IMG/VR virus record: IMGVR_UViG_3300047470_000125
Coordinates: 1 to 38,798 of that record
Source: a virus
DNA length: 38,798 nt
Reading direction: 5' to 3' (one strand)
Part shown: positions 1 to 38,798 of the stretch, one piece after another
How the letters are laid out: every line of letters begins with the position of its first letter
Position numbering within the stretch: the stretch's first letter is position 1
The notes under the pieces: generated by a model
Seen by the model: the letters and a program-made list of their open reading frames with translations, nothing else
Database searches by the model: none
What the model was told of the DNA's origin: nothing
Position numbers and translations under genes: made by a program

Positions 1-87
1 GGGCCGAGAACAACGCTCAACTATGACGGCACTTTTGATACCACGTGCGCTCATTGCGGTGGAAACGGATGCTTTGCTTGTCTTAAA
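1..87. repeat. 87-bp terminal direct repeat (left copy)
   Basis: Bases 1-87 are identical to the last 87 bases of the window (38712-38798). A reading frame passes through the repeat and continues correctly on both sides. This is the signature of a circular or circularly permuted molecule whose linear contig ends overlap by an assembly word length. A true 87-bp physical terminal repeat is possible but less likely, because it would lie inside a coding sequence. Confidence 0.95.
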
Positions 88-408
88 AGCGCAGCCCCTA
101 CGCCTGAGCGTGCGGACGCCGACACAGTGGGGGCGAGTGACGAACGAATCGAAGAACTGATTGAGCAATCGGGCGGATTTTGGGTTGATGACGAGTTTCG
201 TATCAACTGCCGCGACTTGACGCAACTCATCAGGGACGCGAGTCAGGAGCGTGCGGACGCCGGGAAGGATTCGGCGCTGACGGATGAGCAGATTCGAGCG
301 GTTGCCGATCAGCACCTGCATTGGGGGAAGGTCACATACGTAAATGCCAATCTGAATTCCATAGTGGCATTCGCCCGCGCAATCCTAGCCGCTAAGGAGA
401 AGAAATAA
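1..408 (+). CDS. Repeat-rich accessory phage protein (3' part of gene crossing the circular join)
   Basis: The frame is open from base 1 and is the continuation of the gene starting at 37761; together they encode 452 residues. This part carries a short zinc-knuckle-like cluster near its start (CAHCGGNGCFAC), then linkers built on ERADA, and an alpha-helical C-terminus ending in ILAAKEKK. The stop abuts the next start (TAAATG). The linker DNA recurs in the next gene: bases 247-270 equal 586-609, and 377-392 equal 707-722, so the two genes share modules. I do not recognise a function. Its place in the rightward operon before xis/int suggests an accessory early protein. The frame is certain; the role is unknown. 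Confidence 0.85.
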   Translation, partial: GPRTTLNYDGTFDTTCAHCGGNGCFACLKSAAPTPERADADTVGASDERIEELIEQSGGFWVDDEFRINCRDLTQLIRDASQERADAGKDSALTDEQIRAVADQHLHWGKVTYVNANLNSIVAFARAILAAKEKK

Positions 409-903
409 ATGAGCCTCAACCTAGACGCAATTCTTGAATTGCTGAAGCAGCACGTAAGCCCCGCCGCGCGGCGTGTCCCACCGGGCTGGGAAATCATCGC
501 CCGCGAGGCTCACAGACAAGGCGTTATCGACGGGCGAGCGATCCAGATGGAAAGCACGAGCCAGTATGACGCAGCAGGCGCGAGTGAGCGTGCGGACGCC
601 GGGAAGGATGCGGCGCTTTACGAAGCAGCGCGCTTGCTCGCGAGCCGCCTGCCGACCGGCTTGGCACTGGCGAGCTACTTTGCGGCTGAAGAACTGAACG
701 CTCTCCGCGCAATCCTAGCCGCGAACAAGGAGCCGCCTGAGCGTGCCGAGCCGCGTGCGCTGCCTGACTGGCGGATCGCAGATGGCTGGCATAACACGTT
801 CAGCACGAGCAACCCTTACTGCCCGTGCGACCTGAAGAGTTTCACGAAGGCCGTTCGATGGGCAGAGCACGCCATCGAGCAGGCAGTGAAGGAGCGCAAA
901 TGA
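409..903 (+). CDS. Hypothetical phage protein sharing linker modules with its upstream neighbour
   Basis: This encodes 164 residues. AAGGAG stands nine bases before the ATG, and the stop overlaps the next start as ATGA. The N-terminal ~40 residues are helical (LDAILELLKQHV), the middle holds the ASERADAGKDAAL linker also found in the preceding protein, and ILAANKE near residue 105 repeats that protein's C-terminal end. The C-terminal ~50 residues, rich in W, H and C, look like a small separate domain. No enzyme motif is visible. The shared DNA blocks suggest the two genes diversify by recombination between repeats. Confidence 0.75.
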   Translation: MSLNLDAILELLKQHVSPAARRVPPGWEIIAREAHRQGVIDGRAIQMESTSQYDAAGASERADAGKDAALYEAARLLASRLPTGLALASYFAAEELNALRAILAANKEPPERAEPRALPDWRIADGWHNTFSTSNPYCPCDLKSFTKAVRWAEHAIEQAVKERK

Positions 904-1076
904 GTAGCCAATGCAAGCCGGGTGGATGCTCGGCGATCGGATGCGAAGGTGGGTTCTACTGCTTCAATGCGGACGGCACGCCGAAGCCCGATCCGACGCC
1001 AGAGCAGCAAGAACAGCTACGCGCTGCGCTTGCGCACTACTGCAAGCCTGAGAAGGCAGTGAAGGAGCCGAAATGA
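900..1076 (+). CDS. Small cysteine-containing phage protein
   Basis: This encodes 58 residues from the ATG that overlaps the preceding TGA (ATGA); a longer upstream frame exists but lies within the previous gene. The N-terminal third contains four cysteines (QCKPGGCSAIGCEGGFYC), which could hold a metal or form a compact knuckle. The rest is proline-rich and then helical, ending in AVKEPK, similar to the VKERK end of the preceding protein. It ends in another ATGA overlap. The tight coupling supports translation. Function is unknown. Confidence 0.6.
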   Translation: MSSQCKPGGCSAIGCEGGFYCFNADGTPKPDPTPEQQEQLRAALAHYCKPEKAVKEPK

Positions 1077-1243
1077 ACGACGAACTCCTACGTGCAGTAG
1101 AGAACCTGATCCAGGCAGCAGATGCCTACCTGGTGGGATACGAAGAACCGGCTGTCGTGCCTTTCAACACTCGCCGGGGAAGTTTTGGCGCGTTGCGCGA
1201 GGCATATGCGCGGGCGGTAGAGCAGAGAGAAAAGGAGAAATGA
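1073..1243 (+). CDS. Small hypothetical phage protein upstream of xis
   Basis: This encodes 56 residues, starting at the ATGA overlap with the previous gene and ending just inside the xis start region. The sequence is mostly helical: MNDELLRAVENLIQAADAYL, then a Pro/Arg-containing middle, then an ALREAYARAVEQ helix. The opening resembles small phage proteins with a heptad-like N-terminus, but I recognise no family. Support comes from the unbroken chain of overlapping starts and stops and from normal composition. AAAGGAG at its 3' end serves as the ribosome binding site of the next gene. Confidence 0.6.
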   Translation: MNDELLRAVENLIQAADAYLVGYEEPAVVPFNTRRGSFGALREAYARAVEQREKEK

Positions 1244-1455
1244 TGGCGAAGCTAGTCACTCTCGACCAGTGGGCCGAAGCCTTGTTCGGCAGCTCGAAGC
1301 CGCACCGCAACACGCTGCTCAACTGGCGGAAAAACGGGCGAATCGTCCCGCAGCCGATAAAATGCGGCACGAAATATTTCGTCGAGCCACACGCCGTCTA
1401 TTACGATGACGCTGGCGAGATGCAACGGAGACTGGGGAATGGCCGCACGGCGTAG
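1243..1455 (+). CDS. xis: Excisionase (lambda Xis-like)
   Basis: This encodes 70 residues resembling the lambda Xis family: an N-terminal winged-helix segment (VTLDQWAEALFG, TLLNWRKNGRI) followed by a P-PIKCGTKYF wing-like stretch and an acidic/basic tail. In this family the protein bends attachment-site DNA and directs integrase towards excision. Two in-frame ATGs sit at 1240 and 1243; GGAG at 1234-1237 is better spaced for the second. The 3' end overlaps the integrase start, the usual xis-int arrangement. Family resemblance plus position make the call firm, although no search was run. Confidence 0.85.
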   Translation: MAKLVTLDQWAEALFGSSKPHRNTLLNWRKNGRIVPQPIKCGTKYFVEPHAVYYDDAGEMQRRLGNGRTA

Positions 1456-2554
1456 GGAAGCGAAGCGCCGGCACTGGCCGGCCAATCTGTATCAGAACAG
1501 CGCAGGCTATTTTTATTGGCGCAATCCCGACACGAAGAAGGATTACGGCATCGGTCGAGATCAGGCGAAGGCATTCGGGGAAGCGCGGGCCGCCAATGCC
1601 GAGTTGGAAAGCAGCCGAGGTTATCGATCGGTCGTCCAGCGAATGACCGCTCCCGACGAAAAAACGCTGCTGGAATGGTCGACCGAATACCAGAAGATTT
1701 ACGAGGAAACTCGTAATCCGACGCCGAGCACCATGCAGACGGTACGGGCTGGCCTTCGTGTTGTGTTGAAAGCACCGTTCGCTGATAAGCATCTTCGGAA
1801 GATACAAACGCGCGAGATAGCCGAGTTTCTGGACGGGATCGATAAGCCGAATATGGCGAAACTCGCCCGGAAGACGCTTTCCGACATGATGCGCGTGGCT
1901 GAAACGAAAGGGATTATCGATTCTGGAAAGAATCCAGTATCAGTCACCAGAACGCCAGAAATTACGGTCGAGCGATCCAGACTCATGCTTCCCGAGTTCA
2001 AATTGATCTACGCGAAGGCCTTGGAAATGGAGCCGTGGGTCGCGCGCAGTTTCGAATTAGCCCTGTTGACGGGCCAGCGTCGGGAAGACGTTGCCAATAT
2101 GCTTTTCTCTGACGCGAAAGACGGCTTTCTATTCGTCGCTCAGCAGAAGACGAAAATGAAGCTTCGGATTCCGATGGCGGTGCGCATGGATGCGATCGGG
2201 CTGTCTCTGGAAGACGTAATCAAGCGCTGCCGGGATAAGGTCGTGTCGAAATCGATGATTCACCATGCGCGGGTCGTCGGGAATCAGAAGCCGGGTTATC
2301 CGGTCGACCCTGATTCGCTCACGCGTGGCTTTCGTCTGGCGAGAACAGCGGCCGACGTGAAGTGGGAAGAAGGAAAGACGCCGGCATCGTTTCATGAGCT
2401 GCGCAGCCTGGCGGCCCGGCTTTACGCTGAGCAATACAGCCCCGAGTTCGCTCAGGCGATCCTTGGACATAAGTCGGCCAGCATGACCGAAATGTACCGG
2501 GATGTGCGAGGAGCGGAGTGGGTCGAAGTGAAACTAGGAGCTAACGGTGGGTAG
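1439..2554 (+). CDS. int: Site-specific tyrosine recombinase, lambda-type integrase
   Basis: This encodes 371 residues, close to lambda Int in length and domain order. Residues ~10-57 form the arm-type DNA-binding domain (NSAGYFYWRNP, GIGRDQAKA), ~75-165 the core-binding domain, and ~175-371 the catalytic domain. The catalytic set is complete: R214 in LTGQRRED, K237 in QQKTKMK, H319 and R322 in FHELRS, H344 in LGHKS, and nucleophile Y353 in EMYRD. The ATG at 1439 is chosen over 1406 because CGGAG precedes it and the protein then begins like lambda Int. It overlaps xis by 17 bases and the GIY-YIG gene by 8. It should integrate and, with Xis, excise the phage. Confidence 0.95.
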   Translation: MAARRREAKRRHWPANLYQNSAGYFYWRNPDTKKDYGIGRDQAKAFGEARAANAELESSRGYRSVVQRMTAPDEKTLLEWSTEYQKIYEETRNPTPSTMQTVRAGLRVVLKAPFADKHLRKIQTREIAEFLDGIDKPNMAKLARKTLSDMMRVAETKGIIDSGKNPVSVTRTPEITVERSRLMLPEFKLIYAKALEMEPWVARSFELALLTGQRREDVANMLFSDAKDGFLFVAQQKTKMKLRIPMAVRMDAIGLSLEDVIKRCRDKVVSKSMIHHARVVGNQKPGYPVDPDSLTRGFRLARTAADVKWEEGKTPASFHELRSLAARLYAEQYSPEFAQAILGHKSASMTEMYRDVRGAEWVEVKLGANGG

Positions 2555-3125
2555 ACCAAGAAAAAGCGGACTTCCTCCGCGCCTCAATAAGAACGGTGCT
2601 GGATATTTCTACTTCAACTACCCCGCCAAAATGGGCGGATCGATCAAGACGGTCGGTCTTGGGAGAGATCAAGAAAAAGCGATTGCTATCGCAAATGAAT
2701 TGAATGCGACGTTAGGCGAGATCGGAAAAGAGAAACTGGAAAAGCGCACACAAGCAGAATTGCTCAGAGCCAAGACGGGGTTTTCTCTAGATCCCTCCGG
2801 CCTGCTTGACCTTTCATTCTTACGATCAAAATCAGAGATTTACGATCGCGTGGCCGGAGTCTACTTCCTTCTTTCAGACGGGGAAGTTGTGTATGTCGGG
2901 CAGTCTGTGGACTGCAATGCCAGACTCAGTGCGCACTTTCGGGAAGGCACGAAAGCATTTGATTCGAGCTACATACTGAGGTCCGACCCTCGCGATCTCA
3001 TTGAATTGGAGGCACTGTACATTCAGAAATTCAGGCCCAAGTTCAACCTTGATCTTCCCGATCCAAAACGCAAGACAGCATGGGGGCTGACACAGCATAT
3101 CTCAGCGATAGAGGTGAAATTCTAA
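2547..3125 (+). CDS. Integrase arm-binding domain fused to a GIY-YIG nuclease domain
   Basis: This encodes 192 residues from GTG with GGAG ten bases upstream, overlapping the int stop by 8 bases. Residues ~8-54 (NKNGAGYFYFNYP, VGLGRDQEKA) match the integrase's own arm-type DNA-binding domain, but no recombinase core follows. Residues ~101-170 carry a GIY-YIG fold: GVYFL at 104, VVYVGQS at 115-120, R126 and H130 in the following helix, a glutamate in LIELEALYIQKF, and FNLD near 167. GIY-YIG enzymes nick or cut DNA. The inferred role is to bring a nuclease to arm-type sites, probably at attP or att sites of related phages. Both domains are clear; the biological role is a guess. Confidence 0.85.
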   Translation: MGRPRKSGLPPRLNKNGAGYFYFNYPAKMGGSIKTVGLGRDQEKAIAIANELNATLGEIGKEKLEKRTQAELLRAKTGFSLDPSGLLDLSFLRSKSEIYDRVAGVYFLLSDGEVVYVGQSVDCNARLSAHFREGTKAFDSSYILRSDPRDLIELEALYIQKFRPKFNLDLPDPKRKTAWGLTQHISAIEVKF

Positions 3126-3369
3126 ACGAATAGTGGGCGATGATAGACGGTTCTAGATTCCATAAGGGTTATAGACCGCTTTCCATTGCCTCCCGCGTAA
3201 AACCCCGCAAACCTCGTTTTTCCTAATTCATTCAACGCGTTACGTGATTTTCTCGGCATCCCGGAGATGCACGCGAATGCACAGTCGCGCACGTTTCAAA
3301 TCAAGTACTTACAGCGCCGTAATAGACGGCACTTTGCAAAACATGAGATAGAATCTCGCGGAGAGAAAA
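3126..3369. other. Intergenic region, candidate attP
   Basis: This 244-base gap follows int and the GIY-YIG gene and precedes a small rightward cassette, the usual place for attP in lambda-type phages. It contains ATAGACGG at 3143-3150 and 3322-3329, with the variant ATAGACCG at 3171-3178, all in direct orientation; these could be arm-type integrase sites. It also holds the inverted repeats GCCGT-N5-ACGGC (3316-3330) and GAGAT-AGA-ATCTC (3345-3357), the latter spanning a TAGAAT -10-like element before the downstream gene. The core crossover sequence cannot be identified without the host attB. No gene is seen here. Confidence 0.45.
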
Positions 3370-3385
3370 ATGACTGGACAAAATT

Positions 3386-3586
3386 TTGATAACAAACATA
3401 CGAAACTGGCTGAAAGCGTGGTTCGCTCAGCCGGAAAAATTCACCGGTTCTGCACTGGTGGCCTATCGGATTGGGTACGACGCGGATTGGAGCGACACGA
3501 ATCCGTATTGGCCGGATTCAAGACTGTATCGAGCCTGGCAGGCTGGACGGAAGGAACGCGAGAGCTACGAAAACTATGTCTGGTGA
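3386..3586 (+). CDS. Small RMF-like protein (start uncertain)
   Basis: This encodes about 66 residues. The C-terminal half (AYRIGYDADW, NPYWPDSRLYRAWQAG) resembles the ribosome modulation factor pattern of GY, PY and a W-x-x-G helix, which suggests an RNA- or ribosome-binding small protein. The start is unclear. TTG 3386 lacks a good ribosome binding site; CTG 3374 is ten bases after GGAG; and the well-placed ATG 3370 is in another frame, which one base of slippage in the AAAATTTT run at 3380-3387 would bring into this frame. Its stop overlaps the next gene's GTG (GTGA). Its position beside the probable attP fits a lysogenic conversion gene. Confidence 0.55.
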   Translation: MITNIRNWLKAWFAQPEKFTGSALVAYRIGYDADWSDTNPYWPDSRLYRAWQAGRKERESYENYVW

Positions 3587-4263
3587 TTGCATGCTGCGCG
3601 ATGGCTGCGTGCGGAGGGGGCGGGGGCGGATCAGAGCCGCAGCCGACCGTTAAGCAGCCGGTCGTCGTCAAGATCGCCGCGGAAGGCGATAGCACAATGT
3701 ATGGGTGGACGCAGACCGGGCCGAACACTTATATTCGATCGCCGTCGAATCAACCCGCAGTGATCGCGTCGGATCTCGGAATCACGGTCGAAAATAATGG
3801 AGTAGGCGGTACTACGGTGACGATGAGTCTCGACGGCCCGACCGTGTACCCTGCTCCGTTTTCAGAGCGCATCAAGACGATGGACGCTCAGATCGTCATC
3901 GCTAACTACGCAATCAACGATGCGCGACTGAGCACGCCAGAGCAATACCGGGACGGTCTGAATAAGTGGATTACCATCGTCCGAGCCGCAGGGAAGATTC
4001 CGGTTCTCGAAGAACCTAACCCGGTATGGTACGGGTTGATCCCCGAAGATATGCTTGCTGGATTGGACCAATACGTCGGGATCATGCGCGAAGTCGGGAA
4101 AGCGCAAGGCGTCTTGGTGATCGCGCAATACGACTATGTGAAATCGCTCGACTGGAAAACGATGCTCCCTGACACAATCCACCCTAACGATTCGCTTTAC
4201 AAGATCATGGGTGATCGGGCGGCCGACCAGATTAAGGGGTTGGTGGCATCGCTCCAGCAATAA
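3583..4263 (+). CDS. SGNH/GDSL-family hydrolase, predicted lipoprotein
   Basis: This encodes 226 residues from the GTG that overlaps the previous stop. The frame stays open back to ATG 3370 (297 residues), where a GGAG is well placed, so the start is uncertain; an in-frame R-E-L-R-K stretch just upstream would give a better signal-peptide n-region. A cysteine lipobox region (ACCAMAAC) and a glycine run follow. SGNH blocks: GDS with S37, NNGVGG with G75, AIND with N112, and DTIH with D197 and H200. These enzymes are esterases or acetyl-hydrolases, often acting on cell-wall or surface polysaccharide. It is probably an envelope-anchored conversion or exclusion factor. It ends tail-to-tail with Rz, overlapping it by 32 bases. 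Confidence 0.8.
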   Translation: MIACCAMAACGGGGGGSEPQPTVKQPVVVKIAAEGDSTMYGWTQTGPNTYIRSPSNQPAVIASDLGITVENNGVGGTTVTMSLDGPTVYPAPFSERIKTMDAQIVIANYAINDARLSTPEQYRDGLNKWITIVRAAGKIPVLEEPNPVWYGLIPEDMLAGLDQYVGIMREVGKAQGVLVIAQYDYVKSLDWKTMLPDTIHPNDSLYKIMGDRAADQIKGLVASLQQ

Positions 4264-4765
4264 ATCCCTGCTCCTGCATTGCTCGCACATACGCCTGCAA
4301 TGCGGTGAACTTGTCGATTTCTGCCTGATCGTCGGCTGCTACTTTGAAAACGCTGCTTGCAACCGCTCCGTCGAGGTAGCCGTAGGCGGAGCCACCATCA
4401 GAGCTGCCGGAGGCGCCGGCGCTTTCACTTGCGGCGGCGGGAGCACAACTGGCGATCCGGACGCGCACGCGGTCAGTGCCAGCAGACAGGCGAGCACGGT
4501 AATCAAGGGAGTCTTTCGCATGGTTCGCAACCTCATCGTCGAATTGCTTCTGTATCGTGGCTACATCGCTCTGCGCCGCCTGCTGCCTGGAAAGCGCATC
4601 CGCAAGCGCTTTCGCTGAAGCTGCGTTGATTTTAGCGAGGTCGGATTGATGCGCGGCCTGCTCTTTTGCCAGTTGCTCGGCGCCGATCGTATGCGCAGCG
4701 CCGAAGCCGAGAGCGGCGCCGATAACTGCTGCAGCAATGCCGGTCAGAAGTAGTGGGTTCATCAT
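4232..4765 (-). CDS. Rz: Rz-like inner-membrane spanin (i-spanin)
   Basis: This encodes 177 residues. A single N-terminal transmembrane segment (LLLTGIAAAVIGAALGF) is followed by a long Ala/Gln/Lys-rich periplasmic coiled coil (~30-90) and a Gly/Ser/Ala-rich C-terminal part. This is the i-spanin layout; with Rz1 it spans the periplasm and fuses the membranes at lysis. ATG 4765 overlaps the endolysin stop as ATGA, with AGAGG upstream; ATG 4762 is equally possible. Rz1 is nested in another frame. The 3' end overlaps the convergent SGNH gene. At 177 residues it is slightly longer than many Rz proteins. Confidence 0.85.
   Translation of the reverse strand: MMNPLLLTGIAAAVIGAALGFGAAHTIGAEQLAKEQAAHQSDLAKINAASAKALADALSRQQAAQSDVATIQKQFDDEVANHAKDSLDYRARLSAGTDRVRVRIASCAPAAASESAGASGSSDGGSAYGYLDGAVASSVFKVAADDQAEIDKFTALQAYVRAMQEQGFIAGAMPPTP
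4339..4521 (-). CDS. Rz1: Rz1-like outer-membrane lipoprotein spanin (o-spanin), nested in Rz
   Basis: This encodes 60 residues wholly inside Rz in a different frame. It has a lipoprotein signal (MRKTPLITVLACLLALTAC) with lipobox LTAC. The mature part is short and proline-rich (PPPQVKAPAPPAA), typical of o-spanins, which pair with Rz across the periplasm. The start at 4521 is preferred over 4536 because it gives a standard signal peptide and GAGG lies upstream. Nested Rz/Rz1 pairs are well known in tailed phages. Confidence 0.85.
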   Translation of the reverse strand: MRKTPLITVLACLLALTACASGSPVVLPPPQVKAPAPPAALMVAPPTATSTERLQAAFSK

Positions 4766-5271
4766 TCGCCTCTGCACGCTGCTCGTTCAAGTTGTCGACG
4801 CTTCCAGATCCCGGAGCACTTATTCGCAGCAATGGCGCAATCCTTCCCGCGCACAAAGCGCCAGCGTGCGAATTGCTCGCATGCTTCAGGGAATCGTTTC
4901 TGGATATACATCGTCCGGAGCGTGGAACCTTTGTAGTTCGCAAGTCCCGTGTTGTATGCGAGATCGATCACGGCAACCTTCTGGCCGTCTGTCAGGCTGT
5001 CAAATCCCGGCGTCGAGTCGCGGACGGCTTGAGCGTAGCCCGCCAGGCTATCCGCCAGCATCTCTTTGCATTCGGACAAAGAGTAGTCGCGCATCTCGAC
5101 GTTGGTTTCGCCAAAGCAGACGGTTTGCAGATTTCCGGCGAGTCGGTCATCGTATGGACGAAGCGATACGCCTTCCTGCGACGACGTTACGGAAACCAGA
5201 ACCGCGGCGGCCGTCGTTCCGATAAGCGCAGCTAGTGACTTCTTACCTGGCCTATTCTGTAGCGCTGGCAT
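4762..5271 (-). CDS. SAR-type endolysin (GH24 muramidase)
   Basis: This encodes 169 residues. Residues ~12-30 (SLAALIGTTAAAVLVSV) are a weakly hydrophobic Ala/Gly-rich segment, the mark of a signal-anchor-release endolysin exported without a cleaved signal. The GH24 catalytic pattern follows: E33 in SSQEG, D41/D42 in PYDD, T50 in LQTVCFGET. Later motifs (GQKVAVIDLAYNTG, FARWRFVRGK) also match phage lysozymes of this family. It cuts the glycan strand of peptidoglycan after release from the membrane. It overlaps the holin gene by 20 bases and Rz by 4. Confidence 0.9.
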   Translation of the reverse strand: MPALQNRPGKKSLAALIGTTAAAVLVSVTSSQEGVSLRPYDDRLAGNLQTVCFGETNVEMRDYSLSECKEMLADSLAGYAQAVRDSTPGFDSLTDGQKVAVIDLAYNTGLANYKGSTLRTMYIQKRFPEACEQFARWRFVRGKDCAIAANKCSGIWKRRQLERAACRGE

Positions 5272-5470
5272 CAGTTCCGCCGATCACTTCAGGTTGAGCC
5301 AGATACGAGCCGATAAGCCCGAGTCCACCGATAAGGCCATTGACAACCAGAACCGCCCACATGGGGGGATTCTGTACGACGCCCCACACTACTTGTAGAA
5401 ACGTACTTGCCGCCAAAGCAATCACCGAATATCGTTTATAGGTAGTTCGCCAGTTCGGGGAAAGTGTCAC
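5252..5470 (-). CDS. Holin-like small membrane protein
   Basis: This encodes 72 residues from a GTG that overlaps the preceding stop (GTGA). A basic N-terminus (RTTYKRYS) precedes two hydrophobic helices: VIALAASTFLQVVWGVV, and, after a short PP turn, WAVLVVNGLIGGLGLIGSYL. Small size, two membrane helices, and position immediately before a SAR endolysin and spanins support a holin or pinholin. In SAR systems pinholins depolarise the membrane to release the endolysin. It could instead pair with the upstream membrane protein as holin/antiholin. Confidence 0.75.
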   Translation of the reverse strand: MTLSPNWRTTYKRYSVIALAASTFLQVVWGVVQNPPMWAVLVVNGLIGGLGLIGSYLAQPEVIGGTDASATE

Positions 5471-5796
5471 GTGTTCACCTTGGTTTTGAAGAAATACCAA
5501 ATGGCCGTAGCCAACCCGACAATGAGCGCCCATAACCCCTTTTGTGCGAGGTCTACGCGGAGTTCTTCATAGAACCGGGCCTTAGCCTCATGCCGAGCAA
5601 TCATCGCCTCATGCGCCTTGCGATGCGCGTTCCAGTCACCGCCTGGAAATGCGTTGTGTAAGTCGTCCACTCTGCGTATAACCTCGTCAACTTTGCGATC
5701 CGTCACAAGTTGTTGTGTGACGTTCTCGGAGTGCCGCTGGTCCATGTCGGCGGATAGGGCGTGAATCGCCGCTGCTATTTCTTCGTGTAATGGCAT
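5467..5796 (-). CDS. Membrane-anchored protein at the head of the lysis cassette
   Basis: This encodes 109 residues from the ATG at 5796; the open frame extends upstream, but that part is low-complexity and overlaps a terminator. The protein has an acidic/helical cytoplasmic N-terminal domain with likely coiled coil (HEEIAAAIHALSADMDQ, RKAHEAMIARHEAKARF) and one C-terminal transmembrane segment (KGLWALIVGLATAIWYFF). This layout is common for phage proteins coded just before a holin, sometimes labelled antiholin or second holin subunit. It probably modulates lysis timing. The family name is not certain. Confidence 0.65.
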   Translation of the reverse strand: MPLHEEIAAAIHALSADMDQRHSENVTQQLVTDRKVDEVIRRVDDLHNAFPGGDWNAHRKAHEAMIARHEAKARFYEELRVDLAQKGLWALIVGLATAIWYFFKTKVNT

Positions 5797-5807
5797 TCCT
5801 AGCCCCG

Positions 5808-5833
5808 AAAAAAAAGGCCGCTCTTTGGCAGCC
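5808..5833 (-). terminator. Intrinsic terminator between tail-fibre genes and lysis cassette
   Basis: Read on the minus strand, GGCTGC, loop CAAAGA and GCGGCC form a six-pair stem (one G-U) followed directly by eight U. It sits after the tail-fibre chaperone gene and before the lysis cassette, so lysis genes need read-through, antitermination, or a promoter I did not find. Confidence 0.7.
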
Positions 5834-5854
5834 TCTGTGTGGTCGGAACTCCTT

Positions 5855-6238
5855 TTAAGTCCCGGTTGGAATAGCCGGCCAGATGATCGGCTTCTGCGTG
5901 AAATCGAGTTGAGAGAGGGCGAGTTTGTACGCGGCCCAGTCCCTGAACTTCTGCACGTCAGCTGCGGTGAGCAACTGAGCGATATAGGCGTCCGCCATTC
6001 CAACCGTCGCGCCTTGAGCTTCCGACATCAGCAGAGTCCGCTTTTGTTCTAGTTCGGAGATGGATTGCACTGTCGGATCGTGCGCTTCGTACACAGCCTG
6101 AACGGCTGCGATCTGTTCTGGATTCATGTCATCTGAAAAGGTAAATTGACCGTCTGCCGACCATGCGAACGGAAGGCCGGCCAATTTTGCCACAACGAGT
6201 TCATCATAAAACGATGGGCCAATCGGTTTGTTTTCCAT
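5855..6238 (-). CDS. Tail fibre assembly protein (chaperone)
   Basis: This encodes 127 residues. The C-terminal part (AYKLALSQLDFTQKPIIWPAIPT) is the W-x-x-Y/L...WP-x-x-P ending of caudoviral tail fibre assembly proteins; the N-terminal part has FTFSDDMNPEQIAAV. These chaperones help fold or attach the tail fibre and are coded directly after it, as here. GGGG five bases before the ATG is a ribosome binding site and overlaps the tail-fibre stop region. A terminator follows. Confidence 0.8.
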   Translation of the reverse strand: MENKPIGPSFYDELVVAKLAGLPFAWSADGQFTFSDDMNPEQIAAVQAVYEAHDPTVQSISELEQKRTLLMSEAQGATVGMADAYIAQLLTAADVQKFRDWAAYKLALSQLDFTQKPIIWPAIPTGT

Positions 6239-6240
6239 GC

Positions 6241-7488
6241 TTACCCCACCACGAAGCCATTGAAGGCATAGTTGAATGTACCGTTGCCCGAGTTGACGAG
6301 TGCGACTAGAGCGAAAGTGTTCAATCCTTCCGCAATGATCGCAGACGCATTGTTAGATAACGGATAGTTGGTGTTGTTTGAAGTGAACGAAGCGATGGAA
6401 TCATTCCCAAACGATGCTCCATTTACAAACAAGTTTGTTCGATTGAATACGGTCGGGCCGCCTGTAGTATTCGACATATATCCATTCGATGTGATGTTGA
6501 AACCCTCGTCACCCCATGTCAGAAAGTTGAATGTGGTGCTGATTTGGATAAGGCTGGTCGATGATGTCGAATTACTAGCTTGCGCGACGTTGATCGGCTT
6601 TACCTTCCGATTGAACCAGTTTAGGAACGTGCGCGTTGTCAGGCCATCTACGAACTGAACACTGGCATTCGTGTATGCCAACGCAACGAGTGTGCGCGTA
6701 GGATCGCCCGACTTGACTTCGACGCCATTCGATCCGGTAACATGTCCTGTCGTGGATGCTTCCAACGTCATGACGCCGGCATTCATGAAGGCGTAGATTC
6801 GGTATAGCGTGGTGGCAGCAAGCCCGCTGATCGTGTACGTCACACCCGCGCTCGGGATCTGAGCGACAGCGCCATTGATGATCAGGCTATTGCCGTTGTA
6901 CGGCACCATCTGAATCGTCGTTGCGCCCGTGACATTGACGCGGCAATTTCCGTGATTCGGGATCGAGGCCGGCGAGACGAGTTCGAACTGCGTGCCGTCA
7001 TATACGACCGTAACCATTTGCCCGGTCGCAATGTCGCCAGGAACGATCGGAGTAGCGCCGCTCTTGAGAACGTTCTTCGCACCGAGGCTATTGATGTTGA
7101 GCGTTACGCTGTTCGTCGTGTTGGCGCCGGCCGAGAGGAACTGGAAGCGCTGTCCTGGCGCATACGAGCCGAACGATGGCGACGTGACGCCCGTAATCGT
7201 ATCGGTTCCGGTGACGACCGACAGCGTATTGAATGCCCCTGTTTGAATCTGGCGCGCATTGACGGCATCGGTCGCATTGACAGCATCGCCAAGACCGGTA
7301 ATCCTGAAGCCGCCCATCGGGATATTGTTCGTCGGCGTCTGCTGACCGTCCTTGGTCAAGCAATTGGACAGCCCATTGTTGGCGATGTCCGACATCGTGT
7401 TATTTTGGACGGTCGAACTGATAACAGTTCCGGTAACAACCGGATTGCCTGCGACGAGGCTAAACGTTCCTGCGCCATTGAACGGCAT
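6241..7488 (-). CDS. Tail fibre protein
   Basis: This encodes 415 residues. The N-terminal ~75 residues (FNGAGTFSLVAGNPVVTG, NNGLSNCLTKDGQ, NIPMGGFRITGLGDA) are the conserved virion-attachment part of many phage tail fibres. The rest is a Ser/Thr/Asn-rich beta-structured stalk and C-terminal domain (FNSN- and NGTFNYAF-type segments). It likely binds the host surface. It is followed by its chaperone. The phage also carries a glycosidase-type spike (22708-24753), so two receptor-interacting proteins are present. AAGGTG precedes the ATG. Confidence 0.85.
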   Translation of the reverse strand: MPFNGAGTFSLVAGNPVVTGTVISSTVQNNTMSDIANNGLSNCLTKDGQQTPTNNIPMGGFRITGLGDAVNATDAVNARQIQTGAFNTLSVVTGTDTITGVTSPSFGSYAPGQRFQFLSAGANTTNSVTLNINSLGAKNVLKSGATPIVPGDIATGQMVTVVYDGTQFELVSPASIPNHGNCRVNVTGATTIQMVPYNGNSLIINGAVAQIPSAGVTYTISGLAATTLYRIYAFMNAGVMTLEASTTGHVTGSNGVEVKSGDPTRTLVALAYTNASVQFVDGLTTRTFLNWFNRKVKPINVAQASNSTSSTSLIQISTTFNFLTWGDEGFNITSNGYMSNTTGGPTVFNRTNLFVNGASFGNDSIASFTSNNTNYPLSNNASAIIAEGLNTFALVALVNSGNGTFNYAFNGFVVG

Positions 7489-7511
7489 CGTGTCACCTTA
7501 AGGGAGTAAAT

Positions 7512-7667
7512 ATGAATATCCAGCTTGGATTCATCGCGCTAGGCGGAATCCTTTCAGTCGTGCTTTACCAATGCTTCGCTAACATCGCCGCTTCACTTCG
7601 CCGGAGGCACGAACTTAGACAGCGCATCAGCCAAGAGGCGCGGATCAACAGGTGGCGAGGATTTTGA
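7512..7667 (+). CDS. Candidate small membrane protein on the opposite strand
   Basis: This encodes 51 residues rightward in the middle of the leftward late operon. GGGAG lies six bases before the ATG. The protein starts with a hydrophobic segment (LGFIALGGILSVVLYQCF) and ends with a strongly basic tail (LRRRHELRQRISQEARINRW), a plausible inner-membrane protein. The first 81 bases use the gap between tail fibre and ejection gene; the last 75 overlap the 3' end of the ejection gene. I see no convincing promoter. It may be a moron-type gene or a chance frame. Confidence 0.4.
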   Translation: MNIQLGFIALGGILSVVLYQCFANIAASLRRRHELRQRISQEARINRWRGF

Positions 7668-9692
7668 CGCGTTCTTCAACTCTGCCGCGAGTGCCTTGCT
7701 GACGAACATCCGATTTTGGACGTTATCAACGAGGCCGCCGACGACCGGAATCTTTTTAATCCCGGCGCCGACCAGCGTTCCGAGCGCCGCGGCCGTGTTA
7801 GACGTGTTGACCGGCGCAGACGATGGGAACTGGTTCATGTATGAACCGACGCGACCGATCGTGTTCAATTGCTCAAGCTCTGAAGGCGAGTAGAAAGCAC
7901 CAAGCTTTTGCGGGCCAAACGCCTGCATCTGTTGAGCGAACCCGGCAGGCTTAAATGGCGCATCCCCTGCTACGTTCTGGCCGAAACCCTTGAGCGCCAG
8001 TTGCGCGCCAATTTGATTGCGCGCCTCCGTGAATGCGTCCGGCGCATGAGATTTCAGAAGGCCAGCGAGCGCGCTAACTTGATCCGTTTTCCCACCGACG
8101 ATGAACTTGCGAACAAAGTCGTCCGGATTGATGCTTCCGTTCGCCGACGCTTCAAGAGCGGGGATCTGCTCGTGCAGAGCGAACCGTTGCGCAGCCAGTT
8201 GACGAGCCTGCGCATAGACGCCACCTTTGTCATCAGCCGTCAGAATCGCGTTCTTCACGCTGTTCCGCAATTGAGCGAGCGCCGCATTAGTGGCCGGGTC
8301 GTTGCTCGAATTCGAGTTAATCACCTTCAGCAGATTTTCCGCGTTCTCAATCGAAAACGTCTTCTGCTGAGTGCCACCCATCAGCCCGAGCTGGTTGAAG
8401 TTGTTCCGCACACCGCTCGGAACCTTATCGCCAAAGTCGTTCAAGACCTGAGCATAATCCTGCGCAAGCCCGGTCAAAGGTACATCGAGATTCTTTCCGC
8501 TGGACTGGCGAGCCGCCTGATAGGCGCCGCTTACCTGCTTCGCCATTTCATCGTCAATCGATTTGAGCGAACCCTTTAGCGCGGTTCCTGCCTGGTACGT
8601 GTCGGCCGCATTTCCGGCGAGGCCGTTAAGCGCCGTCTGAAGCTGTGTATTCTGCTGGTTGAAGCGGGTAGCTAGCGGGCTTCCGACGCCTGAAACACCG
8701 CGAATATTCAGTTCCTGTGCGAATTGATTCGGATCGCGCGAAATCTGGCCTAGCGTCGGTTGCATGCCGAGATTGCGGAAGTCCTGTGCGCGCATGGCTG
8801 CTGCCGGGTCGACGCTCGGCGTCTGTTCGATAGCTTGCGCGACTTGCTGCTTGATCGGCTGGAAGGTGGACGGAGAGCCACGAACCGGAGCGGGCGCAGG
8901 AGGTCCGACGATTGGACCAGCACTGACCGGAACCGGTTGAGGCATCTGCTGAAGCGGTTGGAACGTCTGCTGCGCTTGCGGACCAAGTTCGCGTACAGCC
9001 TGATCGACACCAGAATCCGCCCGTGCCGCGGCTGCTTGCGGAGTGAGACGTTCTGCCGGTCCGAGCGCATTTGCGAGCGCGCGGGCGCCTGATGTAGCAG
9101 CAGATCCAGCCAAGACGCCACCAGTACCGCCCAATATTCCACCGGCAATCTGCCATCCAGGACCAAGGCCGAGTTCTCGCGCACCGCTGGAACCAGCACC
9201 AGAGCCTGCAGAACCTAGCAATTGCATTCCGGGAGCGGCTTGCAGAGCAGATCCGAGCGCTTGTGCCGTAGGCGAGGCAGCACCAGCGAGAACCTTGCCG
9301 GCCGCCATGCTAGGCGTAGCACCGGCCATCGCGCTCGCCGCGTCTTGGACGATCCGCTCGCGTGCGTTTGCAGGTTGCGGAAGTCCTGCCCGGTCTTCAA
9401 GCGCTTGGATCGTTGCCGATACAGGGGCGAGATTCGTACCGAATACCTTATTGACGCCTGCATTTAACGCGTCACCAGCCATTGCGGGAAGCGCTGTTAC
9501 TCCGGTAATGCCAGCCCGCGCAGTAAGCCCGAGTTGACGGCCGAACTGATCCCACATCGACGGCTCGGCCGCCTTAGAAGGCGCTGCCGCGGGCGCAGAC
9601 GATCGTGCATCAGCGACGAACTGAGCCGCTAGCGACGATTGCGGCTGCGCCGGCCCAGCGTCGGCCGCGAACTGATCCGCCAGGCTTGCCAT
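7593..9692 (-). CDS. Large internal virion (DNA ejection) protein
   Basis: This encodes 699 residues. The N-terminus has two short repeats (SLADQFAADA, SLAAQFVADA), then a long Ala/Gly-rich amphipathic stretch (GITGVTALPAMAGDALNAGV; GGILGGTGGVLAGSAATSG), then helical, Gln-rich regions to the end. The first repeats resemble N-terminal motifs of podoviral ejection proteins that precede a predicted membrane-active region. It is third in a run of three such genes, after the nozzle gene. The inferred role is an internal core protein that enters the envelope with the DNA. The start overlaps the previous stop (TAAATG). Confidence 0.65.
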   Translation of the reverse strand: MASLADQFAADAGPAQPQSSLAAQFVADARSSAPAAAPSKAAEPSMWDQFGRQLGLTARAGITGVTALPAMAGDALNAGVNKVFGTNLAPVSATIQALEDRAGLPQPANARERIVQDAASAMAGATPSMAAGKVLAGAASPTAQALGSALQAAPGMQLLGSAGSGAGSSGARELGLGPGWQIAGGILGGTGGVLAGSAATSGARALANALGPAERLTPQAAAARADSGVDQAVRELGPQAQQTFQPLQQMPQPVPVSAGPIVGPPAPAPVRGSPSTFQPIKQQVAQAIEQTPSVDPAAAMRAQDFRNLGMQPTLGQISRDPNQFAQELNIRGVSGVGSPLATRFNQQNTQLQTALNGLAGNAADTYQAGTALKGSLKSIDDEMAKQVSGAYQAARQSSGKNLDVPLTGLAQDYAQVLNDFGDKVPSGVRNNFNQLGLMGGTQQKTFSIENAENLLKVINSNSSNDPATNAALAQLRNSVKNAILTADDKGGVYAQARQLAAQRFALHEQIPALEASANGSINPDDFVRKFIVGGKTDQVSALAGLLKSHAPDAFTEARNQIGAQLALKGFGQNVAGDAPFKPAGFAQQMQAFGPQKLGAFYSPSELEQLNTIGRVGSYMNQFPSSAPVNTSNTAAALGTLVGAGIKKIPVVGGLVDNVQNRMFVSKALAAELKNASKSSPPVDPRLLADALSKFVPPAK

Positions 9693-11582
9693 TTAGAACG
9701 CTCCCATCGATTCAAGGGTTTTGATCTTCTGCACGATCTTGGGATCTTGCTTAATCAGCTTCTGCGCGAACGCCTGACGCTGCGCCGGATCTTGCATACC
9801 GGCATATTGGAAGATCCGAGGATCTGCGGCCTGATCGAACTTTAGTTCGGTGTTGTTGTACTCCGTCGCGTTACGAGCGTTCGCCAGTGGCGCGAGAAGC
9901 TTCGCCTTAGCCTGCGTCATCTGTTGCGCGCCAATCAGGTTGTCAGCAGCTTCGTTGATCGCTTGTGGCGTCATGTGCGCGTTCGGATAGGCCGATTGCA
10001 GGATCGAACGAGCCGAGTCCGTTCCCATGCCATTTGCGCTGAGACGCGAAACGATCTGATTCGAATACTTGTCGAGCAGATTATTTGCGGTAACTGCATC
10101 GGTTGCCTTCTCGCTGCCGGCGAGTGATAGCAGGCCGTTGACATAGTTGATTCGGTCGGCTTGTTGGCCCGTCGCTGCTTTCGACGACAGATCCTTGATG
10201 CTTTGCAGGTATGAGGTCGTGTTCTGCGCTTCTGAGTTAGCCGCGCTCAGTCCGGTCCATTTCTTCGACAGCTCGTCCTGAAGATTTCCAGCGCCCTTTT
10301 CAGCATTGACCTGTGCGCCCATCGGAGCGCTCGCAGCCGGTCGACCGGACGAAGCCTGACCACCGCCGAACACGCCAGACGGGCCGTTCTCATGCAGAGC
10401 GATTGCCGTCGACAGCGCCTGGCGTTGAAGCGGATTGGTCAGGTCGATTTTCTGATTCGGCGGGATGCCGAGGCGTTGCGAGACATCCTTGATATACGCC
10501 TGCGTGTCGTTCTCGTTAGGAGGCGCCCATTTCGAGATCACGCCGGAAATCGTGTTGACGCCTTGCTTGCCGTAGCTCGCGAGATTCCCGTCAAGCGCTG
10601 CAAGCCCCGTTTGCATGTCAGGATATTGCGCAAGCTTGCCGCCAGGCATCATCGCGCCGGGGTTGTTGTTGCGAATCCCCGCGGGGGCAGTCGGATTCGT
10701 GACTTGAGCTTCGTTCGAGAACTCCATTTGCTGCGTTTGCGGGTTGTACACTTGAACCGGCTTGAACTGAGCACCACCAGCAGCACTTGCCGCGGCATTG
10801 CCCTGCATGACGCCCTGCGCGCCTTGGATCGGCTGCACCTTGGCGACGTTGCCAGATGCATCGAAAAGCGGCTGAGCACCGGCCGGGATTTCCGGATTGA
10901 ACGCGACCGGCTGCTGAGTGAACGGATTGCGCATAATGCCGGTGCCGGTGATCGGCGCGACATAGCTATCCTTCTGGAATTGACGTTGGTTCGCCTGCGC
11001 CGGATCAAATCCGCCCTGACGAGCCGCAAGAGTCGCAGCGGTCGGCGCATATCCAGCCATCGCTTGCTTGATGACTTCCCTCTGTCCTTCTGGTCCGCTC
11101 ATCCATGCTGTAGCTAGACCCTGTACCGGAACACCATTCGGATTCAGCGGACCGCCAGGCGATAGCAAGCCGCCTTGCTGCTGCGGAGCAGGTTGCGCAG
11201 ATGATCCGCTGCCGCCTAGCGCGCCGGCAAGTGCCTGCGGAGTCGAGCTAGATCCAGACGAACCGTCAGACGCCCCACCGACACCTGACGAAGCGGGCGA
11301 ACCAGTAAGCGCCGCCCATTGGTTTTGTCCGAGTTGGTTATACCCCTGCGAGACATCGTTCTGCATCCGAGCAGCCATGAGCGCCTGACCCAGTTGGGCC
11401 ATACCGCCGAGAGGACTATATTTCGGAACGACCGTGTATTGTCCAGACCCGACCGCCTGCGTATTCTGCGGCTGGAAGGATTGTTGCATCAGAGCTTGAG
11501 CAAGAGCTTGCTTGTTCTGAAGCGTGTAGGCGTCTCCCTGAAACTGAGGGAGAATCGTCATTCCGCTAGTAGGACCGGCCAT
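9693..11582 (-). CDS. Internal virion protein with predicted peptidoglycan-degrading domain
   Basis: This encodes 629 residues. The first ~290 are low-complexity Gln/Gly/Pro/Ser-rich. Residues ~302-400 hold a compact domain (GIRNNNPGAM, YPDMQTGLAALD, ISKWAPPNENDTQAYI, ALHENG) matching a family of virion-associated muramidase or transglycosylase domains with the RNNNPGN signature. The C-terminal ~200 residues are helical. Such proteins open the peptidoglycan locally while DNA is injected. AGAGG precedes the ATG. The domain is recognised from its motif; its catalytic residue was not assigned. Confidence 0.7.
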   Translation of the reverse strand: MAGPTSGMTILPQFQGDAYTLQNKQALAQALMQQSFQPQNTQAVGSGQYTVVPKYSPLGGMAQLGQALMAARMQNDVSQGYNQLGQNQWAALTGSPASSGVGGASDGSSGSSSTPQALAGALGGSGSSAQPAPQQQGGLLSPGGPLNPNGVPVQGLATAWMSGPEGQREVIKQAMAGYAPTAATLAARQGGFDPAQANQRQFQKDSYVAPITGTGIMRNPFTQQPVAFNPEIPAGAQPLFDASGNVAKVQPIQGAQGVMQGNAAASAAGGAQFKPVQVYNPQTQQMEFSNEAQVTNPTAPAGIRNNNPGAMMPGGKLAQYPDMQTGLAALDGNLASYGKQGVNTISGVISKWAPPNENDTQAYIKDVSQRLGIPPNQKIDLTNPLQRQALSTAIALHENGPSGVFGGGQASSGRPAASAPMGAQVNAEKGAGNLQDELSKKWTGLSAANSEAQNTTSYLQSIKDLSSKAATGQQADRINYVNGLLSLAGSEKATDAVTANNLLDKYSNQIVSRLSANGMGTDSARSILQSAYPNAHMTPQAINEAADNLIGAQQMTQAKAKLLAPLANARNATEYNNTELKFDQAADPRIFQYAGMQDPAQRQAFAQKLIKQDPKIVQKIKTLESMGAF

Positions 11583-11585
11583 GTC

Positions 11586-11918
11586 TTACCTCTGGTATTG
11601 AGCTAGCGCTTGTGCCAGCGCGTTTTGATATGACGGAGACGGCGCTCCATATTGGACAGGTTGCATTGGCTGCTGAGGCATCGAGAATCCGGCTTGGCCG
11701 CCTGACTGTGGCTGTTGGCCTTGCTTTGCCATTGCGAGCAGCATTGGAACCGTCATGCCGCCGCCTTGAGCAATTCCTTGACCCACATTGCCGCCGCTGA
11801 CGCCAGCGCCTAATCCGCCGCCTAAAGCTGCGCCGGCCGCAGTGCCAACGCCGCTTCCGGTAAGCGCCATACCGCCAAGCCCACCAGCTAAACCGCCTAT
11901 CAATCCGCCCCAGTTCAT
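11586..11918 (-). CDS. Small glycine-rich internal virion protein
   Basis: This encodes 110 residues beginning with a Gly/Ala-rich hydrophobic stretch (GGLIGGLAGGLGGMALTGSG) like membrane-inserting glycine-zipper segments, then a Gln/Pro-rich tail ending in ALAQALAQYQR. The start overlaps the previous stop (ATGA). Position between two ejection-type genes suggests it belongs to the same injected set and may help form the trans-envelope channel. The function is inferred from composition and place only. Confidence 0.6.
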   Translation of the reverse strand: MNWGGLIGGLAGGLGGMALTGSGVGTAAGAALGGGLGAGVSGGNVGQGIAQGGGMTVPMLLAMAKQGQQPQSGGQAGFSMPQQPMQPVQYGAPSPSYQNALAQALAQYQR

Positions 11919-13453
11919 CGCGCGCTCCCTGCCAATTGATAATTCACACGGTCAAAGCCGTCAGCACCACGCACCACGGCAAACGGAGCGAGTTTCTTCA
12001 CTTCGTCAGCCATGAATCCGAGATGGCGAATGTGTTTCGGTTCCCACATATAACGATAGGTGTACACGCCCAATCCATTCACCCATGTCGAAACGCGCTT
12101 GATGGCCCGTTTGGCCCGTCGATCAGACAGTGCGAGACCCATAATACCGGCCGAACCAAGGCCGAATAGCCCGCTCATAGTGTTGTTAGAGCTCTGTTGT
12201 TGCGCGTTGTAGTTCGCGAGTTGCGATTGATACTGGTTGTTGTAAAGGCCGGCAATATCTGCCGGATTGGCCGAAGCTTGGCCCGTGCCGGAGTATCCGG
12301 GAATCATGCTGGCGATCGAACTCAGATTCGAATATGGCGTCTGGCCGATGCCGACTTGCTGGCCATACAGACTAGAGCGCTGATTGATCGAGTTGAGATC
12401 GGTACCGATCGCTCCAAGCTGACCTTGATTCAGCGTGCCGGCCAAGCCGTACAGCCCCGCTTGACCGTTCAGCATATTGGCTTGCTGGCCATAGGTATTC
12501 GCCTGATTTCCGAGCAGTCCGGCATTCTGGCCGATCAGTCCCGATTGCGCGCTGAGGTTCTGACCTTGCGCACCAAGCAAGCCGGATTGCGTATTGATTC
12601 CGGCGATTTGATTCTGAAGGTTCTGCGCGCCGATTTGCGAGCCGGTCATGATCGACTGATTTTGCGCGTTGCTGTACGCCTGCTGCTTCGTGTTGTTGAA
12701 GTTCGTCATGGCGTTGTTGTACGCTTCCGAACCCGGCGTTAGCCCTTGGTTCGCCAACTGCGCGCTGAGCGATTCATTCTGCTGCGAGAACTGCGGATCG
12801 AGATACTGAGTCTGCGCCTTGTATGCCGCGTCCTGCCCCTGCTGCTGCGCCTGCTTGGCTTGCCCTTGGTCAAGCTGGCCGGCGAGGCTTGCATACTGAT
12901 TGTTCAGGTTGCCGTAGTCTTTCGACACCTGACCAACGCTTCCCATCAGATTCTGATAGCCGTTGTTCAGACCGCCGAGGGAATTCGAGAGATTCTGGTA
13001 TTGCGAGTTAAGGCCGAGTGCGCCGCCGCTCAGATCCTGATAGTTTCGGCCGACTTGCTGCGCCAATCCGCCATTCTGCGCCAGGTAGCCGGACAGATTA
13101 GAAAGCCCATTCATGGCGGACTGATTCACCGATCCGCTATTGCCGGCCTGCCCGAGCAGCGAGCTCAGCGCTCCCTGAAGCTGCGGATTGGCCGATACGC
13201 TCGTGTTATAGATCGGAGCGCCCGTATTGGGATCGGTCCCGGTCTGCGTGGTTTGCTGCGAGCCGAACGGGTTCGAATAGTTGTTGAGATTGAGCGCCTT
13301 GTTGAAGGCGGCCGTATCCGTATTCGTCTTCGTGGTAGCCGCGGCAACGACGTTAGGGTCTGGAGCGGACGGCGCAGAGCCGCCCTTTCCGCCACCGCCC
13401 CAAAGCATGAACTGGTCGATGAGAAGGTATTTAAACAGCTTGAAGATGCTCAT
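11915..13453 (-). CDS. Ejection-type virion protein with C-terminal S74/chaperone-like segment
   Basis: This encodes 512 residues. After a short hydrophobic start comes a Gly/Ser cluster, then a long Gln/Asn/Leu/Gly-rich repetitive middle (units like NLSNSLGGLNNGY and AGLLGNQANTYGQQ) expected to form helical rods. The last ~75 residues (LSDRRAKRAIKRV, YTYRYMWEP, HLGFMADEVKKLAP, VNYQLAG) match the peptidase-S74/intramolecular-chaperone type of domain found at the ends of phage fibres and internal proteins. ATGA overlap with the upstream acetyltransferase. It is likely a tail or core protein of the podoviral injection apparatus. Confidence 0.65.
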   Translation of the reverse strand: MSIFKLFKYLLIDQFMLWGGGGKGGSAPSAPDPNVVAAATTKTNTDTAAFNKALNLNNYSNPFGSQQTTQTGTDPNTGAPIYNTSVSANPQLQGALSSLLGQAGNSGSVNQSAMNGLSNLSGYLAQNGGLAQQVGRNYQDLSGGALGLNSQYQNLSNSLGGLNNGYQNLMGSVGQVSKDYGNLNNQYASLAGQLDQGQAKQAQQQGQDAAYKAQTQYLDPQFSQQNESLSAQLANQGLTPGSEAYNNAMTNFNNTKQQAYSNAQNQSIMTGSQIGAQNLQNQIAGINTQSGLLGAQGQNLSAQSGLIGQNAGLLGNQANTYGQQANMLNGQAGLYGLAGTLNQGQLGAIGTDLNSINQRSSLYGQQVGIGQTPYSNLSSIASMIPGYSGTGQASANPADIAGLYNNQYQSQLANYNAQQQSSNNTMSGLFGLGSAGIMGLALSDRRAKRAIKRVSTWVNGLGVYTYRYMWEPKHIRHLGFMADEVKKLAPFAVVRGADGFDRVNYQLAGSAR

Positions 13454-13899
13454 TTCAGTCCCTTAAGGAGCGCGTCGTAATATTTGCCGTCGAGATAGCG
13501 GCATTCCCGTTTGAGCATCCCGTAGAGAATCATGTCTGCGCCGTCTGATGCGGCTTCGCGTAATACGCCTTCCGGCTTGAACCCAAGCGCTTCATCGAAT
13601 CGTTGCGCGTCCGCGTTATCCGATCGAACCAGACCTGTAACGCGATTCACTTCGAGCTGAAGGAACGGATACCGAAAGCACGCGGCCATATAGGCCGGCG
13701 TCATCCAGTAACGCGAACCGTCCGAAGCGACATGCATCATTACGTTCGGTCCGGTGTGCTGCTCATAAACCACGCCGGCAACGAGTTCCCCGTCGCGCTC
13801 TAGCCCGATGGCCGAATAGCCGTGAAATTCAGGCTCACCGACGCGTTCAGCCACGAAGCGCATAACGCGCTCCGCTTGATCCCAAACGATGCGCTTCAT
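13450..13899 (-). CDS. GNAT-family acetyltransferase-like protein
   Basis: This encodes 149 residues. The GNAT pattern is visible: beta strands around ELVAGVVYEQ and LQLEVNRVTGLV, then the late motif SDNADAQRFDEALGFKPEGVLREA, which in this family contacts acetyl-CoA and precedes the beta-bulge strand. Such genes sit among virion genes of several podoviruses and may modify a virion or host protein; the substrate is unknown. Both ends are coupled by ATGA overlaps, to the nozzle gene upstream and the ejection gene downstream. The strict pyrophosphate-loop R/Q-x-x-G-x-G/A is not clear, so activity is unproven. Confidence 0.75.
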   Translation of the reverse strand: MKRIVWDQAERVMRFVAERVGEPEFHGYSAIGLERDGELVAGVVYEQHTGPNVMMHVASDGSRYWMTPAYMAACFRYPFLQLEVNRVTGLVRSDNADAQRFDEALGFKPEGVLREAASDGADMILYGMLKRECRYLDGKYYDALLKGLK

Positions 13900-15695
13900 A
13901 CTGTCCAGCCAGTTTCGAATACGATGTCAGAGGCCGCCCAATGCGTTTCTGTGCCATTGATGGCAGCCTTGAGCGTTGGCGAGCCAGTCATGCCAACGCC
14001 GGTCACGCCTTGCCATGCCTTCGCGATTTGCAGATTTCCTCCCCACATTGCGGAGTCCCATATTCCGGTATCCCATAGTCCGAAGCTGAGCGGCAGATAG
14101 TTAAGCGTCGACTGAGGGACGTTCTGGTCGTAATCGGTATTGATGCCTGCGGCGAGTGCCGGCGAGCCGTTCGTCCAGAGAATCGGGCGCATCATCGTGA
14201 AGCGCTTCTGAAGCGGAGTTCCGAACTCATTGAACGCCTGCTGCGCCAATGCGTTGATGTTGTTGCTGTCGTCGCTGAAACCATTCCACGCCAGACCAAC
14301 GTAGCCATTCGAGCCGAAGAAAATCTGATCGTTGAAGCGTTCCCAGTGGTTCGCCGTCCACCCGGTGAAATTGCACCACGCGCCCGTAATGGTGTTCATC
14401 ACGTATTGCTGCTGAAGGCCCGTCGCTACCGGAACATTGAGAATCACCATGTTCTGGAGCGGATACAGCACCATGCACCAGCCGTAATTGTTCGGATAAA
14501 GACTCGTCGCCTGCGAAATGGCGCCTTGAATCTTGCCGGTCAGGTTGATTTGCGTGTTGACGCGCGTTGATGCGAGCAGTTGAGAGATCGGCCCGAGACC
14601 ATCTTTTCCGATGTAGAGCAGGTCGCCGCCGTACTTCATGAACGACCGGAAACCCATCGGAGAGCCGAGCTGGTAGACGCCGACTAGCGCGAACGTGCTG
14701 GCCTGCGATGGGTCCGTGCCCTGATAGATCACGACTTCACCTTCGCTCGTCACGAAGCAAAGCTGATCCTGCACACCGTAGCCGCCGTCCATCGTCAGGA
14801 CGCCCATCGACACCAGCGATCCGCCGCGCCGGCATATCGGGCTGAGATCGAGAAACTGAGCCGTGCCGCCGAACTGGCCTACAGGCAGATACCACGCCTT
14901 GAGGCTGTTCTTTTGGATGAACCAGAGACGGCTCGCAAACAGGATGATGAACGAAAACGTGTTCGGGTTGACGCCCGAGATATTCGTCGAGAGTGTGTAG
15001 GAGCCGACGACCGTCGCGTTGCCGCCCGGATTGGACGCCATCACGTAAGTAAAGGTGTTCGCGCCCGTTACAGTGATGGTGAACGTCCCGTTATAGGCGG
15101 AAGGCGTCGCGCCGCTGATCGACACGCTATTGCCGGTGATAAGACCATGCGGCGCCGCGGTCGTGAGCGTGGCTGTCGTGCCGGCATTCGTAATGCTGGT
15201 GATGACCTGACCACTGCCACTAGTGATCGACTGCCAGGTGCTGCCGTTGTAGACGAAGTATCCGTCCGTGCCGTTGACGATCCCGAGGAAGGCGCCGGCC
15301 AGCGTTGCGAAGTTCGTGTAGGACCATTTGTCGTTGGTCAAGCCAGCCACGACAGGAGCGCCCACAGCCCCGCTGTTGCTCACGTCATAGATCGACGAGC
15401 CGGACGCAGCGAAGAGCTTGTTGACGCCCGACGCCGAGTTGTACGGCATGACGGTGTTGACCTGACCGGGAAGGCCAGTTGCCCACTTCGTATAGCCCTG
15501 CCGCGCCATCACATCGGATGTCGTCGGAAACCAGTTCGTGAGCGTCACCGCGTCTTCGGGCGCCATCTGCGCGAGCGAATCACGCGCATTCCAACCGCCA
15601 ATTGGCGCGGGAAGATTGGCAGTAGTCGAGCGCTGCCCTTGGGCTTGCCGGCGTTTCCGCTGAGCCGCTGCTGCGATACCGGTAATGTTCGTCAC
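13896..15695 (-). CDS. Tail nozzle / tubular tail protein (beta-propeller type)
   Basis: This encodes 599 residues from GTG (GTGA overlap with the adaptor gene). The opening LPAPIGGWNARDSLAQMAPEDA with TNWFPTTSDVMARQGY is typical of podoviral nozzle proteins. Many short beta-rich repeats follow (LFAASGSSIYDVS, FLGIVNGTDGYFVYNGSTW, LLYIGKDGLGPIS), as in beta-propellers of T7 gp12 and P22 gp10 type. A Gly/Thr-rich insert at ~165-235 looks like an added beta domain. It would form the distal tube of the short tail. It lies directly after the adaptor gene, the expected order. Confidence 0.75.
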   Translation of the reverse strand: MTNITGIAAAAQRKRRQAQGQRSTTANLPAPIGGWNARDSLAQMAPEDAVTLTNWFPTTSDVMARQGYTKWATGLPGQVNTVMPYNSASGVNKLFAASGSSIYDVSNSGAVGAPVVAGLTNDKWSYTNFATLAGAFLGIVNGTDGYFVYNGSTWQSITSGSGQVITSITNAGTTATLTTAAPHGLITGNSVSISGATPSAYNGTFTITVTGANTFTYVMASNPGGNATVVGSYTLSTNISGVNPNTFSFIILFASRLWFIQKNSLKAWYLPVGQFGGTAQFLDLSPICRRGGSLVSMGVLTMDGGYGVQDQLCFVTSEGEVVIYQGTDPSQASTFALVGVYQLGSPMGFRSFMKYGGDLLYIGKDGLGPISQLLASTRVNTQINLTGKIQGAISQATSLYPNNYGWCMVLYPLQNMVILNVPVATGLQQQYVMNTITGAWCNFTGWTANHWERFNDQIFFGSNGYVGLAWNGFSDDSNNINALAQQAFNEFGTPLQKRFTMMRPILWTNGSPALAAGINTDYDQNVPQSTLNYLPLSFGLWDTGIWDSAMWGGNLQIAKAWQGVTGVGMTGSPTLKAAINGTETHWAASDIVFETGWTV

Positions 15696-16612
15696 GGTTG
15701 CGCGACTCCATAGCCGCTGTCAGGCACGTTCTCAGGTCCAAGCAGGTAGCTAGACAGTCGCGGCGCGAGAGACAGAATCGGAGATCCCTGTTCTTCGCCC
15801 TTGACCGACGAAAGGATCTCGTCGTACTCGTCTTGCAGCATCTGCGTTTCGAAGCCCTTGATAGCCCAATACTTGAGCTTTAGCCCCGCGACCATCAGAC
15901 GATCGTCGAACAGGCATGTATCGTTATCGGCCGTAAAGCTGCCCTTGCGCGTGCCGGATACATCCGAAACCCAATATTTCGAGACGTATTCGAAGCCGAG
16001 ATATTCGCTAGTGCTCACACCCGGCCAGATCTGGAACGTATTGCCGAGAATACGCCAACGAATGCGCGGACCGGTCGCGATGTAGCCCGACTTCAGCCAT
16101 TGCCATTGCTGCGGGCTTTCCGGCCCGAGCATTTCCCAATGCTTCGACTTGTCCCATTGCGTGCGGTCGACGATGCGCTGATAGTCGGCCGGGAAGGCAT
16201 ATTTCGTCTGCGCGAACGTCAGCGAAACGGCCGTTCCGCTTGCCGTCGCCGGCTGGCTCATCGTGATCTGATTGGGCGAATCGACCGACTGGACGTAGGT
16301 ATCTTGGTTGATACCGCTGCCGGTCACCATGTACGTACCAGCCACGATAGAAGCCGTCGACGGGATGCCCGTGATGACAGCCGATCCGTTCGTGACGTTG
16401 CCCGTCTGAATCGTCCACTGGCTGGTAAAACGATACTCGGTCGTCAGTGCCTGCCAGTTGAAAGCAGGTTCGCGCAGCAGTTCGTAGCCAACCGCATTCA
16501 AAAGGGCGAGTTGCTGCACCGTATCCTGTGCGGTATTGCCCGCGACTGAAAACGGCACAGCAAGCCCCAATTCTCCGGTAGCCTGCTGGACGAGTTCGAG
16601 CATCGTTGCCAT
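15692..16612 (-). CDS. Head-tail adaptor protein
   Basis: This encodes 306 residues. The helical N-terminus (MLELVQQATGELGL, QQLALLNAVGYELLRE) and the middle WQALTTEY, FPADYQRIVDRTQW and WRILGNTFQIWPG, followed by LKYWAIKGFETQMLQDEYDE, match podoviral adaptor (gp4/gp11-like) proteins that sit under the portal. Residues ~70-130 look like an inserted beta domain (GSAVITGIPSTASIVAGTYMV). The gene follows the capsid block and precedes the nozzle gene. GAGG upstream of the ATG is well spaced. Confidence 0.7.
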   Translation of the reverse strand: MATMLELVQQATGELGLAVPFSVAGNTAQDTVQQLALLNAVGYELLREPAFNWQALTTEYRFTSQWTIQTGNVTNGSAVITGIPSTASIVAGTYMVTGSGINQDTYVQSVDSPNQITMSQPATASGTAVSLTFAQTKYAFPADYQRIVDRTQWDKSKHWEMLGPESPQQWQWLKSGYIATGPRIRWRILGNTFQIWPGVSTSEYLGFEYVSKYWVSDVSGTRKGSFTADNDTCLFDDRLMVAGLKLKYWAIKGFETQMLQDEYDEILSSVKGEEQGSPILSLAPRLSSYLLGPENVPDSGYGVAQP

Positions 16613-16615
16613 GTT

Positions 16616-17212
16616 TTACGCCTCTTTACGCGGGCGGCCGGGGCCGCGCTTTTCGGGGTCCAACGCTTGCATTGCTTCCAACTGCGAGCCGAGGCGCAGA
16701 ACCGTCGCCTTCAGGTCTTCGATCTCCTGAGCGCGGAGCAGCAGGTCTTCGGCTTGCTTCTGCGCGAGCGACGAGTCTTTCGCCGCTGCGATGTATGCCG
16801 CTGCCTTCGTGCGCAGCTCGTAGCAGCCCATGCCGATTCGTTGGCATTGCTGGTCCGAGCATTCGGCCAGCTGCTCGACCGTGTGGAATTCAAGCGCTTT
16901 CAGCTTGGCGACCGTCGCGACATCGAGACGCGGCCAGTCTTCAACCGGCGTACCCGATTCAGGACGGTAGGACGTGCGGCGCTCGTATGCTGCCCACTGT
17001 CCGGGCCATTCATCCTTGTCGTCGTCGCGTGCCGGCCGTTCGATGATGTTCGTCGGATCGCCCGGATTGCACTTCTTGATCATCGGGACCAGATCGAACT
17101 CGGGCTTGCCCGTTTCTTTGCTGCGGAATTCGTTGTAACGCTTGCCGGGGAAGAACTCGACATACAGTCCGGCCTTCGGGTTCTGCGTGTCACTTTCCAG
17201 TGCTTGATACAT
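16616..17212 (-). CDS. Structural-module protein with HhH-like and coiled-coil segments
   Basis: This encodes 198 residues. The N-terminal half (GLYVEFFPGKRYNEF, FDLVPMIKKCNPGDP) precedes a helix-hairpin-helix-like stretch (VATVAKLKALEFHTVEQLAE, RIGMGCYELRTKAAAYI). A coiled coil follows (AQEIEDLKATVLRLGSQLEAM), and the C-terminus is an AT-hook-like PEKRGPGRPRKEA. Proteins of this kind lie between capsid and adaptor genes in several phages, but their function is not established. AGGAG stands before the ATG. A terminator separates it from the capsid genes. Confidence 0.6.
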   Translation of the reverse strand: MYQALESDTQNPKAGLYVEFFPGKRYNEFRSKETGKPEFDLVPMIKKCNPGDPTNIIERPARDDDKDEWPGQWAAYERRTSYRPESGTPVEDWPRLDVATVAKLKALEFHTVEQLAECSDQQCQRIGMGCYELRTKAAAYIAAAKDSSLAQKQAEDLLLRAQEIEDLKATVLRLGSQLEAMQALDPEKRGPGRPRKEA

Positions 17213-17245
17213 TCTTTTCTCCTGTTATGGGTAAGGTGTCCCGTG

Positions 17246-17273
17246 AAAAAAGGGGCGCCAGAATCGACGCCCC
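17246..17273 (-). terminator. Intrinsic terminator downstream of capsid genes
   Basis: On the minus strand GGGGCG, a ten-base loop and CGCCCC form a perfect six-pair G+C stem followed by six U. It lies in the 85-base gap after the capsid and decoration genes and before the next virion gene. It probably trims transcripts after the most abundant protein, leaving partial read-through. Confidence 0.8.
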
Positions 17274-17297
17274 AAGACCCACGGGAGAAAAGCTGTT

Positions 17298-17594
17298 TTA
17301 GACCGACGCAGCCGAGAACCAGCCGTAATCGCCGGTCACCATGTTGGTAGCCGGCGACGTGTACGCACCACCCGAGTTCGTCGCGAGGAACGTTGCCGGC
17401 GTGACCGTGCACACAGCGGTGGATGCGGTGATCGAGCCGTTGGCTTTGGCGAAGACATAACGCTTGCCGTCGCTGCCCCACACTTGCTCGCCAAGGTTGA
17501 CAGGCACGGTACGGGCGCCCGACGCAATGTCGGTTGCCAAGATCGTGTTGACCAGATCGAAACCGATCTGAGGAGTGACTGAATAGACGGGCAT
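17298..17594 (-). CDS. Small capsid-associated protein, possible decoration protein
   Basis: This encodes 98 residues rich in Ala, Thr, Val and Gly (FDLVNTILATDIASG, LGEQVWGSDGKRYVFAKANG, TAVCTVTP). The short beta-rich, Thr/Ala/Gly-rich pattern and its place directly after the major capsid gene fit a capsid decoration or stabilising protein. AAAGGAG lies well spaced before the ATG. The terminator that follows marks the end of the capsid transcription unit. The function is inferred. Confidence 0.6.
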   Translation of the reverse strand: MPVYSVTPQIGFDLVNTILATDIASGARTVPVNLGEQVWGSDGKRYVFAKANGSITASTAVCTVTPATFLATNSGGAYTSPATNMVTGDYGWFSAASV

Positions 17595-17604
17595 GTTCGC
17601 TCCT

Positions 17605-18609
17605 TTAGGCGATGAGGACGCCGCTGAACTGCGGGCCGCGCGAGGTCATGTTGCCGGCCCAACCGATCAGCTTTGTAACCGCATCTTGGTTGACCGCTTG
17701 ACGCTCGCCACCGATCGGCACGAAGTTACGGTCACGGTGCGGACGGAAGCTGATGTACTTCGTATTGAGGCCCCACATGTGATTGGCCGTGGCATTGCTG
17801 CCGATACCGCCGTCCAACACCACGTCAGCCGCCATGCCGCCGCCGTAAAACTTCACGGCCGGGAAGCCGGCGCCCGCGAGCTTCGTGTTGCCGTCGCTCA
17901 TGACGCGCTGCTGAGCCTGCATCGATGCGATGTACATCGAGTAGTAGTTGTTGTCCGCGACGAACAGGTCCATACGATCACGACCGCGAACCGCCTTGAG
18001 CGACAGCTGCGTCATGTAGTTCTGGATGTTCGCTGCCGACACAGCCGCGCCACCGTTGGTCACGCCCGAGAACACCTGCGATTGCCAGAACGGGAACGCC
18101 GAGCGCGAGATACCGCCATACGTACCCGAGCCAGGCGCATCCGGGATAGCCGCGGCCAGACCGGTGATGTTCTTGCCCGAGTTGCCCGTACCGTCGAGAT
18201 AGATGTCCGCTGCGATACGGTTGATCAGTTGAGACTCGGCAATGTCCATGCGCGAATCGAGCAGATCGATGATCGCTTCCTTCGACGAGTTCTGGAGCAT
18301 TTCCAGACCCGAGATGGTCACGGCCGCCGCGTACTGCTGGATGCTGAACTGAGCAGCCGAGATCGGGCTATTCGGGCTGATGTTCAGCACTTCATAACCC
18401 GAATACGAGTTGACGTTGGTCGTCGTCGAGTCGGTGTACATGATTTCTTCCAAAATCACGTTACCACCGCCGAACGGGCGCACGTTGCCCCGCTCGCGCA
18501 AGACCATGAGCAGTGCATTGTTGTTTGTTACGTTGTCGGCCAGTTCGCCACTACGACTTTGAATCGTGGTCGCGATGATGTCCGAAATTGCGCTATTGGC
18601 AAAAGCCAT
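17605..18609 (-). CDS. Major capsid protein
   Basis: This encodes 334 residues, a normal length for an HK97-fold coat protein without a long delta domain. The N-terminus (FANSAISDIIATTIQSRSG) leads into an E-loop-like region (GGGNVILEEIMY) and a helical spine (EAIIDLLDSRMDIAESQLI), then RDRMDLFVADNNYYSMY and MWGLNTKYISFRPHRDRNF near the C-terminus. It follows scaffold and portal genes in the expected order. GGAG precedes the ATG. The call rests on order, length and family-like sequence. Confidence 0.85.
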   Translation of the reverse strand: MAFANSAISDIIATTIQSRSGELADNVTNNNALLMVLRERGNVRPFGGGNVILEEIMYTDSTTTNVNSYSGYEVLNISPNSPISAAQFSIQQYAAAVTISGLEMLQNSSKEAIIDLLDSRMDIAESQLINRIAADIYLDGTGNSGKNITGLAAAIPDAPGSGTYGGISRSAFPFWQSQVFSGVTNGGAAVSAANIQNYMTQLSLKAVRGRDRMDLFVADNNYYSMYIASMQAQQRVMSDGNTKLAGAGFPAVKFYGGGMAADVVLDGGIGSNATANHMWGLNTKYISFRPHRDRNFVPIGGERQAVNQDAVTKLIGWAGNMTSRGPQFSGVLIA

Positions 18610-18630
18610 TTGTAGCTCCTTTCAGTTTGA

Positions 18631-19686
18631 TCAAATTCGGCTTGCTGTCATCTGCTCGAATGAATCTTCGAGAGCCGCTCGCCTACCTTTCGCTGCGCCA
18701 CTCGTCGCGGCAGCTACTTGACCGGGTGTGGTCGTTCGCGTGCTGACTGCGTTCGCTTTGGCAGCTTTCGCCGCCTTATCCGCGTCGATACGACGTTGCT
18801 TTTCAGCGGCTTCGCGTTGTGTCGCTTGGCTCTTCTGGAAAAGTTCGTCGTTCAAGCGGAGCGCCTTCGAATAGGCGCTATCAAGATCCGTAGCCAGCCC
18901 TGCTTGTAGCAGTTGCTGCATCTGCGGCCCCAATTGGTCTACATACGGATGCGAAGACTTGAAGTTTTCGACTTCAGCCACCGCAGCCGCTTGCATCTGT
19001 GCGTGCTGGCTCTGTTGGTGCTGCGCCATCTGGTTTTCCAGATCACGCGCGCGCTGTTGCGCTGCCATCACTTGCGGATCGATGTGCTGCTGCATGTGCT
19101 GCGGGAGCGCCGCGCTCTGCTGAAGCATCTGTTGCAGCGGGATTCCCACGGCGTGCGCCACATTCACCAGCGTTTGCAGCTTCGTCGCTTCGTCGCCGGT
19201 CGCCAGCAGCTTTCGCGTATAGAGCAGGTCGCGCACTACGACTTCCGGCTGAACGCCCTGTTGGCGCAGCTCGTCGATATGCGGCTGGATCTGCTGGACG
19301 ATCGGCTCGACCTTCGATCGGTATTCATCGAACCCGCGCTGGCTTTCCTGCTCGCGCTGGTGGATGTACTTCGCGACTTCCGGGTCAAGCTTGTCCCAAT
19401 GGGCGCGCTGCTCGGCCTTCCATGACTTCGGCGGCTCAGGACGCTCCAACGTGACCGGCTGCGTCTCGACGCCTGCCACAGCCTCAGCAGACGGCGCAGC
19501 GGGCGCTTTCGGGGCAAAGCGGCCCGATTCGTCCCGTGCTCGTCCTTCGTTCTCGACCGGTTCTGCGCTGATGTTCTCGACGCTCGGCGCGTCCACGACA
19601 ACTTCATGCACTGCTTCCGGCGTGTCGCCAACGTGCTCGTCGATCGCTTCGAGCGCTTCGGCTAGATCTTCTCTGCGGGTTCCCAT
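18631..19686 (-). CDS. Capsid scaffolding protein
   Basis: This encodes 351 residues. It is highly charged and helical with an acidic Pro/Ala-rich N-terminus (EALEAIDEHVGDTPEAVHE), an aromatic WKAEQRAHWDKLDPEVAKYI segment, long Gln-rich coiled coil (QQRARDLENQMAQHQQSQH), and a basic C-terminus (AKGRRAALEDSFEQM). These are hallmarks of phage scaffolding proteins, which guide procapsid assembly and are then lost. It lies between portal and major capsid genes, as usual. GGAG stands six bases before the ATG. Confidence 0.85.
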   Translation of the reverse strand: MGTRREDLAEALEAIDEHVGDTPEAVHEVVVDAPSVENISAEPVENEGRARDESGRFAPKAPAAPSAEAVAGVETQPVTLERPEPPKSWKAEQRAHWDKLDPEVAKYIHQREQESQRGFDEYRSKVEPIVQQIQPHIDELRQQGVQPEVVVRDLLYTRKLLATGDEATKLQTLVNVAHAVGIPLQQMLQQSAALPQHMQQHIDPQVMAAQQRARDLENQMAQHQQSQHAQMQAAAVAEVENFKSSHPYVDQLGPQMQQLLQAGLATDLDSAYSKALRLNDELFQKSQATQREAAEKQRRIDADKAAKAAKANAVSTRTTTPGQVAAATSGAAKGRRAALEDSFEQMTASRI

Positions 19687-19700
19687 GATTTCTCCGTGGC

Positions 19701-20048
19701 TTATTTAAGCGCGTTCACTTGGTCGATGATCTTTTGCTTGCGCGCCTTCTTCGACTCGGGCGCAAGGTCGATCTTTTCTTTTGGCTTCAGGTACTTCGTT
19801 TCATTGCCGATCTCGATGCAGTTGTGCGCCTTCAGGTGCGCGCGATGATGCGACCGGGAAGTGATCATTTCGCCGGTAATCATCGAGCGGTACGGGGACA
19901 TGTCCGCAGCCACATAGGGAGCGCTGACGACGCGCTGCACTGCGCCGCCGCACTCACATGCAGGGATGTCCTTATCGCGCTCTGCAACGGAGCGATAGAC
20001 AGCATCGTCCCTGCCGCAGGACTGGCATTTCGTTGCGTAGATAGGCAT
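19701..20048 (-). CDS. FmdB-like zinc-ribbon protein
   Basis: This encodes 115 residues. The N-terminal ~45 residues are a zinc ribbon of FmdB type: MPIYATKCQSCGR with C8/C11, then ACECGGAVQRVVS with the second Cys pair. The remaining part is basic (KKARKQKII) without a clear domain. Such small zinc-ribbon proteins often lie between portal and scaffold genes in phages, and their role is not established. The ribosome binding site is weak (GAAG). Confidence 0.7.
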   Translation of the reverse strand: MPIYATKCQSCGRDDAVYRSVAERDKDIPACECGGAVQRVVSAPYVAADMSPYRSMITGEMITSRSHHRAHLKAHNCIEIGNETKYLKPKEKIDLAPESKKARKQKIIDQVNALK

Positions 20049-20051
20049 GGG

Positions 20052-22265
20052 TTATTCTTCGGAACCCGACTTGGCCGCGCTGATCTGCGACGCTTCGAGA
20101 GTGGTTTGTGCGCCGATTTCGGCTACTTCGAGCTTGACTTGATTGTTCATCGCAGCAATCAGCATCTGGAACTGTCGATCGCGCTCGGCCTTGTCGGCTT
20201 CGAGCATGGCTTGCATCTGTGCCAAACGCTCTTGGCTCTGACGTTCAAGCTCGTCGCGCTGCATTTCCATTGCCGTCTCTTGGGCCGCTTGCTGCGCCTG
20301 GTAGCGCTGCTCGGCTTCGGCCGTCTGCTGCTCTAGATGGGCCTTCAGCATCTCTATCTGGCCTTCCTGCTGGAGCTTGGCGGATTCGAGCTGCGTGCGA
20401 TGCTGTTCCATCTGCATATCCATCTGCGCGCCGGCCTGCTTCTCTTGGATGCGCGCTTGCGACTCGGCCTGAACCTTCTGGATTTCGATCGGAGGCGGCT
20501 TCGGCTGGCCTTCCTGCGCTTGGATCTGCTTCTGGAGCGCTTCCATCGCGTTATCCAGCATCCCTTCCAGCGTCTTGCCGGCCTTGAACGCCGATACGCC
20601 GAACTTGAGCATCTCGACCAGCACGGGAGCCAGTTCCGGGTTCTGCGTCGCCGCGGGGATGGCCGATTGCAGGAAGCCGCTGACGGTCGTCAGGAACTCC
20701 ACGCGATCTTTCTTCTGAGCGTCTTCATCGATCTGTACCAGCGAATCCGCGTCGACTTCGATACGGAACGAGCGCATCACGTTGTTGCGCAGCATCTGCA
20801 ACGCCTGCGGAATCAGTTGCTGATCCGAAGGCTGCAGCTGCTCGGCGGACGCCATTTGGAGAATCGTCTGATCGCTGAACTTGCCGCAGATGACCTGCGC
20901 TTTCAGGCGAAGCAGTTCGGTCGCGTAGATCGCAACGTCTTCCTGCGTGGTCCGCAGACGAACCGCACCGAAGCGGGCCTTGATGCCCTGCGCGGTAGCC
21001 GTCTCTGCCGCGTCCGTCTCGCCGCGCATGATGTCGGCAATACCGGTCAGTGCGTAGATCTGCTGGACGACGTTCTCGCGCGCTTCGAATGCGATCTGCA
21101 GAGCCTGGGCGATCGGGCCAAGGTCGACGAGATCCATCGCGCCCTTGAGTCCGCCTTTCTCCGCGAATGATGCAAAGCTCTTGACCGGAACGAGATCGTT
21201 ATTGCCCGTCTCCGTGAACAAGCGCTGCAATTCTTTGAACTCAGCGTTATAAACTCCGCGGACCTTGAGCGCCTTAATCAGCCCGTCGATCCGGTCGCTG
21301 ATCGTGTCCAGCTCGTTCGCTTGATCCTGGTATTGGATGAAATCAGGAACCGGAACCAGCGTGTCGCTTGTGATCGTGCCATAGAGCGGCTTGGCGCACG
21401 GCCAGAAGCCTTCCAGCCCGAGCGGATCGGGCTTCTCATCCAGCAGCACGCCGACGTTCTTCGAGATCCACACAGCCTTTTGCGTGGTCTTGTCCCAAAT
21501 CTCGTAGATGCAGGCTTGCTTACCCATGCCGACATCATTCGACGGCATCTTCGACTCGCCGTAGCCTTCGGCCGGGTTGCTCGCATCCAGCGGAATGCGC
21601 CGCGCCGTTTCTTCTCCGAAGCGCTCGCAGAGATCGGCATAGGGCAAATAGACCTTGCGCCACACGCACGACACTTCTTCCCAGGTGCGCGCCACAGAAT
21701 GGCCGAAGTCGCGCCAATGCACATAGTCGACAGGTGCTGTCTCGTCGTCTATTTGTTCGAGCGGTCCGTCTTCCGAGATCTGATCTGCTCCCGCACCCTC
21801 AACAACTGCAGGATCATCGCCAGCCTCATCATCCGGCGAGATAGGCTCTTGGACGCTCGTAACTGGCTCATATCGTACCCATGACACGCCACGCCCGCCT
21901 AGAAAGCGATCCATGACGCTGTTTTTCATCGCTTCCCGGTAATCCGGGTAATGCCTTACTTCGAATTCAAGCGCGCGCTCAAGAAGCAGACTTGCCACAC
22001 GGCCGACAGGATCGCTGTCCCGGAAGCGTCGCGATACGTCGGGCTGCGGTAGACGACTGAAAGTGGCTGGAACCAACGTTTGTACATTGGCCCACAGGAT
22101 ATTGAAGCGCGCAGACTCGTTGCCATACGTGTATTCCTTTGCGTCATCACGGTATCGCTTGACGATCTTAGTGGTACGGTCCGTCCACTTATTGAACGCC
22201 TTGTCATAGGCCGTGATATAGCCCAAATACCGCTCAACTTCGGGCGAACGAGTCTGCTGTGCCAT
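20052..22265 (-). CDS. Portal protein
   Basis: This encodes 737 residues. The N-terminal ~500 residues match podoviral portals: YLGYITAYDKAFNKWTDR, FNILWANVQTLVPATFSR, YVHWRDFGHSVARTWEEV, DFIQYQDQANELDTISDRIDGL, and AETATAQGIKARFG. The last ~170 residues are an exceptionally Gln/Glu-rich coiled coil (QIEMLKAHLEQQTAEAEQR), which could form the barrel above the portal inside the head, as in P22. The portal is the ring for DNA entry and exit. It precedes zinc ribbon, scaffold and capsid. Confidence 0.9.
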   Translation of the reverse strand: MAQQTRSPEVERYLGYITAYDKAFNKWTDRTTKIVKRYRDDAKEYTYGNESARFNILWANVQTLVPATFSRLPQPDVSRRFRDSDPVGRVASLLLERALEFEVRHYPDYREAMKNSVMDRFLGGRGVSWVRYEPVTSVQEPISPDDEAGDDPAVVEGAGADQISEDGPLEQIDDETAPVDYVHWRDFGHSVARTWEEVSCVWRKVYLPYADLCERFGEETARRIPLDASNPAEGYGESKMPSNDVGMGKQACIYEIWDKTTQKAVWISKNVGVLLDEKPDPLGLEGFWPCAKPLYGTITSDTLVPVPDFIQYQDQANELDTISDRIDGLIKALKVRGVYNAEFKELQRLFTETGNNDLVPVKSFASFAEKGGLKGAMDLVDLGPIAQALQIAFEARENVVQQIYALTGIADIMRGETDAAETATAQGIKARFGAVRLRTTQEDVAIYATELLRLKAQVICGKFSDQTILQMASAEQLQPSDQQLIPQALQMLRNNVMRSFRIEVDADSLVQIDEDAQKKDRVEFLTTVSGFLQSAIPAATQNPELAPVLVEMLKFGVSAFKAGKTLEGMLDNAMEALQKQIQAQEGQPKPPPIEIQKVQAESQARIQEKQAGAQMDMQMEQHRTQLESAKLQQEGQIEMLKAHLEQQTAEAEQRYQAQQAAQETAMEMQRDELERQSQERLAQMQAMLEADKAERDRQFQMLIAAMNNQVKLEVAEIGAQTTLEASQISAAKSGSEE

Positions 22266-22269
22266 TTAT

Positions 22270-22599
22270 TTACTCAGGCTGAACCGAAACGGTAACGGCG
22301 GACGGCGCCATGAACGTAGCGGGCGGAGCGTTGTCGACCACGGTGAACGGGAAATTGATCGCCACGCCCACCAGATTGCCGGCGTCGTCGAGCTGTTTCA
22401 CTTCGACGCTGTAGTCGCCGGCCGTCAGATGCTCGAACACATGCGATGCCGTCGCGTTCGGGATCGGCACGCCTGCATTCACCACGCCTGCGGGGCCGGT
22501 GAGCGTCACCATCACTTGCGAGCTCGCGCCCACGGTCTGGCCAGCCGGGACAGGCGTCTCGACGTATGCGATCTCAACGATTGCTTTGAAAAGTGCCAT
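22270..22599 (-). CDS. Small Ig-like/beta-sandwich virion protein
   Basis: This encodes 109 residues from the ATG at 22599 (AAAGG upstream); the frame extends to GTG 22644, but the added MFSLLRKLKRLI segment is not needed. The sequence reads as one beta-sandwich: FKAIVEIAYVETPV, SSQVMVTLTGP, FEHLTAGDYSVEVKQLDDAGN, INFPFTVVD, APSAVTVSVQPE, like Ig or Big-type domains attached to capsids. It is coded between the receptor-binding protein and the portal. It could be a head decoration or fibre accessory. The fold is predicted from the pattern only. Confidence 0.6.
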   Translation of the reverse strand: MALFKAIVEIAYVETPVPAGQTVGASSQVMVTLTGPAGVVNAGVPIPNATASHVFEHLTAGDYSVEVKQLDDAGNLVGVAINFPFTVVDNAPPATFMAPSAVTVSVQPE

Positions 22600-22707
22600 G
22601 ATTAACCTTTTGAGTTTGCGTAGAAGGGAGAACATAAGAACCACCGTTCTAGCGAAGGCTGGCCCATACCTACGCCGGTACTTCCGTCTTTCAGCGGAAG
22701 TTCGTAA
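22600..22707. other. Short gap with hairpin between spike and Ig-like gene
   Basis: On the minus strand ACTTCCG-N8-CGGAAGT forms a perfect seven-pair hairpin just after the spike stop, without a U-run, so it is more likely an mRNA stabilising or processing element than a terminator. A 21-residue frame beginning MGQPSLERW is possible but unsupported. Confidence 0.4.
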
Positions 22708-24753
22708 TTAACTGACCGAAATCTTGTTCCAACAGGCGCCAGTGCCATCGAACTGCAACACGCAGCTTTGATCCTGGTTGAGCACGACAGTGGATGCGCC
22801 ACCGCGGCCGGTGTAGTTGACCGTGAAGGTCACCGCGGCCGTTGCGGAGTTAGTGAAGATCCGGAATTGGCCGTCTTCGGGAGCCGCTTCCACGGTGATT
22901 GTTCCTGCTCCTGCGCCCGTCCATACGGTGGCGCCCGGCGCTGATGGGTTCGCGATCGTCGTCCCGCTAGTGCTGGTCCGTGCAATCTTCATGTTCAAAC
23001 CCCAGAAGTACCCGCGCAGATAGCGAGTAGCCGCGTTCCCGAGGTTGTAGGCTTGATCGGTAACAGGCGACAGGCTGCCAGCACCAAACGACAGCAGGTC
23101 AATACCATTCACCGTGTAGCGCGTGCCAGGAGGCGATCCCGTGCCGATCTTGTCCGTGCCGAAGTGGAACTGTCCACCTGCGTACCACATCCCGCCAAAC
23201 GAGCCATTGGCTAGGCCGCCATCGATCGTCTGCCACACACGCAACGTCTGGTTATTCGTGCCGTTGCGAATGTCCGTGATGTTCGCGGCTGTGCTGTAAA
23301 TATTGCAGGCAGACGGAACGTCACCCTGTTTCGGCAATTGGAACGGCGTACCGGGCCATGCTGTCGTGCCTGGCGTCGTGTTCGCAACGTGGTAATTCTT
23401 CAGCGTCGTATAGGCCGACTTAAGCGTCGTGCCGTCGAGCTGGATAATGCCGTAGTTAGGCGAGCCGGCTGCACCATCACCCGGATTCGGGTAGAGCGCA
23501 TACATCATCACGGCTTGAATGCCATACGTCGCCCGATTCGTGAACCAGAAATTAGACTGGCTCGTCATGTACGACGCTTGGCTAGCATCCGTCCCGAGCA
23601 TGCCCCATTCAGTTACGTGGATCGGCAGATTGCCCGAGACGGAGCGCATTTGCGCCGGGACATTCTGAAGCGTGCCGAGGTACGTAGACGGGCCGGCATT
23701 AACCCAGTTCCCCATCGACGAGTACCAATGCGACGTGGCGAAATCCAATACGATCGCAGGGTTTGCCGAAGCAACCGTGACAGTCGGAGTCTGCGAAGCC
23801 GGAGGAGCCGGTTCGCGGCCATTAACCATCATGTCCAGCACGACATAGGCGAACGGCACGCCTGACGCGTAACTGCACTTTGCCGCGGCATCAGCGGCAC
23901 GAATACCAATCAAGCCACCCGTGATCCAGCCACGCAGCGCATTGATCGACGTGATCGAGTAGTCGCCAGGGATCGATCCATCAATACCCGTTCCGATCTT
24001 TGCGCCAGTTACGCCATTGGTCGCAGTCGTGCGCGCGCTGCCCCCACCGCCATCAGTCCGGCACGCAAAGTCGATTTCATTCGACATTTCGTAATAGTCG
24101 ACATAGCCCGCCAGAATCGTAGCGATACCTGACGCGTATGTCTGACCGTTCGTCTTGTTCGTCGCGTAGCTGCTGCCTAGCGGGACGCCCTGATCGAGCA
24201 CTGCCATCGTCTTGATGCCGGCAGCCTTGAACGCCTGAAAGTACGGAAGCGTGGTCGTCGCCGCAGTCGTGTTGCTCACGTTCGTGCGGACGATCTGACA
24301 GCCGAGATCCTGCATCTTTGCCACATACTGCGCCGGCGTGGGAACCCCACTCGTAGGCGCATACGTGCTGGCAATGTGCGTGTTGATACCGAAGAATCCG
24401 TCCGGCGTAGGCGTGCTAGACGCCTGCTTCGGTATCCACGCCAGCCCCGTAGTCGGATCGACCGCAGCCTCACCGACGTTGCCGAGTGCCGTCGACGGCG
24501 TACCGGTCGTGATATTCCATCCTTTGAAACTGACAGCCGAACCGTCCGCGCCATCAGTGCCTTTGATCGACACGCCATCGGGCCATACGCCACCAGCCTT
24601 CGGCCCGAACATCAATTGCGCGGCCGGGTCGTAGGCATAGTCGCCATTGTTACCCGTTCCTGCGCTTGGGATGCCTGCTGTCGTCAGAACGGTTCTGCCG
24701 TCTGCTCCCGGCGTCCCTGCGCCGCCACCACCGCCAATAATTCCTCGCAACAT
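22708..24753 (-). CDS. Receptor-binding spike with a clan GH-A-like glycosidase domain
   Basis: This encodes 681 residues from the ATG at 24753 (GAGG upstream). Residues 1-~75 are a Gly-rich collagen-like/virion-anchor part (GGGGGAGTPGADGRT). Residues ~115-470 look like a TIM-barrel glycoside hydrolase: FGINTHIAST, LGCQIVRTNVS, AAGIKTMAVLDQG, then YYEMSNEID with N225-E226 as the beta-4 acid/base pair, SHWYS at 341-345, and IHVTEWG with E382 as the beta-7 nucleophile. The C-terminal ~200 residues are beta-rich, as in trimeric fibres. It probably degrades a surface polysaccharide. It is unusual in lying between terminase and portal. Confidence 0.75.
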   Translation of the reverse strand: MLRGIIGGGGGAGTPGADGRTVLTTAGIPSAGTGNNGDYAYDPAAQLMFGPKAGGVWPDGVSIKGTDGADGSAVSFKGWNITTGTPSTALGNVGEAAVDPTTGLAWIPKQASSTPTPDGFFGINTHIASTYAPTSGVPTPAQYVAKMQDLGCQIVRTNVSNTTAATTTLPYFQAFKAAGIKTMAVLDQGVPLGSSYATNKTNGQTYASGIATILAGYVDYYEMSNEIDFACRTDGGGGSARTTATNGVTGAKIGTGIDGSIPGDYSITSINALRGWITGGLIGIRAADAAAKCSYASGVPFAYVVLDMMVNGREPAPPASQTPTVTVASANPAIVLDFATSHWYSSMGNWVNAGPSTYLGTLQNVPAQMRSVSGNLPIHVTEWGMLGTDASQASYMTSQSNFWFTNRATYGIQAVMMYALYPNPGDGAAGSPNYGIIQLDGTTLKSAYTTLKNYHVANTTPGTTAWPGTPFQLPKQGDVPSACNIYSTAANITDIRNGTNNQTLRVWQTIDGGLANGSFGGMWYAGGQFHFGTDKIGTGSPPGTRYTVNGIDLLSFGAGSLSPVTDQAYNLGNAATRYLRGYFWGLNMKIARTSTSGTTIANPSAPGATVWTGAGAGTITVEAAPEDGQFRIFTNSATAAVTFTVNYTGRGGASTVVLNQDQSCVLQFDGTGACWNKISVS

Positions 24754-24754
24754 G

Positions 24755-25084
24755 TTATTGCCCCTCGCCAACCTGAATGTCTAGCGTGGCAGTGCCCGTA
24801 ATGCAAATGGCACTGAATGACAAAGGCGAACCGGGGATGGTATTGGGAATCGTAAAGGTCGAATCCGTACCTGCCAGCACAGGCGTGCACGTCGTCTGCG
24901 CTGAAGGCGAAGGCAGCGTTGCCGTCTGCGTACCGGGACCGATCGACACATATGCGTGGTTCGGGCCTTCGTTGACGATTCGCACCGTGCTGCCCGTGCC
25001 AGGAAGCTTGACGGAAGCGCCGGCAGCGATCGTCACCGCATAAGAGATGGTCGCAGCCTGCGCCGTGAACGAGCCTTGATACAT
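24755..25084 (-). CDS. Small beta-rich virion protein upstream of the spike
   Basis: This encodes 109 residues, Thr/Ala/Gly-rich and beta-patterned throughout (AATISYAVTIAAGASVKLP, TVRIVNEGPNHAYVSIGPG, LSFSAICITGTATLDIQVG). GGAGG lies well spaced before the ATG, and the start directly follows the terminase stop. It could be a head fibre, decoration protein, or adaptor for the spike. It resembles in style the protein at 27036-27419. No family is assigned. Confidence 0.6.
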   Translation of the reverse strand: MYQGSFTAQAATISYAVTIAAGASVKLPGTGSTVRIVNEGPNHAYVSIGPGTQTATLPSPSAQTTCTPVLAGTDSTFTIPNTIPGSPLSFSAICITGTATLDIQVGEGQ

Positions 25085-26446
25085 TTACAGCCTCCGATGA
25101 TTGGATACGTGCCGCATGTGATCTTCCCAAACGTCGTTTAGCGTCTCCTGCACTTGCAGGTTCTGCCAGTCCGGTTCCCGCGCCGGAGCGACGTATTCGG
25201 CTTCACTCATGACCTGCGCACCGTATGCAAACGCATCGGAAGGGTGTGAAGCCCAGTTATGTAGCGGTTCTTTCGAGAACACGCCTGTGTCGTCATTCCA
25301 CTCGTATTCCCACGCGCCTAGACCGTCTAAGCCGGCCTCGCATTGGGTACGGTTGAATGCACATTTGGTGATGACCGCGCGAGCTGCGCTGATCTGATCC
25401 AGCTTCTTTGTCTGAGGTACGACCTCGACCTTGCCGCCGCCGAATGCCTCTAGAAACCGCTCCATGCTGGTGTGCTTGCTTTGGAACGTCTTGGCCCGCG
25501 CGTCGTGCGGGAGCCAGATCTTTCCAAGCTTGGCGCCTAGATCGGTGATGCTCTGCTGTATGCGCGGAATCCAGTCCTCAGCATCCAGCCCTGAATCGCC
25601 TTCGTACTTGAGCAGATTGAATCCGCCTGGCAGACGCTGCCAATACCACCAAGACGCCGTGTCTCTGAATCCCAAGTCGCTGCTGATCTCAATCGGCGCG
25701 CCCACTGGGTCATACACAATCTCGTCGTCAATCCGGCCTTCACGCTCCGCGGCGCTGACCCACTTACCGAGGATCGAGCCGGTGATATTGCCGTAGGCGC
25801 CTTCCCAGATATGGTCGTACTCTTCCGGCCGGTCGCGCAGGTCACGTTGCCGCGCACGCTCCAGCACAGAAGGAAACTTCGGGTTGTCCCGCCAGTTCAG
25901 TTCGACGATCTTGAACAGCGGATCAGGATTGCGCCGGAAGCGCGCATCGGTCGGACTGCCCTTGCGCTTCGGGTTCCACGTCACCCAAAGCTCGCTGTCC
26001 TCTTCCCGCAGCGTCGGAATGAGCGTCGACCATGCCAGGTTGGTCACTGGCTCAGCCTCGTCTACCCAACACAGCAGAATCCGCGCTTTCGACTTCACGC
26101 TATCAATGCTGCGATCCAAGCCGGCAAACTTGAACGTCACCCGGCCATTGCGCGTCCGGATGTACTTCTCGCCTATATCGAAGAACGCTTCCAGCCATGC
26201 CTCAGACCGAATCGCCGCTTTCACTTCCTCTAGCGACGAGTCATCGAGCGAGTTCATGAACTGCCGAGCGCAAAGGACGATTCCCTCTCGCCCTTCCATC
26301 GCCCACATATAAGCGCGGACGGCTGCCATCTTGGCAAAGGATCGCGTCTTGCCTGATCCCCGTCCGCCGTATGCCCCGCGTATGTCCGCCCTGCCGCTGA
26401 AGACAGGGATTAGCTTAGGAGGAAGCGCTATCCTGACGGTCGTCAC
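25085..26446 (-). CDS. terL: Terminase large subunit
   Basis: This encodes 453 residues from GTG with GGAG seven bases upstream. ATPase: Walker A GGRGSGKT at 27-34, Walker B ILLCWVDEAE with D129/E130, and coupling-type TWNPKRKGSP near 156. Nuclease: D257 in ISSDLGF, D315 in PHDA, and D404 in HPSDAFAYG, as expected for the RNase H-like metal site. It resembles the PBSX/P22-like Terminase_3 group. It packages DNA into procapsids through the portal. It overlaps the small subunit by 32 bases. The circular permutation implied by the contig fits headful packaging, but this is not proven. Confidence 0.93.
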   Translation of the reverse strand: MTTVRIALPPKLIPVFSGRADIRGAYGGRGSGKTRSFAKMAAVRAYMWAMEGREGIVLCARQFMNSLDDSSLEEVKAAIRSEAWLEAFFDIGEKYIRTRNGRVTFKFAGLDRSIDSVKSKARILLCWVDEAEPVTNLAWSTLIPTLREEDSELWVTWNPKRKGSPTDARFRRNPDPLFKIVELNWRDNPKFPSVLERARQRDLRDRPEEYDHIWEGAYGNITGSILGKWVSAAEREGRIDDEIVYDPVGAPIEISSDLGFRDTASWWYWQRLPGGFNLLKYEGDSGLDAEDWIPRIQQSITDLGAKLGKIWLPHDARAKTFQSKHTSMERFLEAFGGGKVEVVPQTKKLDQISAARAVITKCAFNRTQCEAGLDGLGAWEYEWNDDTGVFSKEPLHNWASHPSDAFAYGAQVMSEAEYVAPAREPDWQNLQVQETLNDVWEDHMRHVSNHRRL

Positions 26447-26726
26447 TTAGCGGCTCCAATATGACCTTCTGAACCACTGTGAGCGGATTCTGCTCGTCGC
26501 CCGCGACCTGGAGAGGAAGCATCTTCCCCCAAAGCTGATAGAACGCGGTCGGGTTCTCTCCGGCCCACAGTTTCAGGCTCTCAACGCCGCCGATTCCCTC
26601 GAATGCCTGAACGAGCGCTTCCTTTACGGCTACGGTCGACTTGTTCAGCGAGCCTTTCGGGCGCCCCTTACCGGCATTGGGAGGCGGCTTTCGGCCAGTA
26701 ACTTTCCCTTCTTTACTGTCGGACAT
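26415..26726 (-). CDS. terS: Terminase small subunit-like DNA-binding protein
   Basis: This encodes 103 residues. The N-terminus is basic with an AT-hook-like segment (TGRKPPPNAGKGRPKGSLNK), then STVAVKEALVQAF and SLKLWAGENPTAFYQLWGKMLP, a pattern shared with small proteins coded just before terL. The role would be recognising packaging-site DNA. The start overlaps the preceding small gene and the end overlaps terL. Position strongly supports the call; the family is recognised by pattern only. Confidence 0.75.
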   Translation of the reverse strand: MSDSKEGKVTGRKPPPNAGKGRPKGSLNKSTVAVKEALVQAFEGIGGVESLKLWAGENPTAFYQLWGKMLPLQVAGDEQNPLTVVQKVILEPLSDDRQDSASS

Positions 26727-26889
26727 ACTTGGCAGCCAGCTTTTCCGCCTGTTGCAGCAGATCGTCTAGCGAGTCGTAATGGCCGTGCTCCTGTATGTGC
26801 CGGATAGCCCATTCTCGGGCTTCTTGCGATACAGGCAGCGTATCTCTCAGGTCTGAGTAGAAACGCGCGCGAGCGACCGTTGCGTCCAT
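26713..26889 (-). CDS. Small hypothetical protein before terS
   Basis: This encodes 58 residues: MDATVARARFYSDLRDTL, then EWAIRHIQEHGHYDSLDDLL and a helical QQAEKLAAKYVRQ end. It overlaps terS by 14 bases. AGGA lies about ten bases before the ATG. The sequence is wholly helical and charged, with no known motif. Continuous spacing with its neighbours on both sides and normal composition support a real gene. Confidence 0.6.
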   Translation of the reverse strand: MDATVARARFYSDLRDTLPVSQEAREWAIRHIQEHGHYDSLDDLLQQAEKLAAKYVRQ

Positions 26890-26890
26890 G

Positions 26891-27034
26891 TCAGATCATC
26901 CTGTCATAACATGCCAGCGGATGTTCACGAAGTTTCTGAACGAGCGCGCGGCCTTCTTCATTGTTTCGGAGAATCTCAAGATCCGAGAGCAGCGGGTATT
27001 TGGCCTTCAGGCGCCGGAGTTCAGAGTCACTCAT
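26891..27034 (-). CDS. Small hypothetical protein in the late operon
   Basis: This encodes 47 residues: MSDSELRRLKAKYPLLSDLE, then RNNEEGRALVQKLREHPL and ACYDRMI. It ends one base before the next start, and its own start lies at the stop of the upstream structural gene, so it fills the gap exactly. The predicted structure is helical. No family is recognised. Confidence 0.55.
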   Translation of the reverse strand: MSDSELRRLKAKYPLLSDLEILRNNEEGRALVQKLREHPLACYDRMI

Positions 27035-27035
27035 G

Positions 27036-27419
27036 TCAGGTCCCGATGCTCGCGGCCCAAAGGTTGGCGCCCAAGCAGTAGAAGTCCGCGGTCTTGTTGA
27101 CTGGGATGCTCACTGCGGTATTGACGCCAGCATTGGAGATGTTGCCGCCCGTTGCGGGATAGACCAGCAGCGGGTTTGCGCCGAAGTTCGCGACGACGTA
27201 GATGTCACCAGCCTGGCCGCTCGTCGGGCCAGTTGCCGGAAGACGTGCGCCCGAGTTCAGTGCGACCGTCGAGAAGACCGTAACGTCGCTCGGAATGGCC
27301 GTTGCGTTTGCCTGGCTGGACGTGCCACCGCCCGTAAGGCCGGTCGTGACCTTGCCTACGGTCATCTGAGCTTGCAGAGGCGGAACGCCTGCGCCCATCA
27401 GGTTGCTGAGAGTGGTCAT
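27036..27419 (-). CDS. Small virion protein, likely capsid decoration or head fibre
   Basis: This encodes 127 residues. It opens MTTLSNLMGAGVPPLQAQMTVG and continues with a Thr/Ala/Gly/Asn beta-patterned sequence (VTVFSTVALNSGARLP, GDIYVVANFGANPLLVYPA, VSIPVNKTADFYCLGANLWAA). The C-terminal half resembles small phage head proteins that end in a Y/F-x-x-x-x-G-x-x-W-A segment. GGAGA precedes the ATG. It lies before the terminase genes near the start of the late operon. The virion role is inferred. Confidence 0.6.
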   Translation of the reverse strand: MTTLSNLMGAGVPPLQAQMTVGKVTTGLTGGGTSSQANATAIPSDVTVFSTVALNSGARLPATGPTSGQAGDIYVVANFGANPLLVYPATGGNISNAGVNTAVSIPVNKTADFYCLGANLWAASIGT

Positions 27420-27430
27420 GTGTGAATCTC

Positions 27431-27751
27431 CTAAGCTGCTGCGCGCTCGGCGCTTTCGGTTACGTACGGGCGAAGAATCCCGTCCGAATCTTCCTCGGCC
27501 AGCACTTCCTCGATGGTCAAATCGTCCAGCAGAATCCAGCCGGTCAGTTCATCTCCGGCGCCTTTGCCGTCACTCCACTGGCCGCAACGCAGGAACTGGC
27601 CTTCAGGCGACAGGCGAGTTGGATCGAGCGTCACCTGATACGTCACTACGCGCATCGACGGGTGACCAAGATCATTCAGCAGCTTCGCGTTCTTCAGGTC
27701 TTGATCGAACGAGACGATCGCTACTTGCTTCTTGGTGATGGTGTCGATCAT
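27431..27751 (-). CDS. Hypothetical protein, first gene of the late block
   Basis: This encodes 106 residues: MIDTITKKQVAIVSFDQDLKN, then MRVVTYQVTLDPTRLSPEGQF and GWILLDDLTIEEVLAEED. The mix of beta strands and an acidic C-terminal helix gives no recognised fold. It is the first gene after the early/late gap; there is no clear ribosome binding site before the ATG, and a hairpin ends 18 bases upstream, so its start is either structured or reached by read-through. Confidence 0.6.
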   Translation of the reverse strand: MIDTITKKQVAIVSFDQDLKNAKLLNDLGHPSMRVVTYQVTLDPTRLSPEGQFLRCGQWSDGKGAGDELTGWILLDDLTIEEVLAEEDSDGILRPYVTESAERAAA

Positions 27752-27768
27752 GGGCGCACAAATAAAAA

Positions 27769-27787
27769 TGGCCGCGCTTGGCGGCCA
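27769..27787 (-). terminator. Hairpin with U-rich tail before the first late gene
   Basis: On the minus strand TGGCCGC-CAAGC-GCGGCCA is a perfect seven-pair stem with a five-base loop, followed by U-rich ATTTTTATTT-type sequence. It could terminate early transcripts or form a structured leader immediately before the first late gene. Confidence 0.5.
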
Positions 27788-27868
27788 AACCTGCGGGAGG
27801 AGATCGCAGGGAAGGGTTAGGGATGTCTTTCCATCAGTCAGGAACGGGGAATTCCGGTGGCGTAAAGC

Positions 27869-27908
27869 AAAAAGCCCAACCAGACGGGGATCGGGTTGAG
27901 CTTTTTTT
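27869..27908. terminator. Probable bidirectional intrinsic terminator at the end of the early operon
   Basis: AGCCCAACC (27873-27881) pairs with GGTTGAGCT (27894-27902), one mismatch in nine, across a 12-base loop. A run of seven T follows on the plus strand, and on the minus strand the stem is followed by a TTTTT run, so it can stop transcription either way. It lies just after the last early leftward gene. Confidence 0.75.
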
Positions 27909-27960
27909 AGGGCGCGCGTCGCCCCCTGGAAACAGACGATAGCAAATCCTAATTAGCCAG

Positions 27961-28371
27961 TCAAGACATTAGGTCGAAATACTTTGCGGATGACTTGAAA
28001 TAGAACATCGTGTGAAGTTCCTTCTCGTCCTCGTCTAGCATGTCTCGTAACTTATCGCCTGACTCTTCAAGCATGAGCGCAGCATTGTGCTCCTCTCGGA
28101 TCTGAGCCATTTCCGCTCCGATTCGGTTTCGCCTCACGATCGCCGCGGTTTGAGAATTCTGCTTGGGAACGCCCTTCTTTATGTTCCCCACCTTGTATGG
28201 GCCAGCATCCGCAATTCGTTGCATCTGAAGGCTGGTAGGACTGGTGCCGCGCCGATCGATGTCTTCGCCCCACCAGTCTAACCACTCCTCGAATGTTATC
28301 TCCCAGCCTATGCCTCGCGCTTTTGCATGGTGCCGTTGCGCCTGGTATGCCATCCAGTGACGTTTGTTCAT
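27961..28371 (-). CDS. Conserved-type phage protein with a GPYxxGN motif
   Basis: This encodes 136 residues. The N-terminal half (YQAQRHHAKARGIGWEITFEEWLDWWG, then LQMQRIADAGPYKVGNIKKGVPKQNS) is a Trp-rich pattern I know from many small phage proteins, sometimes annotated as HNH-like; the GPYxxGN...N part resembles the DNA-contacting part of homing-nuclease-associated modules. The C-terminal half is acidic and helical. A catalytic HNH triad is not visible. It is the last gene before the early terminator and overlaps its upstream neighbour by ATGA. Confidence 0.55.
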   Translation of the reverse strand: MNKRHWMAYQAQRHHAKARGIGWEITFEEWLDWWGEDIDRRGTSPTSLQMQRIADAGPYKVGNIKKGVPKQNSQTAAIVRRNRIGAEMAQIREEHNAALMLEESGDKLRDMLDEDEKELHTMFYFKSSAKYFDLMS

Positions 28372-28769
28372 GCCAAAGCTTCCTGGCGCGTCACAGGCGA
28401 CTTTACGAGACCTTTAGCGAAAAGTTTCGGCCTGAGCAGTTCCTTAGCCTCAGCATAGTCCCTTTCCTGCGTTTCCGGATAGCGCGGATTGGTCCAGACC
28501 GTGCGGCCGGCGTCCATATTGCGCATTGCCGTTTGGATTGCCATGCGCTGGCGTAGCGTCAGTTCGAATATCAGCGGCTCTACCGCTTTGGCGATTCCTT
28601 CGCGGAGCTGGTGATCGACGATCTCGGAAAGCTCGTCGTATTCCATCCATTGGCGGCTGATGGTGAAATCGCGGCATGTAGAGTCAGCGCGGCCGTAGCC
28701 TAGCGCGGGCTGGTAGCTCTGGCTGAACTTGAACCAGTCATATAGGATGTCGTCGATTTCGTCGTGCAC
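28368..28769 (-). CDS. Phage protein of possible late-regulator (Q-like) role
   Basis: This encodes 133 residues from the GTG at 28769 (AGGGG upstream, start just after the previous stop); the open frame runs further upstream but that part is not needed. Sequence features: DDILYDWFKFSQSYQPALGYG, STCRDFTISRQWMEY, then LTLRQRMAIQTAMRNMDAG, a helix-turn-helix-like stretch. The Y-x-P-x-x-GY pattern followed by an HTH-like segment recalls proteins coded at the end of phage early operons that act in late-gene activation. Position just before the early/late boundary fits. This is inference, not family proof. Confidence 0.5.
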   Translation of the reverse strand: MHDEIDDILYDWFKFSQSYQPALGYGRADSTCRDFTISRQWMEYDELSEIVDHQLREGIAKAVEPLIFELTLRQRMAIQTAMRNMDAGRTVWTNPRYPETQERDYAEAKELLRPKLFAKGLVKSPVTRQEALA

Positions 28770-28771
28770 TT

Positions 28772-28963
28772 TTATTCCCCTTTCGGCGCTTCTAGTTTCG
28801 GAACTTCCTTGATTTCTCGCACCGCGTCTGCCGGAAGGTCGATCGTGTCGCCCGATGGATACCAACGCTCCATGAATTCCCGATACTGACCAGGAGTCAT
28901 ATCCGCGACCATGTTGTTCCACAACTGCGTACCCGGTTTCAGGTTAGGTGCCAATACGCCCAT
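28772..28963 (-). CDS. Small hypothetical protein after the HNH gene
   Basis: This encodes 63 residues from the ATG at 28963, which overlaps the stop of the HNH gene (TAATG) and has GGAGG upstream. Sequence: LAPNLKPGTQLWNNMVADM, TPGQYREFMERWYPSGD, and an acidic REIKEVPKLEAPKGE tail. It is predicted helical in the centre. No family is known to me. A longer frame exists upstream but lies inside the HNH gene with Arg/Pro-rich shadow composition. Confidence 0.6.
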   Translation of the reverse strand: MGVLAPNLKPGTQLWNNMVADMTPGQYREFMERWYPSGDTIDLPADAVREIKEVPKLEAPKGE

Positions 28964-29241
28964 TATCGTTTCCCTCCATACAGTCGTTCTATCGTCGCCG
29001 CAAGGCAGTCCAATTCGCTTACCTTTACAACATCCCACATGCGGCGCTGGCCGTGGATTCCGTTGAATGAGCCTTGGTGACAGTCTTTGCAGAGCGGGAT
29101 CACGCAGAATCCCGGACTCTTTCTGCCAGGCGTGCGGCCGGCTAGGATATGGTGCGCGTCGCTCGGGCCGTGGGCGCCGCATACTGCGCAGTCCATTTCC
29201 TTTACGCGGGCAATGTGAAGGCGTTCAGTAGCGGCTGTCAT
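28963..29241 (-). CDS. HNH-type nuclease-like protein (Ref-like)
   Basis: This encodes 92 residues. It has a CxxC pair in KEMDCAVCGAHG, then DAHHILAGRTPGRKSPGF with the histidine pair, and VIPLCKDCHQGSFNGIHG with a second CxxC and closing His, the HNH/ββα-metal arrangement. The pattern resembles the Ref family (RecA-dependent nuclease) and other small phage HNH proteins of the nin region. It probably cuts or processes DNA in recombination. It overlaps NinB by four bases upstream and the next gene downstream. Confidence 0.75.
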   Translation of the reverse strand: MTAATERLHIARVKEMDCAVCGAHGPSDAHHILAGRTPGRKSPGFCVIPLCKDCHQGSFNGIHGQRRMWDVVKVSELDCLAATIERLYGGKR

Positions 29242-29654
29242 GCGTCAAACTCCACTCCAAGCGTGCCGGCCGCATAGGCTTGCACCTGTACCAGATACGT
29301 TGCGAATTCTCCGACGCTCATTTGTGCCGTCGACTTGCGCCGCGTGACGATTTCTCCGCCTGGCAGCGTCAGTTCGTCCAGAACGCCGTACTTGCGCGCG
29401 AAATACTCGTGCCACGCATCTTTGTCGAACTGGTTGCCGTCGACCCATGCCTGTTCGGCAATCTGCTTGAGCACACCGCCGAAGTAGAACCGGTTCTGCT
29501 GCGCGTTACGTTGCTTTTCCTCCGCGGTCACGATCACCCGCAAAGGCTCACCTTTGTCTGCGAAGGTCGGCGCATTAGCCTTCAGGAAAGCCACTAGGTT
29601 GTGGCCGACTCCCGGCGTGTGCAGCAGAAATTCTCGATACAGAGCGGCGCTCAT
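29238..29654 (-). CDS. ninB: NinB-family recombination protein
   Basis: This encodes 138 residues. It matches NinB (lambda Orf) features: RNAQQNRFYFGGVLKQIAEQAW, FDKDAWHEYFARKYG, EIVTRRKSTAQMSVGEFATYL and a helical C-terminus with GTLGVEF. In lambda, Orf is a recombination mediator that binds SSB and helps load recombinase on single-stranded DNA. Its place in the leftward operon among small nin-like genes is typical. It should work with the ERF protein of the rightward operon. Confidence 0.88.
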   Translation of the reverse strand: MSAALYREFLLHTPGVGHNLVAFLKANAPTFADKGEPLRVIVTAEEKQRNAQQNRFYFGGVLKQIAEQAWVDGNQFDKDAWHEYFARKYGVLDELTLPGGEIVTRRKSTAQMSVGEFATYLVQVQAYAAGTLGVEFDA

Positions 29655-29884
29655 CTCGCCTCCCCTCTAGCCAACTGGTTCCGGACCCACAAAACCTCGT
29701 CCGCTTGGATCTTCGCCTGCAACTTCGCGCCCTCCCGCATACCATGCTCATATGCTGTCTTGAGCAGTTGCTGCGTAGCCCATGACATCTGGTGATAGCC
29801 GGTATAAGCGAGGAAATGGGCGAACAGACATTCCGGCGTGTGAGGCGTGGCGCCGCTCGACTGGCATCCAGTGCAGTTACTCAT
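29651..29884 (-). CDS. Small hypothetical protein with N-terminal cysteines
   Basis: This encodes 77 residues from ATG 29884, which overlaps the previous stop. MSNCTGCQSSG, then HTPECLFAHFLAYTGY, gives three cysteines with several histidines, perhaps a small metal site. A helix follows (ATQQLLKTAYEHGMREGAKLQAKI). The longer upstream frame is an Arg-rich shadow of the neighbouring gene. It overlaps NinB by four bases. Function is unknown. Confidence 0.6.
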   Translation of the reverse strand: MSNCTGCQSSGATPHTPECLFAHFLAYTGYHQMSWATQQLLKTAYEHGMREGAKLQAKIQADEVLWVRNQLARGEAR

Positions 29885-30146
29885 CGCGCATCTCCCGCGC
29901 TTCCGTGTAGTCCAGCCCAAGTTCCTGCTCGGCCTCTGCCATCCTCTGCAACGCTTTCTGCTGCTTCCATTTGTCATCCAGCGTCTTCGCTGCGTCTTCG
30001 ATTACCTTCAGCTCTACCGCTGGCCCGTGAGCGCTCAGAATCGCTTCCTGCGCTGCCAGCCATGTGCGCCAGTGGTTTTCCTTGACCGAGGCGAGCAGGC
30101 AGCCGTGGACGTTGACGTAGTAGGCGTCGAATTGCTCTCGGCTCAT
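29877..30146 (-). CDS. Hypothetical helical phage protein
   Basis: This encodes 89 residues from the ATG at 30146 (GGGAG seven bases upstream; ATGA overlap with the mini-gene before it). Sequence: MSREQFDAYYVNVHGCLLAS, NHWRTWLAAQEAIL, then charged helix AKTLDDKWKQQKALQRMAEA. It looks like a small helical bundle or coiled coil. No known family. The upstream extension of the frame is rejected as a shadow. Confidence 0.6.
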   Translation of the reverse strand: MSREQFDAYYVNVHGCLLASVKENHWRTWLAAQEAILSAHGPAVELKVIEDAAKTLDDKWKQQKALQRMAEAEQELGLDYTEAREMRDE

Positions 30147-30223
30147 TTCTGGCTCCCTACCGGTTTCGTCCAGTCGCGGCCGCGGATTCCGAGTGCCAGC
30201 CAGAGGATTTCGTCTTGGGTCAT
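30143..30223 (-). CDS. Very small predicted gene (26 residues)
   Basis: The peptide opens MTQDEILWLALGIRGRDW. The ATG has a perfect AGGAGG five bases upstream and overlaps the previous stop (ATGA); its own stop overlaps the next start the same way. The strong ribosome binding site and double coupling support translation, although the product may matter mainly for coupling. Confidence 0.5.
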   Translation of the reverse strand: MTQDEILWLALGIRGRDWTKPVGSQK

Positions 30224-30381
30224 GCTGCCTCCTGATAGTCGATCCGATATCCGCAGAACCGGTTTCCATACTTGACCGCGGATCTAACAGCCGCTTCCGA
30301 TTTCCGCATTACGTAAGCCAGATACAGCGCCGGCAGAACAAAACACATCCCATCGCTTCCAGTAATCAGAACCCGTCTCAT
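30220..30381 (-). CDS. Small hypothetical protein (53 residues)
   Basis: This encodes 53 residues: MRRVLITGSDGMCFVLPALYLAYVMRK, then SEAAVRSAVKYGNRFCGYR. The start has AGGAGG five bases upstream and an ATGA overlap with the upstream regulator. The MRR-V-L-I...D-G opening resembles a beta strand and turn, and the middle is moderately hydrophobic. The C-terminal end (QEAA) repeats the end of its upstream neighbour, because both end in the shared CAGGAGGC-type ribosome site. Confidence 0.55.
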   Translation of the reverse strand: MRRVLITGSDGMCFVLPALYLAYVMRKSEAAVRSAVKYGNRFCGYRIDYQEAA

Positions 30382-30941
30382 GCGGCCTCCTGTTGGATGA
30401 CTCGTTTTTCGTATCTGCCGCGCGTCGAGAGCGTTACGACGGTCGGAGTTGTTACCTGCTGAATTGCGATGGAGAACGGATTCGACTTCAGTTGCTTGCG
30501 CTGCCTCACTCGCTGGTTCTTCTCGCGGATCGTGAACGGCGCCGGCTTCTCCGCGCTTTCACCTGGCCCGATCGCGTAGACCGGAGTCGGACGGCCTCCA
30601 TTCGAACGCTTGCGCCACTCCATGATGTGAGCCTGACCGCTCAGACGGGCATCGCGCAGATTCCGGCAGACCGCCGAAGTCACCAGACCCGTGCGCATGA
30701 CCAGCTCAGACGACGTTCCCGGCGATTTCAGGAGTTCCGCCTTGATCCAGTCCCATGCGTAGGCCGGAACGCCACGCGCCGACTGAGGACGCGGCCCAAG
30801 CTTCATACGCTTCTTGGCATGAGAAAGAATCGCCTTATACGACCGGTCGCCAAACAGATGCAGGTAGTTCTTCAGGTTGCACTTCTTGACCCAATATTCC
30901 CGCAGCGCTTCTTCCTGCTCCGGAGTCCAAGACTTGCTCAT
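30378..30941 (-). CDS. Two-part DNA-binding regulator (SANT/Myb-like plus winged helix)
   Basis: This encodes 187 residues. The N-terminus (WTPEQEEALREYWVKKCN, HLFGDRSYKAILSHAKKRM) has the spacing of a Myb/SANT-like helix-turn-helix. The middle (YAWDWIKAELLKSPGTSSEL, TGLVTSAVCRNLRDARLSGQ, HIMEWRKRSNGGRPTPVYAIG) is a winged helix ending in the R-P-x-x-x-Y wing. The C-terminal ~45 residues are basic and Gln/Thr-rich. It probably regulates phage transcription or binds DNA in replication. It overlaps both neighbours by four bases. Confidence 0.6.
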   Translation of the reverse strand: MSKSWTPEQEEALREYWVKKCNLKNYLHLFGDRSYKAILSHAKKRMKLGPRPQSARGVPAYAWDWIKAELLKSPGTSSELVMRTGLVTSAVCRNLRDARLSGQAHIMEWRKRSNGGRPTPVYAIGPGESAEKPAPFTIREKNQRVRQRKQLKSNPFSIAIQQVTTPTVVTLSTRGRYEKRVIQQEAA

Positions 30942-31447
30942 GCTGCCCTCCGAAGTTCGAAGCGCTCTGCCTTTTGGCCGCGCTGGATCTTGACTACCTG
31001 CCGCTTCTCGATGCGCTTCAGCATTTCTTCCGATGCACGCACGTACTGACGTTTGCTCACCGTTTCTACGAGTTCTTCGAACACATGAATTCCCCCGTTC
31101 ATCGCTACCAGTTCGTCGCCAGAGAAGACGAGACGGTCGGTACGGTGGAAGCGCTCAGCGATGGCGATCATCGCGTTCTGCGCGTCGTACACCGCTTCCA
31201 ATCCGATTTCCTTGTTCCCCGCTCCTTCGCACAGCACCAGCGAGATATTCAGCGCCGATACGATCGAATCCCACGCGCCTTTCAGACCATCTCCGCGAGC
31301 CAGCGAGCGAGCTGCAGCATGAACCGACGTGAGCACCGCAATCCTTTCCTCTCCCTTCAACGGTTCGTCACCGTCAAGCAGCATCGAAACAACGTCTTTC
31401 GTGCTGATCACCTTTCGCGCTTTGCGCGGTTTCTTGTTCCCTGGCAT
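30938..31447 (-). CDS. Hypothetical phage protein
   Basis: This encodes 169 residues. A basic N-terminus (NKKPRKARKVISTKDVV) leads into a helical body (LTSVHAAARSLARGDGLKGAWD, NISLVLCEGAGNKEIG, AQNAMIAIAERFHRTDRLV, GGIHVFEELVETVSKRQYV) and a basic tail. It resembles proteins of unknown function common in Burkholderia phages, located among replication/nin genes. GGGAAGGG precedes the ATG. No catalytic motif is evident. Confidence 0.6.
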   Translation of the reverse strand: MPGNKKPRKARKVISTKDVVSMLLDGDEPLKGEERIAVLTSVHAAARSLARGDGLKGAWDSIVSALNISLVLCEGAGNKEIGLEAVYDAQNAMIAIAERFHRTDRLVFSGDELVAMNGGIHVFEELVETVSKRQYVRASEEMLKRIEKRQVVKIQRGQKAERFELRRAA

Positions 31448-31460
31448 TTCCCTTCCCCCG

Positions 31461-31781
31461 TTAGCTCACATCCACGATGCGATGGCGCCACTCCTTCGCC
31501 TTCGTATCCCACTTCCACCCGTACACATGCAGCGTCCAGCCAAGCTTGCGTACTTCCCCTATGTGCTCCGACTCGGCTATCTTCTTCACCCGCGCCGGAA
31601 CGTTGCTCCAACTGGTCGGCTGCAAACCGATTACTTCACCGTCCTTTATCGCTATCTGGTCGAGAATCCCGAACAGGTCGACTCGGATTCGTGCGCCAGG
31701 TATCCAGCGCTCTACGGTCCAGACTAGCCAGCCCTGCTCTTTCAGCAGTTCCGCGGTCAGAGCTGAGGGACTACGCTTCAC
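31461..31781 (-). CDS. PD-(D/E)XK-like nuclease-fold protein
   Basis: This encodes 106 residues. The order helix (AELLKEQGWLVWTVERW), strand with Asp (RIRVDLFGILDQIAI), strand (VIGLQPTSWSN), helix (VPARVKKIAES), and strand (LGWTLHVYGWKW) is that of small phage PD-(D/E)XK or VRR-NUC-like proteins. The Asp of the first strand is present, but the E-x-K position reads G-L-Q, so catalysis may use a different residue or be lost. It starts at GTG overlapping the previous gene. Likely a resolvase-like or DNA-binding role in replication. Confidence 0.6.
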   Translation of the reverse strand: MKRSPSALTAELLKEQGWLVWTVERWIPGARIRVDLFGILDQIAIKDGEVIGLQPTSWSNVPARVKKIAESEHIGEVRKLGWTLHVYGWKWDTKAKEWRHRIVDVS

Positions 31782-32427
31782 GCTTCAACCTCGCATCCTC
31801 CAGATGAAGCACTGCGGCTTCCTTGGCATCCATTTGCTCGAATCCAATCAGCGGTTGCGTTGTGCCGCCGAGAAGAACCTGTTTGGCGCGCGCCGGATTT
31901 CCGATGAGCACTGGTTGCGCCGATTCAAATCCGTTTTTGCTGTTCTGTGCTTCGGCAATCCCGATCAGCACTGGCGGATATGGCGGCGTTTCGTTGCGCA
32001 TCTTGTATCCGCGATACCGGTTCACGAATTCGTTTTTCAGGAACGGCATATCGCTTTCGTTCTTTCCGCCGATCTGGACCCATCCGCCCATGTCGAGAAT
32101 CACGCGATGAATGATCGGATCGTCGAAAACGACGCTCACATACGTTCCGCGCATCCGGATCGCAGCATCGACCTTCGACCAAGCGACCAATCCGGAATCC
32201 TGTGTCGATCCTTGCAGCATCTTCACGATGTCAGCCGGCTTCGGCATGAACTGACCGTTGTCCGGATTGACGCAGTGCTTGTTCAACGCATCGGCAACCG
32301 CCTTGAAATCGAACGGCTGCATTGCCTGGAGCCATACGCCAGCTGCAAAGCGTGAGAAGTCTTGCCGGTAGAAGGCGTACACGTCGCCAATCAAGGCGAT
32401 GAAGTTTTCGTTTTCAGATGGCTGCAT
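31771..32427 (-). CDS. DUF6475-like phage replication-module protein
   Basis: This encodes 218 residues. It resembles a phage family described as DUF6475: opening NFIALIGDVYAFYRQDFSRF, then LQAMQPFDFKAVADALNKH, GQFMPKPADIVKMLQGS, YVSVVFDDPIIHRVILDMGGW, FVNRYRGYKM, PPVLIG. In related phages it follows the O-like replication initiator, as here, and takes the place where P or a DnaC-like loader would be coded. A helicase-loading role is inference; no Walker motif is present. It overlaps the O-like gene by 14 bases. Confidence 0.7.
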   Translation of the reverse strand: MQPSENENFIALIGDVYAFYRQDFSRFAAGVWLQAMQPFDFKAVADALNKHCVNPDNGQFMPKPADIVKMLQGSTQDSGLVAWSKVDAAIRMRGTYVSVVFDDPIIHRVILDMGGWVQIGGKNESDMPFLKNEFVNRYRGYKMRNETPPYPPVLIGIAEAQNSKNGFESAQPVLIGNPARAKQVLLGGTTQPLIGFEQMDAKEAAVLHLEDARLKREA

Positions 32428-33328
32428 GGCGAAGTTCCTGTGCGAATTCCATAGCGATCTTTCGGTTTTGTCGTTCGAGTGCTTCTTGGCGATTCAGCGG
32501 AACGACTCCACCGCCACCACTACGAGCACCACCCTTGTCCAGCCATGCCGCATCGAATCCACCCCATCCCCGCGTGCAGCAAGTCCGCAGAGCCTGATCC
32601 ATCGTCATTCCAGCCTTTCCGGCTTCCAGCAAGACGCCTTCAAAGGACGTTGCTGTCGGAGCAAGGTTCTTTTTCTTGCGAAGCGAAAGCCAGTCTTCAG
32701 CAACCTTGTTGTCGACGCCCATCGATACGAGATGCGCTTGCGCATCGAAGCGCGGAGCGCGCGGTGTTTTATTCTTTGGTTCTTCTTTCTTCTCTTCTCT
32801 TCTCTTCTCTTCTCTAGCGTTACTTGTGACGCTCAGCGTTACGTCACGCGTTACGTCACCGTCGGCAGAAGATTCAGGAGAGGCAGCACGCGCAGCACGA
32901 AGCTTTTCGCGATAGCGGGCTTGGCGCTCAGCAGCGGTAGAACGGGCGTTGTCCTTAGCCGGGGCGTTGTTTTCAAGGAAGTTAGGCAGTTCGACGGTGC
33001 GCGCATCTTCGTTGTAGATCGCCCATCCAGCCTCCTGCATCGCCTCGCCAAAACCGGGGATACCAGCGGCCTGATCGATGGTGCGTAGAGTGCTGTTTTT
33101 CCAGATACCGTCATCCGTGTGCTCATTCGTTGCACACCAGACACGTAACAGTGCTGCGAGCGTTACGTCACGCGTTACGTCACACGTAACGATCTCGTTA
33201 AGGGAGCCGTTGAAGCCAGTCGACAAGCGTCGACCGACGTCAACAGACTCACCGATGATCTCGGCGATCATCAGCACTTTCGGGTGCGTGCACAGAGAGG
33301 CACGCATCTTGATCCAATCACCTGCCAT
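32414..33328 (-). CDS. O-like replication initiator
   Basis: This encodes 304 residues. The N-terminal ~115 residues (MAGDWIKMRASLCTHPKV, ALLRVWCATNEHTDDG, TLRTIDQAAGIPGFGEAMQ, GWAIYNEDARTVELPNF) are a winged-helix domain of the kind seen in phage O-like proteins. A Lys/Arg/Glu linker follows (NAREEKRREEKKEE), then a C-terminal domain (AEDWLSLRKKKNLAPTATSFEG, GWGGFDAAWL). The peptide DVTRDVTL occurs twice, ~108 codons apart, encoded by tandem 12-mers that may be origin iterons. AGGGG precedes the ATG. It would bind the origin and recruit host helicase. Confidence 0.75.
   Translation of the reverse strand: MAGDWIKMRASLCTHPKVLMIAEIIGESVDVGRRLSTGFNGSLNEIVTCDVTRDVTLAALLRVWCATNEHTDDGIWKNSTLRTIDQAAGIPGFGEAMQEAGWAIYNEDARTVELPNFLENNAPAKDNARSTAAERQARYREKLRAARAASPESSADGDVTRDVTLSVTSNAREEKRREEKKEEPKNKTPRAPRFDAQAHLVSMGVDNKVAEDWLSLRKKKNLAPTATSFEGVLLEAGKAGMTMDQALRTCCTRGWGGFDAAWLDKGGARSGGGGVVPLNRQEALERQNRKIAMEFAQELRHAAI
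32770..32860. other. Candidate replication origin inside the O-like gene
   Basis: Two adjacent 12-mers GCGTTACGTCAC lie at 32836-32847 and 32848-32859, with a degenerate copy at 32817-32830. Next to them 32771-32816 is an almost pure pyrimidine tract (purine on the coding strand) of CTCTT units. In the direction of O transcription the order is iterons, then purine/A-rich tract, as at lambda ori, which is also inside O. It is a candidate only. Confidence 0.45.
33160..33190. repeat. Second tandem 12-mer cluster in the O-like gene
   Basis: GCGTTACGTCAC occurs at 33160-33171 and 33172-33183, exactly adjacent, and the second merges into a palindrome GTTACGT-CAC-ACGTAAC at 33174-33190. It is the same unit as at 32836-32859, 324 bases away and in the same coding frame. 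These may be initiator-binding iterons. Confidence 0.6.
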
Positions 33329-33456
33329 GGGAACCCCTACCCGGCATTCGCCGTGAGTAGAACTAAAAAGTAGAAATAGAAGGCGCCTTTCGAAAGCGGC
33401 TTGTATTACGACTCACATCCCCGTGTACTGACTTCCGACCATACGGCCGTTCGTTT

Positions 33457-33651
33457 TTAGGCCCCGCCGTTCCCATTAAGGGACGCTTCAAATGCCACTA
33501 CCATCGGATGATTCACCCCAAATGCTGAGCGCAGGACGTGATAACCGACGTATTGCTGGATCGACACACCCATCCGAACCGCGTCCATAACCAGCTTTTC
33601 CATTTCTGGATAAGGCAGTTCGGCTGCGAGGTGGGATTTGACGACGTTCAT
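33457..33651 (-). CDS. Small hypothetical protein in the early leftward operon
   Basis: This encodes 64 residues: MNVVKSHLAAELPYPEMEKL, VMDAVRMGVSIQQYVGYHVL, then a C-terminal SLNGNGGA. The short strand followed by two helices recalls ribbon-helix-helix proteins, but the match is loose. The start overlaps the previous stop (ATGA). A 128-base gap without a convincing gene follows, before the O-like gene. It may be an early regulator. Confidence 0.55.
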   Translation of the reverse strand: MNVVKSHLAAELPYPEMEKLVMDAVRMGVSIQQYVGYHVLRSAFGVNHPMVVAFEASLNGNGGA

Positions 33652-33869
33652 GCGACGACTTGCGCCCCGTTTTGGGCCGCTGCGACACTGACGGCAACCA
33701 GATTTGCCGGCAAAGTGCCTACAGTGCCAAAGAGAAACAGCTTGAGGATTCGAGCAACAGCAGCCGAATCGCTATCGATGCCATGCAGAGCCTTGTAAGC
33801 CTGCATGCCCTCGTACACCGGGTCTTCAACGCGTGTCTTGATTTCGTTGCGGAATGCAGCTCGGGACAT
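33648..33869 (-). CDS. Small early protein, RHH-like N-terminus
   Basis: This encodes 73 residues. The start has a near-perfect AAAGGAGG. The N-terminus (SRAAFRNEIKTRVEDPVYEGM) and the helix QAYKALHGIDSDSAAVARIL resemble a ribbon-helix-helix DNA-binding protein; the C-terminus is hydrophobic and Ala-rich (LANLVAVS-like). It follows the Cro gene in the early operon, where CII-like activators lie in lambda, but it does not look like CII. Function is unknown. Confidence 0.55.
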   Translation of the reverse strand: MSRAAFRNEIKTRVEDPVYEGMQAYKALHGIDSDSAAVARILKLFLFGTVGTLPANLVAVSVAAAQNGAQVVA

Positions 33870-33926
33870 TGCTTAACCTCCTTTCGTTAAAAGAAAAACA
33901 ACATGAAAATCAATCGGGAACGCGGT

Positions 33927-34166
33927 TCATGCAGCCTGCTCAATCACCGGCCGAAGTTCCGGCCAGATATCAACCCAGTCATCCGGGCGCAAGTCTTGGC
34001 GCGTTACACCGCCGCCAGTCGCCTCTTCGATCTGCACGCAGCGCTTGGGCGAAATAGCGGTCGTTCCCGTGCTCATCTGCGAGAGATGCGACAGAGACAC
34101 GCCGATAGAAGCGGCGAGCCGGCTGGCGTTTCCACGCTCGCTTTTGATGAAGGTCAGAAGGTCCAC
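33927..34166 (-). CDS. Cro/YdaS-type transcription regulator
   Basis: This encodes 79 residues from GTG, first gene of the leftward early operon. It has a helix-turn-helix (GNASRLAASIGVSLSHLSQMSTG) followed by AISPKRCVQIEEATGGGVTRQDLRPDDW, the signature of the Cro-like YdaS group, ending in ELRPVIEQAA. By position it is the Cro counterpart, turning down the repressor and early promoters in lytic growth. Its promoter carries a dyad operator (34206-34226). The GTG start lacks a strong ribosome binding site. Confidence 0.85.
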   Translation of the reverse strand: MDLLTFIKSERGNASRLAASIGVSLSHLSQMSTGTTAISPKRCVQIEEATGGGVTRQDLRPDDWVDIWPELRPVIEQAA

Positions 34167-34202
34167 TGTTTCTCACTCTGTAAAAGTTTTGACTGTGGCT
34201 CC

Positions 34203-34231
34203 AGTTTAGCGTGCGTTAAACGCTAAGTCAA
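34203..34231 (-). promoter_or_regulatory. Leftward early promoter (PR-like)
   Basis: On the minus strand TTGACT (-35, 34231-34226), a 17-base spacer and TAAACT (-10, 34208-34203) form a near-consensus sigma-70 promoter firing towards cro and the replication genes. The operator dyad occupies the spacer and touches both hexamers, so a bound repressor would block it. Confidence 0.8.
34206..34226. promoter_or_regulatory. Repressor operator (21-bp dyad)
   Basis: TTAGCGT, seven bases, then ACGCTAA forms a perfect inverted repeat with seven-base arms. Related half-sites occur as ACACTAA at 34251-34257 and TTAGTGT at 34934-34940, inside the other promoters of the control region, consistent with one regulator reading all three. 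Confidence 0.7.
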
Positions 34232-34250
34232 GTGATTACTAATTTATAAA
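34222..34250 (+). promoter_or_regulatory. Weak repressor-maintenance promoter candidate (PRM-like)
   Basis: A -10 TATAAA at 34245-34250 has only a poor -35 (GCTAAG), right beside the operator. A start near 34257 would leave a leader of about ten bases with no ribosome binding site before the repressor ATG, similar to the nearly leaderless, activated PRM of lambda. Confidence 0.4.
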
Positions 34251-34266
34251 ACACTAAACTGCGATC

Positions 34267-34713
34267 ATGGACATCCAAGACATTCGCCGCGCCAACCTGG
34301 CACGCTGGCTAGAGACGCATTCGGTCCCGCCGAAGGAAAAGAGCCTGTTTTCGCAGCTAAAAGGGACGGGTTCGTTTGGTGAGCGCGTGGCGCGTCGCTT
34401 AGAGAAAGATTACGGAATGGGTGTTGGATTTCTGGATTCGCACGAAGCCCCCAATTCATCGAACAGAGGCCAGAATCCCGTTCTTTCCTCCGAAGCGGAA
34501 CGGCTGATTCAGTGCGTCACTCGTCTGGACAAGGGCGGTAAGGAAGCACGCAAAACGTTTGCTTACACTCTTGGCATTTTGGAAATTGTCGAAAGATTGG
34601 GATTGGTAGATGATTCCGACGTGGTGGCCGAGCTGGCAGAACAAGAGCAGCTCTTGGCACTCCACGCCGAGCCATCTAGGGTCTTAAAACATGCCCCCCG
34701 CAAGCACAAATGA
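34267..34713 (+). CDS. CI-like repressor without a peptidase domain
   Basis: This encodes 148 residues. The N-terminal ~60 residues (IRRANLARWLETHSVPPKE, FSQLKGTGSFGERVARRLEKDYGMGVGFLD) are the helix-turn-helix of Burkholderiales phage repressors. The second half is helical and acidic, with no S24/LexA-type peptidase serine-lysine dyad and no Ala-Gly cleavage site that I can see. It is divergently transcribed from cro over the operator. It should maintain lysogeny; without self-cleavage, induction needs another route. It is shorter than typical CI (~230). No ribosome binding site before its ATG. Confidence 0.8.
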   Translation: MDIQDIRRANLARWLETHSVPPKEKSLFSQLKGTGSFGERVARRLEKDYGMGVGFLDSHEAPNSSNRGQNPVLSSEAERLIQCVTRLDKGGKEARKTFAYTLGILEIVERLGLVDDSDVVAELAEQEQLLALHAEPSRVLKHAPRKHK

Positions 34714-34867
34714 AAAAACCATCGTCAGCATGGATCTTTACCGGCAGCGCCGATCGGCCACCGCCGCGCCTAAACTGCAACCACCTGAGTCGGCCGATGA
34801 AGCGCTAAGCGAAATCGCCAGATACCTTCTAATGGCCGTCCGCGTCATCACGTCACGGCATCACTAA
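34691..34867 (+). CDS. Small hypothetical protein after the repressor
   Basis: This encodes 58 residues, overlapping the repressor's 3' end by 23 bases. Sequence: MPPASTNEKTIVSMDLYRQRRS, then ADEALSEIARYLLMAVRVIT. A second ATG lies at the M of SMDLYRQ. The C-terminal helix is amphipathic. It ends eight bases before a strong terminator, so it is the last gene of the repressor transcript. It may act with the repressor, but no family is known to me. Confidence 0.55.
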   Translation: MPPASTNEKTIVSMDLYRQRRSATAAPKLQPPESADEALSEIARYLLMAVRVITSRHH

Positions 34868-34874
34868 ATTCCCC

Positions 34875-34899
34875 TCCCCGATTCGTCGGGGATTTTTTT
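34875..34899 (+). terminator. Strong intrinsic terminator after the repressor operon
   Basis: TCCCCGA, a TTCG tetraloop and TCGGGGA form a perfect seven-pair stem followed by seven T (34893-34899). It ends the repressor transcript and insulates the rightward promoter that starts about 25 bases later. Confidence 0.95.
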
Positions 34900-34921
34900 C
34901 GCCAAAAAGTTTAGTTTTCGC

Positions 34922-34950
34922 TTGACACCGGGTTTAGTGTTTTCTACACT
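34922..34950 (+). promoter_or_regulatory. Rightward early promoter (PL-like) with operator half-site
   Basis: TTGACA (34922-34927), a 17-base spacer and TACACT (34945-34950) make a strong sigma-70 promoter. TTTAGTGT in the spacer and an AGTGT-N5-ACACT dyad over the -10 resemble the operator at 34206-34226, so the same repressor probably controls it. It drives the recombination/integration operon. Confidence 0.85.
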
Positions 34951-34956
34951 GCGTAC

Positions 34957-35144
34957 ATGCACTGAAACAAACAACAGCGCATCGGATAGCCGGCCAACGT
35001 GAGGTCGGAATGTCTAGCCAGAACTGCAATCTGGCCGACCGGTAGACCTGGCGAAATCTGAGCCAGCGACGCGACAGAGCCGATGAGTCTTACTAGTGCC
35101 TTCTGCATAGCGACAGAGAGCACCACTAAGACGAGGAGACTGAA
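34957..35144 (+). ncRNA. Structured 5' leader of the rightward early transcript
   Basis: About 188 bases separate the predicted transcription start from the first gene. Two stem-loops are visible: GGTCGG (35003-35008) with CCGACC (35035-35040), enclosing CCAGA/TCTGG (35018-35022 with 35030-35034); and CTGGC (35048-35052) with GCCAG (35062-35066). Only very short frames lie here. It may be an antitermination leader like the put RNAs of HK022, or a simple stabilising leader. Confidence 0.4.
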
Positions 35145-35285
35145 ATGTCAGCGCTTGCAGAGGATCTCATTGAGCTAAAGCGTCTTGCCGAAGGTGGCAT
35201 GGGCGCTTTGACCGAAAAACTGTTGCACGAAGTGGCCGCGCGAATCATCGCGGCTGGCCTGCGGAACGAGAAAGAGGGGTGTTGA
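35145..35285 (+). CDS. First small gene of the rightward early operon
   Basis: This encodes 46 residues: MSALAEDLIELKRLAEGGMG, ALTEKLLHEVAARIIAAGL, ending in EKEGC. GAGGAG lies seven bases before the ATG. It is helical and neutral; it lacks the Arg-rich motif of N-type antiterminators, although it has N's position. No family is recognised. Confidence 0.6.
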   Translation: MSALAEDLIELKRLAEGGMGALTEKLLHEVAARIIAAGLRNEKEGC

Positions 35286-35286
35286 T

Positions 35287-35445
35287 ATGTGGGGGCTTTT
35301 CACTGTCGGGCTAATCGCTGCATGGCTTACGCACATCATCGATTGCTTTGTCACTCACGCATACGGACTGCTTCTTGCCGGCGCGATCTTCTTCCCTGTT
35401 GGGATCGTGCACGGTATCGGCGTCTGGTTTGGGGCATGGTCATGA
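35287..35445 (+). CDS. Small membrane protein, paralogue of 37427-37582
   Basis: This encodes 52 residues with two hydrophobic segments: WGLFTVGLIAAWLTHIIDCF, and GLLLAGAIFFPVGIVHGIGVWFG. It shares the pattern AAWxTHIxDCxxTHxxGLLxAGAxxFPxGIxHGxGVWFGxW with the protein at 37427, including conserved His, Asp and Cys at the membrane edges. The DNA has diverged, mostly at silent sites, so both copies seem to be selected. The stop overlaps the next start (ATGA). It is probably an early inner-membrane protein; the function is unknown. Confidence 0.7.
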   Translation: MWGLFTVGLIAAWLTHIIDCFVTHAYGLLLAGAIFFPVGIVHGIGVWFGAWS

Positions 35446-35783
35446 ACGTCACCCCTATCGGCGTCACGCAAGTAGGCGAATGGCTCTACGACAAAGAGAT
35501 TGCCGAACTTGACCCGCAAGACTCACGCGACGAGCTGATCGCGTCAATCAAAGACGAGATGGTCGCCAAGCGCAAGGCAGCGATGAGCGACGACGACATC
35601 CAGGCAGCGCTCGAGAACTGCACGGTACGCATGGCCGGAATCGTTCGAGACGCAATGCAGCGCAAGGATAAAAGCCTGTCGCTCGCATCTCTCGAAATCA
35701 TGTTCGATTCTTGGCTGGAATACGACGCTGAGATCGAGGCTATCAAGTCGGTCGAGAACTTGGAACGGGAGATGAAGAAATGA
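35442..35783 (+). CDS. Hypothetical helical early protein
   Basis: This encodes 113 residues from the ATG overlapping the previous stop; the longer upstream frame is a shadow of the membrane-protein gene. Sequence: MNVTPIGVTQVGEWLYDKEI, DELIASIKDEMVAKRKAAMS, DDIQAALENCTVRMAG, SLASLEIMFDSWLEYDAEIEAI, ending in a charged NLEREMKK. It is acidic and helical. No motif is known to me. It ends with an ATGA overlap into the next membrane protein. Confidence 0.65.
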   Translation: MNVTPIGVTQVGEWLYDKEIAELDPQDSRDELIASIKDEMVAKRKAAMSDDDIQAALENCTVRMAGIVRDAMQRKDKSLSLASLEIMFDSWLEYDAEIEAIKSVENLEREMKK

Positions 35784-35884
35784 GCGCTTTCGAGTTCGTT
35801 TTCGTGTGGGCGGCCTGCTGCCTTCTGGTTGCAATCTTTATGCGAGGAGCGTTCTTTGAAGATCGTAACCGAGCAGGACATTAA
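35780..35884 (+). CDS. Very small membrane protein (34 residues)
   Basis: The peptide MSAFEFVFVWAACCLLVAIF is one transmembrane segment followed by a charged FFEDRNRAGH tail. The start overlaps the previous stop (ATGA), and its end overlaps the next gene. One of several single-span proteins in this operon. Confidence 0.55.
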   Translation: MSAFEFVFVWAACCLLVAIFMRGAFFEDRNRAGH

Positions 35885-35993
35885 CCGGGCCGTCGCAATG
35901 AGCGACTTGTTTCGAGGGATCGTATGTGCAGCAGCAGCCGGAGGCGCTCTTGGCGCGTGGCTGTGGTTCTGTCTTGGTATTGGCGTGGGGTGA
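35856..35993 (+). CDS. Small membrane protein from a TTG start (45 residues)
   Basis: A TTG seven bases after GAGGAG gives MKIVTEQDINRAVAMSDLF followed by one transmembrane segment (GIVCAAAAGGALGAWLWFCLGI). It overlaps the 34-residue gene by 29 bases in another frame. Without the TTG start only a short peptide from the internal ATG would remain. The GAGGAG site and spacing support TTG. Confidence 0.5.
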   Translation: MKIVTEQDINRAVAMSDLFRGIVCAAAAGGALGAWLWFCLGIGVG

Positions 35994-35996
35994 AGC

Positions 35997-36122
35997 ATGA
36001 AAGAACTTTTGAAGCTTTGGGCCGCTATCTGGGTGCTTGGGTTTGCCTACCTGATGGCGTGCGGTGTGCTGGATAGCGTGGCAGAGCGGGCGCAGCAATG
36101 TAGTTGGGTGCACTGCTCGTAG
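35997..36122 (+). CDS. Small membrane protein (41 residues)
   Basis: The peptide opens MKELLKLWAAIWVLGFAYLM, one transmembrane segment with a basic N-terminus, then a short polar tail with three cysteines in all. Upstream GGGG precedes the ATG by about eight bases. It belongs to the run of small membrane proteins in this operon. Confidence 0.55.
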   Translation: MKELLKLWAAIWVLGFAYLMACGVLDSVAERAQQCSWVHCS

Positions 36123-36210
36123 AGGATAAGCAGGACGTTTGCAGTTGCGAATTGATAACCAGTTCTCAGCGACAAGCGCCTTGCGAGCGTAGTAGTCCTT
36201 CGGAGGGAAT

Positions 36211-36402
36211 ATGGACGACGACGACGCCATGCAACAAGCATGGGAGCAGGAATTAGAAGAATTCCTTGAATGGCAAGAAACATTTGGAGCGAGAAATGAA
36301 GGTATATCAAGCAATTGCCGCCGTGCAGGCGCAGATGTCACGCGAAGGAATCAGCAAGGATCGCAAGAATCAGCAACAGGGTTATCAGTTCCGTGGGATT
36401 GA
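36211..36402 (+). CDS. Small acidic protein overlapping the ERF gene (uncertain)
   Basis: This encodes 63 residues with GGAGGG four bases before the ATG. The first ~28 residues (MDDDDAMQQAWEQELEEFLE) look like a real acidic helix. The last 35 lie inside the ERF gene in another frame and look like a shadow. Either the gene is real with a 107-base overlap, or its early part only couples translation to ERF. The 88 bases before it hold no gene. Confidence 0.4.
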   Translation: MDDDDAMQQAWEQELEEFLEWQETFGARNEGISSNCRRAGADVTRRNQQGSQESATGLSVPWD

Positions 36403-36916
36403 TGACCTGTACAACGCGCTTGCACCTGCTCTGTCGTCAAACGGGCTCGTGATCCTTCCGCGCATGGTCAAGCGTGAATCTGTCGAGCGCCAGTCAGCAA
36501 AGGGTGGAGCGCTGTTCTATGTGACCGTGGAAGCGGAATTCGATTTCGTCGCGGCCGAAGACGGCAGCAAGCACACCGTGAGGACATTCGGTGAAGCGAT
36601 GGACAGTGCAGACAAGGCCACCAACAAGGCAATGAGCGCGGCTTACAAGTACGCCGCCATGCAGGCGTTCTGTATCCCGACCGAAGGCGACAACGACGCG
36701 GATTCGACGACGCACGAAATAATTCCGAAGGGATTGGCCGCGCCACTGCTCAAGAAGCATGTCGAAGCGATCGCCAACGCAGCGGACATGGAAACCTTGA
36801 AGACGGTCTATAGCACCGCCTACAAGGCCGCGCATGCCGTTCGCGATGCGGTAGCGGAGGAAGTTCTGGCGGAAGCGAAGGATGCCCGCAAGATCGAACT
36901 GGAGGTTCCAGCATGA
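36296..36916 (+). CDS. erf: ERF-family single-strand annealing protein
   Basis: This encodes 206 residues from the ATG after GGAG (the frame extends 30 bases upstream). ERF features: VYQAIAAVQAQMSREGISKD, YQFRGIDDLYNALAPALSSNGLVILP, FYVTVEAEFDFV, then GEAMDSADKATNKAMSAAYKYA and FCIPTEGDNDAD, the conserved end of the domain. The C-terminal ~60 residues are a helical tail. ERF proteins anneal complementary single strands, supporting circularisation and recombination. It is followed by a Gp157-family gene, a usual pairing. Confidence 0.92.
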   Translation: MKVYQAIAAVQAQMSREGISKDRKNQQQGYQFRGIDDLYNALAPALSSNGLVILPRMVKRESVERQSAKGGALFYVTVEAEFDFVAAEDGSKHTVRTFGEAMDSADKATNKAMSAAYKYAAMQAFCIPTEGDNDADSTTHEIIPKGLAAPLLKKHVEAIANAADMETLKTVYSTAYKAAHAVRDAVAEEVLAEAKDARKIELEVPA

Positions 36917-37416
36917 GCAACCTGACGCTTTATCAGATCGCGGGCGAGTACCGCGCAGCGGCCGACAAGCTGGCCGAACTGGATCTTGATCCCGTGACGC
37001 TGGCCGACACCTTGGAATCGCTCGGCGGCGATCTTGAGGAAAAGAGCAAAAACACGGCTTTCGTCGTTCGCAACCTGGAAGCGGCTGCCGATCAGATCGA
37101 CGCAGCAGTCGAGGAAATGGGCCGGCGTGCTGCAGCGCTAAGGAAGAACGCAGACCGTGTGCGCGAATACATCATGTCCAACATGATTTTCGCTGGCGTG
37201 AAGAAGCTGGAAACGCCCTACTTCGTGATTACCGTTCGGGATAACCCGCCGAAGGTCGTTGTGACAGACGAGCAGACGATCCCGCCTCAGTTCTTCGTTG
37301 CCCCGCCTCCGCCTCCGGCCAAGTTGGACAAGAAGGCAATAGCGGCAGCGCTGAAGGGTGGCGAACAAGTGCCAGGCGCGCACCTTGAGCGCGGACAGTC
37401 GGTGCAGATCAAATAA
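36913..37416 (+). CDS. Siphovirus Gp157-family protein
   Basis: This encodes 167 residues, ATGA-coupled to ERF. The N-terminal ~90 residues are a coiled coil (YRAAADKLAELDLDPVTLAD, LEEKSKNTAFVVRNLEAAADQ), then YIMSNMIFAGVKKLETPYF and FVITVRDNPPKVVV, the Gp157 pattern, and a Pro run (VAPPPPPAKLD) with KKAIAAALKGGEQVPGA at the end. The family is common beside ERF or RecT genes; a link to phage resistance has been suggested in streptococci. It likely acts in early DNA transactions. Family match is good. Confidence 0.88.
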   Translation: MSNLTLYQIAGEYRAAADKLAELDLDPVTLADTLESLGGDLEEKSKNTAFVVRNLEAAADQIDAAVEEMGRRAAALRKNADRVREYIMSNMIFAGVKKLETPYFVITVRDNPPKVVVTDEQTIPPQFFVAPPPPPAKLDKKAIAAALKGGEQVPGAHLERGQSVQIK

Positions 37417-37426
37417 CGGAGAGAGC

Positions 37427-37582
37427 ATGCCTCTTATCGCATTGGCAGTTGTCGCGGCGTGGTTCACGCACATCGTTGACTGCCTCATTACCCATTCGTG
37501 GGGCTTGCTGATCGCCGGAGCGCTGCTCTTCCCGATTGGGATTATTCACGGATTTGGCGTCTGGTTCGGATTTTGGGCGTAG
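37427..37582 (+). CDS. Small membrane protein, paralogue of 35287-35445
   Basis: This encodes 51 residues: MPLIALAVVAAWFTHIVDCL, then GLLIAGALLFPIGIIHGFGVWFG. It is the second copy of the family described at 35287, differing mainly by conservative changes and with strongly diverged DNA. GGAGAGAGC stands before the ATG. Two hydrophobic segments place it in the inner membrane with a His/Asp/Cys cluster between them. Function is unknown. Confidence 0.7.
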   Translation: MPLIALAVVAAWFTHIVDCLITHSWGLLIAGALLFPIGIIHGFGVWFGFWA

Positions 37583-37584
37583 CG

Positions 37585-37764
37585 ATGACCCCCACAAAGA
37601 CAGCAGCTCTCACGCACCTAGGAGCGCTATGCAACGCCAATAAGCCGACTACGGTGTTGCTGCATCAAGCGGTGGCGTCGAGCGCGGCACTCTTTTCAAA
37701 ATGCGCCGGGCAGCCGGTCGAGATCAAGATCGGCACCGTGCTGATCGCAAGGAGCGAGAAGTGA
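37585..37764 (+). CDS. Small hypothetical protein
   Basis: This encodes 59 residues: MTPTKTAALTHLGALCNANK, TTVLLHQAVASSAALFSKCAG, then a beta-like VEIKIGTVLIARSEK. The ATG lies two bases after the previous stop, and the stop overlaps the GTG of the next gene (GTGA). The sequence is neutral with a helix in the middle. No family is recognised. Confidence 0.55.
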   Translation: MTPTKTAALTHLGALCNANKPTTVLLHQAVASSAALFSKCAGQPVEIKIGTVLIARSEK

Positions 37765-38798
37765 GCAATGACAAACGCGCGGCAGACGATGCGGAGCGGG
37801 AAGCGTTCGAGGCGTGGGCGAACGAGCGCGAACTTGATTTGATGCCCGGCTATCCGGGACAGTACTCCGACTGCAACACAGATTTCGCGTGGGACGCATG
37901 GAAAGCCCGAGCCGCGCTGTCGTCCCGCGCCGATGGCGGCAAGGGTGAGGCAGTGTTCCCGGACCGCGACGTTTCGAAGCCAGCCGAGCAGCAAGGCATT
38001 TTCCGAAAGTTCGAAGTTCGCCGCGTAGACGGCAGCGACCAGTCGGGCGGCAAGCACCACGAATGCCGATATTTCGTGCTCGACATGGATCACGATGCGC
38101 ACGCGCCTGCGGCGTTGCGGGCATATGCCGATAGCTGCGCAAACTCGCATCCGCAACTTGCCGCCGATCTGCGCGCCGAATTTGGCAAGGGTGAGGCGGC
38201 GGCAGCACGCAAGCTGGACGCGGCGCGCGGATGGATTGAGGATCGCGAGCACGGTGACAACTGCTTTGTGTCGATCCAATACGCGGGAGACCCCGGATCG
38301 CGTTGCAACTGCGGGAAGGACGCAATTCTCAGTTATTTGGATCATCCGGACGCCGCCCCGCAAGCCGAGGACGCACCGCGTAAATACGATCCAGCCACAC
38401 AATGGGGAGACCCGAATTTCGACGGCGCAGAAGCTTACGAAGCGCATTTGGAAGCCGAGTGCGCACCGCGTGAGGCGCAGCCGAAGGAATACGAGCGTCA
38501 CGATCCGGACAATGCGACCGCACCGTTCCTGTCGTTTATTCCGGACGCAAAGCGCGATGAACTGATCGGCGCGCTGCTCGAGTCGCTCGAGCGGAGCGAC
38601 CAGCGCAAGACAGACTTCTACATGGTGCGCGCGTTCATCGGGGGCCTCGGGCTGCTTGCCGCACAGTTCGGCCCTACGCCTGAGTGCGCACCGCGTGAGG
38701 CGCAGCCGGTGGGGCCGAGAACAACGCTCAACTATGACGGCACTTTTGATACCACGTGCGCTCATTGCGGTGGAAACGGATGCTTTGCTTGTCTTAAA
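37761..38798 (+). CDS. Repeat-rich accessory phage protein (5' part, continues at base 1)
   Basis: The GTG overlaps the previous stop. The frame runs off the window end and continues at base 1 to the stop at 406-408, 452 residues in all. The N-terminus (FEAWANERELDLMPGYPG, FAWDAWKARAAL) is a module common in phage accessory proteins. Others follow: HECRYFVLDMDHDAHAPAALRAYA, SIQYAGDPGSRCNCGKDAILSYL, and a helical IPDAKRDELIGALLESL. Modules are joined by repeated linkers; a 27-base unit at 38457-38483 recurs at 38682-38708. The function is unknown, and the modular repeats suggest growth and shuffling by recombination. Confidence 0.85.
   Translation, partial: MSNDKRAADDAEREAFEAWANERELDLMPGYPGQYSDCNTDFAWDAWKARAALSSRADGGKGEAVFPDRDVSKPAEQQGIFRKFEVRRVDGSDQSGGKHHECRYFVLDMDHDAHAPAALRAYADSCANSHPQLAADLRAEFGKGEAAAARKLDAARGWIEDREHGDNCFVSIQYAGDPGSRCNCGKDAILSYLDHPDAAPQAEDAPRKYDPATQWGDPNFDGAEAYEAHLEAECAPREAQPKEYERHDPDNATAPFLSFIPDAKRDELIGALLESLERSDQRKTDFYMVRAFIGGLGLLAAQFGPTPECAPREAQPVGPRTTLNYDGTFDTTCAHCGGNGCFACLK
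38712..38798. repeat. 87-bp terminal direct repeat (right copy)
   Basis: This is identical to bases 1-87. The reading frame of the gene starting at 37761 enters the repeat in the frame needed to continue at base 1, so the two copies represent one locus on a circle. Confidence 0.95.

Follow-up and report, generated by a model that had tools for sequence, protein, structure and literature searches.

A small phage gene at the junction of a lambda-family integrase gene and the probable attP encodes a lambda-Int-type arm-binding domain joined to a complete GIY-YIG nuclease whose activity is predicted, and we see about an even chance that it acts at the int-attP junction as a homing-type endonuclease of the free-standing kind, guided to arm-type sites by its captured arm domain. 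In such a scheme the N-terminal domain, taken from an integrase, would bind arm-type sites of attP and the GIY-YIG domain would break the DNA near the int end or P' arm of a phage without the gene; repair off the GIY+ phage would then place a copy of the gene, together with short flanking stretches, between int and the arm array, while altered P' sites would protect the carrier. The gene (Table 1) was found in a viral DNA stretch of 38,798 nucleotides (the window), the termini of which form an exact 87-bp repeat; the phage genome is accordingly complete and circular, with an intact attP. For the first 25 kb of the window, no DNA-level relative was found in the phage collection.

Both domains had been claimed in a sequence-only reading of the window, and both stand. 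Since the Pfam scores of the window protein are marginal and sit at the cut-offs (PF09003, the lambda Int arm domain, aa 8-58: 22.2 bits versus 22.0; PF01541, GIY-YIG, aa 104-164: 22.5 bits versus a gathering cut-off of 22.6), we tested the claim on relatives, among which L018 and L020 score 41-44 bits for PF09003 (33-44 bits across L018, L020, L023 and L161) and PF01541 lies above its cut-off in L020, L023, L161 and L111. With a profile built from five arm-GIY members, the arm domain of lambda Int in its solved structures (1kjk/2wcc) is matched at E=3.6e-12; for the nuclease domain of UvrC the value is 4e-4. Structure prediction, which the earlier reading had put forward as the check for an arm-like fold, points the same way: in the AlphaFold2 model of the window protein (pLDDT 84) the N-terminal domain is predicted to resemble most closely, among arm folds, lambda Int 1-64 on P'2 DNA (2wcc, TM 0.68, target-normalised), and the C-terminal domain the GIY-YIG domain of UvrC (TM up to 0.72). 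Across 28 aligned relatives G104, Y106, Y116, G118, R126 and E155 are invariant and H130 and N167 nearly so. The protein lacks a tyrosine recombinase catalytic domain, with PF09003 and PF01541 as its only Pfam matches. PHROGs returned weak endonuclease matches only, plus an integrase match on the arm of L020. Membership in PDC-S14, a candidate anti-phage defence family, was ruled out, as its whole profile is not matched: the PADLOC hit is weak and covers the GIY part alone (aa 103-147, E=3e-5, 49 of 301 profile positions).

Table 1. Features at the int-attP junction of the window (aa, residues of the arm-GIY protein).
Feature	Position	Strand	Basis or remark
xis, lambda-type excisionase PF07825	1240..1455	+	Pfam 3.3e-10
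int, lambda-family tyrosine integrase, arm domain PF09003 and catalytic domain PF00589	1439..2554	+	Pfam
Difference-free tract of 718 bp shared with L003, with the GIY gene at its centre and diverged flanks	2453..3170	+	Pairwise comparison
AGGAG ribosome-binding site of the GIY gene, within the int 3' end	2536..2540	+	Sequence
Arm-GIY nuclease gene	2547..3125	+	192 aa, GTG start, 8-nt overlap with int stop
Integrase-type arm DNA-binding domain (aa 8-58)	2568..2720	+	PF09003; profile vs 1kjk E=3.6e-12; Foldseek 2wcc
GIY-YIG nuclease domain (aa 104-167), Y106, Y116, R126, H130, E155, N167	2856..3047	+	Pfam, alignment, Foldseek
P' arm-type array of attP (predicted sites)	3120..3150	+	Array kept after int in GIY-less relatives
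P' decamer 1 TTCTAAACGA	3120-3129	+	Overlaps GIY stop
P' decamer 2 TAGTGGGCGA	3131-3140	+	Degenerate
P' decamer 3 TGATAGACGG	3141-3150	+	Part of P' array
Probable attP core TTGCCTCCCGCGTAA	3186..3200	+	Imperfect inverted repeat around 7 bp, kept in relatives; inference
IHF-like site AATCAAGTACTTA	3299..3311	+	Consensus match, 1 of 3 in window, same position in relatives
P-arm arm-type site TAATAGACGG	3320..3329	+	Matrix match

The window Int is 38-40% identical to those of lambda, HK97 and 434 across 98% of its length, and its gene is preceded by xis. That the GIY gene is coupled to int, as proposed earlier, agrees with the overlap of the two genes and with the ribosome-binding site inside int (Table 1); a promoter scan of positions 1000-3500 found none, and judging from its position the gene would be translated behind int. 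In int relatives without a GIY gene three decamers (approximately TTCTAGACGA) come directly after the int stop; next is a core containing a short inverted repeat, then an IHF-like site and another arm-type site. This order is that of lambda attP, after which the sites are provisionally named here. In the window the GIY gene fills the gap between int and decamer 1 and places its stop codon within that decamer; the position beside attP given in the sequence-only reading is thus borne out, with the correction that the P' arm-type array starts at 3120, inside the GIY 3' end, and not at 3126. Under an arm-type matrix trained on GIY-less relatives only, the decamer at 3120 ranks first among 77,578 window positions, which is expected for the window phage since it shares attP ancestry with the training phages. 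L003 and L022 likewise have their best arm-type site at the GIY stop, and in L111, L023/L110 and L161 the best one of the locus follows that stop by 10-20 bp. Here L111, L023 and L161 are the informative cases, their GIY proteins having a lambda-type arm and their contigs no lambda-type integrase that we could find; L023 and L161 also have an IHF-like sequence across the GIY stop. Loci with a second N-domain type (type 2, see below) and L111 show the order int, attP, GIY with the att core formed by a tRNA 3' end, so that GIY again adjoins attP.

Such an arrangement would also suit a regulator whose arm domain competes with Int or Xis at arm-type sites and whose GIY fold serves DNA binding or autoregulation. 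In its favour are the arm-type site that overlaps the GIY stop or comes right after it, the coupling of the gene to int, and the precedent of I-TevI, which is both nuclease and repressor. To our minds a regulator is nonetheless very unlikely, for diverse members retain the full set of GIY catalytic residues, which binding alone would not need. Directly past attP the window carries a GDSL-lipase-like lipoprotein (3370-4263, PF13472), and the far side of attP in relatives holds variable cargo (another GDSL-type lipoprotein, a methyltransferase or a glycosyltransferase). Elsewhere, at 1-700, a stretch GAGCGTGCGGACGCC(GGGAAGGAT) is repeated in several small ORFs.

Five relatives (L011-L014, L016) with int genes 78-99% identical to that of the window have no GIY gene, and in most of them the P' array comes directly after the int stop; likewise, L336/L337 are without it and have an int 95% identical to that of GIY+ L020. 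The gene is absent from L011-L016, L336-L338, L340-L342 and L345. With close int relatives lacking the gene, empty sites become visible, and sporadic presence at one locus next to empty-site relatives, a trait by which homing endonucleases are recognised, is what we observe. L011, whose int shares 98% identity with that of the window, has a small, Cys-rich and unrelated ORF (1754-2011, about 82 aa from ATG) between int and the P' array, likewise behind AGGAG in the int 3' end. Hence the slot takes alternative cargo, a point against homing, and one that, phage genomes being mosaic, might speak for a nuclease gene that is itself passive cargo, brought by mosaicism into a tolerated slot and with no att role. 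Passive cargo seems highly improbable to us, even slightly more so than a regulator, when set against the capture of several integrase arm-domain types, their matching to integrases, the purifying selection on the gene (see below) and its placement exactly at arm-type sites in independent lineages.

GIY+ phages may also differ in the P' arm itself. Comparison of L334 (the same as L020/L021) with L336/L337, whose Int proteins are 95% identical, shows that the GIY+ phage has TTTTGCCT in place of TTTTGAAC at two of its three P' sites, and the lowest P' array scores in both families belong to GIY+ phages (23.9 and 21.7 versus 26.5-39.1 in GIY-less ones; in the other family 14.4 and 13.9 versus 23.1-41.4), with two GIY+ arrays per family, one of them from the distant L022. 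Weak arrays would fit self-protection of the carrier; they are too few to lean on.

Consistent with homing are tracts of identity around the gene. Between the window and L003 the GIY gene has 0 differences in 579 positions, int 31 in 1108 and att 26 in 258 (Fisher p=2.8e-6), and an independent pair with another arm type, L187/L188, gives 0/510 for GIY and 80/996 for int with both flanks diverged (p=1.7e-15), so that int divergence beside a difference-free GIY gene amounts to 2.8-8% in the two pairs. GIY-centred tracts of this kind are the pattern expected of gene conversion or homing, and a conversion-like tract around the gene, a further trait of homing endonucleases, would thus be present in two independent pairs. 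Other recent recombination would also leave such tracts, and it counts against homing that they can arise through the usual mosaicism of phages or, with less likelihood, through chimeric assembly of metagenomes. L020 and L021 have the entire int-GIY stretch in common and differ upstream. In L255/L257, from one sample, the GIY side of attP is identical from the tRNA-like core onward and the int side different, which looks like a swap of att halves at the core; this too weighs against homing, as integrase-type recombination would give the same result. Between the GIY genes of L023 and L161, dN is 0.18 and dS 2.3 (saturated), which points to purifying selection though the adjacent integrase is of another family.

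The earlier suggestion to look for the same architecture beside other integrases proved fruitful. About 225 GIY loci came up in scans of viral contigs and fall into 75 clusters, 30 of which have an integrase in the examined flank and 27 a tyrosine integrase within 500 bp. Seven more proteins carry the lambda-type arm (L018, L020, L022, L023, L161, L111, L234), and at least three other integrase N-domains occur in the same GIY family: type 2 (L031, L189, L190, L191, L085, L149, L155, L070) and those of L195 and L098 (Myxococcales genome), each of its neighbouring integrase's type. The type-2 domain has no significant structure match to a solved integrase arm domain, and its tie to integrases rests on direct similarity to the neighbouring ones. 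Other GIY relatives have an HTH-like N-domain (Sinorhizobium phage NV1.1.1 and others) or none that was recognised. In NV1.1.1 (L006:1511-3396) the HTH-GIY protein, annotated as hypothetical, overlaps the integrase stop; with its relatives from L055, L093, L138 and L164 it forms one supported clade. A one-time fusion origin of arm-GIY proteins seems unlikely, given some 9 switches of N-domain type along the nuclease tree (minimum possible 5); support for that tree is weak because the domain is short.

N-domains resemble the neighbouring integrase more than chance predicts: over 13 GIY-integrase pairs the score is 1020 against a shuffled mean of 579 (permutation p=4.6e-4, a value flattered by counting related pairs separately). 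This matching, the tight linkage to tyrosine integrases (27 of 75 clusters) and the precedent of Tsy transposons, where transposition is increased by, but does not depend on, a GIY-YIG nuclease next to a tyrosine recombinase (PMC10293859), would favour an accessory to the phage's own integrase, one that might nick att DNA, for instance, or eliminate the empty or donor product. An accessory is, however, quite unlikely in our opinion: most close relatives with nearly the same integrase miss the gene, and it appears to be kept under purifying selection next to integrases of another family (L023, L161). Nor does every GIY arm fit its own integrase, a notion rejected on account of L018, L020, L023, L161, L070 and L234. 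The L023/L161 arms match the L018/L020-type Int (137/110 versus 27/32 for their own), nesting within its arms on the lambda-arm tree with modest support. Those of L018/L020 match the window-type Int (89/98 versus 53/38 for their own), which argues against homing.

Arms that match an integrase other than their own would rather suit an exclusion weapon, a nuclease that cuts the attP of competing phages, or P'-bearing prophage ends, and so blocks integration or excision, with self-spread secondary. The single tyrosine recombinase in each of the L023 and L161 contigs is of another family, and close GIY-less relatives (L016, L011, L336/L337) would be sensitive. Yet the att fragment after GIY in L023/L161 (IHF-like and arm-type site) could just as well be the remnant of an integrase since replaced, the arms of the window, L195 and L098 fit their own integrase best, and the PDC-S14 matches do not reach beyond the GIY domain. 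We therefore hold an exclusion weapon to be unlikely, if less so than an accessory.

Among the roles offered by the sequence-only reading, a homing element of the int-att junction is accordingly the one we favour, given its sporadic presence in the slot, the empty sites and the GIY-centred tracts, and cutting of rivals' att sites may be a by-product or a selected effect. The gene's position adjoining its presumed target, the probable purifying selection and the predicted match of its arm to 2wcc would all support homing, as would traits in common with the free-standing endonucleases of T4, which are promoterless cassettes with co-conversion tracts and marker exclusion (PMC2988022). Like the T4 Seg family (and I-TevI for the fold), the arm-GIY protein is a small GIY-YIG nuclease with a separate DNA-binding module, sporadically present by its presumed target, read with the upstream gene and found in identity tracts with diverged flanks (PMC2988022). 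Unlike that family, its binding part is N-terminal and an integrase arm domain rather than NUMOD/HTH, its site is the attP of temperate phages, and its cutting and homing are predictions from sequence. From lambda integrase (PF09003; 1kjk, 2wcc, 1z1g), which it resembles in arm profile and predicted fold, it differs by joining the arm to a nuclease without a core-binding or tyrosine recombinase domain.

Tsy likewise has a GIY-YIG nuclease gene next to a tyrosine recombinase, and also a small HTH gene; the second recombinase-like TnsF and the comM insertion are its own, and the accessible text mentions no arm domain (PMC10293859), whereas arm-GIY belongs to a phage with int, xis and attP. No TnsF-like gene was seen among the searched neighbours of the GIY gene, and a Tsy-type accessory-nuclease operon (YRec, HTH, TnsF) was discarded, the neighbours in the window being xis, int, attP and the GDSL lipase. 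The T5orf172 homing endonucleases, a GIY-YIG subfamily, share the modular swap of DNA-binding domains and homing-type biology; they are another nuclease subfamily with other binding domains (e.g. RepA_N) and, as far as the accessible text goes, no integrase arm domain (PMC10448857).

The arm-GIY fusion was not found in 50,697 annotated phages, where the GIY domain alone was matched in proteins labelled hypothetical except for one 'GIY-YIG nuclease superfamily protein'. Genome contigs gave no match to the window protein; what the arm-GIY profile brought up there were GIY relatives, all lacking the lambda arm. Plasmids gave no match, and 399 genomes of the family around Paraburkholderia gave one GIY protein of this kind, the remaining matches probably being integrase arms. 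Integrases are absent from a 2006 survey of the GIY-YIG superfamily, and Tsy was the only combination of the two found in the literature searched, outside which most subscription journals lie.

A broader proposal, which we regard as doubtful but worth stating, is that GIY-YIG enzymes have taken up integrase arm domains again and again, giving a family of nucleases directed at att that cut the attP, and possibly prophage ends, of competitors; temperate phages would then be fighting over integration sites with re-aimed integrase parts. Matched GIY+ and GIY- attP regions exist, so a clean experimental comparison is possible. Should arm-guided targeting of att sites hold true, the integrase's targeting domain would have been put to use more than once for directing a nuclease to the places where phages integrate. 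It would account for the spread of a selfish nuclease gene at one fixed position in temperate phages, indicate a route by which integration modules are exchanged or excluded, and provide natural small nucleases with a swappable DNA-recognition domain of known type.
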